The notes under the pieces: generated by a model
The model's database searches: none
The model's input: only the letters and a program-made list of their open reading frames with translations
What the model was told of the DNA's origin: nothing
Translations under genes and position numbers: made by a program
Part shown: positions 1 through 64,000 of the stretch, piece by piece
Layout: the number at the start of each line of letters is the position of its first letter
How positions within the stretch are numbered: position 1 is the stretch's first letter
Assembly: GCF_007671725.1 (NCBI RefSeq)
Contig: NZ_VCNM01000001.1
Location: forward strand, 1,116,001-1,180,000
Origin: Halorubrum depositum
GTDB taxonomy: Archaea > Halobacteriota > Halobacteria > Halobacteriales > Haloferacaceae
Direction of reading: 5' to 3'
DNA: 64,000 nt

Positions 1-170
1 TCCGCGACCTCGCCGGACCGGAGCTCCTCGGGGGTGACGCCGGTCACGTCGCGCTCAGCGGCGACCGCCTCGACCGCGTCGGCGTCGACGTCCGTGACGG
101 CCACCGGATCGAGCGTCTCCCAGTCGCGGCGCGAGAACTCGTCGAGGTACTCCGCGAAGTCGCCTTCCAT
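1..170 (-). CDS. N-terminal fragment of an unrecognised protein (runs off window)
   Basis: An open frame begins at the ATG read from 170 and continues past base 1, giving 56 residues starting MEGDFAEYLDEF. The fragment is acidic and has no signal peptide or membrane segment. I do not recognise the family from this much sequence. The start is the only ATG in the frame and lies just upstream of an A/T-containing stretch (192-200) that could be a weak promoter. The gene is transcribed away from the peroxiredoxin gene next to it in the same direction. Coding on this strand is inferred from haloarchaeal codon bias (G/C third positions) only. Confidence 0.55.
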   Translation of the reverse strand, partial: MEGDFAEYLDEFSRRDWETLDPVAVTDVDADAVEAVAAERDVTGVTPEELRSGEVA

Positions 171-245
171 GAAGTGAACGTCGGCGCGCGCGTCAAATAA
201 TCCCGGCGACCGGGCGGGGTCCGTCACCCCTCCTCGCCGACCCCC

Positions 246-773
246 TCACCACGGCCCGTCGTAGTTCACCCGCGGCCGGTCGACGTCGACGCCGAGGTCG
301 CGGAGCGCCGCGGTCGCGTTCTGGACGGGCGACGGGGCCGGGCGGTCGAGCGCGTCCGTCGTCGCCTCGGCGAACCGGACGGTCCAGTCCCCCCCGATCA
401 CGACCGTCGCGCGGCGCGGAATCTGTGAGTGGCCCTCCCACGACTCGGCGAGCAGGTCGTACGAGTCGGCGACGCCGCCGTGAAAGTCCGAAACGATCGG
501 GAAGGGGAGGTCGAACCGGTCGGCGTACGCGAACCCCGAGTATAGCGAGTCCCCGGTGAGCGCGACGACGGCGAGGTCGTCGCGGCCGTGCCACCCCGCG
601 TCCCGCACCGCGGCGAGCTCTGCCGTGCAGGTCGGGACGAAGTTCGCGGGGGCGAAACAGAGCGCGACCGCCTCGCGGCCGTCGACCAGCCGGAACAGCT
701 CCAGCTCCGCGGCCGTCCCGCCGGTTACCGCGGGGGCGATGAAGTCCGGCGCCTTGCGACCGACGTCTATCAT
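246..773 (-). CDS. Peroxiredoxin (AhpC/TSA, redoxin family)
   Basis: This 175-residue protein has the thioredoxin-fold peroxiredoxin layout. It opens MIDVGRKAPDF, the usual first strand, and the peroxidatic-cysteine segment reads PANFVPTCTAEL with Cys49, matching the PxxxTxxCT signature. Such enzymes reduce hydrogen peroxide or organic hydroperoxides in the cytosol using a thiol donor. I see no obvious resolving cysteine in the C-terminal half, so a 1-Cys mechanism or resolution through Cys39 is possible. An open frame extends 22 codons upstream, but those residues (MRRIEAERPGVGIYRQHAQVSS) lack family similarity, so the start at 773 is preferred. Confidence 0.88.
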   Translation of the reverse strand: MIDVGRKAPDFIAPAVTGGTAAELELFRLVDGREAVALCFAPANFVPTCTAELAAVRDAGWHGRDDLAVVALTGDSLYSGFAYADRFDLPFPIVSDFHGGVADSYDLLAESWEGHSQIPRRATVVIGGDWTVRFAEATTDALDRPAPSPVQNATAALRDLGVDVDRPRVNYDGPW

Positions 774-932
774 GGACGACACCTGCGCGTGCTGTCGGTA
801 AATACCCACCCCCGGTCGTTCGGCCTCGATCCGACGCACTGAGAGCAGAGAGATCGGATGAGATGCTACTATGGGCCCTGCGAGCAGCGCTCACGGTGTA
901 AGAGCTTTACGCGTGGCCGGCCGAGGGAGGTC

Positions 933-1481
933 GTGTTCGACCTCGACGTCGCGACCGCGCTCGCCCTCGTCGAGGGCTACGGCGCCGTCGCGGTGTTCGC
1001 CGTGTTCGCGCTCGAGGGCGCGCTCGTCGGGAAGGTGCTCCCCGCGCGGACGCTGTTCGTGACCGCCGTGGTCGCCGTCGGCGTCGAGGCGATCGCGGTC
1101 CTGCCGGTGTTCGCCGCGGCGGTGATCGGCGCGACCGTCGGCCAGTCGGTCGTCTTCGTCGCCGTCCGGAGGTTCGACGTCGACCCCGCGTCGCTTCCCC
1201 TCGTTCCGATCGGCGAGGGGGGCCTCGACGGGGCGACGCGGTGGTTCGACCGGTGGGGGCTCCCCGCGGTCGCCGCCTCCAACGCGGTCCCCGGCACGCG
1301 CGGGTGGCTCGCGGTCCCGACCGCGAACGCCTCGTCCGTCTCCGCACCGCGGTTCGCCGCCGCGTCGCTGGTCGGGTCCGCCGCGTACGTCGGCGCGCTG
1401 CTCGCGGTCGGTGTCGCCGTGGCGCTGGGTATCGGGGGCGCGGCCGACCTCCTCGGTCCCGAGTTGGCCGCGGCGCTGTAG
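933..1481 (+). CDS. DedA/SNARE-associated-type membrane protein
   Basis: A 182-residue membrane protein starting at GTG with a GGGAGG ribosome-binding site immediately upstream (925-930). Hydrophobic stretches alternate with a central segment (DRWGLPAVAASNAVPGTRGWLAVPTANA) that resembles the DedA re-entrant loop, where Gly/Pro/Arg-rich turns (here PGTRG) precede the last helices. DedA proteins are implicated in lipid flipping and membrane homeostasis, though the exact substrate here cannot be read. The in-frame extension back to 858 encodes Cys/Arg-rich residues unlike a membrane protein and is rejected as the start. It is divergent from the peroxiredoxin gene and convergent with the carboxyltransferase gene. 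Confidence 0.7.
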   Translation: MFDLDVATALALVEGYGAVAVFAVFALEGALVGKVLPARTLFVTAVVAVGVEAIAVLPVFAAAVIGATVGQSVVFVAVRRFDVDPASLPLVPIGEGGLDGATRWFDRWGLPAVAASNAVPGTRGWLAVPTANASSVSAPRFAAASLVGSAAYVGALLAVGVAVALGIGGAADLLGPELAAAL

Positions 1482-1545
1482 CGGTCGGCCGCGTCGCCGG
1501 ACCGTCGGATCGCCCGAACGTCCGCCGTGTCGTCCTGCCGCCCTC

Positions 1546-3357
1546 TCAGAGAACGGTCCCGTGTTTCTTGTCCGGCAGGTCCTTCTCGACGTCCTCGTAG
1601 AACGCGAACCGGGCCGCGAGCTCCTCGCGGAGCGTCGACGGCGGCACGATCTCGTCGATGACGACCTCGCTGGCCATCCGGTGGACGTCGATGTCCTCGC
1701 GGTACTCCTCGCGCAGGCGCGCCTCGGTCTCGGCACGCTCCTCGGGGTCGTCGATCTCGGCGAGCTTCCGCGCGTAGACGGCGTTGATCGCGGCCTCCGG
1801 ACCCATGATCGCGATCTCGCCGGAGGGAAGCCCGATCACGCTCTCGGGGTCGTAGGCCGGCCCGCCCATCGCGTAGATCCCCGCGCCGTACGCCTTCCGG
1901 ACGACGACGGTCTGTTTCGGCACCGTCGCCGAGGAGGTGGCGTAGATCATCTTCTTCCCCTTCTCTAAGATCGCGTCCTTCTCGACCCCCGAGCCGGCCA
2001 TGAACCCCGGCGTGTCACAGAGGTACAACAGGGGGATCTCGTAGGCGTCGCAGGTCCAGATGAACTCGGCGGCCTTCTCGGCGGCGTCGGGGAAGATCGC
2101 GCCCGAGCGCGCCGTCGGCTGGTTGGCGACGACGCCGACCGGCCGCCCGTCGATCCGGCAGAACGCCGTGACGATTTCCGGGCCGTACCCCTCCTTCAGC
2201 TCGAAGACGGACTCCGCGTCGGCGATCCGGTCGAGCAGGTCGCGGGCGTCGTACGCGCGGTTTGGCGACTCGGGGATCAGCTCGTCGATCCCCTCGGGCG
2301 GGAGCTTCGGCGGCTTCGTCTCCCGTTGCGGAGGCTTCTCGCCGGCCCGATCCGGGAGGTAGCCGATCAGGTCGGCGACCAGCTCGCGGGCGTGCTCCTC
2401 GTCGCGGGCGACGAGGTCCGCGGAGCCGGACTCCTCGGCGTGGACGCGGGGCCCGCCCAGCTCCGCCATCTCGATCTCCTCGCCGGTGACCATCTTCACC
2501 ATCCGCGGCGAGGCGATCGCCATCGCGGACATCCCCTCGACCATCACCGTGAAGTCGGCGAAGACGGGCGTGTAGGCGGCGCCGGCGATGCAGGGGCCGT
2601 AGAGGACGCAGATCTGCGGCACGGCGCCGGAGAGCATCGAGTGGTTGTAGTAGTACTTCCCGATCCCCTCGCGGTTGGCGAAGAAGCCGGTCTGCTGGTC
2701 GATCCGCCCGCCGGAGGAGTCCATCAGGTAGAGGACGGGCTTGCCCGTCTTCAGGGCCCGCTGTTGCATTCGGAGGAACTTCTCGACGCCCTTCGCCGCC
2801 ATCGACCCCGCCTTCACGGTGAAGTCGTTGGCCATGAAGTGGACGTCTCGCCCCTCGAACTCGGCCGCGCCGGTGAGCAGGCCGTCGGCGGGGAGCCGGT
2901 CGCCGGAGTCGGACCCGTCCCTCTCGTCGTCGGCGTCGCGGTTCGGCGCGTTCGGGTGCCAGTCGTCGAACGCGGCGAACTTCCCGTCCTCGAAGTGGAG
3001 GCCCGCCGAGTCGCCGTCGGTCGCGTCGCCCGCGCCGCGCGTCCCGCCCTCGCCGCCGAACCAGAGGTCGAGCCGGTCGCGGACGAACAGCTTCCCCTGC
3101 TCGGGGATCCGCTCCCGGTACTTCTCCGGACCGCCCTCCAGGATGTCGTCGATCTCCGCTTGCAGGGCGCGCTCGCGGTCGGTGGGGCCGAGGTCGTCGT
3201 CGAGGGGGTACGCCGTCTCGGGGGGCTCGGCGCTCGCGGCGGGCTCCGCCGCGTCGCCGACGTGGACGTCGACGTCGACGCCGAGGTGCTCGGCGAGCGA
3301 CTTCGCGATCGCCTCGGCCTCCTCCGGCGTCGCCGCCGCGCCGACGTGGACTTTCAT
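1546..3357 (-). CDS. Acyl-CoA carboxylase carboxyltransferase subunit with N-terminal small-subunit-like domain
   Basis: The 603-residue protein is about 85 residues longer than a standard propionyl/acetyl-CoA carboxylase beta subunit (about 515). Residues from about 85 on form the two crotonase-fold halves, with the acyl-CoA and carboxybiotin oxyanion-hole Gly-Gly and Gly-Ala segments (SGGRIDQQTG, CIAGAAYTPV, DTPGFMAGSG, KAYGAGIYAMGG). The first about 35 residues (MKVHVGAAATPEEAEAIAKS) look like the tiny separate epsilon/PccX-type subunit of haloarchaeal propionyl-CoA carboxylase, joined by an acidic linker. It would transfer carboxyl from biotin to acyl-CoA. No biotin carrier or carboxylase subunit lies nearby, so its partner is encoded elsewhere. 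The Met at 3357 is chosen because upstream in-frame residues are not family-like. Confidence 0.88.
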   Translation of the reverse strand: MKVHVGAAATPEEAEAIAKSLAEHLGVDVDVHVGDAAEPAASAEPPETAYPLDDDLGPTDRERALQAEIDDILEGGPEKYRERIPEQGKLFVRDRLDLWFGGEGGTRGAGDATDGDSAGLHFEDGKFAAFDDWHPNAPNRDADDERDGSDSGDRLPADGLLTGAAEFEGRDVHFMANDFTVKAGSMAAKGVEKFLRMQQRALKTGKPVLYLMDSSGGRIDQQTGFFANREGIGKYYYNHSMLSGAVPQICVLYGPCIAGAAYTPVFADFTVMVEGMSAMAIASPRMVKMVTGEEIEMAELGGPRVHAEESGSADLVARDEEHARELVADLIGYLPDRAGEKPPQRETKPPKLPPEGIDELIPESPNRAYDARDLLDRIADAESVFELKEGYGPEIVTAFCRIDGRPVGVVANQPTARSGAIFPDAAEKAAEFIWTCDAYEIPLLYLCDTPGFMAGSGVEKDAILEKGKKMIYATSSATVPKQTVVVRKAYGAGIYAMGGPAYDPESVIGLPSGEIAIMGPEAAINAVYARKLAEIDDPEERAETEARLREEYREDIDVHRMASEVVIDEIVPPSTLREELAARFAFYEDVEKDLPDKKHGTVL

Positions 3358-3435
3358 GGGCGCAAGATTTGCGGTAGATCCTAAACAGTTTTCCATGCGG
3401 GTCCGGCCGGACCGGACCCGATTCGACGGCGTGAG

Positions 3436-4347
3436 TCAGTCGAGCGCCGTTTTCAACCGCTCGACCAACTCCTCGTTGCCGACGTACAGCGGCACGCGGT
3501 CGTGAACGCCCTCGGGCTCGACGTCGAGGATGTCGATGTCGCCGTCCGTGGCGGCCCCGCCCGCCCGCTCGACGATGTAGGCGATCGGGTTCGCCTCGAA
3601 GGAGAGCCGGAGCTTCCCGTCCGGCGCGTCGACGAGGGCGGGGTACGCGAAGATGCCGCCGTAGGTGAGCACCTGGTTCACGTCGCCGACCATGGCGCCG
3701 CCGTACCGGAGCTTCAGCTCGTCTTCGACCTCGCGCGCGAAGGCGGTGAAGTCGTCCGGCCAGTCCGGGACGCGCCCGCCGAACCCGTAGACGAGGGGGT
3801 CGCCGGGGAGCCGCAGGTCGTCCTCGACGACCGAGCGGGTGACCGACCCCTCGGAGTCCGCCTCGACCACCTCCTCGCGAACGCCGGCGTCGTCGGCGAC
3901 GACCATCGTCGTGATCGGGCCGTAGAGGACGTAGCCGGCGGCGACGAGGTCTCTCCCGGTCGCGGGGAGGGGCGCGTCGTAGATCCCGACGACGGTGCCC
4001 ATCGCGTTGTTCGACCGGAGGTTCGAGGAGCCGTCGAGGGGGTCGATCGCGACCGCGTAGGGGCCGCCGTCCGCGTCGCTCCCGACCGCGCCGCCGGCGT
4101 CGACGGCGGCCTCGCGCTCCTCGCTGACGAACGAGCCGACGCCGTCGATCGCGGTGAGCGCCTCGCCGAGCAGCTCGTCGGCGTACAGGTCGCCGGCCAG
4201 GACGCTCTCGCCCGAGGGGTTGTCGGTCCCGCTCTCGACGCGGCGACCGGGCAGCGCGGCGCGGATCTCGGGGGCCGTCTCGGCGACCGCGTCGAAGACG
4301 GCCTCGACGGTCGGGTCCGGATCGCGGTCCGAGACAGGGTCAGTCAT
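3436..4347 (-). CDS. Fructose-1,6-bisphosphatase (inositol-phosphatase superfamily, class I type)
   Basis: A 303-residue phosphatase with the metal-binding signature DPLDGSSN and an upstream Glu-rich segment (FVSEEREA) that supplies further Mg2+ ligands. The segment LKLRYGGAMVGDVNQVLTYGG matches the sugar-phosphate-binding region of class I fructose-bisphosphatases. It removes the C1 phosphate of fructose 1,6-bisphosphate in gluconeogenesis. Its ATG overlaps the stop codon of the upstream aldolase gene by one base (TGATG), so the two are almost certainly co-transcribed and translationally coupled, putting consecutive gluconeogenic steps in one operon. Confidence 0.9.
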   Translation of the reverse strand: MTDPVSDRDPDPTVEAVFDAVAETAPEIRAALPGRRVESGTDNPSGESVLAGDLYADELLGEALTAIDGVGSFVSEEREAAVDAGGAVGSDADGGPYAVAIDPLDGSSNLRSNNAMGTVVGIYDAPLPATGRDLVAAGYVLYGPITTMVVADDAGVREEVVEADSEGSVTRSVVEDDLRLPGDPLVYGFGGRVPDWPDDFTAFAREVEDELKLRYGGAMVGDVNQVLTYGGIFAYPALVDAPDGKLRLSFEANPIAYIVERAGGAATDGDIDILDVEPEGVHDRVPLYVGNEELVERLKTALD

Positions 4348-5150
4348 CAGTCGTCGCTCTCGGCGACGGCCAGCGCCTCGGCCGGGTCGGCCTCCTGGAA
4401 GACCACGGCCTCCAGCGCGTCGAGGATGCGCTCGGGGTCGTCGCGCTGGAAGACGTTCCGGCCGACGGCGATCCCGGTCGCGCCCGCGTCGATGGCGTTC
4501 GAGACGTTCCGGAGGAACGCCTTGTCGTCGCGCATCGTCCCGCCGGACATCACGACGTTGGCGGGGCCGGCCATCTCGACGGCGTCGCCCATCGCCTCGG
4601 GTGAGCCGGGGTACTTCACTTTCACCACGTCGGCGCCGAGCTCTAAGCCGAGCCGCGCGCCGTACGAGATGACGTCCGGGCTCCCGTCGTTGCGGAGCCC
4701 CTGCCCGCGGGGGTACGACCACATGACGACCCCCATGTCGTGCTCGCGGGCGCCCTCCTGCGCCTCCCGGAACTCCTCGGCCATCTCGATCTCGTGGTTC
4801 GACCCGCCGTACACCGTGAACCCGATCGCGTCGGCGCCGAGTCCGGCGGCGTATTCGGCCGTGCAGTTGACCGCGCTGTTCGGCTCGCCCATCCAGAGGT
4901 TCGAGGTTCCGTTGAGCTTCAACAGAAGGTTCACCTCGTCCTCGTAGTCGGGGTAGTACGCCTCGGCGACCCCCTTCTGGACGGCCAGCGCGGTGACCGC
5001 CTCGTGGGTGGCGAGCTCGAAGATCCGCTCGGGGTCCGCCGTGTCGGGGTTCGGTTCGAAGTCGACCGGCCCGTGCTCGAGACCGTGGTCGTACGCGAGG
5101 ATCAGCGACTTACCGTCCCGCGAGATGTTGTCGGCGGCGTGAGGAAGCAT
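4347..5150 (-). CDS. Class I (archaeal-type) fructose-bisphosphate aldolase
   Basis: A 267-residue TIM-barrel enzyme of the DhnA/FbaB-like archaeal class I family. The Schiff-base lysine lies in the strand ADVVKVKYPGSPEAM, followed by the phosphate-binding loops VVMSGGTMRD and TGIAVGRNVFQ. It interconverts fructose 1,6-bisphosphate with triose phosphates. A paralogous family member makes an aromatic-pathway intermediate (ADH synthase), but the overlap with fructose-1,6-bisphosphatase argues for aldolase. A TATA-like TTTTTTAT on the minus strand (5171-5178) lies 21-28 bases before the ATG, so the transcript is likely leaderless or nearly so. Confidence 0.88.
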   Translation of the reverse strand: MLPHAADNISRDGKSLILAYDHGLEHGPVDFEPNPDTADPERIFELATHEAVTALAVQKGVAEAYYPDYEDEVNLLLKLNGTSNLWMGEPNSAVNCTAEYAAGLGADAIGFTVYGGSNHEIEMAEEFREAQEGAREHDMGVVMWSYPRGQGLRNDGSPDVISYGARLGLELGADVVKVKYPGSPEAMGDAVEMAGPANVVMSGGTMRDDKAFLRNVSNAIDAGATGIAVGRNVFQRDDPERILDALEAVVFQEADPAEALAVAESDD

Positions 5151-5170
5151 CAGTTCGTACTCCCGTTACA

Positions 5171-5180
5171 TCGATAAAAA
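5171..5180 (-). promoter_or_regulatory. TATA-like box of the aldolase/bisphosphatase operon
   Basis: The minus strand reads CGTTTTTTAT here, about 25 bases before the aldolase ATG, the spacing expected for a leaderless haloarchaeal promoter. Confidence 0.5.
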
Positions 5181-5334
5181 ACGCTATGGTCGTTTCGGCG
5201 GACGTAAAGAAACGGATTCGACGGGCTCCGCGCGTTTCGCTCCGCTCCGGAACGGATTCGAGACAGATGGAATTACTACTCAAATAGTTAATTATCAATC
5301 GTTCGCAACGAACGGCTCCCGGGCGCGACGGTAT

Positions 5335-5414
5335 CCGTCTCAGAGCCGACACGCTCCGGTCGCGGAGTCGACACGCCGCGGTTACGGACCCGACTCGCCG
5401 CGGTCGCGGAGCCG
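5335..5414. repeat. Four degenerate 22-bp units upstream of the 3-hydroxyacyl-CoA dehydrogenase promoter
   Basis: Units begin at 5335, 5357, 5379 and 5401 and share a CGGTCGCGGAGTCGACACGC-like sequence. Units two to four keep a 22-bp period and end at the TATA-like box (5417-5423). They could be a simple amplified spacer or a set of phased regulator sites; nothing in the sequence decides this. Confidence 0.5.
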
Positions 5415-5416
5415 CA

Positions 5417-5423
5417 ATACTTA
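5417..5423 (+). promoter_or_regulatory. TATA-like box of the 3-hydroxyacyl-CoA dehydrogenase gene
   Basis: ATACTTA lies about 30 bases before the ATG at 5450 in an otherwise GC-rich spacer, consistent with an archaeal promoter and a short or absent leader. Confidence 0.45.
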
Positions 5424-5449
5424 CCAGCCGCGGCGCGACAGCGACCTCC

Positions 5450-6313
5450 ATGCGGGAGCTATCCGACATCGACGTCGTCGGCGTGGTGGGGGCCGGTACG
5501 ATGGGCAACGGGATCGCGCAGGTCGCCGCGACCGCCGGCTACGAGGTCGTGATGCGCGACATCGAGCAGGAGTACGTCGATCGCGGCCTCGACAGCATCG
5601 ACGACAGCCTCGATCGGCTGGCGGCGAAGGACGCCCTCGACGAGGAGCCGGCGGCGATCCGCGACCGGATCGCGGGCACCACCGCCCTCGCCGACCTCGC
5701 GTCCGCGGACGTCGTCGTCGAGGCGGCGGTCGAGGACATGGACGTGAAACGCGACGTGTTCGCCGACCTCGACGAGGTGACCGACGACGACGTCGTCCTC
5801 GCGACGAACACCTCGACGCTGTCGATCACGACCATCGCGAGCGCCACGGACCGCGCGGGCGACGTGATCGGCCTCCACTTCATGAACCCGGTGCCGATCA
5901 TGGACGGCGTGGAGGTCGTCGTCGGGGAGCGCACCGCGGACGCGGTCGTCGAGTTCGCGCACGCCTTCGCCGCGGCCCTCGGCAAGGAGACGTGGGAGTC
6001 CGACGACAAGCCCGGCTTCGTCACGAACCGCATCCTGATGCCGTGGATCAACGAGGGCGTCCGGGCCTACGACGAGGGCGTCGCCGAGAAGGCCGACATC
6101 GACCGAGGGATGAAGCTCGGGACGAACGTCCCGATGGGCCCCTTAGAGCTCGCCGACCACATCGGGCTCGACGTGGTGTTAGACGCCAGCGAGACGCTCC
6201 ACGCCGAGCTCGGCGACCGCTACAAGCCGGCGTACCTCGTCAAGCGCAAGGTGGAGGCCGGCGACCTCGGGAAGAAGACGGGCCGCGGGTTCTACGAGTA
6301 CGAAGACGAGTAA
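5450..6313 (+). CDS. 3-hydroxyacyl-CoA dehydrogenase (single-function)
   Basis: A 287-residue, NAD(P)-dependent dehydrogenase. The Rossmann motif VVGAGTMGNGIAQVAA is at the N-terminus. The catalytic His lies in GLHFMNPVP with the supporting Glu in VVVEAAVED, and the C-terminal domain ends in the family's GKKTGRGFYEY. It oxidises 3-hydroxyacyl-CoA to 3-ketoacyl-CoA in the cytosol, in beta-oxidation or in the reverse direction for 3-hydroxybutyryl-CoA. Length is normal for the stand-alone family. An acyl-CoA dehydrogenase gene lies 35 kb away; the two are not one operon. Substrate chain length cannot be told from sequence. Confidence 0.92.
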   Translation: MRELSDIDVVGVVGAGTMGNGIAQVAATAGYEVVMRDIEQEYVDRGLDSIDDSLDRLAAKDALDEEPAAIRDRIAGTTALADLASADVVVEAAVEDMDVKRDVFADLDEVTDDDVVLATNTSTLSITTIASATDRAGDVIGLHFMNPVPIMDGVEVVVGERTADAVVEFAHAFAAALGKETWESDDKPGFVTNRILMPWINEGVRAYDEGVAEKADIDRGMKLGTNVPMGPLELADHIGLDVVLDASETLHAELGDRYKPAYLVKRKVEAGDLGKKTGRGFYEYEDE

Positions 6314-6324
6314 CTGAGTCCGAC

Positions 6325-6999
6325 TCAGGCGCCCTTCGCCTTCCGGTCGTCGTCCGCGGTCCACCGCCGCGCACCGGGGAGGAGCCCGACCAGCTTCGTC
6401 ACGTAGCCGAACCGGAATAGCCCGAGCTGCGAGAGCGCGCCGAGGGCGAAGACGGCCACGAAGACCGGCGCGGCGACGTCGAACAGGAGCGGCTCGACCG
6501 ACGGCCCGGCGGCGGCCGCGTCCAGCGTCGCCGGGGTGATCGACCGCGACGCGAACGCCGCGCCGATGAACGCCGTCGAGACGACGAGCGTCGTCCGGCT
6601 CAGGACGAATCCGAACAGCGCGCCGACCGCGACGCCCGCGAGCGTCGCGCCGACGAGCAGCAGCGTCCCCTCGAACCCGGCCGCGTCGGCCGCGTACAGC
6701 GGCCCGACCGCGAACCGGCCGGCGAAGCCGCCGACCAGTCCGCCGATGGCGACGACGGCGAAGGAGAGCCCGGCGTACGCGAGGAAGCCGCCGACCGCGG
6801 CGCCGATCGCGACCGCGACCCCCGTCAGGACCGGCCCGTCGACCGCGATCAGCCCGACGAGACTCGGCGCGGCGAGGTAGCCCGCGCCGCCCCCGACGAG
6901 CAGCCCGGTCAGCGTGACGGCGTAGACGGAAACCGCGGCGCCGACGAACGCGAGGAGGAGTCCGGCGAGGACGAGTCCGGCGTTGACTGGGGTGAGCAT
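6325..6999 (-). CDS. Multi-pass membrane protein, DUF4203-like
   Basis: The 224 residues are dominated by Gly/Ala/Val/Leu helices. I count about six or seven membrane segments, with repeated glycine-rich turns (LLVGGGAGYLAAP, IGGLVGGFAGRFAVG, GVAVGALFGFVLS) typical of the TM198/DUF4203 group. The C-terminal tail (GARRWTADDDRKAKGA) is charged and probably cytosolic. Function is unknown. It converges with the 3-hydroxyacyl-CoA dehydrogenase gene with only 11 bases between the stops. Confidence 0.65.
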   Translation of the reverse strand: MLTPVNAGLVLAGLLLAFVGAAVSVYAVTLTGLLVGGGAGYLAAPSLVGLIAVDGPVLTGVAVAIGAAVGGFLAYAGLSFAVVAIGGLVGGFAGRFAVGPLYAADAAGFEGTLLLVGATLAGVAVGALFGFVLSRTTLVVSTAFIGAAFASRSITPATLDAAAAGPSVEPLLFDVAAPVFVAVFALGALSQLGLFRFGYVTKLVGLLPGARRWTADDDRKAKGA

Positions 7000-7090
7000 A
7001 TTGGCGTCTTCTCGCCGGCGACGGATAAAAGTCGCCGGACCGTGCGGCCGCGACGTCGACGCCGGAGAGAGCGGTCCGGGCCCGTCGGTC

Positions 7091-7369
7091 TCACCGCGCC
7101 CGCCGTCCCGCCCGCCGGTCGACGTGGCGGGTGTAGCCGCCGACGGCGAGGCCGAAGCCGACGACGAGCAGCAGGAAGCCGAACAGCCGGCTCGTCCCGA
7201 TCGTCAGCATCGCGAGGAGCAGGCCGAAGGCGAACGCGAAGACGCCGGCGACGGCCACCCCGACGTCGACGAGCGGCGACGGCTGGACCGCCTCGCAGTG
7301 CGGGCAGACCCGGGCGTCGCTCGCGATCGGCTCGCGGCAGTCGACGCAGCGGACGCGGTCGTTCGACAC
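7091..7369 (-). CDS. Small zinc-ribbon membrane protein
   Basis: A 92-residue protein with an N-terminal zinc ribbon (CVDCREP...CPHCEAV, two CxxC pairs) followed by two hydrophobic helices (GVAVAGVFAFAFGLLLAML and LFGFLLLVVGFGLAVGGY) and an Arg-rich end. This 'zinc ribbon plus hairpin of helices' plan is common in haloarchaea but has no assigned role. The start gives MSNDRVRCVDC and matches this class of proteins. Confidence 0.75.
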   Translation of the reverse strand: MSNDRVRCVDCREPIASDARVCPHCEAVQPSPLVDVGVAVAGVFAFAFGLLLAMLTIGTSRLFGFLLLVVGFGLAVGGYTRHVDRRAGRRAR

Positions 7370-7403
7370 GGGCCTCCGTTCGAGCCGAGGTCGGTTATAC
7401 GCT

Positions 7404-8717
7404 TCAGTCCGCCGCGACCGCCCCGGCGTCGTCGCTCGCGCCGAGCGTCTCCTCGACCTGCGTCACGACCGCGGCGAGCGCGACGACCGCGAGCCCGGCG
7501 CCCACCGCGAAGGGGACGACGAAGCCGAAGCCGACGAGCCAGCCGGACGCGAGGGGGCCGAGCGCGACGCCGAAGCCGAACCCCATCGTGAGCACCGACA
7601 GCGTCGTCCCGGACTCGCCCTCCCGCGCGAGGTCGCCAGCGAGCGCGAGCGACGGCGCGAAGACGAACGCGACGGCGACCCCCTGCGCCAGCCGGACGAG
7701 CGTCATCAGGATCGGGTCGGTGACGATCCCCTGCAGCAGCGTCGTCGGGGCGAGGAGGACGAAGCCGGCGAGCAGGAACGGGCGGCGCCCGATCCGGTCG
7801 CTGGCCTGTCCCACGGGCACCTGTAAGAGCACGTTCGCGATGGTGACGGCGGCGAACTGGAGCCCGAACCACACCGGCGCCTGGTCGAGCCGGACGTTCA
7901 CCTGGTTCTGGAGCGTCGCGTACAGCGCGATGCACATCCCCATCGCCACCGTCGCCAGCCCGAGCGCGAACACCGGATCGAGCAGGCGGTCCTCGCCGCG
8001 AACCCGGATCGAGAGGTCGTCGCTCGCCTCGCTGGACTCGGCGGCGTCGCGGACGAGCAGGAAGACGAGGGCGAAGCTGAGGTACGCCCCGCCGCAGGCG
8101 GCCGCGAAGGCGGCGTCGAAGCCGTCGATCACGGGAAGCCCGACCGGCGAGAGGTCGTACGGGCCGGCCTCGACGACGGCGCCGGCCAGCACCGGGCCGA
8201 AGCCGAAGCCGATCAGCCGGAAGGTGTTGTACACGCCGAAGTTGCCGCCGCGGTCGGCGTCGGCCGACGCGTACTCGTTGACCAGCGCGACCGTCGCGGG
8301 GATGATAAGCGCCGCGCCGAACCCCTGAATCGCCCGCAGGACGACGAGCTGCCAGTAGACGTCCGCGACCGTGTACAGCCCGCTGGCGGTCCCCAGGAGG
8401 AGGATGCCGGTCAGCACGAAGGGGCGTCGGACCCCGATCCGGTCCGAGAGCCGCCCGGTCACCGGCTGCGAGAGGCTGTTGAGGAAGCCGAAAAGCGAGA
8501 GGACGACCCCGATGAGCAGCGGCTCGGTCACCGTGACCGACGCCGCGCCCACGCCGACCTCGGTCCCGAGGAGCGCGCTGACGTCGATCAGGTCGCTCGC
8601 GATGTACAGCGGCAGCACGACGATGAGAAAGGAGTTGCCGGCGGCCCCGACCATCCGAGCGAGCGCGAGCACGATGACCCGCCGGTCGGTGTCGGCGATG
8701 CCGGAGAGCGTCCCCAT
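7404..8717 (-). CDS. Major facilitator superfamily transporter
   Basis: A 437-residue protein with about 12 hydrophobic segments in two halves. Loop 2-3 carries the MFS signature as GRLSDRIGVRRPF, and the equivalent loop of the second half reads GQASDRIGRRPFLL. A charged linker (RDAAESSEASDDLSIRVRGED) separates the halves. It is probably a drug/efflux-type or sugar-type carrier, but the substrate cannot be inferred. ATG at 8717 is preferred over an in-frame start nine codons earlier because it leaves a short cytosolic end before helix one. Confidence 0.87.
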   Translation of the reverse strand: MGTLSGIADTDRRVIVLALARMVGAAGNSFLIVVLPLYIASDLIDVSALLGTEVGVGAASVTVTEPLLIGVVLSLFGFLNSLSQPVTGRLSDRIGVRRPFVLTGILLLGTASGLYTVADVYWQLVVLRAIQGFGAALIIPATVALVNEYASADADRGGNFGVYNTFRLIGFGFGPVLAGAVVEAGPYDLSPVGLPVIDGFDAAFAAACGGAYLSFALVFLLVRDAAESSEASDDLSIRVRGEDRLLDPVFALGLATVAMGMCIALYATLQNQVNVRLDQAPVWFGLQFAAVTIANVLLQVPVGQASDRIGRRPFLLAGFVLLAPTTLLQGIVTDPILMTLVRLAQGVAVAFVFAPSLALAGDLAREGESGTTLSVLTMGFGFGVALGPLASGWLVGFGFVVPFAVGAGLAVVALAAVVTQVEETLGASDDAGAVAAD

Positions 8718-8789
8718 TTCCCTCCGCTTCGGTCGGGACCACAAAGGCGTTTGCGAACGGCGGGAGTCGATCCGGTTCCGGGTCGGCGT

Positions 8790-10583
8790 CTACGACTCGA
8801 CCGCCGGCGGCTGACGGCGCTCGATCCCGCGGATCTCGAAGCGCGCGCCGCCCTCGGCCGACTCGGTCGCCGCGACGGTCCAGCCGTGCGCGTTGGCGAT
8901 CTCCTGGACGATCGCCAGCCCGAAGCCGGTGTTGCCCTCGACGCCGCTCTGTCCGGGGTCGAAGAGCTCGTCCGCGACCCCCTCCGGGATTCCCGGCCCG
9001 TCGTCGGCGACGTAGAAGCCGTCGTCGAGGTCGCCGACGCGGATCGCCACGTCCGGGCCGCCGTGTTCCACGGCGTTCCGGACGAGGTTCTCGAAGAGGT
9101 TCCGGAGCCGGTCGGCGTCGGCCAGCACCTCCCGGTCGGTTTCGATCGTCAGCTCGGCGGCGCCGGTGTCGACCGTCTCCCAGCTGTCCGCGGCGACGTC
9201 CGCGACGGACACCGGCTCGGGGTCGCCGACGGTCTCCCCCTCGCGGGCGAGCGTGAGCGTGTGCTCGACGATGGACCCGATGCGGTCGAGCGCGTCGGCC
9301 GCGGCGTCGAGGTGCTCGGCGCCCTCGTCCGCCGTCGTCCGCGCCAGGTCGACGCGGCCCTGCGCGACGTTGAGCGGGTTCCGGAGGTCGTGGCTCACGA
9401 TGCTCGCGAAGGAGTCGAGCCGCTCGTTCTGTCGCTCGAGCGCCGCCTCGCGCTCCTTGAACGCCGTGATGTCCTCCTGGAAGCCGACCCACTCGGAGAC
9501 GCGACCGCCCGCGTCGCGGATGGGGGCGATGCTGACCCGGTTCCAGAACTCGGTGCCGTCCTTCCGGTAGTTCAGCAGCTCGACGCTGGTCGGCTCCTCC
9601 GCGTCGATCGCCTCGCGGAGCCGCGCGACCGACGCCTCGTCGGTGTCGGCGCCCTGCAGGAACCGGCAGTTGACGCCGACCGCCTCGTCGCGGTCGTAGC
9701 CGGTCATCCCGACGAACCGGTCGTTGACGTACACCATCGGGTTGTCCGGCCGGTCGGGGTCGGTGATGGTGATGCCGACGGGCGCCTCGTCGAGCGCGCG
9801 CGTCTTCGTCTCCAGCTCCTCGCGCCGCTCCACCTCGTCGGAGACGTCTCGCAGGATGCCGACGCTCCCCTCGAAGCAGTCGCCCTCGTACGGGAGCGCC
9901 GCCATGTGGTCCCGACAGGGGATCGGCTCGCCCTCCTTCGGAGCGATGTCCACCCGGAACCGCTGGACGTCCGGCCCGGAGCCGGAGAGGATCGTCCCGA
10001 GCCGATTCTCCGCCTCCGCGACGGCCTCGTCGTCCTTGATGAGGCTCGGTTCGCTCCCGACGATCTCCTCGCGGTCGTAGCCGGTCAGCTCCGCGAACGG
10101 CTCGTTGACGAACCGGAAGACGCCGGTCTCGTCGACGACGTACACGGGGTAGCCGAGCGCGTCGATGACCGTCGAGTAGCGGTCCGCGATCTCCCGGGTC
10201 CGGTGCTCGTCGACCGCCTGCCGGACGCGGTTCGCGAGCCGGCGGAGCTGCTCTGGGCCGCCCTTCTGGAAGTAGCCGGTGACGCCCGCGTTGAGCGCCT
10301 GACTCGCGATCTCCTCGCTCCCCTTCCCGGTGTACAACACGAACGGGATCGAGCGGTCGGTCTCGCGGAGCCGCTCGAAGAACTCCAGCCCGTCCGTGCC
10401 GGGCATGTCGTAGTCGCTGACGATGCAGTCGAACCGCTCGCCGTCGAGCGCGTCGAGCGCGTCCGACGCCGACGTGACGCCCGTCACCGCGACGGCGTCC
10501 AGTTCGCGTTCGAGATACGCCTCCGCGAGATCCAGCACGGAGGGGTCGTCGTCGACGTGCAACACGTCGATCCGTTCGGGCAT
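8790..10583 (-). CDS. Receiver-PAS-LOV-histidine kinase (putative blue-light sensor)
   Basis: The 597 residues read as follows: response-regulator receiver (1-120, phospho-Asp57 in IVSDYDMPG); PAS (about 133-255); second PAS with LOV features (about 258-375); and a histidine kinase with phospho-His398 in SHDLRNPL, N box ENLVRNAVEHG and G boxes DDGPGIP and GFGLAI. The second PAS holds GVNCRFLQG with Cys306, the cysteine that bonds flavin in LOV photoreceptors, and also keeps Asn338, Asn348 and Gln369, which bind and read out the flavin in LOV domains. It would phosphorylate an unlinked regulator. There is no membrane segment, so it is cytosolic. An N-terminal receiver before the sensor is common in haloarchaeal kinases. 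Confidence 0.88.
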   Translation of the reverse strand: MPERIDVLHVDDDPSVLDLAEAYLERELDAVAVTGVTSASDALDALDGERFDCIVSDYDMPGTDGLEFFERLRETDRSIPFVLYTGKGSEEIASQALNAGVTGYFQKGGPEQLRRLANRVRQAVDEHRTREIADRYSTVIDALGYPVYVVDETGVFRFVNEPFAELTGYDREEIVGSEPSLIKDDEAVAEAENRLGTILSGSGPDVQRFRVDIAPKEGEPIPCRDHMAALPYEGDCFEGSVGILRDVSDEVERREELETKTRALDEAPVGITITDPDRPDNPMVYVNDRFVGMTGYDRDEAVGVNCRFLQGADTDEASVARLREAIDAEEPTSVELLNYRKDGTEFWNRVSIAPIRDAGGRVSEWVGFQEDITAFKEREAALERQNERLDSFASIVSHDLRNPLNVAQGRVDLARTTADEGAEHLDAAADALDRIGSIVEHTLTLAREGETVGDPEPVSVADVAADSWETVDTGAAELTIETDREVLADADRLRNLFENLVRNAVEHGGPDVAIRVGDLDDGFYVADDGPGIPEGVADELFDPGQSGVEGNTGFGLAIVQEIANAHGWTVAATESAEGGARFEIRGIERRQPPAVES

Positions 10584-10758
10584 AGCGGTCCATACGTGCC
10601 CGCCTCATAAACGAATACCGACCCGGGTATCAGTTCTGAGGACGGAGCAGGGGGCGACCGTCGGGGCCGGGGGGCGAGGGTCGCCCGCGCGAGCGACCGG
10701 TTTCACTGCCGCCGCGCGTGGCTGATTCTTAAGTCGGCGCGGCGCGGAGCCTCGGGCG

Positions 10759-12183
10759 ATGGCCGGCGGCACGCTCCCCGGGACCGCGACCGACGAGGCG
10801 GACGGGAGCGACCGCGTCGTGTTCCACGTGGACATGGACTGCTTTTACGCCTCCTGCGAGCGGCTCCGCCGCCCCGAACTCGCGGGCGAGCCCGTGGTCG
10901 TCGGCATGGGGTACGAGGCGGGCGAGACGATCGGCGCGGTCGCGACCGCGAGCTACGAGGCCCGCGCGTTCGGCGTCGAGAGCGCGATGCCGATCTCGGA
11001 GGCGCTCGACCTGCTTCCGCGCCGCGTCGACGCCGACCCCGACGACCCGGACGCGCCCGACCCCGAGGAGACCGGACGGTACCTCCCCGTCGACCTCGAC
11101 TTCTACAAGGAGGTCGCGAGCGACGTGAAGGCCGTCCTCCGCGACTGCGCCGACACGCTCCGCGAGGTGAGCGTCGACGAGGCGTACCTCGACGTCACCG
11201 ACCGGACCGCGTGGGACGCCGCGGCGGGAGCGAGCGCCGCGGCCGGCCCCGTCGAGGCGCGGACCCTCGCGGAGGGGTACGCCCGGCACGTCAAGCAGCG
11301 CATCGAGCGCGAGGCCGGGGTGCCCGCGAGCGTCGGCGTCGCGCCGAACATGTCGACCGCGAAGGTCGCCAGCGACGCCGACAAGCCGGACGGGCTCGTG
11401 GTCGTCCCGCCCGGCTCGGTCGCGTCGTTCCTCGCGCCGCTGCCGACCGCCGAGATCCACGGCGTCGGCCCGGTGACGGAGCGAACCCTCGCCGAGATGG
11501 GGGTCGAGACCGCCGCCGACCTCGCCGCCGCCGATCCCGACCGGCTGGCCGACGCGCTGGGCGAGCGCGGCCCGGAGCTCTGCCGGCGCGCCCGCGGCGA
11601 CGACGACCGGGAGGTCACCCCGACCGGCCTCCCCAAGAGCCTCTCGCGGGAGTCGTCGCTGTCGCCGACGGCTGACGAGGAGACGAAGCGGGAGACGGTG
11701 GCGGCGCTCGCGGCCGACGTGGCCCGGCGGGCCCGCGAGCGCGGGTGCCTCTACCGCACCATCGGGATCAAGGCGGTCGAGCCGCCCTACGACGTCAACA
11801 CCCGGGCGCGGAGCCTCCCCGGCCCGGTCGACGACCCCGACCTCGTGGAGTCGGTCGCGTTCGACCTCCTCGCGGAGTTCGCGGACGACCGCGTCCGCAA
11901 GCTCGGCGTGCGCGTCTCCAACCTCGATTTCGCCGAGAGCGACCAGGCGACCCTCGGGGGGTTCGAGCCGGGCGACGGCGAGGGCGGGGGAGGCGGAACC
12001 GCGAGCGACCGCCGCCACGAGACCCGGACGCGCTCGACTGACGCCGACGGCGGCGGCGGGAAGCTCACCGACTGGGTCGGGGACGAGCCGAGCGCCGGGG
12101 AGGAGGACGAGACGGACGAGTCCCGGGACCGACGGGCGAGCGACCGCGGCGACGGGCAGGCGTCGCTCGGCGACTGGGAGTGA
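10759..12183 (+). CDS. dinB: DNA polymerase IV (DinB, Y family)
   Basis: The 474-residue protein has the Y-family palm residues in FHVDMDCFYASCE and SVDEAYLD, which hold the catalytic Asp, Asp and Glu, and a helix-hairpin-helix segment (IHGVGPVTERTLAEMG). It performs translesion synthesis. The C-terminus carries an acidic, disordered tail of about 80 residues, then GQASLGDWE, which resembles the QxxLxxF/W PCNA-binding box ending many haloarchaeal replication proteins. A similar KLTDWVGDE lies about 40 residues earlier. The start follows the TTCTTAAG stretch at 10725-10732, a plausible promoter element. Confidence 0.93.
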   Translation: MAGGTLPGTATDEADGSDRVVFHVDMDCFYASCERLRRPELAGEPVVVGMGYEAGETIGAVATASYEARAFGVESAMPISEALDLLPRRVDADPDDPDAPDPEETGRYLPVDLDFYKEVASDVKAVLRDCADTLREVSVDEAYLDVTDRTAWDAAAGASAAAGPVEARTLAEGYARHVKQRIEREAGVPASVGVAPNMSTAKVASDADKPDGLVVVPPGSVASFLAPLPTAEIHGVGPVTERTLAEMGVETAADLAAADPDRLADALGERGPELCRRARGDDDREVTPTGLPKSLSRESSLSPTADEETKRETVAALAADVARRARERGCLYRTIGIKAVEPPYDVNTRARSLPGPVDDPDLVESVAFDLLAEFADDRVRKLGVRVSNLDFAESDQATLGGFEPGDGEGGGGGTASDRRHETRTRSTDADGGGGKLTDWVGDEPSAGEEDETDESRDRRASDRGDGQASLGDWE

Positions 12184-12271
12184 GATCCTCCTCCGCTGCG
12201 GGGGCAAGGGCCGCCCCGCGGCGTCGCGACCGGCGCGTGGATTTATCAGGCGACCGCGACGATTCGGGGGT

Positions 12272-12724
12272 ATGTCCCTCGCTCGCCGCGTCCTCCTCGG
12301 CTCGAATCGGAACGGCCCGCCGCGTCGGTATCGGCTCCTCGCCCCGCCGCTGCTCTTCCTCGCCGTCTTCGCGGCCTACGCGCTGGGGGCCTTCGAGATC
12401 TCCGGCGGGGTCGTGTTCCTCGCGGGCGACGCCGCCCTCGTCGGCGTCCTCGCGGCCGCGGTCCTCGCGTACCGACGGGCCGGGCTGGCGCTGGCGTGGG
12501 CGACCGTCTACGGCGCGCTCCTCGGGTACAGCGCGGACCACTACCTGCTGGGCCTCTCGGGGCGGTCCCTCGGCGAGCGCGTCGCCGCGCTCGTCGAGCT
12601 CGACGGGCTCGTCTTCGTCGGCGTCGAGGCCCTCGCGCTGGGGACGCTCGCGTGGGCGGTCGGCGTGACCGCGCGCCGGGCGGTCGAGGAGGTTCGAGCT
12701 CGGCGCGGAGCCCCGACCGAGTGA
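12272..12724 (+). CDS. Small membrane protein of unknown function
   Basis: A 150-residue protein with four likely membrane helices (LLAPPLLFLAVFAAYALGAF, VVFLAGDAALVGVLAAAVLAY, ALAWATVYGALLGY, LVFVGVEALALGTLAWAVGV). It starts MSLARRVLLGS and ends in a charged Arg/Glu tail. I do not recognise a family. The Nudix gene follows 34 bases downstream in the same direction and may share a transcript. Confidence 0.65.
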   Translation: MSLARRVLLGSNRNGPPRRYRLLAPPLLFLAVFAAYALGAFEISGGVVFLAGDAALVGVLAAAVLAYRRAGLALAWATVYGALLGYSADHYLLGLSGRSLGERVAALVELDGLVFVGVEALALGTLAWAVGVTARRAVEEVRARRGAPTE

Positions 12725-12758
12725 GGGGATTTAGGTGCCCGAGCGCCGACCCCGACGC

Positions 12759-13304
12759 ATGGACGACCTCGCCTGGGAGACGCTCGACACCGACATCGAC
12801 TACCGCTGCCCCGGCTTCGACGTGCGCCGCGACGAGGTGCGCTTTCCGGACGGCGAGACGGACGGGTTCCACTACGTCGACGAGCCCCCGGCGGTCGTGG
12901 TGCTCCCGCTGACCGCCGACGGCGACGTCGTCGTCATCGACGAGTGGCGACAGGCGGTCGACCGCGTCAACCGCGGGCTCCCCGCCGGGACGGTCGAGCC
13001 GGAGGACGCCGACGACCTCGAACGCGCCGCGGCGCGCGAGCTCGCCGAGGAGACGGGGTACGAGGCCGACGCCTTCGAGCGCCTGACGACGGTGGAGCCG
13101 ACGAACGGGATGGCGGACTCGGTCCACCACCACTTCCTCGCGACGGGCTGTGAACCCACGGCCGAGCGCGACCTCGACCACAACGAGTCGATCGCGGTCG
13201 AGACGGTCCCGTACGACGACCTGCTATCGGCCGTCGTCGACGAGGGGCTCCGTGACGGGCGGGCCGTGACCGCCGTGCTCTGGTACGAGCTGCTGTATCG
13301 CTGA
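12759..13304 (+). CDS. Nudix hydrolase (ADP-ribose pyrophosphatase-like)
   Basis: A 181-residue Nudix-fold enzyme. The Nudix box reads GTVEPEDADDLERAAARELAEETG, keeping the REL-x-EE-x-G metal-binding core but with two extra residues between the leading Gly and the Arg compared with the standard G-x5-E-x7-REU spacing. The preceding VVVIDEWRQAVDRVNRGLPAG resembles ADP-ribose/NDP-sugar pyrophosphatases (QYR..V...E.PAG). It probably hydrolyses a nucleoside diphosphate linked to a moiety X. The start is taken at the ATG at 12759, since eight earlier in-frame residues are Pro/Arg-rich and TTTAGG (12730-12735) looks like promoter sequence. Confidence 0.85.
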   Translation: MDDLAWETLDTDIDYRCPGFDVRRDEVRFPDGETDGFHYVDEPPAVVVLPLTADGDVVVIDEWRQAVDRVNRGLPAGTVEPEDADDLERAAARELAEETGYEADAFERLTTVEPTNGMADSVHHHFLATGCEPTAERDLDHNESIAVETVPYDDLLSAVVDEGLRDGRAVTAVLWYELLYR

Positions 13305-13375
13305 CGGGGAGCTCTCGGGCGATCGAAGCGGGGGACACGAACAGCCCTATTATGGGTCGGTCCGTACACCGGGTA

Positions 13376-14320
13376 ATGGCTGACCCCTCCAGCGACGACG
13401 GGAATCGACGGGAGCCGGAGGCTTCCGACGGCGGCGAGCCGAGCGCTCCCGACGGCGGCGAGCCGGCGGACGGCTCGACCGCACCCGGCGACGGGCCGTC
13501 GACCACCGACCGCACCGCCTCGTCGACGGCGTCCGGCGGTTCGGGGGGCCGCACCGTCGCGGTCGCGATCGCCACGGCCCTGCTCTTGGGGGTCCTCGGC
13601 CCCGCGATCGCCCTCGCCAGCGGGGGCGTGGTGCTCGGTCTCAACGCCGTGACGGGCGGGCTCCCGCTCGCCGCGAGCCTCGTGCTCACGCTGGTGTTGG
13701 GCCAGTACGTCGCGTTCGGCGGGCTGGCGGTCCTCTACCTCACGTGGCGGGGGTTCGACCGGGCCGGGATCGTCGAATACCTCGGCGTGCGCCGCCCGAG
13801 CCTGAAGGAGATCGGCCTGATCGTGGGGAGCTGGGCGCTCATCCTCGTCACGATCATGGCCGTCTCGATCGTGATCCAGCGGCTCGGGACGGAGGCCGCC
13901 TCGAACCAGAGCGCGGAGCTCGCCATGCAGAACCCCGCGATCATCCCGCTCCTCATCGCGGCGTCGTTCCTCGTGATCGGCCCCTCGGAGGAGATCCTGT
14001 ACCGCGGCGTCGTGCAGGGGCGGCTCCGGGAGACGCTGTCGCCGATCCCCGCGATCCTCATCGCCTCCGCGATATTCGCGGCCGTCCACGTTATGGCGCT
14101 GACCGGCGGCGCCTCCGCGCGGCTCACGACCATCGCCATCCTCTTCCTCCCGAGCATCGTCTTCGGCGCGGTGTACGAGTACACCGAGAACCTCGTCGTG
14201 CCGGCGCTGCTCCACGGCCTCCACAACGCCGTCATCTTCACGATCCTGTACATCACGATCGCTTACGGCGACGAGATTCAGGAAGCGGCCGGCGGCAGCG
14301 CGGCGCTGATTCCCTTTTAA
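13376..14320 (+). CDS. CPBP-family intramembrane metalloprotease (CaaX/Abi type)
   Basis: The 314-residue protein starts with a 55-residue acidic, disordered segment, followed by about eight membrane helices. All three family motifs are present: EEILYRG (EExxxR), FAAVHVMA (FxxxH) and HGLHNAV (HxxxN). These form the intramembrane metal-dependent active site. In bacteria and eukaryotes relatives process prenylated proteins or bacteriocin-related targets; the haloarchaeal substrate is unknown. A TATA-like CTATTATGG (13347-13355) lies about 25 bases before the ATG at 13376, which supports this start over an in-frame ATG at 13352 that would sit inside the promoter. Confidence 0.88.
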   Translation: MADPSSDDGNRREPEASDGGEPSAPDGGEPADGSTAPGDGPSTTDRTASSTASGGSGGRTVAVAIATALLLGVLGPAIALASGGVVLGLNAVTGGLPLAASLVLTLVLGQYVAFGGLAVLYLTWRGFDRAGIVEYLGVRRPSLKEIGLIVGSWALILVTIMAVSIVIQRLGTEAASNQSAELAMQNPAIIPLLIAASFLVIGPSEEILYRGVVQGRLRETLSPIPAILIASAIFAAVHVMALTGGASARLTTIAILFLPSIVFGAVYEYTENLVVPALLHGLHNAVIFTILYITIAYGDEIQEAAGGSAALIPF

Positions 14321-14370
14321 GCAACTGAGTGCCGTGAGTCAGTCGTACTGCCGGCGGCCACGCGGTTATT

Positions 14371-14698
14371 TATAAACAAACGATGCGGTGGCGCGTGCCG
14401 GTGAGCGGCCCTTCGGGCCGCGAATCGCACGCGCGAGGGAGCCCGCGACGGCGCATATAAGCGCCGTCGCGGCGAGGCTGGGGAGGCGTGAGGCTGCGGT
14501 TGCTGTGCGGTGGGTTGGGGCTCAAAGGGGCAGCCACGAGGGCGGCGTAGGCGTTCACGAGAGCAGAGCTCTCGTGAGCCAATCAGAACGCTGCGCGTTC
14601 TGATGACGACGAAAGCACCGCAAAGAGGGAGCGAACGAAGTGAGCGACCGAGTGAGGAGCGCAGCGAGCGTACGCCGCCCTCGCGGCTGGGGCTTTGG
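14371..14698 (+). repeat. Hairpin-rich dispersed repeat, copy A
   Basis: This copy matches 38305-38626 read on the opposite strand. In order it holds TATAAAC (14371-14377), GGTGGCGCG, a hairpin (14405-14421, 7-bp stem, TTC loop), a 12-bp perfect hairpin (14443-14472, ATATAA loop), and the conserved core GGCTGGGGAGGCGTGAGGCT (from 14476). A long terminal stem follows: CAAAG-GGG-CAGCCACG... (14523-14549) against ...CGGCTG-GGG-CTTTG (14671-14697). Inside that stem lie further perfect hairpins at 14555-14577 and 14582-14604. No coding frame makes sense across it. It is either a structured RNA or a palindromic non-autonomous repeat. Confidence 0.8.
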
Positions 14699-14774
14699 AG
14701 GCTGTCACCGCGCTGCGACCACCGATACAACTCATAAAACGCAAACGACCGAAACACTCGCGACTACCGAGTGG

Positions 14775-15098
14775 AAGCGGACTGAGGGGAGTAAGCCCCC
14801 TTCGGTTCGTCCCGACATTCGGCTGAGCGTCCGCGCCGTGGCCGGACTACCTTGTGGCGCGGACTTGCACCGGCGAGGATTCGCCGTTCCATCCGTTCCC
14901 GCCCGTCGAACCTCGTCGGGTTAACTCCCTTCCCTCGCGGGTCGGTTCGCTCGACTCACGGGTCGGGGCGGGGGGTGTCGTTGCTGTTCCAGAGCCAGCC
15001 GTCTCCGACTCCGGGCGTGTGCCCGGTCGCCCGTCCGGCCGGTGGGGGGACTTTCCTCATGCCAGAGGCACGGGAGTCGGGCTCCCTCTGTCCGGGCC
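14775..15098 (-). ncRNA. rnpB: RNase P RNA
   Basis: The RNA component of RNase P, which cleaves the 5' leader from pre-tRNA. On the minus strand the universal CR-I/P4 segment reads GAGGAAAGTCC (15059-15049), and the matching 3' part reads ACGAACCGAAGGGGGCTTAC (14816-14798 region). The ends pair as helix P1: CGGACAGAGGG (15094-15084) with CCCTCAGTCCG (14788-14778), one A-A mismatch in 11 positions. A TATA-like CGCTTATTCGC centred near 15121 puts transcription start at about 15097, just before P1. The length, about 324 nucleotides, fits archaeal type A. Exact ends are approximate. Copy A of the dispersed repeat begins about 75 bases beyond its 3' end. Confidence 0.88.
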
Positions 15099-15115
15099 GA
15101 CGTTGTCCGCGGCCG

Positions 15116-15126
15116 CGAATAAGCGA
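15116..15126 (-). promoter_or_regulatory. TATA-like box of RNase P RNA
   Basis: The minus strand reads CGCTTATTCGC about 25 bases upstream of the predicted 5' end of the RNA. The rest of 15127-15318 shows nothing else I can support apart from the promoter region of the next gene. Confidence 0.5.
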
Positions 15127-15318
15127 TCCGGTCGGTGAGGGGGATCCGGTCGGCGCGGCCGGGATCGATCCCCCGGCAGTCTCGTCCCGGCGATTCCGGC
15201 CCCGCGATCGCGACCGATCCGCCCCAAACGCCGAGCGAGTCGAAGACGCTTCGACGGGGCGGTATGCGACCGATTCGCAAGGGAAGCGTTCAAGTCGTCA
15301 GCAACGTAATAGAGTTGT

Positions 15319-15921
15319 ATGTCCGAGGCCCAGACCGTTCAACTGTCGTACGACGACGGTGCACGAGCGGTCGAACTCGCGCGGGAGGCGGTCGAGTCGT
15401 TCGTCCGACACGGACAACGCGAACAACCCGGCAGTATGCGCGAGGCGTTCTACGCCCGCACCGGGGCGTTCGTTCGACTGGAGTCCACGAGAGGTCGCGG
15501 CCGGCTCCGCGGCTGCGCCGGCGCGTGGGAGACCTCCGACCAGCTCGGCCACGCGATCGTCGAGGCCGCGATCAAGGCCGCCTCCGACGACTCGTGCGGC
15601 TCGGAGGTGGAGCCGAAGGAGCTCGACAACATCACCGTCTCCGTGTTCGTCGTCTCGAACACGGTGCTCACCAACGACCCCCTCGCCGACCTGAAGATCG
15701 GCACGCACGGCGTCGCCGTCGACGGCGGCAACGCGCACGGCTGGCTCTACCCGACGGTCCCCGTCGAGAACGGCTGGTCCGGCGCCGAGTTCCTCTCGCG
15801 CGCCTGCCGGAAGGCGAAGCTCTCCCCGACAGCGTGGGAGGACGACGACACGATGGTGACGCTCATCGAGGGGCAGGTGTTCCGAGAGCGCGCCGACGGC
15901 GGCGCGGTCGAAGAGCTGTAA
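15319..15921 (+). CDS. AMMECR1-family protein
   Basis: The 200-residue protein has the family-defining LRGCAG motif (as GRLRGCAGAWE, about residues 57-67) and the AMMECR1 domain throughout, with the later segment LKIGTHGVAVDGGNAHGWLYP. Archaeal members are widespread cytosolic proteins of unknown biochemical function. They often occur near radical-SAM or Memo-like genes, but neither is seen here. Length is normal for archaeal forms. The neighbouring RNase P RNA gene is divergent. Confidence 0.9.
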   Translation: MSEAQTVQLSYDDGARAVELAREAVESFVRHGQREQPGSMREAFYARTGAFVRLESTRGRGRLRGCAGAWETSDQLGHAIVEAAIKAASDDSCGSEVEPKELDNITVSVFVVSNTVLTNDPLADLKIGTHGVAVDGGNAHGWLYPTVPVENGWSGAEFLSRACRKAKLSPTAWEDDDTMVTLIEGQVFRERADGGAVEEL

Positions 15922-15939
15922 CCGACTCCGAGACGCGTC

Positions 15940-17109
15940 TTACTCCGCAGTTTCGTTCGCCCCGTAGCCCACGGCCTCCGCGTCCGCGAGCGCCCGCTCC
16001 GTCGCGGTCGCGAGGTCGACCGCGTCGTCGGCGACGACCTCGCCGTCGCGGATCACCGGCTCCATGAGCGACTCGGCGCCCTCGGGACCGGAGCGGTCCG
16101 CCAGTCCGACCGCGTGCGCGCCGTCGGCGGTGCGGTAGACCGCCTTCGCGCCAGAGAGCTTCCCGCGCTTGGCCGCCGGTTCGCCGTCGACGGCGACGAG
16201 GTCGAGCGCGAAGTCGACCGGGTCGGCGTTGGAGACGTAGCCGCCCACGCCGAACCCGTCGACGACGTCCCGCAGCTCGCGGAGGGCGGCGGGACCGAGC
16301 CCGCCGGAGACGTACACGTCAACGTCGGCGTGGCCGCGCGCGTCGAGCTCCCACTGCACCTCCCGAACGATGTGACGGAAGTCGCCGCGGCGCGAGCCGG
16401 TGGTGTCGAGCCGGACGCCGTCCAGACGGTCGCCGAGGGCCGCGACCGCCCGGAGCGTCTCGTCGACCTCGTCGGAGTAGGTGTCACAGAGGGCGATCCG
16501 CGGCACCGACTCGTCGGCGGCCTCGTCGAAGGCGCGCCACGCGGTCTCCTGCTCCCCGCGGCCGAAGCAGATCGAGAGCGCGTGCGGCATCGTCCCCGAC
16601 GCCTCCCGACCGAGCAGGTCGCCGGCGGCGACGTGCGAGAAGCCGTCGAATCCGCCCACCAGCGCGGAGCGCTCCACCGCCGCCGTCATCGCGGGGTGAA
16701 CGTGGCGCGCCCCGAACGAGAGCACCGAGGAGTCCGGCGCCGCGACCCGGCAGTCGAGCGCGGCGGTCGCCATCCCGGAGGCGTGCGAGAGGAACCCCAG
16801 GAGCGACGTCTCCAGCCGCGCGAACGCCCGGTACGGCCCCTCGATCCGCATCACCGGCCCGCCGTCGAACAGGCGCCCCTCCGGGATCGCGTCGACGTCG
16901 ACGTCTCGCCCCTCCAACAGCGCGAGCGCGTCCTTCAGGCCGGCGAACAGCTCGAAGTCGCCGTCGGGGAACTGGTCGGCGGTCACCTCGGCGACGACCC
17001 GGGGGTTCCGGCCGGCGTGCTCCAGCGCGGCCTCGGTCCGCTCGAAGTACGCGTCCGTCGCCCGCCCGTCGCGGATCGCGGCCGCGTCGACGATGTCGAA
17101 CTCGGTCAT
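15940..17109 (-). CDS. pncB: Nicotinate phosphoribosyltransferase
   Basis: A 389-residue type II phosphoribosyltransferase that joins nicotinate to PRPP to make nicotinate mononucleotide for NAD salvage. The barrel contains the expected FSHVAAGDLLGREASGTMPHA segment, including the catalytic loop His, and the strand GVRLDTTGSRRGDFRHIVRE followed by VYVSGGLGPAAL, typical phosphate-binding turns. Two genes on, a divergent isochorismatase-fold hydrolase looks like the nicotinamidase that would supply nicotinate, so the pair likely completes nicotinamide recycling. Confidence 0.9.
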   Translation of the reverse strand: MTEFDIVDAAAIRDGRATDAYFERTEAALEHAGRNPRVVAEVTADQFPDGDFELFAGLKDALALLEGRDVDVDAIPEGRLFDGGPVMRIEGPYRAFARLETSLLGFLSHASGMATAALDCRVAAPDSSVLSFGARHVHPAMTAAVERSALVGGFDGFSHVAAGDLLGREASGTMPHALSICFGRGEQETAWRAFDEAADESVPRIALCDTYSDEVDETLRAVAALGDRLDGVRLDTTGSRRGDFRHIVREVQWELDARGHADVDVYVSGGLGPAALRELRDVVDGFGVGGYVSNADPVDFALDLVAVDGEPAAKRGKLSGAKAVYRTADGAHAVGLADRSGPEGAESLMEPVIRDGEVVADDAVDLATATERALADAEAVGYGANETAE

Positions 17110-17193
17110 ACTACGGGATACGCCCGCGCGGGAGCAAAAGCGGTCCGGGTCCCGCGCCGGCAGTCGATGGCGGTCGTCGGCGCGACGACCCCC

Positions 17194-18948
17194 TCACTCT
17201 CGCGAGCGACGCGCGAGCAGCGACACCGCCGCCAGCAGCCCGAGGAGGCCGGCGACGACGCCGAACCCGGGTGCCTCGTCGCCGGTCGACGCGTCCGGAC
17301 CGGACGAGCCGTCGGCGTCGTCGCCGTCCGACCCGGCGTCGGTTCCGTCGTCGGTGTCGGAACCGGTCCCGTCGCCGTCGACGTCAGCGCCGTCTCCCTC
17401 GTCGGTGGCGGGCGGCGCGAGGTCCGCGTCGGGACGCAGTTCGAGCACGCCGGCGGGCGCCGGCGCGTGGACGATCGTCACGCGAGTCCCGTCTCGGACG
17501 ACCCCGTAGGCGCCGGGGAAGTCGCCGTCGTCGGTCTCGTACACCCGTCCCGCCTCGTACTCGTCGTCGCCGTGGGCGGTTATCATCTCGACGTACGTCT
17601 CGCGGAAGTCCGCGGCGTCGGCGGCGGTCTGCCACTCCGTCACCCAGACGTACCCGTCGCGGGCGTCGTCGCCGTCGCCGGCGCTGTACGGGTAGAGCTC
17701 GTCGCCCGCCCAGCCGTCGGTCGACTCGTGGGCGTAGTTGTAGTTCGCGCGGGTCCGGAGCTCCTCGTCCGGCCGCGTGTGGATCCGGACGTTCGCCCCC
17801 GCGCTCGCGTCGGGCTCGAGGATCGGGTAGCCGTACTCGAGGCTCTGGTACCAGAACATGACGAACATCGACGCCTCGCCGGTCGTCTCGGCGCCGTCGA
17901 CCCCCTGGTCGGGGTACGTCTCCCAGTCGCCGGTCGCCGTGTCCTCGAAGGAGACGTTGCGAGTCTCGTAGCCGGGGTTCCGGTGGATCACCTCGGCGGT
18001 GCTCCCGGGCGGCTCGTTCATCGTCTCGTTGACGGCCTCCCAGCCGCCCTCCTCGACGAGCGCCTCGACGTAGAGCGCGCCGTCGGAGTAGGGCTGGAGC
18101 ACGGTCTGGAGGATGCCGAAGTTGAACTCGGCCGCCGACCCGCCGCCCCCGCCGCCCGCCGACGGCGCGTCGAGGCAGGTCCAGTTGGCCGCGCAGCGGG
18201 CGGCGTAGCGCTCCTCGATGTGGACGGCCTCCCCTTCGACGACCCCGTCGACAGCGAGGTCGCCGTCCTGCGTGGCGCCGGCGTAGCGGGGCCGCGTGAG
18301 GTCGTGGTACTGGTCTTGCATCCCGTGGACCAGCTCGTGCGCCAGCGTCGAGGGGTCGATCCGTGTCTCCTCGCCCTCGGCGACGACGAGGACGATCCGG
18401 TCCTGGGCCGGCGAGTAGAAGCCGGAGACGGCGCCGCCGAACACGGCGTCGATCTCGTCGTTCGCGTTCTCGTTCTCGCCGACGACGAACAGCGCCTCCC
18501 ACACCTGGTCGTTCCAGCGGCGGAACGCCTCGCTGGAGTTGTTTCCGCCGGTCGAGTCGTTCATGAACTCCTCTCGGGTGACCGTCTCGACGGGCACGTC
18601 CTCCCGGAACGGCCGCTCGCGGATGTGCTCGACGCGCGCCATCGTCAGGTGCGTCAGGGCCTCCAGCTCCGACTCGTTGAGCCCGTCGCTCTGGTTGAAG
18701 GACAGCTCCTCCTCGTAGTGGGTCCCGTTCCAGCAGCCGACGACCTCGGTGCCGTCGCCCGCGTCGCACTCGGCGGCCGTCGCGCTGGCCGGGGCGCCGC
18801 CGGCGGCGACGTCAGCGGGGCCGGCGGCGACCGTCGCGGAGTCGCTGGCGACGCTTTCGGCGACCGGTCCGGCGGCGACCCCGCCGACCCCGAGCGAGAG
18901 GAGGGCGATCGCGGCGACGACGACCGAGAGGGTGAGAACCCGTCGCAT
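17194..18948 (-). CDS. PGF-CTERM surface protein with HExxH metallopeptidase motif (Hvo_1808-like)
   Basis: The 584-residue precursor begins with a Sec signal peptide (MRRVLTLSVVVAAIALLSLG). Its ectodomain is rich in N-glycosylation sequons, for example NGT, NQS, NES and NNSS. It ends with a long Asp/Gly/Ser linker, then PGFGVVAGLLGLLAAVSLLA and RRSRE, the archaeosortase A sorting signal, so it is likely lipid-anchored at the cell surface. STLAHELVHGMQDQYHD contains HELVH, a zinc-protease motif, with a further Glu in VVEGEAVHIEE. An extracellular metallopeptidase is therefore plausible though not proven. Met at 18948 is chosen because it directly opens the signal peptide. Confidence 0.82.
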   Translation of the reverse strand: MRRVLTLSVVVAAIALLSLGVGGVAAGPVAESVASDSATVAAGPADVAAGGAPASATAAECDAGDGTEVVGCWNGTHYEEELSFNQSDGLNESELEALTHLTMARVEHIRERPFREDVPVETVTREEFMNDSTGGNNSSEAFRRWNDQVWEALFVVGENENANDEIDAVFGGAVSGFYSPAQDRIVLVVAEGEETRIDPSTLAHELVHGMQDQYHDLTRPRYAGATQDGDLAVDGVVEGEAVHIEERYAARCAANWTCLDAPSAGGGGGGSAAEFNFGILQTVLQPYSDGALYVEALVEEGGWEAVNETMNEPPGSTAEVIHRNPGYETRNVSFEDTATGDWETYPDQGVDGAETTGEASMFVMFWYQSLEYGYPILEPDASAGANVRIHTRPDEELRTRANYNYAHESTDGWAGDELYPYSAGDGDDARDGYVWVTEWQTAADAADFRETYVEMITAHGDDEYEAGRVYETDDGDFPGAYGVVRDGTRVTIVHAPAPAGVLELRPDADLAPPATDEGDGADVDGDGTGSDTDDGTDAGSDGDDADGSSGPDASTGDEAPGFGVVAGLLGLLAAVSLLARRSRE

Positions 18949-19059
18949 AGGGGCGATTACGACCGACCGGATAAGTAGTTTGTCGGTCCCCGGGTCGCCG
19001 GCGGCGGTCGCGTCACCGCCGGCTTCGGATTTTTTGGTCCGGGGCACCAATTACCGCAC

Positions 19060-19638
19060 ATGCCGTACGATCCGACCGAGACGGCGGTGATCGTCGTCGA
19101 CATGCAGAACGGGTTCTGCCACCCGGACGGGAGCCTCTACGCCGAGCCGAGCGAGGCGGCGATCGGGCCGGTGACGGCGCTCGTCGAGCGGGCGCGTGAG
19201 GCCGGCGCGAGCGTCGTCTACACCCGCGACGTCCACCCGCCGGAGCAGTTCGAGGAGACGCACTACTACGACGAGTTCGACCGCTGGGGCGAACACGTCG
19301 TCGAAGGGTCCTGGGACGCCGAGCTCGTCGGGGGGCTCGACGCGCGCGAGACGGACCACGTCGTCGAGAAGCACACCTACGACGCCTTCTATCGGACCGA
19401 CTTAGAGGGGTACCTCGACGCCCACGGGATACGCGATCTGCTGATCTGCGGGACGCTCGCGAACGTCTGCGTGCTCCACACGGCCGGCAGCGCGGGGCTC
19501 CGCGACTACCGGCCGGTCGTCGTCGAGGACGCGCTGGGGTACATCACCGAGGACCACCGCGAGTACGCCGTCGACCACGCGGACTGGCTGTTCGGCGAGA
19601 CGACGACGCGAGAGGCGGTCGCGTTCGCGGAGGCGTGA
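19060..19638 (+). CDS. Isochorismatase-family hydrolase, probable nicotinamidase
   Basis: A 192-residue cysteine hydrolase with the triad Asp (VIVVDMQNGFC), Lys (HVVEKHTYDAFY) and Cys (CGTLANVCVLHTA). This fold deaminates nicotinamide or hydrolyses isochorismate and related amides. The nearby nicotinate phosphoribosyltransferase gene makes nicotinamidase the likely role. The metal-binding Asp-x-His (TRDVHPPEQF) also fits nicotinamidases. A TTTTTTGG stretch (19030-19037) about 25 bases before the ATG may be the promoter. Confidence 0.85.
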   Translation: MPYDPTETAVIVVDMQNGFCHPDGSLYAEPSEAAIGPVTALVERAREAGASVVYTRDVHPPEQFEETHYYDEFDRWGEHVVEGSWDAELVGGLDARETDHVVEKHTYDAFYRTDLEGYLDAHGIRDLLICGTLANVCVLHTAGSAGLRDYRPVVVEDALGYITEDHREYAVDHADWLFGETTTREAVAFAEA

Positions 19639-19763
19639 GCCGCCGGGCGTCTCGCGGGTGTTACGGGAGCGCTCCTCGCCGACCGCGGGAGCGTTCCACG
19701 AACCGTTATCAAGCGCGTGAATCGGCGTGTAACCCTTTTTACCCCCGGCGGGCAGCGTCGCGT

Positions 19764-20336
19764 ATGGAACTCTCTCGACGCGGGATGCTCGCCGGCGTGG
19801 GGGCCGCGTGCGCGGTCGGCGCCGTCGGCTTCGCCGGCGCGACCGCGGTGACGGACGGCGAGGGCGACGACGGCTCGGGCGGCACCGGATCGATCGAGGA
19901 CGACCCGGTCGGCGGCGGTTCGGCCGGCGACGACGAGAGCGGCGGTCCGGCCGGCGCGGTCGACGCCGACCCGGACGCCCCGTTCGAGGCGCGACTCCGC
20001 CGCGACGGCGAGGACGACCGGAGACTGTTCGGCGCGAGCGATCTCGACGAGGTGGAGGGCGTCTTCGACGACGACGGCGAGTACCTCGTGTACGTCGCGC
20101 TCGGCGACGACGGGGTCGACGCCTTCCAGGAGCGACTGGCCGCGTCCGGTGCGGTCGACGAGCCGGAGCGGTTCGTCGTGTCGATGACGCTCGACGGGAC
20201 CGAGGTCCGGCGGGTCGAACTGGACGAGCCGACGGTGAGAGCGCTCACCGACGACGGGTGGGGCGGCGTGCTGACGCTCCCGTTCGGCGAGGAGCGCGTC
20301 GCGCGGTCGGTGTACGACTCGCTGGCTGCGACCTGA
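19764..20336 (+). CDS. Tat-exported protein of unknown function
   Basis: A 190-residue protein whose N-terminus (MELSRRGMLAGVGAACAVGAVGFAGA) is a twin-arginine signal. It is followed by an acidic, Gly/Ser-rich linker of about 50 residues and a compact C-terminal domain of about 110 residues (FEARLRRDGEDDRRLFGASD...). No lipobox cysteine sits at the cleavage region, although a Cys lies inside the hydrophobic core. I do not recognise the globular domain. The in-frame extension upstream is Arg-rich and non-coding in appearance; CCCTTTTTACC just before the start (19733-19743) may be the promoter. Confidence 0.7.
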   Translation: MELSRRGMLAGVGAACAVGAVGFAGATAVTDGEGDDGSGGTGSIEDDPVGGGSAGDDESGGPAGAVDADPDAPFEARLRRDGEDDRRLFGASDLDEVEGVFDDDGEYLVYVALGDDGVDAFQERLAASGAVDEPERFVVSMTLDGTEVRRVELDEPTVRALTDDGWGGVLTLPFGEERVARSVYDSLAAT

Positions 20337-20440
20337 CTGGTCAGGTGCGCCGATTTTACGGCGGATCCGGAGCGGCCGCGAGAGGCGGTCTCGCGACGCG
20401 GAGGGGATCGGTTATCCCCCCGGCGACCGTAGCGAACCGT

Positions 20441-20602
20441 ATGACCAAGGGCGACGACGGTCGGGGAACGGAAGGGGAGACGACCGCCGGTTCCGGCGGT
20501 CGACCGTGCCCGCTCTGTGAGACCCCGATGTACCACAGACACTGCAAGTACGTCTGCCCGGCCCACGGGGTCGTCTACGACTGCAGCGACACCTTCTACT
20601 GA
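20441..20602 (+). CDS. HVO_2523-type small zinc-finger protein
   Basis: A 53-residue protein with CPLCETPMYHRHCKYVCPAH and GVVYDCSDTFY, the Cys/His pattern and closing motif of a conserved haloarchaeal micro zinc-finger family. The first about 20 residues are a variable Gly/Thr-rich tail. Such micro-proteins are expressed in haloarchaea and some affect colony or stress phenotypes, but this one's role is unknown. The stretch before it (GGTTATCC, 20410-20417) lies about 28 bases upstream and may be its promoter, making it leaderless. Confidence 0.82.
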   Translation: MTKGDDGRGTEGETTAGSGGRPCPLCETPMYHRHCKYVCPAHGVVYDCSDTFY

Positions 20603-20746
20603 CCGCGAGACGCCGTCTCCCCCGGATTCTCCCGGAGACGCGTCCACTTCCAGTCTCCGGGATCGGAACGGAATCAACGGACCGACGGCATGAAAACAAC
20701 AATGGATGTGCGAACTGTTATGTTCTTGGAGGCCGACTTTTCCCTT

Positions 20747-20803
20747 ATGACCGGCGACCCGCTCTCGACCCTCCTCGCCGACCTTCAGGGGTCAGTATGG
20801 TAG
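20747..20803 (+). CDS. Possible 18-residue upstream ORF overlapping the phytoene synthase start
   Basis: An ATG at 20747 opens a short frame (MTGDPLSTLLADLQGSVW) whose TAG stop at 20801-20803 overlaps the crtB start region: crtB's ATG at 20797 lies inside the last codons in another frame. A TTATG stretch about 30 bases earlier could be the promoter, which would make this the first ORF of a leaderless transcript. It may couple or tune crtB translation. There is no homology evidence. Confidence 0.3.
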   Translation: MTGDPLSTLLADLQGSVW

Positions 20804-21762
20804 AGCACGGACAGGTTGCCCGGAGCAAGCGGATCCAGCGCCGTACGGGCAAGACCTTCCACGTCGCCACCCGGCTGCTCCCGAAGCGGATCCGCCACGC
20901 CACGTACGTGCTGTACGGCTTCTTCCGCATCGCCGACGAGGTCGTCGACGCCGAGGACACCGCGCCGCCGGCCGAACAGCGCGCCGAGCTCGATCGCCTC
21001 CGGCGGGCCGCCCTCGGCGAGGAGCCGACGGACGACCCCGTGTTGGAGGCGTTCGCCGAGGTGAAGGCGGAACACGGGATCGCCGACGAGGACGTCCACT
21101 CGTTCGTCGACGCGATGGAGAGCGACATCGACACCGACCGCTACGAGACGTACGAGGAGCTGGAGGCGTACATGGACGGCTCCGCCGCCGCGGTCGGGCG
21201 GATGATGACGGCGATCATGAACCTGGACGCGGAGACCGAGGCCGCGGCGCTGCCGCACGCGACCAAGCTCGGCGAGGCGTTCCAGATGACGAACTTCATC
21301 CGCGACGTCCGCGAGGACGTCGTCGAGCGCGACCGGGTGTACCTCCCGCTGGAGACCCTCCGGCGACACGGGGTGAGCGAGGAGCAGCTCCTCGATCTGG
21401 AATTCGACGCGAACGTCGCGAGCGCGGTCCGCGAGGAGCTCTCCCGGACGGAGCGGCTCTACGAGGAAGGGGTCGCGGGGATCAAGTACCTCCCCGAGGA
21501 CTGCCAGCTGGCGGTGTTGCTCGCGGCGGTACTGTACGCGGACCACCACCGGCTCGTCCGGAACCTGGGGTACGACACGGTGTCGACGACGCCGGAGCTC
21601 TCCTTCGCCCGCAAGATCTCGCTGCTCGTCCGGACGCGCTGGAAGTGGCAGTGGAACAAGGACCCCGAAGCGGTGTTCCACGAGATGTGCCGCGGCTTCG
21701 ACGGCGCGCGCGACCGCCGCGAGCACGGACCGCACGGCTCCGGCGTCGCGCAGTCGGACTGA
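20797..21762 (+). CDS. crtB: Phytoene synthase
   Basis: A 321-residue squalene/phytoene synthase-fold enzyme. The first aspartate-rich motif is RIADEVVDAED and the second is FIRDVREDVVERDRVYLP. ARSKRIQRRTGKTFHVATRLLP and YVLYGFFR match haloarchaeal phytoene synthases. It condenses two geranylgeranyl diphosphates to phytoene, the first committed step to bacterioruberin and other carotenoids. No other carotenoid gene is adjacent. The start at 20797 gives the expected N-terminus. Confidence 0.92.
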   Translation: MVEHGQVARSKRIQRRTGKTFHVATRLLPKRIRHATYVLYGFFRIADEVVDAEDTAPPAEQRAELDRLRRAALGEEPTDDPVLEAFAEVKAEHGIADEDVHSFVDAMESDIDTDRYETYEELEAYMDGSAAAVGRMMTAIMNLDAETEAAALPHATKLGEAFQMTNFIRDVREDVVERDRVYLPLETLRRHGVSEEQLLDLEFDANVASAVREELSRTERLYEEGVAGIKYLPEDCQLAVLLAAVLYADHHRLVRNLGYDTVSTTPELSFARKISLLVRTRWKWQWNKDPEAVFHEMCRGFDGARDRREHGPHGSGVAQSD

Positions 21763-21793
21763 GCGTGCTGGATCCGAGGCGTCGGACGCCGCG

Positions 21794-22003
21794 ATGAACC
21801 GATCCCGCTTCGTCGGCCTCGCGCTGCTCGCCTTCGGTCTCGTCTTCCTGTCGTTCGTCGTCCGCGGAACGACCCGCCTCCTCGCGCCCTACGAGCTGGC
21901 CGTGGCGCTGTCGGCGCCGATCCTCTTCGCCGCCGCCGGGCTGCTGGCGGTCCTCGTCGTCCTCGCGGCGCTCGACGTGACCGGGATCCGCGAGTTGGAG
22001 TGA
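21794..22003 (+). CDS. Small two-helix membrane protein
   Basis: A 69-residue protein with two hydrophobic helices (FVGLALLAFGLVFLSFVV and LAVALSAPILFAAAGLLAVL) and short charged ends. It lies between crtB and hisD on the same strand, 31 and 38 bases from each, and may be carried on one of their transcripts. Family not recognised. Confidence 0.6.
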   Translation: MNRSRFVGLALLAFGLVFLSFVVRGTTRLLAPYELAVALSAPILFAAAGLLAVLVVLAALDVTGIRELE

Positions 22004-22041
22004 GTCGGAACGCCCTTTTGACCGCGGCTCGGAGGGAGCGT

Positions 22042-23319
22042 ATGGACGTACGAACCGTCGCCGACCTCTCGCCGGCCGAGCGGCGCGCCTTCTTCGAGCG
22101 CGACGCCGGCGTCGACGCGGTCCGCGACGACGTGACGGAGATCGTCGACAGGGTGCGCGCGGAGGGCGACGTGGCGCTCCGGGAGTTCGCCGAGGAGTTC
22201 GACGGCGTCACCGTCGGCAACATCGACGTCACCGACGACGCGGAGCGCGCGCACGCCGAGCTCGACGACGCGGGCGACCCGGTGCTCGACGCGGTCCGCG
22301 AGGCCGCCGCCAACGTGCGCGAGTTCCACGAGCGGCAGCGCCCCGAGGACTGGCGCGACGAGTTCGGCGGCCGGGAGCTGGGTCGCCGGTTTCGACCGAT
22401 CGACCGCGCGGGGGTGTACGTGCCCGGCGGCGCGGCCGCCTACCCCTCCAGCGCGCTGATGGGGGTCATCCCGGCGACGGTCGCCGGCGTCGACCACGTC
22501 GCCGTCGCGACCCCGCCGGCCGAGGAGCTGAACCGGGTCACCCTCGCGGCGGTCCACGAGGCGGGCGCCGACGCGGTGTACCAGGTCGGCGGCGCGCAGG
22601 CGATCGCCGCGCTCGCGTACGGGACGGAGACCGTGACGAGCGCGCAGAAGGTGGTGGGGCCCGGCAACAAGTGGGTGACCGCCGCGAAGGCGGTCGTCCA
22701 GGGCGACGTCGAGATCGACTTCCTCGCGGGGCCGAGCGAGGTGCTCGTGCTCGCCGACGGGACCGCCGACCCCGACCTCGTCGCGGCCGACCTCGTCGCG
22801 CAGGCCGAGCACGACCCGAACGCCTCCGTGGTCGCCGTCACCGCCGACGCCGACCTCGCCGCCGCGGTCGCCGACGCGGTCGACGACCAGGCCGCGGGCC
22901 GCGAGCGCGAGGAGACGATCCGGGCCGCTCTCGACAACGACGCCTCCGGCGTCCTGTGCGCCCGGTCGATGCCCGAGGCGGTGCTGTTCGCCGAGGAGTA
23001 CGCGGCCGAGCACCTCTCGATCGTCGCCGACGACGACGAGGCCCTCTTGGATCGAATCACGAACGCCGGCTCCGTCTTCCTCGGGCCGTACTCCCCCGTG
23101 GCCGCCGGCGACTACGCGACCGGGACGAACCACGTGCTGCCGACGAACGGCGGCGCGAAGCGCTACGGCGGGCTCTCCGTCGACACGTTCCTGCGGTCGT
23201 CGACGGTCCAGCGGCTCGACCGCGACGCGCTCGCCGACCTCTCGGAGACGGTCACGACGCTCGCGGAGGCGGAGGGGTTGGAGGCGCACGCCGAGAGCGT
23301 CCGGAAGCGGTTCGAGTAG
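22042..23319 (+). CDS. hisD: Histidinol dehydrogenase
   Basis: The 425-residue enzyme catalyses the last two steps of histidine synthesis, histidinol to histidine with two NAD+. Recognisable segments are GVYVPGGAAAYPSSALMGVIPA, VYQVGGAQAIAALAYGTETV, KVVGPGNKWVTAAK and IDFLAGPSEVLVLAD. The base-bearing AEEYAAEHLSI and the zinc-binding end TNHVLPTNGGAKRYGGLSVD are also present. The ATG at 22042 is preceded by GGAGGGAGCG, a purine-rich site. Fourteen earlier in-frame codons overlap the previous gene's stop and are rejected. Confidence 0.95.
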   Translation: MDVRTVADLSPAERRAFFERDAGVDAVRDDVTEIVDRVRAEGDVALREFAEEFDGVTVGNIDVTDDAERAHAELDDAGDPVLDAVREAAANVREFHERQRPEDWRDEFGGRELGRRFRPIDRAGVYVPGGAAAYPSSALMGVIPATVAGVDHVAVATPPAEELNRVTLAAVHEAGADAVYQVGGAQAIAALAYGTETVTSAQKVVGPGNKWVTAAKAVVQGDVEIDFLAGPSEVLVLADGTADPDLVAADLVAQAEHDPNASVVAVTADADLAAAVADAVDDQAAGREREETIRAALDNDASGVLCARSMPEAVLFAEEYAAEHLSIVADDDEALLDRITNAGSVFLGPYSPVAAGDYATGTNHVLPTNGGAKRYGGLSVDTFLRSSTVQRLDRDALADLSETVTTLAEAEGLEAHAESVRKRFE

Positions 23320-23369
23320 GAGACCGACCCCGCAGAAACGGTTATCTCGCGGCCTCGCCTCCGAACGGT

Positions 23370-24518
23370 ATGTTCCCCTCCCCGCTGACGCTGTTCGAGG
23401 GCCTCACCGCCGTCGAGGCGACGATCGCGGTCCTCCTGGTCTCCGTCGTCGCCGCCGTGGGGATGGAGTTCGCCGTCCTGCGTGTCGCCCGCCGGTACGT
23501 CGCGACCACCGACTCCGGGTACGACGACATCGTCGTCTCCTCGCTCCGGCCTCCTCTGGTGGTCACCGCGGCGCTCACCGGGGTGTACGTGCTCACGCAG
23601 GTGCCCGCGGTCCGGTCGTCTGTGGTCGTGAGCCCCGGGCTGCTCGACGCGGTCTTCGGTCGGCCGTCGCTGTCGGTCATCGTCCTCGTGTGGGCGTACG
23701 GGGCCAACACCGTCGTGAACCGGGTCGTCGCCGCGGTCAACGCCGAGGGCGGCCGGTTCGACTTCGCGCCCGTGTTCTCGAACGTGTGGACGCTCGCGGT
23801 GCTCGTCGGGAGCGTCGGCTCGCTGCTGTGGCTGTGGGGCATCGAGATCACGCCCCTGCTCGGCGCCGCGGGGGTCGCCGGCATCGCGGTCGGCTTCGCC
23901 GCGAAGGACACGGTCGCGAACTTCTTCGGCGGGATCGCGCTCTACTTCGACGACACCTACAAGATCGGCGACTACATCGTCCTCGACGACGGCACCGCCG
24001 GGACGGTGATCAAGGTGGGCGTGCGCTCGACGACGCTGCTCACCCGCGACGAGGTGCTCGTGACGGTGCCGAACGCGGCGCTCAACGCCGCGAAGGTGAC
24101 GAACGAGTCCGCGCCGCAGCGACGGCGCCGCGTCCGGGTCCCGATCGGCGTCGCCTACGGGACCGACGTCGACGAGTTCGAGGCGCTCGCGATCGAGGTC
24201 GTCCAGGCCGAGTCGCTCGTCCTCGACTCCCCGAAGCCGCGCGCTCGCCTCCGGTCGTTCGGCGACTCGGCGCTCCAGTACGAGATCCTCTGTTGGGTCA
24301 ACGGGCCGACGCGTCGCCGCCGCGCGCAACACGAGCTCAACCGCGCGCTGTACAAAGCGCTGGGCGACGCCGACATCGAGATCCCGTATCCGAAACGCGA
24401 CGTGACGGTCACCACCGCCAGCGGCGCGGACGGAGGGATCCCGAGCGAGGGGGCGACGACTCGCCCCGACGCCGACGAGGAGGCCGCGGCGGGGCCCGGC
24501 ACCGATCGCGCGGCCTGA
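23370..24518 (+). CDS. MscS-family mechanosensitive ion channel
   Basis: A 382-residue small-conductance channel protein. Four or so N-terminal hydrophobic helices lead to the pore-lining/TM3-beta junction LLGAAGVAGIAVGFAAKDTVANFFGGIALYFD, the family hallmark, followed by the beta domain (YKIGDYIVLDDGTAGTVIKVGVRSTTLLTRDEVLVTVPNA). A C-terminal alpha/beta domain and a disordered acidic tail follow. It releases solutes on hypo-osmotic shock. The start lies 50 bases after hisD. Confidence 0.92.
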   Translation: MFPSPLTLFEGLTAVEATIAVLLVSVVAAVGMEFAVLRVARRYVATTDSGYDDIVVSSLRPPLVVTAALTGVYVLTQVPAVRSSVVVSPGLLDAVFGRPSLSVIVLVWAYGANTVVNRVVAAVNAEGGRFDFAPVFSNVWTLAVLVGSVGSLLWLWGIEITPLLGAAGVAGIAVGFAAKDTVANFFGGIALYFDDTYKIGDYIVLDDGTAGTVIKVGVRSTTLLTRDEVLVTVPNAALNAAKVTNESAPQRRRRVRVPIGVAYGTDVDEFEALAIEVVQAESLVLDSPKPRARLRSFGDSALQYEILCWVNGPTRRRRAQHELNRALYKALGDADIEIPYPKRDVTVTTASGADGGIPSEGATTRPDADEEAAAGPGTDRAA

Positions 24519-24552
24519 GCGGATTCAGTCGGCCGGAACGGGGCGCGCAGTC

Positions 24553-24604
24553 GATCGCGACGGTGGCGGGGCCGATCGCGACGGTGGCGGGGCCGATCGC
24601 GACC
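24553..24604. repeat. 21-bp tandem repeat (2.5 copies)
   Basis: GATCGCGACGGTGGCGGGGCC occurs at 24553-24573 and 24574-24594, with a third partial unit to 24604. It lies between the convergent MscS-channel and zinc-ribbon genes, so it is probably replication slippage in a terminator region. Confidence 0.8.
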
Positions 24605-24615
24605 GAGCGCCGGCC

Positions 24616-24981
24616 TCAGCGCCGGTGTCCGGTGGACGGCCCCGAACCGCGAGTCGGCTCGGTCCCGCCGTCCGCCTGACCGGCGCCGTCCGCGGGATCG
24701 CGACGGCAGCTCCGACACCGCGTCGCGCCGGCGATGACGGGGGTTCCGCACGCCGGGCAGCGCCGCCCGTCGACCCCCGACGTCGCGGACGCGAGGACGT
24801 CGGCCGCCGCCGGACGGGGCTCCTCGACCGCGCCGCGGGCCGCGAGGCGGTCGACGAGATCGTCGTCGCGGAGCCACTCGAGAAAGCGCCAGAGGCCGAG
24901 ATACAGGACCGTCGGGCCGACGACCGCGAGCGCGGCGACCGCCAGTCGGAAGAGTAGCTCCCCCGTGCCAACGGCACTCAT
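24616..24981 (-). CDS. Membrane-anchored zinc-ribbon protein
   Basis: A 121-residue protein with one N-terminal hydrophobic helix (LLFRLAVAALAVVGPTVLYLGL), a middle charged stretch and a zinc ribbon, CPACGTPVIAGATRCRSCRR (two CxxC pairs). A disordered Gly/Thr/Ser end follows. Function unknown; the same arrangement of ribbon and helix recurs in several small proteins in this window. Confidence 0.7.
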   Translation of the reverse strand: MSAVGTGELLFRLAVAALAVVGPTVLYLGLWRFLEWLRDDDLVDRLAARGAVEEPRPAAADVLASATSGVDGRRCPACGTPVIAGATRCRSCRRDPADGAGQADGGTEPTRGSGPSTGHRR

Positions 24982-25039
24982 ACACGGTGATCGGACCGGA
25001 ACGGATTGTGTCTGTCGACGGCGAGCGGCTCTCGGGGGC

Positions 25040-26041
25040 TCAGGATCGGTCGGCGAAGACGATCGCGTCGCAATCGGCGCAGGCGCGGACCGGTCGCTCC
25101 GGGTTCCCGCTGATCCCGCCGGGGCCGCCGCAGCAGTTCCGCAGCGTCGTTTCGCGGACGGGGCCGTCGCAGACCGGACACGCGTCGAGGAACGCGCGGA
25201 GCGGGCGCGCCGCCGCGCGGGAGACCGCGTCGCCGACGCCGCGCTCGCGGAGCGTCTCGCCGGCGGCCGTCTCGGCGACCGCGATCGGACGGCTCAGCCA
25301 CGCGTCTCGGCTCCCCGCGAGCAGGATCCGGCCGTCGTGGACCTGCCCGTCGACGTCGGGGCCCGCGATCGCCGCCGCGCGCTCCGCGAGCGCCTCGTCC
25401 GAGCCCCCGCGGAGCACGGCCATCCGGTCGTACAGCGCATCGCGGAACGCCTCGTCGAGGACGAGGGTCTCCCCGTCGTCGACGAGGGCGTCGGCGTCGA
25501 CGAGGGCGGTCATCACGGTCTCGGGATCGACCGCGTCGCCGTCGCCGACGCCTTCCGAGTCGACGTCGGCGGGGTCGTCGGGAGGTGCCCCGTCGGCGCC
25601 TTCCGCGTCGGCGGCGTCTTCCGCGGTGGCGTCTCCGTGAGCGTCGGCAACATCTCCGTGAGCGTCGGTCACGTCCGGTCGCTCGTCGTCGAGCGAGTTA
25701 GGTCCGTCGGCGGCGAGCGACCCCGAGTCGAGGTCGTCCGGGTGGTCGGGGCCGACGTCGATCGGAAGCGGCTCGACGAGCCGCGGGGCGAAGCGGGGCG
25801 TCCCGGGAACGACGTAGCCGCGGAACCAGACCGCCGCCGCGCCGACGGCGGCGACGAGGAGTCCGAGCGACCGGCGGCGACGGGAGAGGAGCGCGGCGGC
25901 GACCGCGACGCCGACGGCGTTGACGAGGGTACACGGGAGACAGCGATTCTCGCCCGTGTGATCCGGGTCGGTGATCGAGTCGATCGCGGCCCGGACGCCG
26001 GCGCGGAGCGGCCCGTCTCCCGGTTCGGCGTCGCCGCTCAT
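25040..26041 (-). CDS. Membrane protein with acidic linker and C-terminal cysteine cluster
   Basis: The 333 residues show a short N-terminal part with CLPCTLVNAVGVAVAAALLS, one or two membrane helices around residues 35-75, and a highly acidic linker of about 80 residues. A globular region follows, then ACPVCDGPVRETTLRNCCGG and RACADCD, a likely zinc site. The function is not recognised. The ATG overlaps the upstream gene's TGA by four bases (ATGA), so the two are translationally coupled and probably functionally linked. Confidence 0.65.
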   Translation of the reverse strand: MSGDAEPGDGPLRAGVRAAIDSITDPDHTGENRCLPCTLVNAVGVAVAAALLSRRRRSLGLLVAAVGAAAVWFRGYVVPGTPRFAPRLVEPLPIDVGPDHPDDLDSGSLAADGPNSLDDERPDVTDAHGDVADAHGDATAEDAADAEGADGAPPDDPADVDSEGVGDGDAVDPETVMTALVDADALVDDGETLVLDEAFRDALYDRMAVLRGGSDEALAERAAAIAGPDVDGQVHDGRILLAGSRDAWLSRPIAVAETAAGETLRERGVGDAVSRAAARPLRAFLDACPVCDGPVRETTLRNCCGGPGGISGNPERPVRACADCDAIVFADRS

Positions 26042-26496
26042 AGCTCGGCCGCCGCGTGCTGGAGCGGTTCGCCGTGGACGGCGCGGTAGACGCTCGGGAA
26101 CGCCGCGAGGCCGACGGGCTGGACGACGCCGCCGAGCAGCGCGAACCACAGCGAGCCGGCCGCCACCGCGCCCGCCCCGACGCCGGCGCTCGCGAGCGCG
26201 AAGAGGGCGCTGAAGTAGCCGACGCGGAGCGGGACGGTGGCGAGCTCGCCGCGGCGCGGCCACGCCCCGACGTCGACCGTCCCGGCCCGGAACAGCGCGA
26301 TGGCGACGCTGCCGGTCCCGATCGCGAGCAGACCGGCGATCGGGATCGCGTCCGGGTAGCGCGTCTGGAGGACGAGTACCGCGGCGAACGCGGGCGTCGA
26401 CAGCACCGAGAGCTCGGCCCCGCCGAAGAACACGCGTTCGAGCCACTGGACCGTCCCGTCACGTACCCGCCTCGCGACCGCGCCGGTGGTACCCAT
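26038..26496 (-). CDS. Multi-pass membrane protein, coupled to the next gene
   Basis: From the ATG at 26496 the product has 152 residues with four hydrophobic segments (STPAFAAVLVLQTRY, IPIAGLLAIGTGSVAIALFRA, GYFSALFALASAGVGAGAVAAG, LWFALLGGVVQPVGLAAFPS). An alternative in-frame ATG at 26568 would add 24 residues (MFGRRKPSASSERLWAPSDE). Neither has a clear ribosome-binding site, so the start is uncertain. Family not recognised. It is divergent from the sugar-transport operon. Confidence 0.6.
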   Translation of the reverse strand: MGTTGAVARRVRDGTVQWLERVFFGGAELSVLSTPAFAAVLVLQTRYPDAIPIAGLLAIGTGSVAIALFRAGTVDVGAWPRRGELATVPLRVGYFSALFALASAGVGAGAVAAGSLWFALLGGVVQPVGLAAFPSVYRAVHGEPLQHAAAEL

Positions 26497-26645
26497 GCGT
26501 GGACGCCACTCGTCGCTCGGGGCCCATAGCCGTTCCGACGAAGCCGACGGTTTGCGGCGGCCAAACATTATTTCAATTACCAGTAACAAGCGAAACGGTA
26601 ACTGACTGGCGACCGTCGCTCCGGCTCGCGGAGGGTAAAATCGAC

Positions 26646-26659
26646 TATTGGCATCAATA
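26646..26659. promoter_or_regulatory. Inverted repeat TATTG-N4-CAATA, candidate operator
   Basis: A perfect 5+5 inverted repeat around GCAT lies just upstream of the TATA-like sequences (26660-26683) of the sugar ABC operon. Its placement suits a repressor or activator site. The nearby TrmB-family protein is the natural candidate to bind it, but this is inference. Confidence 0.4.
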
Positions 26660-26683
26660 ATTATATACGGGTGTATTTTATAA
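26660..26683 (+). promoter_or_regulatory. TATA-rich promoter of the sugar ABC operon
   Basis: Two TATA-like elements, TTATATA (26661-26667) and ATTTTATAA (26675-26683), precede the ATG at 26695. The first lies about 30 bases upstream, fitting a leaderless start. Confidence 0.5.
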
Positions 26684-26694
26684 CAACAGGTGTA

Positions 26695-28173
26695 ATGGTC
26701 GACAGAGAGTCCGATCACGACGGCGGTCGCGTGGGGGTATCACGACGGCGGTTCATCGAAACAACCGGTGCCGCGGGGGCGGCGATCGGTCTCGCCGGTT
26801 GTTCCGGCGGCGGTGGCGGGGGGGGCGGCGACGGGCCGATTCAGATCACGATGGACGGCGAGTGGCAGGGGATCTCCGACACCGTCACTCAGAGCCTGTA
26901 CGACGCCGGGCTCGACGAATCGATCGAGGTCGAGATCCTGCCGGGGGACTTCGAGTCGGGCGCGCGGCGGTCCGAGTTCACGTCGGCGCTGGACGCCGGG
27001 CGAGCGAGCCCGGACATCTTCATGATGGACTCCGGCTGGACGATCCCGTTCATCGCCCGGGGGCAGCTCGTGAACCTGAGCGAGGAGCTCTCCTCTGAGA
27101 CGCTCGATTACGTCCAAAGCGACTACCTGGGGAGCGCCGTGAGCACCGCGAGCGACCCGGAGAGCGGGGACCTGTTCGGCCTGCCGCTGTTCCCGGACTA
27201 CCCGGTGATGCACTACCGAAAGGACCTCGTCGAGGACGCCGGCTACGACCCCGACGGAGAGAACTGGGCGACCGAGCCGATGAGCTGGCAGGAGTTCGCC
27301 GAGATGGCCGCCGACGTCTGGGAGCAGAACGGCGGCCCCGGCGGCGACTTCGACTACGGATTCACCACGCAGGCCGACAACTACGTCGGACTGTCCTGCT
27401 GTACGTTCAACGAGACGATGACCTCGTTCGGCGGCGCGTACTTCGGCGACCACGAGAACCTCTTCGGGCCGATCGGCGACCGGCCGATCACCGTCAACGA
27501 AGAGCCCGTCCACGACACGATCCGCATGATGCGGTCGTTCATGGAGGGGCCGGACGCGGAGTACGCCCACCCCGACTTCCCGCAGATCTCGACGACGGAC
27601 CTGCTGTCGTTCACCGAGGAGCCGGCCCGGGAGCCGTTCACGGGCGGGAACGCGATCTTCCACCGCAACTGGCCGTACGCGATCCCGATCAACCTCGACT
27701 CGGACAACTTCGAGCAGGCCGACTACGACGTGATGCCGCTCCCGTACGGCGTCGAGGACGGCGAGGGCGCCTACGAGGGAACCGGCGGTCCCGCCGGGGC
27801 GCTCGGCGGGTGGCACCTCACGATCAACCCGAACACCCAGCGGCTCGACGAGTGTGTCCAGGTGCTGGAGGCGTTCGCCAACGAGGAGGTCATGCAGAGC
27901 AACTTCGCCGAGGGAGGGTACCTCCCGCCGGACCCGTCGGTCACCGAGTCGGTGGACCCCGAGGAGGTCGGCGCGCTCGGTAACTTCCTCGACACGCTCG
28001 CGGTGGCCGGGCAGAACACGGTCCCGCGCCCCGTCACGGTGGCCTGGCCCGACCAGAGCCCGCAGGTCGCCTCCGAGGTGTCGGCGGCCTATCAGGGCGA
28101 GAAGTCGCCCGAGCAAGCGATGTCAGACCTGCAGAGCTCGCTCGAATCCGTCGAATCCGACCTGGCAGAATAA
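26695..28173 (+). CDS. Sugar ABC transporter substrate-binding lipoprotein
   Basis: A 492-residue extracellular binding protein. The signal SRRRFIETTGAAGAAIGLAGCSGG combines a twin-arginine motif with the lipobox LAGC, so the mature Cys is lipid-anchored outside. The rest follows the family 1 sugar-binding fold (IFMMDSGWTIPFIARGQLVNLSE; PDYPVMHYRKDLVEDAGYDP; GGWHLTINPNTQRLDEC). It collects the sugar and passes it to the downstream permeases. ATG at 26695 is preferred to one eight codons earlier because the latter falls inside the TATA region. The neighbouring GH68 and GH32 genes point to sucrose, fructose or fructan oligosaccharide as the ligand. Confidence 0.9.
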   Translation: MVDRESDHDGGRVGVSRRRFIETTGAAGAAIGLAGCSGGGGGGGGDGPIQITMDGEWQGISDTVTQSLYDAGLDESIEVEILPGDFESGARRSEFTSALDAGRASPDIFMMDSGWTIPFIARGQLVNLSEELSSETLDYVQSDYLGSAVSTASDPESGDLFGLPLFPDYPVMHYRKDLVEDAGYDPDGENWATEPMSWQEFAEMAADVWEQNGGPGGDFDYGFTTQADNYVGLSCCTFNETMTSFGGAYFGDHENLFGPIGDRPITVNEEPVHDTIRMMRSFMEGPDAEYAHPDFPQISTTDLLSFTEEPAREPFTGGNAIFHRNWPYAIPINLDSDNFEQADYDVMPLPYGVEDGEGAYEGTGGPAGALGGWHLTINPNTQRLDECVQVLEAFANEEVMQSNFAEGGYLPPDPSVTESVDPEEVGALGNFLDTLAVAGQNTVPRPVTVAWPDQSPQVASEVSAAYQGEKSPEQAMSDLQSSLESVESDLAE

Positions 28174-28185
28174 GAGGAACCGAGA

Positions 28186-29193
28186 ATGTCAACCGACACG
28201 CGAGCGGATGAGGGGGGATCGCTGCTCGCCCGCCCGCTCAACTGGCTGGAGACGCAGAGCGAGGAGGTGTACGCCTACGTCCTGCTGATCCCTGCGTTCG
28301 CGCTGCTCGCGCTCGTCGCTTTCTACCCGCTGATCGAGACGTTCCGCTTCTCGCTGCTCGCGGACGCCGTCGCGTCCGCCGACCCGTTCGGCGAGTTCAT
28401 CGGCCTCGATAACTACGTCGACCTACTGACCGGTGACACGAACTTCACGCAGCAGTTCATCTCGATATCGACCACGGACTCGTTCCCGTTCGTCACGTTC
28501 GGGGCGCCGTTCCTGCAGCAGGCGCTGTTCGTCACGCTGGCGTTCGCAATCTTGAGCGTCCTGTTCGAGACGACGATCGGGTTCGGGCAGGCCCTGGTGC
28601 TCGACCAAGACTTCTACGGTCGCCGCTGGGTCCGAGTGTCGATCATCATCCCGTGGGCCATCCCAATCGTCATTCAGGGGATGATCTTCTTCCTGCTTTT
28701 CAACCCGACCATCGGGTTCGGGACCGAGTTCATGCAGTGGCTCGGCGTGTTCGGCGACAACCCGCTGTCGAGCAGCACGGACTCGTTCATCATCGTGCTC
28801 GTCGCCGACATCTGGAAGACGACGGCGTTTATGGCGCTGCTCATCCTGGCGGGGCTTCAGAGCATCGACCGCGGGCTCTACGACGTCGCGGAGGTGTCGG
28901 GCGCCTCGCCCTGGCAGCGGTTCCGGTACATCACCCTGCCGCTCGTGGCGCCGGCGCTGCTCGTCGCGATGCTGTTCCGGACGATGGACGCGATGCGGAT
29001 CTACGGGCTCATCGACGCCACGGCGGGCTGTGAGACCGTGCCGTCGCTGACCTGTCTCGTGATCATCGCGCTCCAGAACAGCCGGCGCTGGGCGACGGCC
29101 TCCGCGGTCGCGTTCCTGACCGCCGTCGTCATCAGCGGGTTCGTCTTGTTGTACCTGCTCGCGCTGCGCGACAGCGAGGGGGGTGTCGCATGA
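28186..29193 (+). CDS. Sugar ABC transporter permease (MalF type)
   Basis: A 335-residue inner subunit with six hydrophobic helices. The cytosolic EAA loop reads DVAEVSGASPWQRFRYITLPLVAP, where the ATPase docks. LLIPAFALLALVAFYPLIETFR is the first membrane segment. It starts 12 bases after the binding-protein gene and overlaps the next permease gene by four bases (ATGA), so the cluster is one operon. Confidence 0.92.
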   Translation: MSTDTRADEGGSLLARPLNWLETQSEEVYAYVLLIPAFALLALVAFYPLIETFRFSLLADAVASADPFGEFIGLDNYVDLLTGDTNFTQQFISISTTDSFPFVTFGAPFLQQALFVTLAFAILSVLFETTIGFGQALVLDQDFYGRRWVRVSIIIPWAIPIVIQGMIFFLLFNPTIGFGTEFMQWLGVFGDNPLSSSTDSFIIVLVADIWKTTAFMALLILAGLQSIDRGLYDVAEVSGASPWQRFRYITLPLVAPALLVAMLFRTMDAMRIYGLIDATAGCETVPSLTCLVIIALQNSRRWATASAVAFLTAVVISGFVLLYLLALRDSEGGVA

Positions 29194-30227
29194 CCGACCG
29201 CTCGACCGACGCGGAAGCCACCGCGGAGACCGGTGGCCCCGTCGCTCCCGACGGCGGCGTGGCCGACGCCGAGACGGCCGATCAGCCGGTCATCAATCCG
29301 ACCGCCGACGAGCCGGATCTCGACCGCGGCGTCATCGAGGCGTGGGCCGCGAAGATGATCACCAACCCGGATCGCGCGTACCGGGCGACGTTCTACGTCG
29401 CGACCATCTTCTTCCTCGTCACGACGCTGTTCCCGTTCTACTGGCTGTTCGTCGTCGCGGTGACGCCGCGCGGGAACCTCTCGGAGGTCGGCGTGTTCCT
29501 GCCGGCCGGCTTCAACCCGGCGGCGTTCATCGAGGTGTTCAACACGCTGCCGTTCCACCGGTACGTGTTCAACAGCTTCCTGATCGCGACGATCGCGACC
29601 GTGGCGGTGCTGCTCGTGGGGAGCCTCGCCGGCTACGTGTTCGGTCGCCTCCGGTTCCGCGGGCGCAACGTGATGCTACTCCTAGTGCTCGTCACGTCGT
29701 TCTTCCCGCCGGCGGCGTTCTTCATTCCGCTGAACCGGCTGTTCAACACCAACATCGACGTGTTGCGGCCGCTGATATCCGCCGGATCGCTGTACAACAC
29801 CCCGTACGCGATCTTCATACCGCTGTCGGCGATCTTCCTGCCGCTGTCGATATTCATCCTGATGACGTTCTACTCGCAGATCCCCGACGGGCTGGAGGAC
29901 GCGGCCCGCGTCGAGGGGACGACGCGGATCGGCGCGCTGTTCCGCGTTATCGTCCCGCTGTCGGCTCCGGGCGTCGCGACCGCGGGGGTGCTGACGTTCA
30001 TCTCGGTGTACAACGAGTACTTCTTCAGCTCGCTGATGACCGACGGGCGGCCGGGCAACTGGGCGCCGATGCTCGAAGGGATACTGCGGTTCCAGGGCGA
30101 GTTCGAGGTGCTGTATAACCTCATGGCGGCCGCCAGCATCATCGCGGTGCTCCCGGTCGCCATCCTCGTCGTCGTCGCACAGGAGAAGATCGTGAGCGGA
30201 CTCACCACGGGGGCGGTCAAGGAGTAA
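29190..30227 (+). CDS. Sugar ABC transporter permease (MalG type)
   Basis: A 345-residue permease with an unusually long, acidic N-terminal tail of about 55 residues before helix one (TFYVATIFFLVTTLFPFYWLF). The EAA loop is GLEDAARVEGTTRIGALFRVIVPLSAPG. It pairs with the upstream permease to form the channel. The next gene, the ATPase, follows after two bases. Confidence 0.92.
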   Translation: MTDRSTDAEATAETGGPVAPDGGVADAETADQPVINPTADEPDLDRGVIEAWAAKMITNPDRAYRATFYVATIFFLVTTLFPFYWLFVVAVTPRGNLSEVGVFLPAGFNPAAFIEVFNTLPFHRYVFNSFLIATIATVAVLLVGSLAGYVFGRLRFRGRNVMLLLVLVTSFFPPAAFFIPLNRLFNTNIDVLRPLISAGSLYNTPYAIFIPLSAIFLPLSIFILMTFYSQIPDGLEDAARVEGTTRIGALFRVIVPLSAPGVATAGVLTFISVYNEYFFSSLMTDGRPGNWAPMLEGILRFQGEFEVLYNLMAAASIIAVLPVAILVVVAQEKIVSGLTTGAVKE

Positions 30228-30229
30228 CC

Positions 30230-31357
30230 ATGGCATCAGTCAAACTAGAGGGAATCACGAAACGGTACGAGGACGTAACGGCGGTCGACAACATGAGCCT
30301 GGAGATCGAGGACGGTGAGTTCGTCACCTTCGTCGGCCCCTCCGGCTGCGGGAAGTCGACCACGATGGAGACGATCGCCGGACTCACGCTCCCCACGGAG
30401 GGGACCATCGAGATCGGCGGGCGCGACGTGACGAATCTCCCGCCGAAGGATCGGGGGATCTCCATGGTGTTCCAGAACATCGCGCTGTTCCCGCACATGG
30501 ACGTGTACGACAACGTCTCCTTCGGGCTCCGACTCCGGAAGTACGACCAGGAGGAGATCGACCGGCGCGTTCAGGAGGCGGCCGACATCGTCCAGCTCGA
30601 GGGGATGATGGACCGGATGCCAAAGGAGATGTCCGGGGGACAGCGACAGCGCGTCGCCATCGCCCGCGCAATCGTCCGGAACCCCGGCGCGTTCCTGATG
30701 GACGAGCCGCTGGCGAACCTCGACGCGGAGCTCCGGGTCCACATGCGAACCCAGCTCCAGCGGCTCCACCGCGAACTGGACACGACGATCATCTACGTCA
30801 CGCACGACCAGGCGCAGGCGATGACGATGTCCGACCGCATCGCCGTCATCGACGGCGGCGTGCTCCAGCAGGTGGCACCGCCGCTGGAGTGTTACAACGA
30901 GCCGGCGAACCTGTTCGTCGCCGGCTTCATCGGGTCGCCCGCGATGAACTTCCTCGAGGGCGAGGTCATCGACGGCGGCTTCGAGTCCCAGTACACGCAG
31001 ATCGACTTCGATCCCGAGACTCACGGGGTCACGCCGGGACAGGAGATCACGGTCGGGATTCGTCCCGAGGACGTGTTCTTGGCGGAGGACTCCCGGAAGG
31101 CGGCCTCGCCGACGAAGGCGTTCGACGCCGTGGTCGACGTCCTCGAACCGATGGGGAAAGAGATGAACGCCTACCTCCTGTTCGACCGCGACGTCGAGGC
31201 GAGCGCCGAGGGGCGCGGCGAGGGACAGCTCCTCATCAATCTCGCGCCCGATACGGACATCGAGGAGGGCGACGACATCCAGATCGTGATGGACCGCGAG
31301 AACGTCCACCTGTTCGACCGAGCGAGCGGCGACGCGATCACCCACTCGCTGGAGTGA
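30230..31357 (+). CDS. Sugar ABC transporter ATP-binding protein (MalK/UgpC/MsmX type)
   Basis: The 375-residue ATPase has Walker A GPSGCGKST, signature MSGGQRQRVAIARA, Walker B AFLMDEPLANLDA and switch His in IYVTHDQAQAMTM. A C-terminal OB-fold domain (from about residue 240) typical of MalK-type sugar importers follows and may bind regulators. It powers uptake through the two upstream permeases. It closes the four-gene operon. Confidence 0.93.
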   Translation: MASVKLEGITKRYEDVTAVDNMSLEIEDGEFVTFVGPSGCGKSTTMETIAGLTLPTEGTIEIGGRDVTNLPPKDRGISMVFQNIALFPHMDVYDNVSFGLRLRKYDQEEIDRRVQEAADIVQLEGMMDRMPKEMSGGQRQRVAIARAIVRNPGAFLMDEPLANLDAELRVHMRTQLQRLHRELDTTIIYVTHDQAQAMTMSDRIAVIDGGVLQQVAPPLECYNEPANLFVAGFIGSPAMNFLEGEVIDGGFESQYTQIDFDPETHGVTPGQEITVGIRPEDVFLAEDSRKAASPTKAFDAVVDVLEPMGKEMNAYLLFDRDVEASAEGRGEGQLLINLAPDTDIEEGDDIQIVMDRENVHLFDRASGDAITHSLE

Positions 31358-31512
31358 GGACCCGGGCGCTCGCTCGCGAGAGCGGGCGGCGCGGCCGACC
31401 CCGTTGCGGATCCCTTCTTCGACCCGACAGAGACGAGCGCCGTCTGCGCGGGCGACGAGGCCGGCGAGAAAGCCTCCGCGGGCGACGAGACCCAAGCGGG
31501 GCCTCCTCGCGG

Positions 31513-32592
31513 TCAGTCGACGCTGACGACCGTGATCCGGTGGGCCTCGACGGCTTCGACCATCGCGCCCCAGCCGCCGACCTCGACGGGGCCGTCGTCG
31601 GTCTCGACGATGAGTCCGACCCGGCCGCCGTAGCTGGCGACGGTGTCAGCGCCGACCGCGTCGTCGTCGCCGGTGACCACGACGTCCGAGAGGACGCCCT
31701 CGACGACGCGGTCGGTGCCGCTGTCGGTGTCGGTCCCCTCGATTCGAATGCGGACGGTCGCCCCGTCGCGGAGGAGCGGCGCGACGTCGCGGATGCAGTA
31801 CCGGATGTCGATGTAGTCGATCGGCGGCTCGTCGTTCCGGGCCGTGTAGATCGGCTTCCACGTGTCCCACTGGGTCGTCAGGAAGTACCAGTGGAACACG
31901 TACGTGTGAGTGCGGTCGTCGACGAGCACGCCGTACTCGTTGGTCGAGCCCGCGTGGGGTGCAAAACAGGTCTTCGTCCGGTCGACGATCACCACGAACG
32001 GGGAGGGGAGCCGGCGGTGACGGGCCTCGGAGCAGACCTCGGCGAGCTCCTCGGAGTCCGGGAGCGCCTCGGCCTCCCCGTCCGGGGTGTGGATCGAGAG
32101 ATTGACGCGGACGCCGCGCTCGGTGGCCGCCTGAAGCGCCGGGCGCAGCCGCTCGAAGTGCTCGACGCCGAGCGAGACGTTCACCTGCATCTCGGCCTCC
32201 CGAATGAACTCGTCGGCGTTCTTTACCACCGTCTCGAACCGGGTGACGATGCTCACCGTCGACTGCTCGACGCTCGGCTCGTTCCAGCGGCGCTCGATCT
32301 CCTCGGTCGCCGCGGTGAACCGACTCGCGCGCGTCCGGAGGTCCTCGGTGATCTCGTCGAGGCTGTTCGCGCGGGCGTACAGCGACTCCTGCTCGTACGT
32401 CTCGATGTAGCCGGCGCTCTCTAAGTCGCGCAACACGTCGTAGATCCGCGGGTCGGGCACTCCGCTCGCGTCGGCGATCCGCGTGACCGGGGCGGCGCCG
32501 AGCTCCAGCACCGTGACGTAGGCGTCGGCCTGATACGGTGAGAGGCCGGCGTCCTCCAGCGTCTCGGTGAGTTCTGCGCGGTCCACTCTCAT
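31513..32592 (-). CDS. TrmB-family sugar-responsive transcription regulator
   Basis: The 359 residues have an N-terminal winged helix (LSPYQADAYVTVLELGAAPVTRIADASGVPDPRIYDVLRDLESAGYI), then a coiled-coil dimerisation segment. The C-terminal sugar-binding domain (from about 110; FIREAEMQVNVSLGVEHFERLRPAL) is as in TrmB. TrmB proteins repress or activate sugar transport and glycolytic genes depending on bound sugar. Its position between the ABC operon and the GH68 gene, transcribed toward the operon end and away from GH68, makes it the likely local regulator. ATG at 32592 is chosen because it opens MRVDRAELTETLEDAG, the normal family start. Confidence 0.88.
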   Translation of the reverse strand: MRVDRAELTETLEDAGLSPYQADAYVTVLELGAAPVTRIADASGVPDPRIYDVLRDLESAGYIETYEQESLYARANSLDEITEDLRTRASRFTAATEEIERRWNEPSVEQSTVSIVTRFETVVKNADEFIREAEMQVNVSLGVEHFERLRPALQAATERGVRVNLSIHTPDGEAEALPDSEELAEVCSEARHRRLPSPFVVIVDRTKTCFAPHAGSTNEYGVLVDDRTHTYVFHWYFLTTQWDTWKPIYTARNDEPPIDYIDIRYCIRDVAPLLRDGATVRIRIEGTDTDSGTDRVVEGVLSDVVVTGDDDAVGADTVASYGGRVGLIVETDDGPVEVGGWGAMVEAVEAHRITVVSVD

Positions 32593-32742
32593 CCCCCTTC
32601 CCCGATCGATCGCCGTGCCGTGGCGGAGGGCGCCGTACGGCCGATCTCGGGGGCGACCGGGCGCGGGCGACCGAGGCGGGCGCGGATCGCTCGCTTTCGT
32701 CCGGTACGTCGTGCTACCATGTCTTGAGCTACCACGGCTGTG

Positions 32743-32756
32743 ATAAAACGTTTTAT
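32743..32756. promoter_or_regulatory. Perfect 14-bp palindrome ATAAAACGTTTTAT, candidate operator/promoter
   Basis: This palindrome lies in the divergent spacer between the TrmB-type regulator and the GH68 gene (32593-32870). It is A/T-rich in a GC-rich region, contains a TATA-like half in each direction, and lies 115 bases from the GH68 start. Binding by the adjacent regulator is inference. Confidence 0.4.
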
Positions 32757-32840
32757 TTCCGTGCCGAGGGGAAGGGTGCGGCGCGAGCGACACTGAACCG
32801 ACCCGCGACCGACGCCGACGGCGTCGTCCCGACTGAAAAG

Positions 32841-32849
32841 GTTTTATTC
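32841..32849 (+). promoter_or_regulatory. TATA-like box of the GH68 gene
   Basis: GTTTTATTC sits about 27 bases before the ATG at 32871. GGAGGAGG (32860-32867) directly before the ATG is a strong Shine-Dalgarno sequence, unusual where the promoter is so close. Confidence 0.45.
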
Positions 32850-32870
32850 GGTTCGTCGCGGAGGAGGCGT

Positions 32871-34205
32871 ATGCACGAGACGTCGGGGAGCGACGGTCGC
32901 TCCCCTCGTTCCCGATGGACGAGACCGCAAGCCGCGTCCATCGAGCGACGACACGGAAACGTCGCGCCGGCCGCCGGACCACCGGAAATCGATCCGTTTC
33001 CGGAGCTCCACATATGGGACACGTGGCTGCTGCGGGACCGACACGGCGAGATCGCCGACGTCGACGGGTACCGGCTCGCCTTCTCGCTGACCGCCCCGGC
33101 CGATCTGCTCCCGGGCACCCGCCACGACGTCGCCGAGATCCGGTGCTTCTACTCCCCCGACGGCGAGCGCTGGCGCGACGCCGGCCCGGTCTTCGACGAC
33201 GGCGCGCTCGGACAGCGCCAGTGGGCCGGATCAGCGCTGTACGACGACGGGGACCTGTATCTCTACTACACGGCCGCCGGCCGCGACGACGCCGAGGAGC
33301 TGACCTACACCCAGCGGATCGCTGTCGCGCACGGCGGCGCGGTCGCCGCGACGGACGACGGGGTCACGCTCGACGGCCCGTGGACCCACGAGACGCTGCT
33401 GGAGCCGGACGGCGAGTGGTACGAGACGGAGGCGCAGTCGCGCGGGATGACGTACACGTTCCGCGACCCGTGGTTCTTCGAGGACCCCGCGACCGGCGAG
33501 ACGCACCTCCTCTTCGAGGCGAACGTCCCGACGCCGGAGCGCGAGGGCGACGACGCCGAGACGAGCGAGCGGCGGGCGTTCAACGGCTGCGTCGGGGTCG
33601 CCGCCTCCCCGTCGGGCGACCCGCTCTCGTGGGAGCTCCGGCCGCCGCTCCTCGACGCCGTCGAGGTGAACCAAGAACTCGAACGCCCCCACGTCGTCGT
33701 CGCGGACGGTCGCTACTACCTGTTCGTCTGTAGCCACGTCCACACGTTCGCGCCGGGCGTGACGGGGCCGGACGGGCTGTACGGCTTCGTCGCCGACGCG
33801 TTCGCGGGGCCGTACCGCCCGCTCAACGGGAGCGGGCTCGTCGCGACGAACCCCCCGGAGGCGCCGTTCCAGGCGTACTCGTGGATGGCGTTCGCCCACG
33901 CGGAGGAGGTGCTGGTCCAGAGCTTCCTCAACTACCACGACTTCGGGGGCGACTCGCTCGACGCGATCGCCGGGCTGCCCGAGGTCGAACAGCGGGACCG
34001 GTTCGGCGGGACGCTCGCGCCGACGCTCCGGTTGACCGTCGACGGCGACCGCACCCGGCTGCTCGGGACGCTCGACGCGTGGCGCGTGCCGACCCCGGAC
34101 GAGCCGCTCCCGGCGGTCGACGGCTCGGAACTCCCGGACGACGTCGGCGGCGGCGTCCCCGAGGCGGAGGCCGAACTCGGAGCTGAGTACCTCGGCGAGT
34201 ACTGA
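32871..34205 (+). CDS. GH68 fructosyltransferase (levansucrase/inulosucrase type)
   Basis: The 444-residue enzyme has all three GH68 catalytic residues: nucleophile Asp50 (LHIWDTWLLRD), transition-state Asp199 (YTFRDPWFFEDP) and acid/base Glu271 (NQELERPHVV). TFAPGVTGPDGLYGFVADAF and PFQAYSWMAF are further family segments. It would transfer fructose from sucrose to a growing fructan or to water. I see no Sec or Tat signal peptide: the first 35 residues are Arg/Ser/Pro-rich without a hydrophobic core, so secretion would need another route. The GH32 gene converges from downstream, its stop 31 bases from this stop. Confidence 0.9.
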   Translation: MHETSGSDGRSPRSRWTRPQAASIERRHGNVAPAAGPPEIDPFPELHIWDTWLLRDRHGEIADVDGYRLAFSLTAPADLLPGTRHDVAEIRCFYSPDGERWRDAGPVFDDGALGQRQWAGSALYDDGDLYLYYTAAGRDDAEELTYTQRIAVAHGGAVAATDDGVTLDGPWTHETLLEPDGEWYETEAQSRGMTYTFRDPWFFEDPATGETHLLFEANVPTPEREGDDAETSERRAFNGCVGVAASPSGDPLSWELRPPLLDAVEVNQELERPHVVVADGRYYLFVCSHVHTFAPGVTGPDGLYGFVADAFAGPYRPLNGSGLVATNPPEAPFQAYSWMAFAHAEEVLVQSFLNYHDFGGDSLDAIAGLPEVEQRDRFGGTLAPTLRLTVDGDRTRLLGTLDAWRVPTPDEPLPAVDGSELPDDVGGGVPEAEAELGAEYLGEY

Positions 34206-34236
34206 GGCGGGTCGCCTTCGGGGAGTACCGAGGCGG

Positions 34237-36564
34237 CTACGGCCGGCGCTCGCAGACGGCGGGGTCGACCGCGGTTTCGCCGGTCGACGCCTCGTCTTCC
34301 GGCGGCTCCATCGCGTCGTCGAGACGCCACGCCGTCAGTCGTGAGATCGACGCGCGCCCGCCCTCGGCGACCGCGGAGACGTCGAGCGCGTCCTCGCGGG
34401 ACGGGTAGACGCGGCTGGTGAGGCAGTGCCGGTCGTTGGCGTATATCTCGACGACCGAGCGGTCGAGGAAGACGCGCAGCGACAGCGGCTCGTCGTACGG
34501 GGGGACCGACATCGACTGCGGGTCGGTGAACGCCTCGGCGTCGCCGCTCGACGGCGCCCGGTCGACGGTCAGCGTGCCGTCGCGCTCGTAGCGGATCGGC
34601 GTGTGCTCCGCGCGGTCCGGCGTCTCAAACACCGACAGCTCGACCGCGTCGGCGTCTCCCAAGGCGATCTCCGCGTCGATCTCGACCGTCGCGCCGGCGG
34701 CGTCGAGCCGCCGCCGGTCGCCGTCGACGAGGCGCACGTCGCGGTGGTCGGCGATCCGCTCCGCGCGGAGGTCGGCCACCTCGGCGGCCGGCCGCTGCCG
34801 GAGGTCGCCGTCGTCGCCCGGCTCGATCACGCGCGGGAGCGACAGCGCGCCGGACCAGCCGGCGTCCCACTGGTCGGCCACGTCGCGGGCCTCGGGGAGC
34901 CACCCCCAGGTGAGGGTCCGGTCACCGTCGTCGAGCGACTGCGGCGCGTAGAAGTCGCCGTGGTCGAGCAGCCCCTCGGACTCGACGTCGAGCTCGCCGT
35001 CCTCGAGGGTCCCGACGTAGTAGACGACGTTCTCGTAGTCGGAGACGTGGAGGAGCCGCCGGTCGCCGAAGTCGAGCAGCTCCGGGCACTCCCAGACGGC
35101 GCCGGCGTCGGGACCGCCCGCGAGCAGGGGCCCCTCGTAGGTCCACTCGCGGAGGTCGTCGGCGGTGTACAGCAGCGCGGCACCCCCGCCGTCGGAGAGC
35201 CCCGTGCCGACGAGGTGGTACCACGTGTCGTCCTCGCGCCAGACGTTGTGGTCGCGGAACTCCGCGCGCCAGTCGTCGGTCTCCAAGACGTCGAGGTCGG
35301 CCGGCGGCGCCTCGATCACGGGGTTGCCGTCGTACTTCTCCCACGAGCGGAGCCCGGGGTCGTCGGTCGTCGCGAGGCAGGGAAGCTGGTCGCGCCCCCG
35401 CCCGCCGGTGTAGAGGATCGTCGCCGTGCCGTCGTCGTCGACCGCGCAGCCCGACCAGCAGCCGTCGCGGTCGGGGCCGTCGGGCGAGGGGGCGAGCGCG
35501 ACCGGCTCGTCGCGCCACGTGACGAGATCGTCGCTGACGGCGTGGCCCCAGTGGATGGTGTTGTGGTACGGGCCGCCGGGGTTGTACTGGTAGAAGACGT
35601 GGTATCGCCCGTTCCACCGGATGAGCCCGTTCGGGTCGTTCAGCCAGTTCGCGGGCGCCGTGAGGTGGTACGCGGGGCGGCCGCCGGGGCCGTCCTCGCC
35701 CAGCTCGTCAACGCGCTCGCGGAGCCGGCGCATGTCGGCGGCGCTCTCCGGGCGACTCGGGGCCGGCTCGGACGACGCGAGGCTCCGGAGACAGCCCGCG
35801 AGCAGGCGGTCTCGCGTCGCGTCGAGCTCCCGGCCATACTCGTCCCGCTCGTCCGTCGGCGGGTCGGCGAACAGCACGGGCGCGCCGACCCCGAGGACGG
35901 CGCCGTCGCCGGCGGGCCACGAGACGACCGTCACCTCCTCCGGGACCTCGGTGCCGCCGCGGACCGCCGAGGCGAGCGGCTCGCCGTCGGCGGGGAGCAC
36001 GCGCTCGTAGCGGACCCCGGGTACCGTTCCGCGTCGTCGAAGCGGATGGCGAAGCCCGTCGAGCGCGTCGAGCGCGGGGTGGTCGGCGTGCAGCGAGCGC
36101 CAGAGCACGCCCGTCGGCTCCCCGAGGGCGTCGTCGCCGACGCGGTCCGGGGGCACCGACTCGACCGAGAGCGCGGTGACCGCCGCGAACGCGTAGAGGC
36201 TCAGACAGAGGCCGCCGCCGGCGGCGAGGAACGCCTCGATCGCGGGCGCCGCGTCGGCGAGGGGGTTCGCGCCGCCGAGCGGGCGGTCGCGGTGCCACCA
36301 GAGGACGTCGAACCGTCCGGCGCCGTCGCCGACGCCGGCACCCGGGTACGACTCGCCGAGCGATCGCGAACCGTCCGCGTTCCCCGGGTCCCCCGGGTCC
36401 GGCGTCGCCGGCGGGGCGACCGCCTCGCCCGCGTCGAGCGCGTCGAACGGGACGACCTCGACGGCCGCGCCGTCGCGGGCGCCGATCCACTCTGCGGCGG
36501 CGCGCTGCTCGGTCGTGGGTTCCCCGTCGACTAACAGCCCGACGCGGAGCGACGAATCCGTCAT
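34237..36564 (-). CDS. GH32 beta-fructosidase with N-terminal amidotransferase-like domain
   Basis: The 775-residue protein is much longer than a typical invertase/levanase (about 500). The GH32 domain begins near residue 298 (YHLTAPANWLNDPNGL, nucleophile Asp310), continues with FRDHNVW (Asp438) and WECPELL (acid/base Glu492), and ends with the beta-sandwich (LRVFLDRSVVEIYANDR). The usual RDP is RDH here, with the catalytic Asp kept. Residues 1-265 form an extra alpha/beta domain with a flavodoxin/amidotransferase feel (VLWWHRDRPLGG; AFLAAGGGLCLSLYAFAAVTAL; GAVLGVGAPVLF). It would cleave sucrose or fructan ends. No signal peptide is seen, so it is probably intracellular, acting on imported oligosaccharides. 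Confidence 0.88.
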   Translation of the reverse strand: MTDSSLRVGLLVDGEPTTEQRAAAEWIGARDGAAVEVVPFDALDAGEAVAPPATPDPGDPGNADGSRSLGESYPGAGVGDGAGRFDVLWWHRDRPLGGANPLADAAPAIEAFLAAGGGLCLSLYAFAAVTALSVESVPPDRVGDDALGEPTGVLWRSLHADHPALDALDGLRHPLRRRGTVPGVRYERVLPADGEPLASAVRGGTEVPEEVTVVSWPAGDGAVLGVGAPVLFADPPTDERDEYGRELDATRDRLLAGCLRSLASSEPAPSRPESAADMRRLRERVDELGEDGPGGRPAYHLTAPANWLNDPNGLIRWNGRYHVFYQYNPGGPYHNTIHWGHAVSDDLVTWRDEPVALAPSPDGPDRDGCWSGCAVDDDGTATILYTGGRGRDQLPCLATTDDPGLRSWEKYDGNPVIEAPPADLDVLETDDWRAEFRDHNVWREDDTWYHLVGTGLSDGGGAALLYTADDLREWTYEGPLLAGGPDAGAVWECPELLDFGDRRLLHVSDYENVVYYVGTLEDGELDVESEGLLDHGDFYAPQSLDDGDRTLTWGWLPEARDVADQWDAGWSGALSLPRVIEPGDDGDLRQRPAAEVADLRAERIADHRDVRLVDGDRRRLDAAGATVEIDAEIALGDADAVELSVFETPDRAEHTPIRYERDGTLTVDRAPSSGDAEAFTDPQSMSVPPYDEPLSLRVFLDRSVVEIYANDRHCLTSRVYPSREDALDVSAVAEGGRASISRLTAWRLDDAMEPPEDEASTGETAVDPAVCERRP

Positions 36565-36705
36565 ACCCGTGTTCACTCGCTACCGAGTCAAAACCGTGTC
36601 GTCCCGGCGGCGGCGGCGAGACGCTCCGGGAACGTAACCGTCGGCGGCAACGCCGAGCGGGGATCCGCCGGCAGGGTTTTCACCGTGCGAGCGGAAGGGG
36701 TTCGC

Positions 36706-37071
36706 ATGAGCACCGAAACGGTCGAGGCTGGGAGCGACCCGGCGATCGAGGTGACCCCCGACGCCGCGGAGGAGGCGCTCTCCCTGCTGGAGGGAGAGGA
36801 CCTCGACACGGAGGAGGCCGGACTCCGGCTGTTCGTCCAGCAGGGCGGCTGCGCGGGCCTCTCGTACGGGATGCGGTTCGACACGGAACCGGAGGAGGAC
36901 GACCTCGTCGTCGAACACCACGGGCTGCGCGTGTTCGTCGACCCCGCGAGCCGGAACTACATCGGCGGGAGCAAGCTCGACTACGAGCACGGCCTGCAGG
37001 CGGCCGGCTTCGAGGTCGAGAACCCGAACGTCGTCTCCGAGTGCGGCTGCGGCGAGTCGTTCCGGACGTAG
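36706..37071 (+). CDS. Iron-sulfur cluster carrier (HesB/IscA/ErpA family)
   Basis: A 121-residue A-type carrier. The three ligand cysteines are in GGCAGLSYG and SECGCGESF, the family pattern, and YIGGSKLDYE precedes the last pair. It passes iron-sulfur clusters to apo-enzymes in the cytosol. ATG at 36706 is preferred over one seven codons earlier. A TTTTCAC stretch (36677-36683) about 25 bases upstream may be the promoter. The GH32 gene is divergent. Confidence 0.92.
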   Translation: MSTETVEAGSDPAIEVTPDAAEEALSLLEGEDLDTEEAGLRLFVQQGGCAGLSYGMRFDTEPEEDDLVVEHHGLRVFVDPASRNYIGGSKLDYEHGLQAAGFEVENPNVVSECGCGESFRT

Positions 37072-37140
37072 CGCCGCTCCCGGGAGGACCGCCCGCCGTC
37101 GACTCGCGCTTTTAAGCGGCTCCGTCGGATACGGACGGGT

Positions 37141-37386
37141 ATGAGTCTCGACGCGTCGACGACGGCCGACGGCGAGCGGGTGTACACCGACCGGACGATG
37201 ATCGAGAAGGGCGCCGAGGGACCCTTCTACGTCGTCTTCGCCGACGCCGCCGGGTCGTCCCGATGGGGGTTCCGCTGCGGGAACTGCGAGTCGTTCGACA
37301 CCGCGATGGACACGATGGGCCGGATCCAGTGTACGGAGTGCGGCAACATCCGGAAGCCCGACGAGTGGGACGCCGCCCACGAGTGA
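37141..37386 (+). CDS. Small zinc-binding protein (DUF5816-like)
   Basis: An 81-residue protein with CGNCESFDTAMDTMGRIQCTEC, a four-Cys zinc site, and a conserved start region (VYTDRTMIEKGAEGPFYVVF). This is a haloarchaea-specific small protein of unknown function. A TTTTAAG box (37110-37116) lies about 28 bases before the ATG, consistent with a leaderless mRNA. Confidence 0.78.
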   Translation: MSLDASTTADGERVYTDRTMIEKGAEGPFYVVFADAAGSSRWGFRCGNCESFDTAMDTMGRIQCTECGNIRKPDEWDAAHE

Positions 37387-37538
37387 GCGAGCGCGAGCGG
37401 CCGGACGGCAGTAACCGGGCGCAAGCGGTCGGACGGATTCGACGAAAAACGCCGTGAGCGGCCGCGTTGAACGACACGTAACCGGATCCGCGGAATCGTG
37501 AGAAACTTTATCACAGATGCTGGCGAACGACGAGGTAG

Positions 37539-37877
37539 ATGGCCACTGCGAGCATCCCACCGACGACGGAGGCCAGAGACGTCTTTCGCGAACTCGGATA
37601 CACCGTCTCCGAGGGCGGACAGGAGTTCATCGCGGAGCGGAAATGGCGACGCGTGCTCGTGACGGTGCTTTGCATGGACGACGACGACCTGGACCCGTAT
37701 CTGACGGACGGCGGCGAGACGCCGCGGCTCCGGTGTTTCGTCACGTGGCGCAACCGGGCCGGCGACCTGCGCGACCGCCTCGTCTCGAAGAAGCCCCCGT
37801 ACGACTGGGCGGTCATCGGCATCGAGGCCGACGGCGAGGACTTCGCCGTGATGGAAGGCGCGCCCGGCAGCCCCTGA
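37539..37877 (+). CDS. Conserved small haloarchaeal protein, unknown function
   Basis: A 112-residue soluble protein (starts MATASIPPTTEARDVFRELG). It has alternating strands and helices, no Cys pair and no membrane segment (VLVTVLCMDDDDLDPYLTDG; LRCFVTWRNRAGDLRDRLVS). It looks like a compact regulator-like domain but I cannot name a family with confidence. CTTTATCA (37504-37511) lies about 30 bases upstream of the ATG and fits a leaderless promoter. Confidence 0.65.
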   Translation: MATASIPPTTEARDVFRELGYTVSEGGQEFIAERKWRRVLVTVLCMDDDDLDPYLTDGGETPRLRCFVTWRNRAGDLRDRLVSKKPPYDWAVIGIEADGEDFAVMEGAPGSP

Positions 37878-37901
37878 CGGCGTCCCCGAACTCCACCTGT
37901 T

Positions 37902-37910
37902 TTTATATAA
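37902..37910 (+). promoter_or_regulatory. Strong TATA box of the dodecin gene
   Basis: TTTATATAA, the closest match to the archaeal TATA consensus in the window, lies 25-33 bases before the dodecin ATG, giving a leaderless transcript. Confidence 0.65.
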
Positions 37911-37934
37911 CCGTGCGTGCAAGTAGCACGTGAC

Positions 37935-38135
37935 ATGGTGTTTAAAAAGATCACGCTGATCGGGACGAGCGAGAAGAGCTTCGACGACGCCGCCGACCAG
38001 GCGATCGACCGCGCCGAAGACACGCTGGAGAACGTCTACTGGGCGGAGGTAGAGGAGTTCGGCGTGGAGATCAAGAACGCGCCGACGCGGGAGTACCAGG
38101 CCGAGGTCGAGGTCGCGTTCGAGCTGTCGGACTGA
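37935..38135 (+). CDS. Dodecin (flavin-binding storage protein)
   Basis: A 66-residue protein that assembles as a hollow dodecamer binding riboflavin or lumichrome and buffering free flavin. [20 protein letters not shown] is the typical dodecin start, and the flavin-stacking Trp is in [12 protein letters not shown]. Length and layout match haloarchaeal dodecins. The promoter at 37902-37910 places transcription start at about the ATG. Confidence 0.92.
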
Positions 38136-38304
38136 GATCGCGCGAATCGGTCGTGGGGGAACCGCGACGGTTCTTTTGCCGTCTGGAAAAGTGGCTCGAA
38201 AGTGTTGTCCGTCCGCTCGCGTCTCGTCGCTGTCGCGGAGAACGTCTCCGAAGATCGGGTCGAGCGCTTATAAAAATCTACACAGAAGTCGACGGTGAAC
38301 TCCT

Positions 38305-38626
38305 CCAAAGCCCCAGCCACGAAGACTCGCGTGACTCGCTGCGGTCCTCAGTCGCTCGCGCTGCTCGTTCCTTGCGGTCCTTGCGTCGTCAGGCTTCGTC
38401 TTCGTGGCTGCCCCTTTGAATCCCACCCCACACAGCACCGCAGCCTCACGCCTCCCCAGCCTCGGCGGACGGCCCGGCGCGGGCGACGCCGCGCCGGCCC
38501 GCCGCCTCCAGCGAGAATCGAAGATTCTCTGGCAGCCGGCGCGTAGCGCCGGCGACCTCGCACGAGCACCTCGCGGCCGCCGGAGGCGGCCGCTCGGAGG
38601 CGCGCGCCACCACGTCTGGTTTATAC
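38305..38626 (-). repeat. Hairpin-rich dispersed repeat, copy B
   Basis: On the minus strand this reads TATAAAC (38625-38619), GGTGGCGCG, three or four GC-rich hairpins, then the same core GGCTGGGGAGGCGTGAGGCT (from 38463 downward) as copy A. A terminal stem closes it: CAAAG-GGG-CAGCCACGAAGAC (38418-38398) pairs with GTCTTCGTGGCTG-GGG-CTTTG (38326-38306), 13 bp perfect plus 5 bp, with the same GGG/GGG internal loop. A TATA-like CTTATAAAAATC (38268-38279, plus strand) flanks the other end. The whole gene-free stretch 38136-38677 otherwise holds only spacer. No frame in it looks coding. Confidence 0.8.
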
Positions 38627-38677
38627 ACGAACGCCGAGGCGAACATCTATTTATCCGACCGCGACCACGGCTCGTCC

Positions 38678-39979
38678 ATGACCGCGTCACGCGCGCCGGC
38701 GGAGCCCGAGGTCAGGGAGTTCGAGGCGACGGTGGAGTCGGTCGACGGCCGCGAGGTCGTCCTGAGCGAGACGTTCTTCTACGCCGAGTCCGGCGGCCAG
38801 CCGGCCGACAGGGGGACGATCGACGGGGTCCTCGTCGACGACGTGACCGAGCGCGACGGCCGGGTCGTCCACGTCCTGGGCGAGGAGCCCCCGGAGTCGC
38901 TCGCGGTCGGCGAGACGGTCTCGGCGATCGTCGACGACGCGTTCCGGACGTACTGCGCCCGGGCGCACACCGCCTCACACGTGCTCTACGGCGCCGCGCG
39001 CCGGACCTGCGAGGAGCTGGGCTACGCCGGCTTCGACATCTCCGCGGAGAAGGTCCGCGTCGACCTGACGACGGCCGACCCGATCGACGACGCGGACCTC
39101 GTCGAGCTGGAGCGGCTCGCCAACCGCGCCGTGTGGGACTCGCTACCCGTCTCGTGGGAGGCGCTCCCGGACGAGGAGGCCCGAGCGGTACCGGGGATCG
39201 CCTTCAACACCAAGACCGAGGAAGGCGCGATGAGCGGCGGCGAGGCGGTCCGCGTCGTGACCGTCGGCGGGAACGGCGCGGACGGAGGGGGCGAAGGGGA
39301 CCGGGAGTCCGACGCCGCCTCCGCGTGGGACGTCGCGGCCTGCGGCGGCACCCACGTCCGGAACACGAGCGAGATCGGGCCGATATCGGTGCTCGACCGG
39401 TCGAACCCCGGCGAGGGGGTGACCCGCGTCGAATTCGCGGTCGGGCCGACCGCGATCGACCACGACGCCGCGGTCCACGCGTCCGCGCTCAACGCCGCGA
39501 CGCGCCTCGACGCGCGGGTCGGCGACCTCCCCGACGCCGTCGACCGCCTCCGCGACGAGGTCGACCGGCTGGAGGGGGAGCTCCGGGACGCCCGCGCCGA
39601 CCTGCTGACCGCCCGACTCGGCGAGTTCCCGACGACCGAGGTCGACGGGGCGACGTGGGCGGTCGGCGCGGTCGACGGCGCCGACCCGAACGACCTGCGG
39701 GGGCCGGCGGAGGCCCTCCTCGCCGACGGCGACGCGGGCGACGACGCCCCCGACGCGGTCGCGGCGGTCGGCGCGGGGAGCGCGCCGTTCGTGGTCGTCG
39801 CGGTCGGGGACGGGGCCGCCGGTGAGGGCTCGGACGGCGCGGGCCTCGACGCCGGCGCGGTCGTGGACGCGGTCACCGACGAGTTCGGCGGCGGCGGGGG
39901 CGGCGGCCCGACGTTCGCGCAGGGCGGCGGGCTCGACGCTGACCCCGACGACGTCGTCAGGTGGCTACGCAGCAGATGA
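38678..39979 (+). CDS. Alanyl-tRNA editing protein (AlaX-L type, with DHHA1 domain)
   Basis: The 433-residue stand-alone editing factor hydrolyses Ser-tRNA(Ala) or Gly-tRNA(Ala). It has the zinc ligands HTASH (residues about 95-99) and CGGTHVRN, a coiled-coil linker and a C-terminal DHHA1-like oligomerisation domain ending GGGGGPTFAQGG, a glycine-rich end shared with alanyl-tRNA synthetase. No synthetase catalytic domain is present. Its stop overlaps the next gene's ATG (ATGA at 39976-39979), suggesting co-translation. Confidence 0.9.
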   Translation: MTASRAPAEPEVREFEATVESVDGREVVLSETFFYAESGGQPADRGTIDGVLVDDVTERDGRVVHVLGEEPPESLAVGETVSAIVDDAFRTYCARAHTASHVLYGAARRTCEELGYAGFDISAEKVRVDLTTADPIDDADLVELERLANRAVWDSLPVSWEALPDEEARAVPGIAFNTKTEEGAMSGGEAVRVVTVGGNGADGGGEGDRESDAASAWDVAACGGTHVRNTSEIGPISVLDRSNPGEGVTRVEFAVGPTAIDHDAAVHASALNAATRLDARVGDLPDAVDRLRDEVDRLEGELRDARADLLTARLGEFPTTEVDGATWAVGAVDGADPNDLRGPAEALLADGDAGDDAPDAVAAVGAGSAPFVVVAVGDGAAGEGSDGAGLDAGAVVDAVTDEFGGGGGGGPTFAQGGGLDADPDDVVRWLRSR

Positions 39980-40971
39980 CGGGGAAGCTCGGACCCGAGG
40001 CGCTCGCGGCGGTCCTCGCGGCGACCGGGGCCGACGACGTCGCGGTCGAGACGGGGCCCGCCTACGGGGAGGACGCGGCCGCGATCGACCTGTCCGGCGC
40101 GGAGTCGACGCTCGTCGTCGCCGCCGACCCGCTGTCGCTGGCGGCGGACGCCGTGGGCGAGCTGGCGGTCCACGTCGCCTGCAACGACGTGGCCGCGAGC
40201 GGCGCGGACCCGCGGTGGCTCACGCACACGCTCTTCCTGCCCGACGACGACCCGGACCGGCTCCGGACCGTCGCGGAGCAGGTTGACGCGACCGCCCGCG
40301 ACCTCGGGGTCGCGGTCGTCGGCGGCCACACGGAGGTGTTGCCGTCGCTGGAGCGCCCGCTCTGCTCGATGACCGCGCTCGGGACCACAGACCGCTTCGT
40401 GTCGAGCGGCGGCGCCGCGCCGGGCGACCGGCTCCTCCTCACGAAGGGGGCCGGGATCGAGGCGACCGCGATCCTCGCGACGGACTTCCGCGAGCGGTGC
40501 GCCGAGGCCGGCGTGTCGACCGCGACGCTCGACTCCGCCGCCGCGTTCCTCGGCGACGTGAGCGTCGTCCCGGACGCGGCCGCCGCGCGCGACGCCGCGA
40601 CCGCCATGCACGACCCGACCGAGGGCGGCCTGCTCACCGCCCTCGTCGAGGCCGCGAGCGCGAGCGAGACGGTCCTCGCGGTCGAGCGCGACCGGGTCCC
40701 GGTTCGACCCGAAACGGAGGCCTGCTGCGCGGCGGTCGGCGTCGACCCGCTGGCGACGTTCGGCTCCGGCGCGCTGCTGGCGGCGGTGCCTCCCGAGCGC
40801 GTCGCCGAGGCGGCCGACGCGCTGGACGCCGCCGGGATCGCCGTCGGCGAGATCGGCGAGGTGCGGGCGGCGGGCGACCGCGACCGCGACGGTGAGGCGG
40901 GAACCGTCCTCCTCGACGGCGACCGGATCGAGGAGCCGCCGCGCGACGAGCTGTACCCGCTCTGGGAGTAG
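39976..40971 (+). CDS. AIR-synthase/HypE-like protein
   Basis: The 331-residue PurM/HypE-fold protein has the N-terminal Asp cluster (AYGEDAAAIDL, VVAADPLSLAADAVG) and ATP-binding VACNDVAASGADPRW. TAMHDPTEGGLLTALVEAA is the HypE/AIR-synthase signature. It lacks the C-terminal Pro-Arg-Ile-Cys of true HypE and ends ELYPLWE, so it is probably not a hydrogenase maturation factor. Its substrate is unknown. The ATG at 39976 is chosen because it overlaps the editing-protein stop (ATGA); a GTG at 39961 is possible. Confidence 0.82.
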   Translation: MTGKLGPEALAAVLAATGADDVAVETGPAYGEDAAAIDLSGAESTLVVAADPLSLAADAVGELAVHVACNDVAASGADPRWLTHTLFLPDDDPDRLRTVAEQVDATARDLGVAVVGGHTEVLPSLERPLCSMTALGTTDRFVSSGGAAPGDRLLLTKGAGIEATAILATDFRERCAEAGVSTATLDSAAAFLGDVSVVPDAAAARDAATAMHDPTEGGLLTALVEAASASETVLAVERDRVPVRPETEACCAAVGVDPLATFGSGALLAAVPPERVAEAADALDAAGIAVGEIGEVRAAGDRDRDGEAGTVLLDGDRIEEPPRDELYPLWE

Positions 40972-41076
40972 GGGGGAGTAGGGGGCGGATTGCGGCCCGC
41001 GCGGGGGTTCACCGCGATCCCGCCTCTCCCACCCCGATCGCTCACCTTTTTTCCGCGTGAGACCGAACCGAGCGTC

Positions 41077-42276
41077 ATGACTGGCGCACGCGTCGGCTCG
41101 TCGCTCACCGACGAACAGGAGGCGATCCGGGATCTCGTCCGGGAGTTCGCGGTCGAGGAGCTCCGACCCGGGGCCGGCGAGGCCGACGAGACCGAGACGT
41201 TCCCGGAAGAGGCCTGGGACGGGCTCGCGGAGCTCGGGCTGACCGGGCTGACGGTCCCCGAGGCGTACGGCGGCTTCGACGCCGACGAGACGACGTACGC
41301 GGTCGTCAACGAGGAGCTGGCGTACGGCCACCTCGCGGTCGCGACCGCGCTGTCCGTCCACTGCCTCGCCACCTCCTGTATCGCCGAGTTCGGCAGCGAG
41401 GCCCAGCGGGAGCGCTGGCTCCCGGAGATGGCGGCCGAGGGTCGCCCCGTCGGGATGTTCTGCCTCTCCGAGCCGCACGCGGGGTCGAATCCGGCGGAGA
41501 TGTCGACGACGGCCGAGTACGACACCGAGACCGACGAGTACGTCCTCAACGGCGAGAAGCAGTGGATCACGAACGGGGAGCGGGGCGGCGTGGCCATCGT
41601 CTTCGCGAAGGTCGACGACGACGAGGGCGCCGGAGAGCCGGGGGCGGCGACGGGAGACGCCGACCGCGGGTCGATCACGCAGTTCCTCGTCCCGGCCGAC
41701 GCCGAGGGGTTCGAGGTCGGGAAGAGGGAGGAGAAGCTCGGTCTCCGTGCCTCCGACACGACCGGAATCAGCTTCGACGACTGCCGGATCCCGGCGGAGA
41801 ACCGGCTCACCGAGGAGGGGAAGGGGCTCTCGGCCGCGTTCCGGACGCTGACCGGCGGCCGGATCGGGATCGCGGCGCAGGCGGTCGGGGTCGCGCGGGC
41901 CGCGCTCGACGAGGCGAAATCGTACGCGACGGAGCGCGAGCAGTTCGGCGAGCCGATCGCCGAGATCCAGACGATCCGCCACAAGCTCGCGGAGATGGCG
42001 ACGGACGTCTCCGCGGCCCGCCTGCTCGTGCGCGAGGCGTGCCGGCAGGCCGAGGCGGGCGAGGACAACCGCGTCGCGGCCTCCAAGGCGAAGTACCGCG
42101 CCAGCGAGGCGGCGATGTCGGTGACCAACGAGGCGGTCCAGATCCACGGCGGCTACGGCTACACGACCGACTTCGACGTGGAGCGCCTCTACCGCGACGC
42201 GAAGATCACGGAGATATACGAAGGGACCACAGAGATCCAGAAGACGATCATCGCGCGGGGGGTGTTGGGAGAGTGA
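41077..42276 (+). CDS. Acyl-CoA dehydrogenase
   Basis: A 399-residue flavoprotein that introduces the alpha-beta double bond in acyl-CoA. Typical segments are MFCLSEPHAGSNPAEM, KQWITNGERGGVAIVFAK and QIHGGYGYTTDFDVERLYRDAK, followed by ITEIYEGTTEIQK, which holds the usual base Glu. Length is standard. The downstream HAD gene overlaps by four bases, so the two form an operon. ATG at 41077 matches the family N-terminus; upstream codons read through non-coding spacer. Confidence 0.93.
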   Translation: MTGARVGSSLTDEQEAIRDLVREFAVEELRPGAGEADETETFPEEAWDGLAELGLTGLTVPEAYGGFDADETTYAVVNEELAYGHLAVATALSVHCLATSCIAEFGSEAQRERWLPEMAAEGRPVGMFCLSEPHAGSNPAEMSTTAEYDTETDEYVLNGEKQWITNGERGGVAIVFAKVDDDEGAGEPGAATGDADRGSITQFLVPADAEGFEVGKREEKLGLRASDTTGISFDDCRIPAENRLTEEGKGLSAAFRTLTGGRIGIAAQAVGVARAALDEAKSYATEREQFGEPIAEIQTIRHKLAEMATDVSAARLLVREACRQAEAGEDNRVAASKAKYRASEAAMSVTNEAVQIHGGYGYTTDFDVERLYRDAKITEIYEGTTEIQKTIIARGVLGE

Positions 42277-42905
42277 CGGGTGAGCGGCGAGCGGCGGGCG
42301 ACCGGCGGGCGACCGGCGAACGCGTGACGACAGACGGCGGACCGACCGGTCTCGCGGGCTACGACGCCGTCGTCTACGACCTCGACGGCACCCTCGTCGA
42401 GCTCGCGGTCGACTGGGGCGCGGCCGCGGAGTCGGTGCTCGACGTGTACGCGGAACACGCGGTCAAACCGCCGACCGAAGAGCTCTGGGGCCTGCTGGAG
42501 GCGGCCGAGGGGTACGGGATCGGCGACCCGGTCGAGGAAGCGATCGCGCTCCACGAGCGGGCCGGCGCGCGCGACTCGACGCTGCTCCCCCTCGGGAGAC
42601 GGCTGATCGAGGGGGCCGGGGACCGACCGAGCACGCCGCCGGCCGGCGTCTGCTCGCTCAACTGCGAGGAGGCGTGTCGGATCGCCGTGGCGACCCACGG
42701 GCTCGGCGACGCGCTCGACGCGGACGCGATCGTCGGCCGCGACACCGTCGAGACGCACAAGCCGGAGCCGGAGTCGCTGCTCGCGGCGGTCGAGCGCCTC
42801 GGCGCGACGCCCGAGGACGCGCTGTTCGTCGGGGACTCGGCGCGCGACGCGGAGGCGGCGGAGCGCGCCGGCGTCGCGTACGCGTGGGCGGCGGACCTGA
42901 TCTAG
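42273..42905 (+). CDS. HAD-superfamily hydrolase
   Basis: A 210-residue phosphatase-type protein. Motif I is VVYDLDGTLVE (nucleophile Asp), the Lys is in THKPEPESLL and motif IV is FVGDSARDAEAAERAG. The cap domain is small (class I). Phosphoglycolate-type or nucleotide phosphatase activity is likely but the substrate is unknown. GTG at 42273 overlaps the acyl-CoA dehydrogenase stop (GTGA); a second in-frame GTG at 42324 would trim 17 Arg/Gly-rich residues that come from a short direct repeat. One CTAG (42902-42905) supplies the stop codons of both this gene and the convergent one. Confidence 0.82.
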   Translation: MTGERRAAGDRRATGERVTTDGGPTGLAGYDAVVYDLDGTLVELAVDWGAAAESVLDVYAEHAVKPPTEELWGLLEAAEGYGIGDPVEEAIALHERAGARDSTLLPLGRRLIEGAGDRPSTPPAGVCSLNCEEACRIAVATHGLGDALDADAIVGRDTVETHKPEPESLLAAVERLGATPEDALFVGDSARDAEAAERAGVAYAWAADLI

Positions 42906-43297
42906 CTCTCGGCGTCGCCCGCGCGGTCGCTCTCGTCCGGTTCGGCGTCGTCGACCGGGTCGGCGTCGTCGACCGGGTTGGCGTCGTCATCGTTGTCGTC
43001 GCCGGCGTCGTCGCCCTCGCCGCTCCCGTCGTTCTCCGCCTCGCCGTCTTTCTCTACCCCGCCGTCGCCGGCGTCGGTGCGGCGCGCGTAGAGCGCGACG
43101 ACGACGGCGGTGGTAAACCAGATCGGCGCGCCGACGCGGACCGCGAAGGCGGCGCGGGCCCCCCACGAGTCGAGCGTGACGAACGCGGAGAGGACCGCGA
43201 CGACCGGGGCGCCGACGAGGATCGTGAGCACGAACGTCGTCTGCATCACCCAGCCGTAGTCGATCCCCTCGAACTCGGCCCGCTCGACAGGTTGCAC
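42902..43297 (-). CDS. Small membrane protein with acidic tail (DUF5822-like)
   Basis: From the GTG at 43297 the product has 131 residues: a short start (VQPVERAEFEGIDYGWVM), two membrane helices (TFVLTILVGAPVVAVLSAFV and VRVGAPIWFTTAVVVALYAR), then a very acidic Asp/Gly/Asn tail. A TTG at 43324 would add nine residues. The GIDYGWVMQTTFVLTI core resembles a conserved haloarchaeal membrane family of unknown function. It overlaps the HAD gene's stop by four bases. Confidence 0.62.
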   Translation of the reverse strand: MQPVERAEFEGIDYGWVMQTTFVLTILVGAPVVAVLSAFVTLDSWGARAAFAVRVGAPIWFTTAVVVALYARRTDAGDGGVEKDGEAENDGSGEGDDAGDDNDDDANPVDDADPVDDAEPDESDRAGDAES

Positions 43298-43450
43298 GCC
43301 TGCGTCTCGGACGCCGAGGGGCAAATCGGTGGCGGTCGCGGGGCGGGGCGGTCAGGGCGCGGTGCCGTCGCGGGCGACGTTCCCGCCGGCGCCCCGCCTC
43401 GGAGTTCCGGATCCCGGCGATTTTAAGCGGTCGCACGGGTGAGTTCGGGT

Positions 43451-44257
43451 ATGACCACGACGCGGGGACTCCGGGACCGCGAGGCGCCGATCACGATGCT
43501 GACCGCGTACGACGCCCCCACCGCGGCGGTCGTCGACGAGGCCGGGATCGACGTGATCCTCGTCGGCGACAGCATGGGCAACGCCGTCCTCGGCTACGAC
43601 TCCACGCTCCCCGTCACGCTCGACGAGGTCGCGAGCCGGACCGCGGCGGTCGCCCGCGCGACGGAGGACGCCCTCGTCGTCGCCGACATGCCGTTCCTCT
43701 CGTTCGGCGTCGACGAGGCCGAGTCCGTGCGCAACGCCGGCCGACTGCTGAAGGAGGCCGACGCCGACGCGGTGAAGATCGAGAGCGGCCCCCACACCGT
43801 CGAGATGACGCGGCGCATGACCGACGTCGGGATCCCCGTCATGGTGCACCTCGGCTTGACCCCCCAGCACGTCAACCGACTCGGCGGGTACACGCGGCAG
43901 GGGACCGACCAGGACGCGGCCGAGGAGATCGTCGAGCTCGCGGGCGCCCACGCCGAGGCCGGCGCGTTCGCGCTCGTGTTGGAACACGTCCCCGCGAACC
44001 TCGCGGGGGCCGTCACGGAGGCGCTGGACGTCCCCACCATCGGTATCGGCGCGGGGCCCGACTGCGACGGACAGGTGCTCGTGATCAACGACGCGGTCGG
44101 ACTCGGCGACTGGTCGCCCCCCTTCTCCCGGCAGTTCGGCGACGTGCGCGGCGAGATGCTCGACGCGGTCGCGGCGTACCGAGAGGCCGTCGAGAGCGGC
44201 GAGTTCCCGGCCGAGGAGCACTGGCACGTCGAGGGGGACCTCGACGACCTGTACTGA
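43451..44257 (+). CDS. panB: 3-methyl-2-oxobutanoate (ketopantoate) hydroxymethyltransferase
   Basis: The 268-residue barrel enzyme adds a hydroxymethyl group from methylene-tetrahydrofolate to 2-oxoisovalerate, giving ketopantoate for pantothenate/CoA. Signature segments are MLTAYDAPTAAVVDEAGIDV, GDSMGNAVLGYDSTLPVTLD, VKIESGPHTVEMTRRM, PVMVHLGLTPQHVNRLGGY and LVLEHVPANLA. A TTTTAAG element (43421-43427) about 27 bases upstream supports ATG 43451 and a leaderless mRNA; an in-frame GTG at 43439 is less likely. Confidence 0.93.
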   Translation: MTTTRGLRDREAPITMLTAYDAPTAAVVDEAGIDVILVGDSMGNAVLGYDSTLPVTLDEVASRTAAVARATEDALVVADMPFLSFGVDEAESVRNAGRLLKEADADAVKIESGPHTVEMTRRMTDVGIPVMVHLGLTPQHVNRLGGYTRQGTDQDAAEEIVELAGAHAEAGAFALVLEHVPANLAGAVTEALDVPTIGIGAGPDCDGQVLVINDAVGLGDWSPPFSRQFGDVRGEMLDAVAAYREAVESGEFPAEEHWHVEGDLDDLY

Positions 44258-44583
44258 GCGAGAGCCCCGCTGAAACGCCTGGGAAGCGAAACGGTCCGTC
44301 TCGGGTGCGGTCAGCGGGGGAACGGTTATTGATCGACTGAAGCACGTCGAAAAATCGTCTCACCGAATACGGACCGCTCGTCCAGCGAGGAGCGCGCTTC
44401 AGTCGCGGAAGGAGTGGTGAATCAATCGTTCGCGTGCACAGTGATCGTCACGGTGTCTCTGAAGTAGCAGAAACGATATAAGATACATCATTAATAATGA
44501 TTAAGTATTTTGCCATCCAATTCGCTTCGAGGAAGTGCCGTCGTAGAAATCAGCTGAGACGTCGAACGAGACAGGTTACATCA
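44258..44583. other. Gene-free spacer, lower GC
   Basis: This 326-base stretch holds an AACGATATAAGAT promoter-like element (44472-44484) and an inverted repeat ATCATT-AAT-AATGAT (44487-44501). I see no gene or RNA here. Base composition falls here and stays lower to about 46.1 kb, suggesting an inserted or accessory segment. Confidence 0.5.
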
Positions 44584-44961
44584 ATGATAATACCCAATCC
44601 GTTCCGGACAGTCAAAAAAATCGGAAAAGGCGTCGGTTCCTTGGTGTTTGGTAACCGGGATCGACGAGACGATCAGCGGGACCGGGACCGCCGGGAGGAT
44701 CGAAGGGGCCGGGATCGACGGGACGATCGGAGGGACCGCCGGGGCGATCGAAGGGACCGCCGGGACGATCGGAGGGACCGCCGGGGCGATCGAAGGGACC
44801 GCCGGGACGAAACACCACCGCGACGGCGAGATCACCGAACGCGAGATCACCGAACGGACGACCGCCAGCGGGACCGAGGGAGGCGCGATCGGACACGGGT
44901 GAGGAGCCGCAGAGGGAGCGGTGCCGATCGAGACGAGAGTCAGCGAAAACGGCGCCGGTAA
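44584..44961 (+). CDS. Arg/Asp-rich heptad-repeat protein, uncertain
   Basis: The frame starts MIIPNPFRTVKKIGKGVGSL, an amphipathic start, then turns into about 60 residues of Arg/Asp repeats, DDRRDRR alternating with GDRRDRR (four perfect heptads, 44722-44805), then mixed Arg/Gln/Gly. The repeat DNA is open in other frames too, so coding is uncertain. In favour, the N-terminal 23 residues look designed, and start and promoter (about 44477) fit with an 80-base leader. An earlier in-frame ATG at 44497 would add 29 basic residues. Low-complexity Arg/Asp repeats suggest RNA binding or condensate formation, but this is speculation. Confidence 0.4.
   Translation: MIIPNPFRTVKKIGKGVGSLVFGNRDRRDDQRDRDRREDRRGRDRRDDRRDRRGDRRDRRDDRRDRRGDRRDRRDETPPRRRDHRTRDHRTDDRQRDRGRRDRTRVRSRRGSGADRDESQRKRRR
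44722..44805. repeat. Four 21-bp tandem units in alternating pairs
   Basis: Units GACGATCGGAGGGACCGCCG(G) and GGCGATCGAAGGGACCGCCG(G) alternate twice (44722, 44743, 44764, 44785), making a 42-bp higher-order repeat. Degenerate units extend upstream to about 44660. The period is a multiple of three, so frame is kept. Confidence 0.9.
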
Positions 44962-45002
44962 CGCCGAGATACGCTCGCACGCTGCATAGGGAAGCAGTAG
45001 AA

Positions 45003-45860
45003 GTGGAAACGGTGACCGAATTGAATCCGATTCTTCGAAGATGGACGGGTACCGCTACCCGCGACGGGCGGATCCTTCCGATTACCCGATGGGTCGCGCG
45101 CTTCATCATCCCGTTTTTAGCCGCGGCGTTTCTGGTCCTCTACGGAGTTCCCGATCAGACCGCGACGTACTTCGCGTGGACCATCAGGCCCGAAATGACT
45201 CCGATCACCATGGGCGCGGGCTACGGAGCGGGCGTGTATTTCTTTTATCGAGTGTCCACCGCCGACGAGTGGCACACGGTCGCGCCGGTCTTCCTGGGGA
45301 TCGGGACGTTCACCTGGTTGATGGCCATCGCTACCGTCCTCCACTGGGAGAACTTCAACCACGGCCACTTCACGTTCGACCTCTGGGTCGGCCTCTACGC
45401 GGTCACTCCTGTCCTCATTCCAGCGATTTGGGCGCTTAATCGGCGGACCGATTCCGGGGAACTGACGGGTGGTGAGCCTCAGCTCCCGCAAGCGGTGAGA
45501 GTGCTCGGCGGCGGGCTCGGAGCCCTTCTCACCGTCAGTGCCGTCAGCCTGTTCGTCGCCCCGGAACCCATGATCGGGGCGTGGCCGTGGACCGTCTCCC
45601 CTTTCACGGCGCGAATCTTGGCGGGGTGGTTCGCGCTTTTCGGGGTCGTCAACGGCGCGGTCGTACTCGATCCGCGCTGGAGTAGCGCACGAATACTGGT
45701 CCAAAGTCAGATACTCGGCTTCGCGTTGGTGCTGATCGGCGTGATTCGTGTCTGGGCTACCTTCGACCCGTCGAACGTCCTGACGGTTGGCGTCGTCGGC
45801 GGGATGACGCTGTATCTGATCGCCGTACTTCTGCTGTATATCGCGATGGAAACACGCTGA
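45003..45860 (+). CDS. Multi-pass membrane protein of unknown function
   Basis: The 285-residue protein starts at GTG and has about eight hydrophobic segments (FIIPFLAAAFLVLYGV, MGAGYGAGVYFFY, VFLGIGTFTWLMAIATVL, LWVGLYAVTPVLIPAIW, LGGGLGALLTVSAVSLFV, ILAGWFALFGVVNGAVVL, ILGFALVLIGVIRV, GGMTLYLIAVLLLYIAM). Two tryptophan/histidine-rich loops (ADEWHTVAP, HWENFNHGHFTFD) might bind a metal or haem. No family recognised. Codon use is less GC-rich than in most of the window. Confidence 0.7.
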   Translation: METVTELNPILRRWTGTATRDGRILPITRWVARFIIPFLAAAFLVLYGVPDQTATYFAWTIRPEMTPITMGAGYGAGVYFFYRVSTADEWHTVAPVFLGIGTFTWLMAIATVLHWENFNHGHFTFDLWVGLYAVTPVLIPAIWALNRRTDSGELTGGEPQLPQAVRVLGGGLGALLTVSAVSLFVAPEPMIGAWPWTVSPFTARILAGWFALFGVVNGAVVLDPRWSSARILVQSQILGFALVLIGVIRVWATFDPSNVLTVGVVGGMTLYLIAVLLLYIAMETR

Positions 45861-46100
45861 CTCCTCCGAATGCCGTCGTCTCGTGTCGATCGACGCGAGC
45901 CCCCCTGTCTCGCAGGGCTATCGTAACACCCGAGCGAACCGGCGGGGTCCTCGGGGATCGGCGTGCGCGTTCGGTGCCCGTGTGTTCTGGACGAGGTACG
46001 TCGGAAAAGATGACACCGACGGAGCGACTGGGCCGGATCGCGCGACGAAACCCCCGCACCCGGCGTGGGGTATATACGCGCGAACGGCCTATTCTGAGGC
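45861..46100. other. Spacer before the DUF460 gene
   Basis: Nothing coding is supported. GGTATATACGCG (46068-46079), about 28 bases before the GTG at 46101, is the promoter of the next gene, which would be leaderless. Confidence 0.5.
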
Positions 46101-48152
46101 GTGACAACCCGGACCATCCGCGCCCGCGACCGGCCGGTGTTCGGCGTCGACGTGCACAGCGGCGACGTCCGCGGCGACGACCCCTCCTACGCCCTCGTAA
46201 TCTTGGACCCCGTCGACGAGGACGACCCGGACGCGCCCGACGCCGACGGCCCGATGGCGCGGGTGACCCGAGACGTGGTGTCGTTCCGGAAGCTCTGCCG
46301 GCTGATCGACGACCGCGAGCCGCTGTACGTCGCCACCGACAACGCCTACGAGCTGGCGGCGGACAAAGGCGAACTGGTGGGGTTCCTGCGGTCGCTGCCC
46401 GACGGCACCCGGCTCGTGCAGGTGACCGGCGCGGAGCGACCGGAACCGCTCTCGCGGGTCGCCTCCCGTCACGGGATTCCGTACGGGAAGGAGCCGATGA
46501 AGGAGGCGGAGGCGTCGGCCCGGCTGGCCGCCGCCAACGTCGGCCACGAGGTGACCGCCTTCACCGACGAGACGCGAGTGAAGGTGTCCCGCGGGCGCTC
46601 GACCGGGAAGGGCGGCTGGAGCCAGGACCGCTACACGCGCCGGATCCACGGCAACGTCCGGAAGCGGACGCGGCAGGTCCAGTCGAAGCTCGAGGACGCG
46701 AACCTCGACTTCGAGCGCGACGTGACCGAGAAGTACGGCGGCTACGCGAACGCGACGTTCACCGTGGAGGGTCGCCCCGAGGAGATCCCGGTGTCGAACT
46801 CGCGGGCCGGCGACGTGCGCGTCGAGGTCGAGCGCGAGCGCCGCGACGGGATCGAGTACGAGCCGCTCGTGAAGCGGCGCGATCGGGTGATCGTCGGCAT
46901 CGACCCGGGGACGACGACCGCGGCGGCCGTCGTCGGGCTCGACGGCACCGTCCACGCGCTGTACTCCTCGCGGACCGCCGACACCGCGGACGTGACCGAG
47001 TGGATCGTCGAGCAGGGCCGCCCGATCATCGTCGCCGCCGACGTGGAGCCGATGCCGGAGACCGTCGAGAAGTTCCGGCGCTCGTTCGACGCCGCCGGGT
47101 GGCGACCGACCACGGACCTCCCCGTCGACGAGAAGCTCCACCGGACCCGCGAGGCGGGGTACGACAACGACCACGAGCGCGACGCGCTGGCGGCCGCGCT
47201 GTACGCCTACGACGACCACGAGGACCAGTTCGACCGGATCGCGGCGAAGACCCCGCCGCGGCTCGACCGCGAGGCGGTGATCGCGGGCGTCGTCGCCGGC
47301 GACGCCTCGGTGGAGTCGGTCATCGCGGACCTGAGCGAGGACGACGGGAGCGGCGGTGGGGACGGCGACGCTGACGCCGACGAGTCGGACCCCACCGAGC
47401 CCGAACGCACCGAGGAGGAGGAGACGATCCGCCGGCTCCGCGAGCGCGTCGAGCGGCTGGAGTCGCACGCCGACTCGCTGGAGGGCGACCTCGCCGAGCG
47501 CGACGAGCGGATCGCGGAGCTGGAGGGGGAGCTGGAGAAGGCGAGACGCGAGGAGCGGATCGAGGCGCGCAGCCGACGGGCCGTCTCCCGACTCGAACGC
47601 GAGACCGACCGGCTGGAGCGCGAGCGCGACGAGGCGCGAGAGACCGTCGCGGAGCTGGAGGGGAAGGTGGAGACGCTGAAGGAGCTGTGGCGGCTCGACC
47701 ACTCCAACTTCGACGACGTCGCCGCGGACCGGGGGTTCGTCAGCGTGAAGGCGGTCGAGCAGTTCACGCTCGACGCGCTGGAGGCCGCCGACGAGGCGTA
47801 CGGGCTCGTCGCCGGCGACGTCGTCTACCTCCGAGACGCCTCCGGCGCGGGGCGCCGGACAGCCGAGCGGCTGGCCGAGACCGAGCCGCGCGCGGTGATC
47901 CGCGACGGGAACCTCTCGGACGTCGCCGACCAGGTCCTGTTCGACCACGACGTGCCGGTCGTCCCGGCCGACGCGGTGCCCGTCCGCGAGGTCGACGAGC
48001 TGGCGGTCGCGGACGAGGAGAAGCTGGAGGCCGCGATCGACGACTGGGAGAAGCGGGCGGAGCGGCGGCGAAAGGCCGAGAAACAGGAGCACCTCGACCG
48101 GATCATCTCGGAGCACCGGGCGGGGCGGACGCTGCCCGAGACCGAGGAGTAG
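46101..48152 (+). CDS. DUF460 protein (RuvC-like nuclease fold with coiled coil)
   Basis: The 683 residues hold an N-terminal domain (FGVDVHSGDVRGDDPSYALV) and a central RuvC-fold strand with catalytic-type Asp (RVIVGIDPGTTTAAAVVGLDG). A charged coiled coil follows (about 430-530; EEEETIRRLRERVERLESHADSLEG), then a C-terminal domain. Archaeal DUF460 proteins are conserved but uncharacterised; a nucleic-acid nuclease role is inferred from the fold. The GTG start is supported by the TATA box 28 bases upstream. Confidence 0.87.
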   Translation: MTTRTIRARDRPVFGVDVHSGDVRGDDPSYALVILDPVDEDDPDAPDADGPMARVTRDVVSFRKLCRLIDDREPLYVATDNAYELAADKGELVGFLRSLPDGTRLVQVTGAERPEPLSRVASRHGIPYGKEPMKEAEASARLAAANVGHEVTAFTDETRVKVSRGRSTGKGGWSQDRYTRRIHGNVRKRTRQVQSKLEDANLDFERDVTEKYGGYANATFTVEGRPEEIPVSNSRAGDVRVEVERERRDGIEYEPLVKRRDRVIVGIDPGTTTAAAVVGLDGTVHALYSSRTADTADVTEWIVEQGRPIIVAADVEPMPETVEKFRRSFDAAGWRPTTDLPVDEKLHRTREAGYDNDHERDALAAALYAYDDHEDQFDRIAAKTPPRLDREAVIAGVVAGDASVESVIADLSEDDGSGGGDGDADADESDPTEPERTEEEETIRRLRERVERLESHADSLEGDLAERDERIAELEGELEKARREERIEARSRRAVSRLERETDRLERERDEARETVAELEGKVETLKELWRLDHSNFDDVAADRGFVSVKAVEQFTLDALEAADEAYGLVAGDVVYLRDASGAGRRTAERLAETEPRAVIRDGNLSDVADQVLFDHDVPVVPADAVPVREVDELAVADEEKLEAAIDDWEKRAERRRKAEKQEHLDRIISEHRAGRTLPETEE

Positions 48153-48231
48153 AGCCGGCGGGACGGAGGGCCTTCCGCCGAGAACCGCCAGATTCCCGTT
48201 CGCCACGCGCCCGCACGCTTCCAGAAGTCAT

Positions 48232-49245
48232 ATGTCCGACAACCGCACAGTCGGGAGTATGGACGCCTACGAGCGGATCACCCGGAACGCGGCCGAGGTG
48301 GTCACCGAGGAGGAGATCGAGGCGCTGGCCGACGACCCCGACGGGAAGCGGGCGTACGTCGGCTACGAGCCCTCGGGGGTCCTCCACATCGGGCACATGC
48401 TCACCGCGAACAAGCTCATCGACCTCCAGGAGGCCGGGTTCGAGGTGACGGTGCTGCTCGCCGACGTGCACGCCTACCTCAACGACAAGGGGTCGTTCGA
48501 GGAGATCCGCCACACCGCCGAGCGCATGCGCGACCAGTTCATCGCGTACGGGCTCGACGAGTCGAACACGCAGTTCGTGCTCGGCTCCGACTTCCAGCTC
48601 GACGACGACTACACGCTCGACCTGCACGCCCTCGAACTGGAGACGACGCTCGCGCGGGCCGAGCGCGCGATGGCCGAGATCACCTCCGGCGACTCCGTGA
48701 AGGTGTCGCAGGCGGTGTACCCGCTGATGCAGGCGCTCGACATCCCGTACCTCGGCGTCGACCTCGCGGTCGGCGGGATGGAGCAGCGCAAGGTCCACAT
48801 GCTCGCGCGCGACGTGCTGCCGAGCATCGACCGCGAGCCGCCGACGAGCCTCCACACCCCGCTCATCGCCGATCTGGGCACCGGCCGCGGGAAGATGTCC
48901 TCCAGTACGGGCGTCACTATCTCGATGGAGGACTCCCGCGAGGACATCGAGTCGAAGGTGAACGACGCGTACTGTCCCCCGACCGTCGACCCGGAGCCGA
49001 CCGACGACGGCGAGTCGCGGGAGAACCCCGTCCTGCAAGTGTTCGAGTACCACGTGTTCCCTCGGTTCGAGACGGTCCGCGTCGAGCGACCTGAGGAGTA
49101 CGGCGGCGATTTGGCGTACGACGACTACGACGCGCTGGAGGCCGACCTGGAGTCCGGCGAGCTCCACCCCGCCGACGCGAAGGGCGCGCTCGCCGAGTAC
49201 CTCGACCGGCTCATCGCGCCGGGACGCGAGCAGCTCGCGGAGTAG
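48232..49245 (+). CDS. tyrS: Tyrosyl-tRNA synthetase
   Basis: A 337-residue class I aminoacyl-tRNA synthetase of archaeal length. The HIGH motif is in GVLHIGHMLTANKL and the KMSKS-type loop is GKMSSSTGVTIS. TYR-specific GVDLAVGGMEQRKVHMLARD is present. It attaches Tyr to tRNA(Tyr). ATG at 48232 is used; an in-frame ATG at 48259 (MDAYERITRNAAEVV) is equally plausible, since the first nine residues are not conserved-looking. Confidence 0.93.
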   Translation: MSDNRTVGSMDAYERITRNAAEVVTEEEIEALADDPDGKRAYVGYEPSGVLHIGHMLTANKLIDLQEAGFEVTVLLADVHAYLNDKGSFEEIRHTAERMRDQFIAYGLDESNTQFVLGSDFQLDDDYTLDLHALELETTLARAERAMAEITSGDSVKVSQAVYPLMQALDIPYLGVDLAVGGMEQRKVHMLARDVLPSIDREPPTSLHTPLIADLGTGRGKMSSSTGVTISMEDSREDIESKVNDAYCPPTVDPEPTDDGESRENPVLQVFEYHVFPRFETVRVERPEEYGGDLAYDDYDALEADLESGELHPADAKGALAEYLDRLIAPGREQLAE

Positions 49246-49251
49246 GCGGCC

Positions 49252-50034
49252 TCACTCTTTCTCCGGAGTCGACTCGCCCGTCGCCCCGCCCGCCGCGTGC
49301 CCCCGGTGCTCGCAGCCCCCGTCGAGGCAGTCGCGCCCCGTGGCCGTCTCGAACACCGGAAGCCCGCAGTCGCACTCGTCGACGACGACGCCCGAGGGGA
49401 TCGAGAACGTCGTTTCGCAGTCGGGGTAGCGCTCGCAGCCGAGGTAGACGCGGCCGGGCGCGGAGTTGACGGTGAGTTCGCCGTCGCAGTCGGGACAGTC
49501 CCAGACGCGGTCGAACCGGTCGCTGACGGCCGCCTCCATCGGGTCGCACGAGGGATCGAGACAGAGGTGGAACGGCTCGCCGCGCTCGACCCGGATCTTC
49601 GGCACCCCGCAGTCGTCACAGACCCCGTCGGTGACGCTCGCGCCCGCCGGGAGCCCCCACCGCTCCTCGCAGTCGAGACAGACCACGTCGCCGCGCGAGC
49701 GCACGAGCGGCCCGCCGTCCTCGGGGCAGGTGCCGACCGGGATTCCGGCCTCCGTGACCGGGAGGGCGCGGCCCGCGGTCGCCTCCTCGGCGACGATCCG
49801 GAGCCGTCGAGTCCCCTCGCGGGCGGTGACGGAGAATCCGTCGCCGTCGCCCTCGACGACGACCGAGTCGGGACGGGTGAGCCACGCGACCGGCTGGTAG
49901 CCGTCGGCGTCGTGGACGAGCGTGGTGTCGTCCGGCTTGATCAGGACGACGACGCGCCCCCGGTGGGTCCGGGAGCGGTCGCCGCGTTCGGTCACTCGAC
50001 AGTCGCCGGCGAACACGCGGAGTCGTTCGGGCAT
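49252..50034 (-). CDS. NucS N-domain plus topoisomerase-type zinc-ribbon protein
   Basis: The 260-residue protein opens like the DNA-binding domain of the NucS/EndoMS mismatch nuclease (VFAGDCRVTERGDRSRTHRGRVVVLIKPDDTTLVHDADGYQPV) but lacks the NucS catalytic domain. The remainder holds four or five Cys4 zinc fingers like those at the end of topoisomerase I (CDDCGVPKIRVERGEPFHLCLD; CPDCDGELTVNSAPGRVYLGCERYPDCE; CDCGLPVFETATGRDCL). It probably binds single-stranded or branched DNA, or assists topoisomerase or repair enzymes. Convergent with tyrS, their stops six bases apart. Confidence 0.85.
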   Translation of the reverse strand: MPERLRVFAGDCRVTERGDRSRTHRGRVVVLIKPDDTTLVHDADGYQPVAWLTRPDSVVVEGDGDGFSVTAREGTRRLRIVAEEATAGRALPVTEAGIPVGTCPEDGGPLVRSRGDVVCLDCEERWGLPAGASVTDGVCDDCGVPKIRVERGEPFHLCLDPSCDPMEAAVSDRFDRVWDCPDCDGELTVNSAPGRVYLGCERYPDCETTFSIPSGVVVDECDCGLPVFETATGRDCLDGGCEHRGHAAGGATGESTPEKE

Positions 50035-50164
50035 GCCGCGGGGTTGCCTCGTTTTCCGATTTAAGCGGCGGGCGACGAGGGCGGGCCGCGAGCGACCGGT
50101 CCGCGTTCCTCGGACGGGGGAATTGTGTGATTAACTTAACAAGATCGTTTCCGTAATCTCACAC

Positions 50165-51514
50165 ATGAGCGAGGCCTCTGGTGCGGGCCCGTCGGAAACA
50201 GCGGAGTCAGCGCCTCCCGTCCGGGTCGGAGTGTTGAGCTTCCACAACAGCAAAGAGACGAAGGCGATCTGCAACGCCGTTCAGGCGTTGGGACACGACC
50301 CGGTCTGGCTCCGCGAGGAGAACACCAGGTCGTGGATCGAGGCCGGAGACCTCCGGTTCGACCCCGACGTGGACGTCGTCGCGAACCGACTGCTGATGAC
50401 GAAGGCCGTCCAGCCACTCGACGACATCGGGATCGCGACGGGCTACACCGCTTCGCGTCCCGTGTTGAACCCGCCGGCCGTCGTCGTCCGAGCCCTGCAT
50501 AAGTACGGCGTCGCGGCGACGCTCACCGCCGCCGGCATCCGTGTTCCGGACGCGTACATCGCGTTCAGCCACCGGACGATCAACGAGGGCAACCCTCTCA
50601 CGAGCGAGAAAGCGGTCCACAAGTCCGCGATCGGGACGAACGGGGACCGGATGGCGGTCGTCGGCGCGGACGACGTCGTCGCGCCGCACATCGCTCGCCG
50701 GCGGGCGTTCCTCCAGGAGTTCATCGACACCGGCACGGAGCGACCGTTCGACGTCCGCGCATACGTCGTCGGCGACCGCGTCGTCGCCGCGATGAAACGG
50801 TACGCGCCGTCGGACGAGTGGCGCACGAACGTCGCCGTCGGCGGCGAAGTCGAGGATTTCACCGCCGACCTCCCCGAGGAAGCGGCGCGGCTCTCACGGG
50901 AGGCGGCGGACGTGCTCGACCTCGACTACGCCGGCGTGGACCTGCTGTGTCGCGACGGCGCGTGGTACGTCCTCGAAGTGAACGTGACGGCGGGGTTCAA
51001 AGGTCTGTTCGAGGCGACTGGGATCAGCCCCGCACCGTACATCGCCGCCCTCGCGATCGAGCGAGGGGGCGGCGGCGTCGACTCCGACCGCGTCACGTCC
51101 CTCGCGGCGGTCCTGGACGACTCGGTCCCGGAGTGTAAGCCGTCGCTCGATCCGGAGCCGGAGGCGCGGACGACGATCGGCTACACCGAACGCGTGACGG
51201 TGAGTGCGGGCCAGCGAGCGGTCGACGTGGTCGCCAAATCTGACACCGGCGCCGGGCGAACGAGCATCGACTTCGACGTCGCCGCGGAGATCGGCGCGGG
51301 TCCGATCGTCGGCACGGTCCACGTGAAATCCGGGTCGCGAGCCGGGCGGCAGAAGCGGCCGCTCGTCGAGATCGACCTGAAGATCGGGAACCGCTGGCAG
51401 ACCGTGACGGCGAGTATCGAGAACCGGAACCACATGACCTACCCCGTGCTCCTCGGTCGAGACGTCCTCGACGGATGCCACGTGGACGTCACGAAGCGGG
51501 AGCGCGAGGAGTGA
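50165..51514 (+). CDS. RimK-type ATP-grasp ligase fused to RimB-type retropepsin-like domain
   Basis: The 449 residues combine two domains. Residues about 20-315 form an ATP-grasp glutamate/amino-acid ligase, with EKAVHKSAIGTNG and FLQEFID for nucleotide binding and DLLCRDGAWYVLEVNVTAGFKG for the metal site. Residues about 330-449 are a retropepsin-fold domain with DTGAGRTSIDF, the Asp-Thr-Gly-Ala motif of the RimB-like ATP-dependent protease family, and YPVLLGRDVL. RimK adds Glu to protein ends in bacteria; RimB-like proteins are encoded near it. A peptide- or cofactor-modifying role is likely. The tail lies one base from the convergent helicase stop. Confidence 0.85.
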   Translation: MSEASGAGPSETAESAPPVRVGVLSFHNSKETKAICNAVQALGHDPVWLREENTRSWIEAGDLRFDPDVDVVANRLLMTKAVQPLDDIGIATGYTASRPVLNPPAVVVRALHKYGVAATLTAAGIRVPDAYIAFSHRTINEGNPLTSEKAVHKSAIGTNGDRMAVVGADDVVAPHIARRRAFLQEFIDTGTERPFDVRAYVVGDRVVAAMKRYAPSDEWRTNVAVGGEVEDFTADLPEEAARLSREAADVLDLDYAGVDLLCRDGAWYVLEVNVTAGFKGLFEATGISPAPYIAALAIERGGGGVDSDRVTSLAAVLDDSVPECKPSLDPEPEARTTIGYTERVTVSAGQRAVDVVAKSDTGAGRTSIDFDVAAEIGAGPIVGTVHVKSGSRAGRQKRPLVEIDLKIGNRWQTVTASIENRNHMTYPVLLGRDVLDGCHVDVTKREREE

Positions 51515-51515
51515 C

Positions 51516-53858
51516 CTACGTCACCCGAACCGTCCGCGCCGCTCGGACCGGCATCAGCGGCAGGTCGGGGAAGACGACCTCGACCACGAACTCCAGCTCG
51601 TCGGCGTCGGGGGGGCCGAAGACGCCGACCGGGACCGTCGTCTCGCCGTCGAGGTACGTCGTCGTCGCCGTCATCTCCACGTCGTTGACGGTGACCCGGA
51701 TCCCCGTGCGGGCGCGCCCGGAGACGGTCGAGACCGCGACCTCGCACATCTCGTTTTCGCCGACGGCGACGGCCTCGGGGAAGTCTCCCCAGTCGACGTC
51801 GATCCGGGGGCAGTCGCGCGCGGCGTCGACGATCCGCTCGGCGACGGAGCCGCTCATGCCGGCGTTCTCCAGCGCGCCCGCGCCGGCGTCGACGACCGCC
51901 GCGGGTGAGGTGAGTCCGGCGTCCGCGAGCCGCTCCGCGCGGCCGGAGCCGACCCCGTCGATCGCGGTGAGCGCGACCGCCTCGCGGGAGACGCCGTGCT
52001 CGACGCGCGCCTCGACGCGGCACGCGAGGTTCGCGGCGCGCGGGCCGGCGAACCGGTCGAGGAACTCGGAGAGCGCGGCCAACAGGCGGAGCGCGTTCTG
52101 CCGGATCACCCACGCGTCCGAGCGCAGGTCCGAGGGGATCGAATCGGCCATCCCGGCGAGCAGAATGGCGAACACCTTCCGGTGTCCGTCCTCGAGGTCG
52201 GTGTCGCGGCCGTCGAGGATCCGGTCTATCGCGTCCGCCTCGGCCGACCGCGCGGAGACGGAGTCGAACTCGCCGGCCGACGCGACGGTCTCTAAGATCC
52301 GGTCGACGGTCAGCGTCTCGCGGTCCGCGAGCCGCTGGAAGCGACGGGCCGTGTCCAGACGGAGGTAGTACTTGGAGGCGAGCCGGCCGAGCCCGGTGGG
52401 CTCGATCGCGAGGTCGTCGTCGGCCGCGACGAAGCCGTCGTCGACGAGCGAGTCGAGGGTGTCGCGCACGCGGTCGCGGAGGGTGCCGAAGTCGTACTCG
52501 TCGGGCTTCGACGCCGCGCGGACGTAGTAGAAGGTGGTCTCCAACCACGCCATCACGTCCTCGAGCCCGCGGATCGTCCCCATCGCGATCTCCGCGTTGA
52601 GGTGCGACTCGAGTTCGGCGGCGAGCCGCGACTCGATCTCCTTGCCTTCGCGCAACAGCTCGCGGTACTTGTCGGCGTCCGCGCGGTCGCAGACCACCCA
52701 GCCGTACCCCACGTCGTCGTAGCCGGGGCGCCCGGCGCGACCGAGCATCTGGAGCACGTCGAGCGGCGAGATGTCCGTCTCGCCCTCCAGCGGGTCGTGG
52801 TACTTCGTGTCGCGGATGACGACGCAGCGCGCGGGGAGATTCACCCCCCACGCGAGCGTCGACGTCGAGAAGAGCAGCTTGATCTTCCCCTGCTTGAACC
52901 ACTCCTCGACCCGGTCGCGATCGGCCTTCCCGAGCCCGGCGTGGTGGAAGCCGACGCCGTCGGTGACCGATTGCCGGAGCGTGTCGTTAGTGAGCTCCTT
53001 GGCCTCGTTGTGGAAGTCGTAGTCGCCCCGGGAGTCGATCGGGATGTCGCGGTCGGTGATCTCGTCGCGCGCCTTCTTGGCGGCCTGCACCGTGTCCTGC
53101 CGCGAGGAGACGAACACGAGCGCCTGCCCGTCCTCGCGGACGTGCGGCTCGGCCAGGTCGAGCGCGCGGTAGAGCCGCCGGTACTTGTCGGCGAAGGCGT
53201 TCGAGCCGTGCGAGTACGTCTTCACGCCCGTCTCGAGGTCGACGGGGCGGTACTCGTCGCCGAACTCGTAGGTCGTGTCCGCGGGCGCGTCGAGCCACTC
53301 GGCGACGTCCCCGACGTTCGGCATGGTCGCCGAGAGCGCGACGACGCGGGGGTCCTGCAGGCGGCGGAGCCGCGAGACGGTCACTTCGAGCACCGCGCCG
53401 CGCTTCTCGCTGTCGAGCAGGTGGACCTCGTCGATGACGACGCAGTCGACGTCGGTGACGAACGAGTAGCGCGCGGAGTCGTGTTTGCGGGTCGCGCTGT
53501 CGGCCTTCTCGGGGGTCGTCACGAGCACGTCCGCGCGCTCGGCGCGGCGGGGGTTGAGGTCGCGCTCGCCGGAGACGACGTAGACGGAGTAGCCGAGCTC
53601 CTCGAAGCGCTCCCACTCGCTCTCCTTCTCGTTGGTGAGCGCGCGGAGGGGGGCGATAAAGAGGGCGGTGCCGCCCTCAGAGAGCGTCTTACAGATCGCG
53701 AGCTCGGCGAGTGCGGTCTTCCCGGATGCCGTCGGCGCGGAGGCGACGACGTTGTGGTCCGTCTCCCAGATACCCGGGAGCGCCTCGCGTTGCATCCGAT
53801 TGAACTCCTCGAAGCCGAACGCGTCGGCGAACTCCGGCACCGCGTCCGCGACCTTCAC
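51516..53858 (-). CDS. Ski2-like superfamily 2 DNA helicase (Hel308 relative)
   Basis: The 780-residue ATPase has Q motif FEEFNRMQREALPGIW, motif I APTASGKTA, motif II DEVHLL, motif III SATMPN and motif VI QMLGRAGRPG. A winged helix and ratchet helices follow (AELESHLNAEIAMGTIRGLED), then a helix-hairpin-helix region (TAIDGVGSGRAERLADAGL) and a C-terminal beta-sandwich like a Sec63/FN3 domain. These helicases remodel stalled forks or act on RNA. The C-terminal FN3-like extension is unlike classical Hel308. The GTG at 53858 is chosen because the frame before it is Arg/Pro-rich and not family-like. Confidence 0.9.
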   Translation of the reverse strand: MKVADAVPEFADAFGFEEFNRMQREALPGIWETDHNVVASAPTASGKTALAELAICKTLSEGGTALFIAPLRALTNEKESEWERFEELGYSVYVVSGERDLNPRRAERADVLVTTPEKADSATRKHDSARYSFVTDVDCVVIDEVHLLDSEKRGAVLEVTVSRLRRLQDPRVVALSATMPNVGDVAEWLDAPADTTYEFGDEYRPVDLETGVKTYSHGSNAFADKYRRLYRALDLAEPHVREDGQALVFVSSRQDTVQAAKKARDEITDRDIPIDSRGDYDFHNEAKELTNDTLRQSVTDGVGFHHAGLGKADRDRVEEWFKQGKIKLLFSTSTLAWGVNLPARCVVIRDTKYHDPLEGETDISPLDVLQMLGRAGRPGYDDVGYGWVVCDRADADKYRELLREGKEIESRLAAELESHLNAEIAMGTIRGLEDVMAWLETTFYYVRAASKPDEYDFGTLRDRVRDTLDSLVDDGFVAADDDLAIEPTGLGRLASKYYLRLDTARRFQRLADRETLTVDRILETVASAGEFDSVSARSAEADAIDRILDGRDTDLEDGHRKVFAILLAGMADSIPSDLRSDAWVIRQNALRLLAALSEFLDRFAGPRAANLACRVEARVEHGVSREAVALTAIDGVGSGRAERLADAGLTSPAAVVDAGAGALENAGMSGSVAERIVDAARDCPRIDVDWGDFPEAVAVGENEMCEVAVSTVSGRARTGIRVTVNDVEMTATTTYLDGETTVPVGVFGPPDADELEFVVEVVFPDLPLMPVRAARTVRVT

Positions 53859-54078
53859 GCCGCACCACGCTCGCGGACGAGTCGACGGCGATCGAGCGGT
53901 GTTCGCATCACGTCGAGTCGGGGGGCTCCAGCGCAAAGGCGTTTCTCATGTGGGCGGCGAGCGCGCGACGGTCGGACGGACGCCGTCGTCGAGCGCTGGC
54001 GGGCGGGAACGTCGAACCGAGCGCGGTCACCGGACCCGGACCCCGAGCGTTTACGTGACCGCGGGTCGACCGGCCGGT

Positions 54079-54441
54079 ATGATACCGTCGGACCCGATCG
54101 TCGTCGGAGCCGCGGCCGTGATCGCCCTGCTCGTCCTGTTGGGCCTGTTCCGTCGCCTGCGGGGGCCCTCGGGCGAGGCGCGGGAGTCGAAGCGCGCTCA
54201 CGAGGCCGCGCAGGAGCGCGAGCCGCCGGTCGAGATCGGCGAGACGTACGAGTTCGGCGTCACCGAGCTCACCGATCACCACTCGGGCGGGGAGGTCGCC
54301 GTCGGCAAGGTCGAGGGGTTCGTCGTCTTCGCCGAGGACATCCCGAGCGGCCTCTCCGAGGGCGACGTGATCCGCGCGAAGGTGCTCTCGTTCAACGAGG
54401 GGCGCACCTCGGCCGACGCGACGTTCGTGACGAAGGCGTAG
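54079..54441 (+). CDS. Membrane-anchored TRAM-domain protein
   Basis: A 120-residue protein: one N-terminal helix (VVGAAAVIALLVLLGLF), a charged linker, then a TRAM domain (GETYEFGVTELTDHHSGGEV ... VEGFVVFAEDIPSGLSEGDV). TRAM domains bind RNA. Stand-alone TRAM proteins act as RNA chaperones in archaea, and the membrane anchor may tether RNA or ribosomes. It precedes the MCM gene by 94 bases in the same direction. Confidence 0.85.
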   Translation: MIPSDPIVVGAAAVIALLVLLGLFRRLRGPSGEARESKRAHEAAQEREPPVEIGETYEFGVTELTDHHSGGEVAVGKVEGFVVFAEDIPSGLSEGDVIRAKVLSFNEGRTSADATFVTKA

Positions 54442-54535
54442 CGAGAACGGATCCCGGGACCGAACGAGCCCCGTCGCGATCCACCTCCACTCCGAACATG
54501 AGGTTCATACGTGATGGCGACGAAGGGGTTTCGTA

Positions 54536-57500
54536 ATGGCTCAGGCCGGGAATCAGGACCTCACGGAGCGGTTCATTCAGTTCTACCGCAACTACTACCG
54601 CGAGGAGATCGGCACCCTCGCGCAGCGATACCCCAACGAACAGCGCTCCCTGTACGTCGACTACGACGATCTGTTTCAGTTCGACCGCGACCTCGCCGAG
54701 GACTTCCGCACGAAGCCGGACCAGATGCGCGAGTACGCCGAGGAGGCGCTGCGGCTCTACGACCTCCCCGCCGACGTCAGCCTCGGCCGCGCGCACGTCC
54801 GGATCGAGAACCTCCCCGAGAGCATCGACATCCGCGGCATCCGCGTCCACGACGACCACATCGGCAAGCTCGTCTCCGTCAAGGGGATCGTCCGCAAGGC
54901 GACCGACGTCCGCCCGAAGGTGATCGAGGCGGCCTTCGAGTGCCAGCGCTGCGGCACGATGACGTACATCCCGCAGAGCGACGGTGGCTTCCAGGAGCCC
55001 CACGAGTGCCAGGGCTGCGAGCGACAGGGCCCGTTCCGCGTCAACTTCGACCAGTCGGAGTTCATCGACTCCCAGAAGCTCCGGATCCAGGAGTCGCCCG
55101 AGGGGCTCCGCGGCGGCGAGACACCCCAGTCGCTCGACGTCGACATCGTCGACGACATCACCGGCAAGGTGAGCCCCGGCGACCACGTCACCTGCGTCGG
55201 CGTCCTCCACATCGAGCAGGTCGAGCAGGGCAACGAGAAGTCCGCCATCTTCGACCTCTACATGGACGGCGTCTCCATCTCCATCGAGGACGAGGAGTTC
55301 GAGGACATGGACATCACCGAAGAGGACAAACGCGAGATCATCGAGCTCTCCAACCGCGACGACATCTACGAGGCGATGGTCGGCTCCATCGCGCCCGCTA
55401 TCTACGGCTACGAGGAGGAGAAGCTCGCGATGATCCTCCAGCTGTTCTCCGGCGTCACCAAACACCTCCCCGACGGGTCGCGGATCCGGGGAGACCTGCA
55501 TATGCTACTTATTGGCGACCCGGGTACAGGGAAGAGTCAGATGATCAGTTATGTCGAGAATATTGCTCCAAGATCAGTTTATACCTCAGGAAAAGGATCA
55601 TCCGCTGCAGGTCTCTGCGTGGCCGGTGACACGAAGATTCACACGAACGACGGATTCGTCTCGATTCGGGAGATCGCGACGGAACAGCATCCCGATCCAG
55701 TCGAAAGTGAAACGGCCGCAGAGTCGGCGCACGAGCTGTACACGTTCGACCGTGCCGACGGCTCGATCGACCTCGCGGAGAGTTCTCACGTGTGGCGAAT
55801 GCCCGAGAAACCCTGTCGGTGGATCGAGACGGCACACGGAAAGGATCTCGAAGCCTCGGTCAACACACCGGTTCTCGTCTGTGACGAACACGGCATCGAG
55901 TGGCGCGAGATCACGGAGGTCGGCGTTGGCGACCACGTTGCAGTTCCACGATACACCGAGATCGACCGGTCATCGCCGCCAGTTCGTGAGTACGTTGAGT
56001 TCACGGGCGAAAAGCTAAAACCGACCGACGAGTCGGTCGAACACCTTCGCACTCGTCTCTGCGAGGAGTTCGGAACGCTCCGTGATGCGGCGGCCGAACT
56101 CGATCTTTCTGAGGACTTCATCTACGACACGCTCTCAAATCGTCACATTCCGCGCGAAAAACTCGACACGGTTCTCGATGCGCTCGACGTGGATATCGAC
56201 GACATCAGTATCGAACGGGCGATGCTTCGGCACGGAAGCGGCGTGACGATTCCCGAGGAGTTCGACGCGGATCTCATGTATCTGATCGGACTCGTCTTCG
56301 GTGACGGCGACGTGATGGTGTCACGTCGTGGGGGCAATCGCGGTCACGTCCGGATCTCGAACTCCGACGAGGACCTACTGAAACAGGCCGCCAATATCAT
56401 TGAAGCCAAATTCGGAAAGTCCGTCCAGATCGAGTACCAGGATGAGCGCGTCCCCTGCATTCGTCTTCACAGCGCGACCGTCGCCCGCTTCTTCGCCAAC
56501 GTCGGTGTCGAATCGCCGAAAGACGACATTCGGCTCGATTCGAGGCTCACAACGGCAGAACACGCTAACGCATTCCTCCGGGGCCTGTTCGATGCCGACG
56601 GAGCAGTTTGTGGACGTGACGACGGTGGATCGAGTGTCCAGTTCTCGACCGTCTGCGGCGAACTCTCAGAGCAGGTCCAACTGATGTTGGAGACGTACGG
56701 CGTCCGTTCACGGACCCGTGAGCGAGACCGCCGCGGGACCTACACACGAGCAGACGGACACGAAATCGAATCGACCTCGATCCAAACGCACCTCGCTATT
56801 TACGGGAAGGAACTCGACGCGTTCGCCGACCAGGTCGGGTTTCGGTCGATCACGAAATCACAGGCTCTCAGCAGGATCGTTCGCGACGTGCCTCGGCGTG
56901 GTGAACGGCTTCCGGTGGGAAACGCACTTGCACGGGCAGACGGGGGATCCGCAGCGTATCGCCAGAATTTCGTAAAGGGACAGGATCCAAGCCGTTCCCG
57001 GGCGAAAGCCATCGTGAACAGTCTCGAGCTCGGTGCGATCGGTGGTGATGTCGAGGAGGTTGTCGACGCCGATCTCGTCTGGGACGAAGTCGTCGACGCC
57101 GAGAACACCGGCGAAAAGGAGGTATTCGACCTCACAGTTCCGGACACCCACAATTTCCTCGGAAACGGGATCGTGACACACAACACGGCCGCGGCTGTGA
57201 GGGACGATTTCGGCGACGGCCAGCAGTGGTCGCTCGAAGCCGGTGCGCTCGTCCTTGCGGACAAGGGGATCGCCGCTGTCGACGAGCTGGATAAAATGGA
57301 TTCGAGCGACCGCTCCGCGATGCACGAAGGGCTCGAACAGCAGAAGATCTCCGTCTCGAAGGCGGGGATCAACGCGACGTTGAAGGCGCGGTGTTCCCTC
57401 CTCGGCGCGGCGAACCCGAAGTACGGGCGATTCGATCAGTACGAGCCGATCGGCGAGCAGATCGACCTCGAACCCGCGCTCATCTCGCGGTTCGACCTGA

Positions 57501-58207
57501 TCTTCACGGTGACGGACAGCCCGGACCCGGAACACGACTCCCGGCTGGCGAAACACATCATCAAGACGAACTACGCCGGCGAGCTCAACACCCAGCGGAC
57601 CGAGCTTGCGAGCTCGGAGTTCACCTCGGACCAGGTGGCGGAGGTGACCCAGGAGGTCGCACCGGAGATCGACGCCGAGCTGCTCCGAAAGTACATCGCC
57701 CACGCGAAGCGCTCCTGTTACCCGACGATGACGGAGGAGGCGAAGGAGCTGATCGAGGAGTTCTACGTCGACCTGCGCTCGAAGGGCGCCGACGAGGACG
57801 CGCCGGTCCCCGTCACCGCGCGGAAGCTGGAGGCGATGGTGCGGCTCGCGGAGGCGAGCGCGCGGCTCCGGCTCTCGGACACCGTCGAGCGGGAGGACGC
57901 CGATCGCGCCACCGACATCGTCGAGTCCTGTCTGAAGGACATCGGCGTCGACCCCGAGACGGGGCAGTTCGACGCCGACGTCGTCGAGACGGGCACCTCC
58001 AAGAGCCAGCGCGACCGCATCAAGAACATCAAGGGACTCATCGCGGACATCGAGGAGGAGTATCAGGAGGGCGCGCCCGTCGAGGAGGTGCTCGACCGCG
58101 CCGGCGAGATCGGGATGGACCCCGGGAAGGCCGAACAGGAGATCGAGAAGCTCCGCACGAAGGGCGAGGTGTACGAGCCGAAGCAGGGACACCTGCGGAC
58201 GACGTAG
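54536..58207 (+). CDS. mcm: MCM replicative helicase precursor with in-frame intein
   Basis: The precursor has 1223 residues; removing the intein (361-883) leaves a 700-residue MCM, a normal length. The N-terminal OB domain has a zinc site (Cys136, 139, 158, 161). The AAA+ part has Walker A GDPGTGKS (327-334), Walker B in IAAVDELDKM, the Arg-finger region LISRFDLIF and a C-terminal winged helix. It unwinds DNA at replication forks as a hexamer. The intein sits in the conserved GSSAAGL-TAAVVRD hairpin just after Walker A, so unspliced protein should be inactive. The last 39 codons before it (55499-55615) have 14 G/C third positions, far below the rest of the gene. Confidence 0.95.
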   Translation: MAQAGNQDLTERFIQFYRNYYREEIGTLAQRYPNEQRSLYVDYDDLFQFDRDLAEDFRTKPDQMREYAEEALRLYDLPADVSLGRAHVRIENLPESIDIRGIRVHDDHIGKLVSVKGIVRKATDVRPKVIEAAFECQRCGTMTYIPQSDGGFQEPHECQGCERQGPFRVNFDQSEFIDSQKLRIQESPEGLRGGETPQSLDVDIVDDITGKVSPGDHVTCVGVLHIEQVEQGNEKSAIFDLYMDGVSISIEDEEFEDMDITEEDKREIIELSNRDDIYEAMVGSIAPAIYGYEEEKLAMILQLFSGVTKHLPDGSRIRGDLHMLLIGDPGTGKSQMISYVENIAPRSVYTSGKGSSAAGLCVAGDTKIHTNDGFVSIREIATEQHPDPVESETAAESAHELYTFDRADGSIDLAESSHVWRMPEKPCRWIETAHGKDLEASVNTPVLVCDEHGIEWREITEVGVGDHVAVPRYTEIDRSSPPVREYVEFTGEKLKPTDESVEHLRTRLCEEFGTLRDAAAELDLSEDFIYDTLSNRHIPREKLDTVLDALDVDIDDISIERAMLRHGSGVTIPEEFDADLMYLIGLVFGDGDVMVSRRGGNRGHVRISNSDEDLLKQAANIIEAKFGKSVQIEYQDERVPCIRLHSATVARFFANVGVESPKDDIRLDSRLTTAEHANAFLRGLFDADGAVCGRDDGGSSVQFSTVCGELSEQVQLMLETYGVRSRTRERDRRGTYTRADGHEIESTSIQTHLAIYGKELDAFADQVGFRSITKSQALSRIVRDVPRRGERLPVGNALARADGGSAAYRQNFVKGQDPSRSRAKAIVNSLELGAIGGDVEEVVDADLVWDEVVDAENTGEKEVFDLTVPDTHNFLGNGIVTHNTAAAVRDDFGDGQQWSLEAGALVLADKGIAAVDELDKMDSSDRSAMHEGLEQQKISVSKAGINATLKARCSLLGAANPKYGRFDQYEPIGEQIDLEPALISRFDLIFTVTDSPDPEHDSRLAKHIIKTNYAGELNTQRTELASSEFTSDQVAEVTQEVAPEIDAELLRKYIAHAKRSCYPTMTEEAKELIEEFYVDLRSKGADEDAPVPVTARKLEAMVRLAEASARLRLSDTVEREDADRATDIVESCLKDIGVDPETGQFDADVVETGTSKSQRDRIKNIKGLIADIEEEYQEGAPVEEVLDRAGEIGMDPGKAEQEIEKLRTKGEVYEPKQGHLRTT
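55616..57184 (+). mobile_element. MCM intein with LAGLIDADG homing endonuclease
   Basis: The 523-residue intein begins at Cys361 (CVAGDTKIHTNDGFVSIREI) and ends HNFLGNGIVTHN, with Thr884 as the +1 extein residue. These splicing ends are intact. Two LAGLIDADG helices (YLIGLVFGDGDV, about 56278; FLRGLFDADGAV, about 56572) with aspartates indicate a potentially active homing nuclease. A helix-turn-helix (LRDAAAELDLSEDFIYDTLS) may bind the target. The usual block B TxxH reads SVNT (ASVNTPVLV), an atypical form. Codon use is lower in G/C third positions than in the flanking helicase, consistent with horizontal entry. Confidence 0.95.
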
Positions 58208-58534
58208 ATGGACCGCATCTCCGCGATACGGAACGTCGAGGACGCCCTGCGCGCGTTCGAGAACGGCGACGCCGACCTCGCCGACACGGAGCGGCGGGTG
58301 GCGGCGGTGCTCCGGACGTACGCCACGGAGTTCGACGGCGACGACGACGTGTTCCGCGCGGTCGGCGACGACCCTGTCGACGGGCGGATCGTCGTGGCGC
58401 CCTCGGCGCCGGCCGCCCGCGAACGCGTGCTCGCGCTTTCCGGAATCGACGCGAACGAGTTCGACGATCTGACAGACCTCGAAAACGACGCAGTCCCCGA
58501 CTTCGAGGTCGAACGAGTAGTCGATCCGGAGTAG
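58208..58534 (+). CDS. Conserved small protein directly behind mcm
   Basis: A 108-residue acidic protein whose ATG follows the mcm stop codon without a gap, so translation is coupled. A helical N-terminal half (ISAIRNVEDALRAFENGDADLADTERRVAAVLRTYATEF) leads into a short alpha/beta half. It has no known motif. The position suggests an accessory role in replication or simply operon hitch-hiking. Confidence 0.72.
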   Translation: MDRISAIRNVEDALRAFENGDADLADTERRVAAVLRTYATEFDGDDDVFRAVGDDPVDGRIVVAPSAPAARERVLALSGIDANEFDDLTDLENDAVPDFEVERVVDPE

Positions 58535-58573
58535 TTCGGAACCGATAAGTTCGACCCTCGATCAGCCGCGTCC

Positions 58574-58912
58574 GTGCTGCTGATCGTGACGTATTCGGAG
58601 GCGGCCCGCACCGGCCTCCGGAACCTGTGTCGGCGCCACGAGGAGTCGGTCGTCCGGCGGTTCGGGCGGGCGGCGCTGCTCGAGGCGACGGAGTACGCCG
58701 CGTTCCTCGCCGTGCGGCTCCGGGAGTCGCACGGCGGCGACGTCCAGATCGAGCGGACGGAGCCGTTCAACGAGTTCGCCGCGCTCGACGAGTCGGTCCG
58801 TGAGGCCGCGAGCGCGTACGCGGACCGGGACGCGACGGCGACGCCGTACGCCGCGTTCGCCGCCGGGACGGACCATCCCGACCCGGAGCGACTGAAGGGC
58901 GAGGAGCTGTGA
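58574..58912 (+). CDS. Small protein opening the ParA-linked gene set, unknown function
   Basis: A 112-residue protein from GTG at 58574 (MLLIVTYSEAARTGLRNLCR), mostly helical, with FGRAALLEATEYAAFLAVRL at its centre. No family can be named from sequence. Its stop overlaps the next gene's GTG (GTGA), so it belongs to the chain of tightly packed genes ending with the ParA-like ATPase. Another start choice could move the N-terminus only slightly. Confidence 0.7.
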   Translation: MLLIVTYSEAARTGLRNLCRRHEESVVRRFGRAALLEATEYAAFLAVRLRESHGGDVQIERTEPFNEFAALDESVREAASAYADRDATATPYAAFAAGTDHPDPERLKGEEL

Positions 58913-59685
58913 CCGGGGCGTCGGAGACGGGAGTGCCGGACGTGAAAGCGCGACCGGTCCCCGCGCCCGAGGAGGTCCTCGGCCGGGTGCCGACCGGGAC
59001 CAGCCTCCGGCGGGAGATCGCGGCGGCGGCCCGGTCGCGCGGACGCGAGTCGTCGGTGCGTGACGAGCTCGGTCGGCTCCGCGACGAGATCGCGGCGATC
59101 GAGTTCGAATCGGTCGACCTCGCCGCGGCCCGTCGCCGGGTCGCGGAAGCGAGCGGCGAGGAGGAGCGCCTGAAAGAGCGCGTCGCGGCGCTCCGCGGCG
59201 ACGTTCGGGCGCGGCGGGCCGTCGAGGCGGAGACCGACGAGGCGCTCGGCGACCTCGAGTCCGCCGCGGCGGCGCTCTCGAGCGCGCAGACGGAACGGAT
59301 CGCGGCCGAACAGGCGCTCGAGCGGGCCCGCGAGCGGGCCGCCCGCGCCCGCGACGAGCGGGAGCGACGGCTCGAACTCGAAGACCGGCTCCGGAACCGC
59401 CGACGGGAGGCGCGCCGCGAGCTCGCGACCGAGGCGTATCCGGCGTTTCGCGACGCTCTGGGCTCGATCCCGGGCGGCGCTCCGACGCAGGCAGGGTCGG
59501 CGCCGTCGGCGTACGAGGGACCGCGACTCGCCGCGTCGCTCGCGGCGGTTCGGATCGCCGATCTGGACGCGTCGGTCGCGCTCGGCGTCGAGGCCGCTCG
59601 CTGGCTCGACGAGCGCGGGGAGAGGTCGCCGGAAGAGGTACTCGACGCGGCCGTCGTCCGTCCGGACGCCGCGCCCGACCCGTGA
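58909..59685 (+). CDS. Coiled-coil protein of the ParA-linked set
   Basis: A 258-residue protein with a long Ala/Arg/Glu-rich coiled coil from about 45 to 170 (ERLKERVAALRGDVRARRAV; TERIAAEQALERARERAARA), flanked by short globular ends. The frame is clean and keeps the GTGA overlap with its predecessor. Structural or scaffold roles such as SMC- or Rad50-like bridging are imaginable, but there is no ATPase motif. Confidence 0.72.
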   Translation: MTGASETGVPDVKARPVPAPEEVLGRVPTGTSLRREIAAAARSRGRESSVRDELGRLRDEIAAIEFESVDLAAARRRVAEASGEEERLKERVAALRGDVRARRAVEAETDEALGDLESAAAALSSAQTERIAAEQALERARERAARARDERERRLELEDRLRNRRREARRELATEAYPAFRDALGSIPGGAPTQAGSAPSAYEGPRLAASLAAVRIADLDASVALGVEAARWLDERGERSPEEVLDAAVVRPDAAPDP

Positions 59686-59737
59686 TCGGGGTCGGCGTCG
59701 GACGGAGGTTTATCAGCGATACCGCGGCAGCCGGCGT

Positions 59738-60541
59738 ATGGATCTCTCGTGGACCGTCGACCGGGCGGGCGACGCGTCGCTGGTGCGCTGTCGGGTGCGC
59801 AACGACGAGGCCGTCCCGCGACGCGTGCGGGTCGAGAGTCGGTTCGAGGCGCCGGTGCTACCGCCGCGACGCGGCGGCGTCCCGGCGGACGGGTGGGACG
59901 CGACCGGGGTGACGCTGCGGGTCGGCCCGAGCGAGCGACGCGGATTCGGCTTCGCGGTTCCGGCGCCACCCGTCGATCCCCCGGTCGAGATCGTCGACGT
60001 CGAGTCGGTCGAGCCGAACGGGTCCGCCCGGGGAACCGCCGGTCTCGCCGGCGCCGGCGCCGGCGGAGGCGTCCACCCGACGCCGGCCGACGCGCTCCGC
60101 GAGCTCGCCGATCACCGGCCGCCGCGGGCAGCCGTCGACGGGGATCGCGAGGCCGACGGTCGCCCCGAGGACACCGCCCCGGTCGGAGACGCTCGCGGTT
60201 CCGACGGCGAACGCGACGACGCCGGGAGCGACGGCATCGGGAGCGACGACACCGGGAGCGGCGCCGGCGAATCGGAGCGATCGGTCCCCGGCTCGGTCGA
60301 CGACCGGTTCGCCGCGGTCGAAGCCCGACTCGAGCGGGCTGAGCGACTGACCGACGCCGACGTGGACACGGCGACCGGGATAGTCGCGGACGCGGGCGGC
60401 GTCGACGCGCTCTCCGACCTCGCCGACCGGCTCGACGCCGACGCGGAGCGCCTCCGAGCGGTGAGCGAGCGCGCGGCGTCGCTGGCGGAGCGCGCGGACG
60501 CGACGGACGTCCCGATCGACGCGCTGGAGCGGCTCGCGTGA
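59738..60541 (+). CDS. Two-domain protein of the ParA-linked set, unknown function
   Basis: The 267 residues have an N-terminal beta-rich domain of about 85 residues (MDLSWTVDRAGDASLVRCRV; GVTLRVGPSERRGFGFAVP) resembling an immunoglobulin-like fold, then an acidic disordered linker and a helical C-terminus (SVDDRFAAVEARLERAERL). The stop overlaps the start of the ATPase gene (GTGA at 60538-60541). Probably a partner or adaptor for that ATPase. Confidence 0.72.
   Translation: MDLSWTVDRAGDASLVRCRVRNDEAVPRRVRVESRFEAPVLPPRRGGVPADGWDATGVTLRVGPSERRGFGFAVPAPPVDPPVEIVDVESVEPNGSARGTAGLAGAGAGGGVHPTPADALRELADHRPPRAAVDGDREADGRPEDTAPVGDARGSDGERDDAGSDGIGSDDTGSGAGESERSVPGSVDDRFAAVEARLERAERLTDADVDTATGIVADAGGVDALSDLADRLDADAERLRAVSERAASLAERADATDVPIDALERLA

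Positions 60542-64000: not shown

Follow-up and report, generated by a model that had tools for sequence, protein, structure and literature searches.

A dispersed family of candidate structured RNA elements with a near-invariant G-rich core in Halorubrum depositum and other Halobacteriales

The window analysed here, a stretch of 64,000 nucleotides of the Halorubrum depositum genome, holds two copies of one non-coding element in opposite orientations. Copy 1 is located on the + strand from position 14369 to about 14740 and copy 2 on the - strand from 38625 to about 38268, each running from AT box to AT box. A first-pass annotation had described a block at 14371-14698 with an inverted copy at 38305-38626. 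Both are indeed present, and the motifs they share follow one another in the order it gave; the location stands and the ends do not, the true span being slightly longer on both sides. Directly beside copy 1 lies the RNase P RNA gene (14780-15092, - strand; RF00373, 174.5 bits). Its 3' end faces the copy, and the repeat stops about 40 bp short of the gene. The likeness of the two copies is not due to chance: their 24-base core, GGCTGGGGAGGCGTGAGGCTGCGG, has 25 matches at up to three mismatches in the 3.18-Mb H. depositum genome, while the reversed-pattern control has none.

From 5' to 3' on its + strand the element is composed of an AT box, hairpin P2, the motif GAGGGA, stem P3, the core, a G/T-rich linker, hairpin P4 and a 3' unit. 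In copy 1, where all features are on the + strand, the AT box TTTATAAA (14369-14376) is recognised by sequence about 18 nt upstream of P2. Over 227 copies an AT peak is found at about -18 relative to P2 and a second, weaker one at about -53. Hairpin P2 (14391-14434), identified by covariation, is built of an outer helix GCGCGTGC/GCACGCGC followed by a short helix, a tandem G-A step and a GC stem. The conserved GAGGGA (14435-14440) between P2 and P3 is unpaired and near invariant in alignment A2. P3 (14441-14473) is a variable stem whose pairing is retained despite changes on both sides. The near-invariant G-rich core follows at 14476-14499, with G runs that are invariant across 37 diverse copies. 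In P4 (14523-14697), CAAAG:CTTTG and AGCC:GGCT close a long arm with a GGGC/GGGG internal loop. The 3' unit (14685-14740) consists of GGCTGGGGCTTTGGAGG, a variable stretch and an AT box. Copy 2 shows the same arrangement on the - strand: AT box TATAAAC (38619-38625, by sequence), P2 (38560-38607, within a match of covariance model R1 at 38436-38608, minus strand, 34.6 bits), the P3 region (38462-38555) with a nested double hairpin (CCGGCGC../TCTCG..) and a long GC stem, the core (38438-38461, a match of the core pattern at contig positions 1154438-1154461, minus strand), P4 (38306-38418, by sequence and P4 pairing counts) and, by sequence, the 3' unit with its AT box TTTTTATAA (38268-38318).

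The size of the element varies from about 200 to 350 bp, with several hairpins. Double-hairpin inserts of about 55 bp are found in P3 or P4 of many copies. Copy 1 carries one in the P4 arm at about 14553-14607 (TTCACGAGAGC..GCTCTCGTGAGCCAATCAGAACGC..GCGTTCTGATGA; + strand), which other copies have at the same and at other positions, and copy 2 carries a different one inside P3. These repeats form a second class nested in the element, recurring at several positions (14553-14607, 38462-38555 and many other loci) with the linkers TGCCAGAG and AGCCAATC, and may be a separate small mobile repeat. In short forms of the element P4 is reduced to CAGCCTCACGGCTG. In L138 and other short copies, the loop CAGCCTCAC of the reduced P4 is complementary to GTGAGGCTG of the core, a possible alternative pairing. 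Many other copies have the 3' unit in tandem, mostly at a spacing of 57 bp. The spacings are mostly multiples of three (45, 51, 54, 57, 60, 63, 66 and 75, for example in L110, L164 and L282), although no coding frame is supported. In Halorussus, three loci (L022, L037, L122) hold inverted pairs of elements arranged tail to tail, in which CAGTAGCTAGC..GCTAGCTACTG replaces the Halorubrum 3' unit.

The pair in the window belongs to a large family, as the first-pass annotation had vaguely sensed for Halorubrum-type genomes. Searches of haloarchaeal genomes recovered many further copies and extended the range to many genera of Halobacteriales; the copy numbers, which come from capped pattern, model and BLAST searches, are minimum values. 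From the parts of the H. depositum genome covered, 46 candidate copies were taken, two of which have no similar partner and look spurious, leaving about 44 diverged copies. The 3' motif GGCTGGGGCTTTGGAGGTG has 87 matches in this genome against 6 in controls. An exact 20-base scan of genome contigs yielded at least 120 stretches, mostly in Halorubrum and also in Haloparvum, Halorussus, Halosimplex and Halolamina, and in other Halorubrum genomes BLAST matches, full-length or partial, number up to about 80. Of 293 Halobacteriales genomes, 134 have a match of model R1; these belong to 38 of 87 genera, and deeper model scoring finds up to 59 copies per genome in genera other than Halorubrum. In a sample of the phylum, 14 of 197 genomes have model matches; among the matches listed, all fall within Halobacteriales and none in genomes outside it. 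A virus-borne element was considered and rejected: two exact patterns of the element have no match in 2.9 million viral contigs, a blastn search of copy 2 against a phage collection gave one weak 41-base match only, and two partial plasmid matches were seen. No family of Rfam 15 reaches its gathering score (best sub-threshold H19_3, 18.3 bits, E 0.34), and no description was found in the open-access papers searched. A set of 22 conserved halobacterial intergenic ncRNAs without function has been reported (PMC7002113), and one of them may be this family. By these searches the family is apparently undescribed.

Base pairs of the element covary across species. Over 175 copies counted without gaps, inner pairs of P2 are formed in 147, 124 and 148 copies, against shuffle maxima of 104, 78 and 105, respectively. 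The two variable base pairs of P4 are kept in 173 and 171 of the 175 copies (shuffles at most 158 and 154). When 37 diverse copies were aligned independently with MAFFT, changes on both sides were seen in 6 of the 14 pairs predicted. A covariance model, as proposed in the first-pass annotation, was also built, and all 19 of its pairs covary: in 105 copies aligned to R1 every one has changes on both sides, with none of 500 shuffles reaching the observed values. Paired cells amount to 88.6% versus 65.5% in shuffles, and slid versions collapse; the alignment is fitted to the model and hence leans its way, and the MAFFT alignment and the ungapped counts agree with it. In the same model-leaning alignment G-U cells far exceed A-C cells on the + strand (112 versus 26 over all helices, 101 versus 4 in the P2 helices), therefore the + strand is the folding strand. 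This bias is no proof of RNA, since single-stranded DNA could also form G-T pairs. At the alaX orthologous locus the P3 stems differ in sequence between species yet still pair, and most H. depositum copies retain the core and the fold despite their divergence.

We favour the explanation that the copies are structured RNA elements of one dispersed family, maintained by selection on their fold, and we give it a probability of about one half. Mobile DNA alone is a weaker candidate, and a role as DNA in cis is weaker again. Of the three guesses made in the first-pass annotation, a structured RNA family is the best supported, through order-wide covariation and the G-U bias on the + strand. The folding of the individual copies speaks against it: in copy 1 the two strands alike outdo their shuffled versions (z -6.8 and -7.5), and copy 2 reaches a z of -2.4 only.

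A protein-coding origin is highly improbable. The 3' unit can be read as GWGFGGVHRRSAVNYL-stop and the core as GWGGVRLR, with spacings that are mostly multiples of three; this holds for 67 of 71 tandem spacings and 89 of 95 motif-to-TTATAA distances, and the third positions of the 3'-unit frame vary most over the first codons. However, pN/pS in this frame is 0.72, close to that of the other frames (0.77-1.09), and the body motifs lie at distances spread about evenly over the three remainders modulo 3. With a gene caller that uses codon usage and was trained on the window, a called gene overlaps the core in just 1 of 239 copies, and the codon model finds no gene. The spacings are moreover dominated by length class 57, and the preference for multiples of three weakens once every family and length class is included, to 110 of 132 spacings, 71 of them from class 57 alone. 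A gene with a conserved open frame and synonymous bias was accordingly rejected on pN/pS, body frame counts and the codon-model caller, and the statement that the block matches no gene, insertion sequence or tRNA holds within the tests made. A leaderless - strand gene starting at GTGAAC, 21 nt past the TATA box in most 3' units, shows no - strand coding signal. A CRISPR-like reading of the tandem 3' units, as repeat plus spacer with CAAAGGGGCAGCC as anti-repeat, was rejected because the units share most of the 'spacer'. Both neighbouring genes were called for 238 copies, of which 94 are in convergent, 71 in '<<', 44 in '>>' and 29 in divergent arrangement. Convergent spacers thus hold 39% of the copies, compared with 10-14% of background spacers of at least 120 bp, and divergent ones 12%, compared with 41-42%. 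The 3' end of the element faces the 3' end of a neighbour gene in 165 of the 238 copies. The preference of '<<' over '>>' has P = 0.015 with relatedness ignored, and P values from these counts are too small because related copies are included; this excess would result if a + strand transcript lacked a strong terminator, and, like the facing 3' ends, it would be expected if such a transcript must not run into a gene start. The convergent bias, the scarcity of divergent copies and the tandem 3' units, with an AT box in each, would also suit a cis-acting DNA or 3'-end element, such as a supercoil sink, a gyrase or nucleoid-protein site, or a transcript-end structure between convergent genes, comparable to the gyrase-binding BIMEs. 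We regard this as unlikely. A purely DNA-level site needs neither covariation with a one-strand G-U bias nor an invariant unpaired core, and no more than 138 of the 238 copies have the + strand as sense 3' UTR of the gene upstream. The chromosome-organising site suggested earlier found no specific support.

The strongest competitor is a non-autonomous mobile DNA of the REP/BIME or PATE type, in which single-stranded DNA hairpins would be recognised in trans by a transposase or another enzyme and gene 3' ends would be harmless landing places. The turnover of the element between species is high, and together with the dispersal of copies in both orientations it fits a mobile repeat as well as a structured RNA. 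Most of 30 loci located 3' of the RNase P RNA gene, from 52 Halorubrum genomes, hold the element, in the window's orientation if the next gene is that of the protease and inverted if it is a different one; this is the 'SwitchRepeat' pattern of Haloquadratum elements (PMC3119063). At the alaX locus one orientation is common to most species, with the element absent or a remnant in others. Between H. depositum and a relative at 89% nucleotide identity, about 4 sites are shared over 400 kb, 6 are present in the relative only and 2 in H. depositum only. Mobility would further account for the inverted pairs, for remnants with the core or body deleted (L155, L167, L191, L199), for the gene-end placement, as in bacterial REPs (PMC3733652), and for the relative G005, where several copies have 5' halves that are 97-100% identical with different flanks, and contigs break there. 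These 5' halves would reflect recent movement or gene conversion. At the G005 contig ends L363, L364, L365 and L368, which carry near-identical 5' halves, the left boundary lies at (TAC)AGGTGAGAGAGG. Several observations argue against mobile DNA alone. The paralogues in H. depositum are old, since the closest paralogue is mostly 66-84% identical by aligned length and at most 86%. A Y1 transposase (PF01797) has no match in 11 of the 52 Halorubrum genomes, H. depositum and 10 others, and of these at least G001, G007, G014 and G028 carry 19 or more copies each; the H. depositum genome has one TnpB. No element motif occurs at 30 TnpB and 10 Y1 loci of Halorubrum, and a relation to the omega-RNA of IS605/TnpB or to PATEs was rejected on these grounds. 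No clean target duplication was found, the whole spacer usually being replaced where the element is missing, so that empty sites are not clean. One site pair has a 9-bp direct repeat, GTCGGAACG, around the block, which a deletion explains equally well. When MITE features were examined, CGGTG..CACCG and AT boxes were found at both ends of the element; element-free sites were not clean. The earlier suggestion of a palindromic mobile repeat is partly supported. In its favour are the turnover, the nested palindromes, the inverted pairs and the single site occupied in opposite orientations; it falls short in the association with a transposase and in near-identical copies, which the H. depositum genome lacks. 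As an explanation on its own we consider it doubtful.

The element resembles the REP, BIME and REPIN sequences of bacteria in being palindromic, dispersed and intergenic, in often forming inverted pairs, in the G-T pairs of its stems and in its preference for convergent spacers and gene 3' ends (PMC3733652). REP units, however, measure 20-40 bp (PMC3733652), whereas the element has about 200-350 bp, several hairpins and an invariant unpaired core and is conserved over an archaeal order; a Y1 (RAYT) mobiliser is also absent, with no PF01797 in H. depositum and 10 other Halorubrum genomes. With the PATEs and SMRs of Haloquadratum walsbyi (PMC3119063) it shares the lack of a transposase, palindromes with no clear target duplication, nested small repeats, orientation switches at one site and core-deleted remnants. 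PATE ends resemble those of IS605-type transposons; for the element no such link was found at the TnpB and Y1 loci. Membership among REPs or PATEs fails on the transposase link as tested. The class I intergenic repeats of halovirus HF2 are 56-58 bp long and carry promoters (PMC8707807), similar to the 57-bp units with one AT box each, but their conserved motif TCTTTAAGTC (PMC8707807) is not seen in the 3' units of the element. Archaeal ncRNAs in Rfam, such as the RNase P RNA that adjoins one copy, are structured RNAs of haloarchaea, as the element would be, but it matches no Rfam family. It works like a REP/PATE-like dispersed repeat in its distribution and like a structured RNA in its conservation.

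Under the structured-RNA explanation, each copy would form a small transcription unit of its own, transcribed in the + direction. One point speaks against such a unit: transcription from the AT box at -18 would begin within P2, and only the weaker box at -53 would place the start ahead of P2. The folded RNA may present the G-rich core to a putative protein partner. In the high-K+ cytoplasm the core may form a two-tier G-quadruplex, to which its invariant G runs and variable loops would be suited. Copies would spread and be lost through recombination or a putative mobiliser, and the remaining ones would be held by selection on the fold. More tentatively, the family may be an undescribed class of large haloarchaeal RNAs. 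Halorubrum and several other genera would have some tens of such loci per genome, a putative protein would recognise the fold and the G-rich core, and the class would spread as an RNA-encoding repeat.

In genomes such as those of Halorubrum, few structured non-coding families would be as abundant as this element, which is present in nearly half of the sampled genera. If it is transcribed, it offers an RNA open to experiment, with many natural variants around a near-invariant motif. If it is a DNA repeat, its size and constraint would be unusual for a REP-like element, and the usual transposase would be missing. It would also explain many of the GC-rich intergenic blocks and spurious small ORFs of haloarchaeal genomes.
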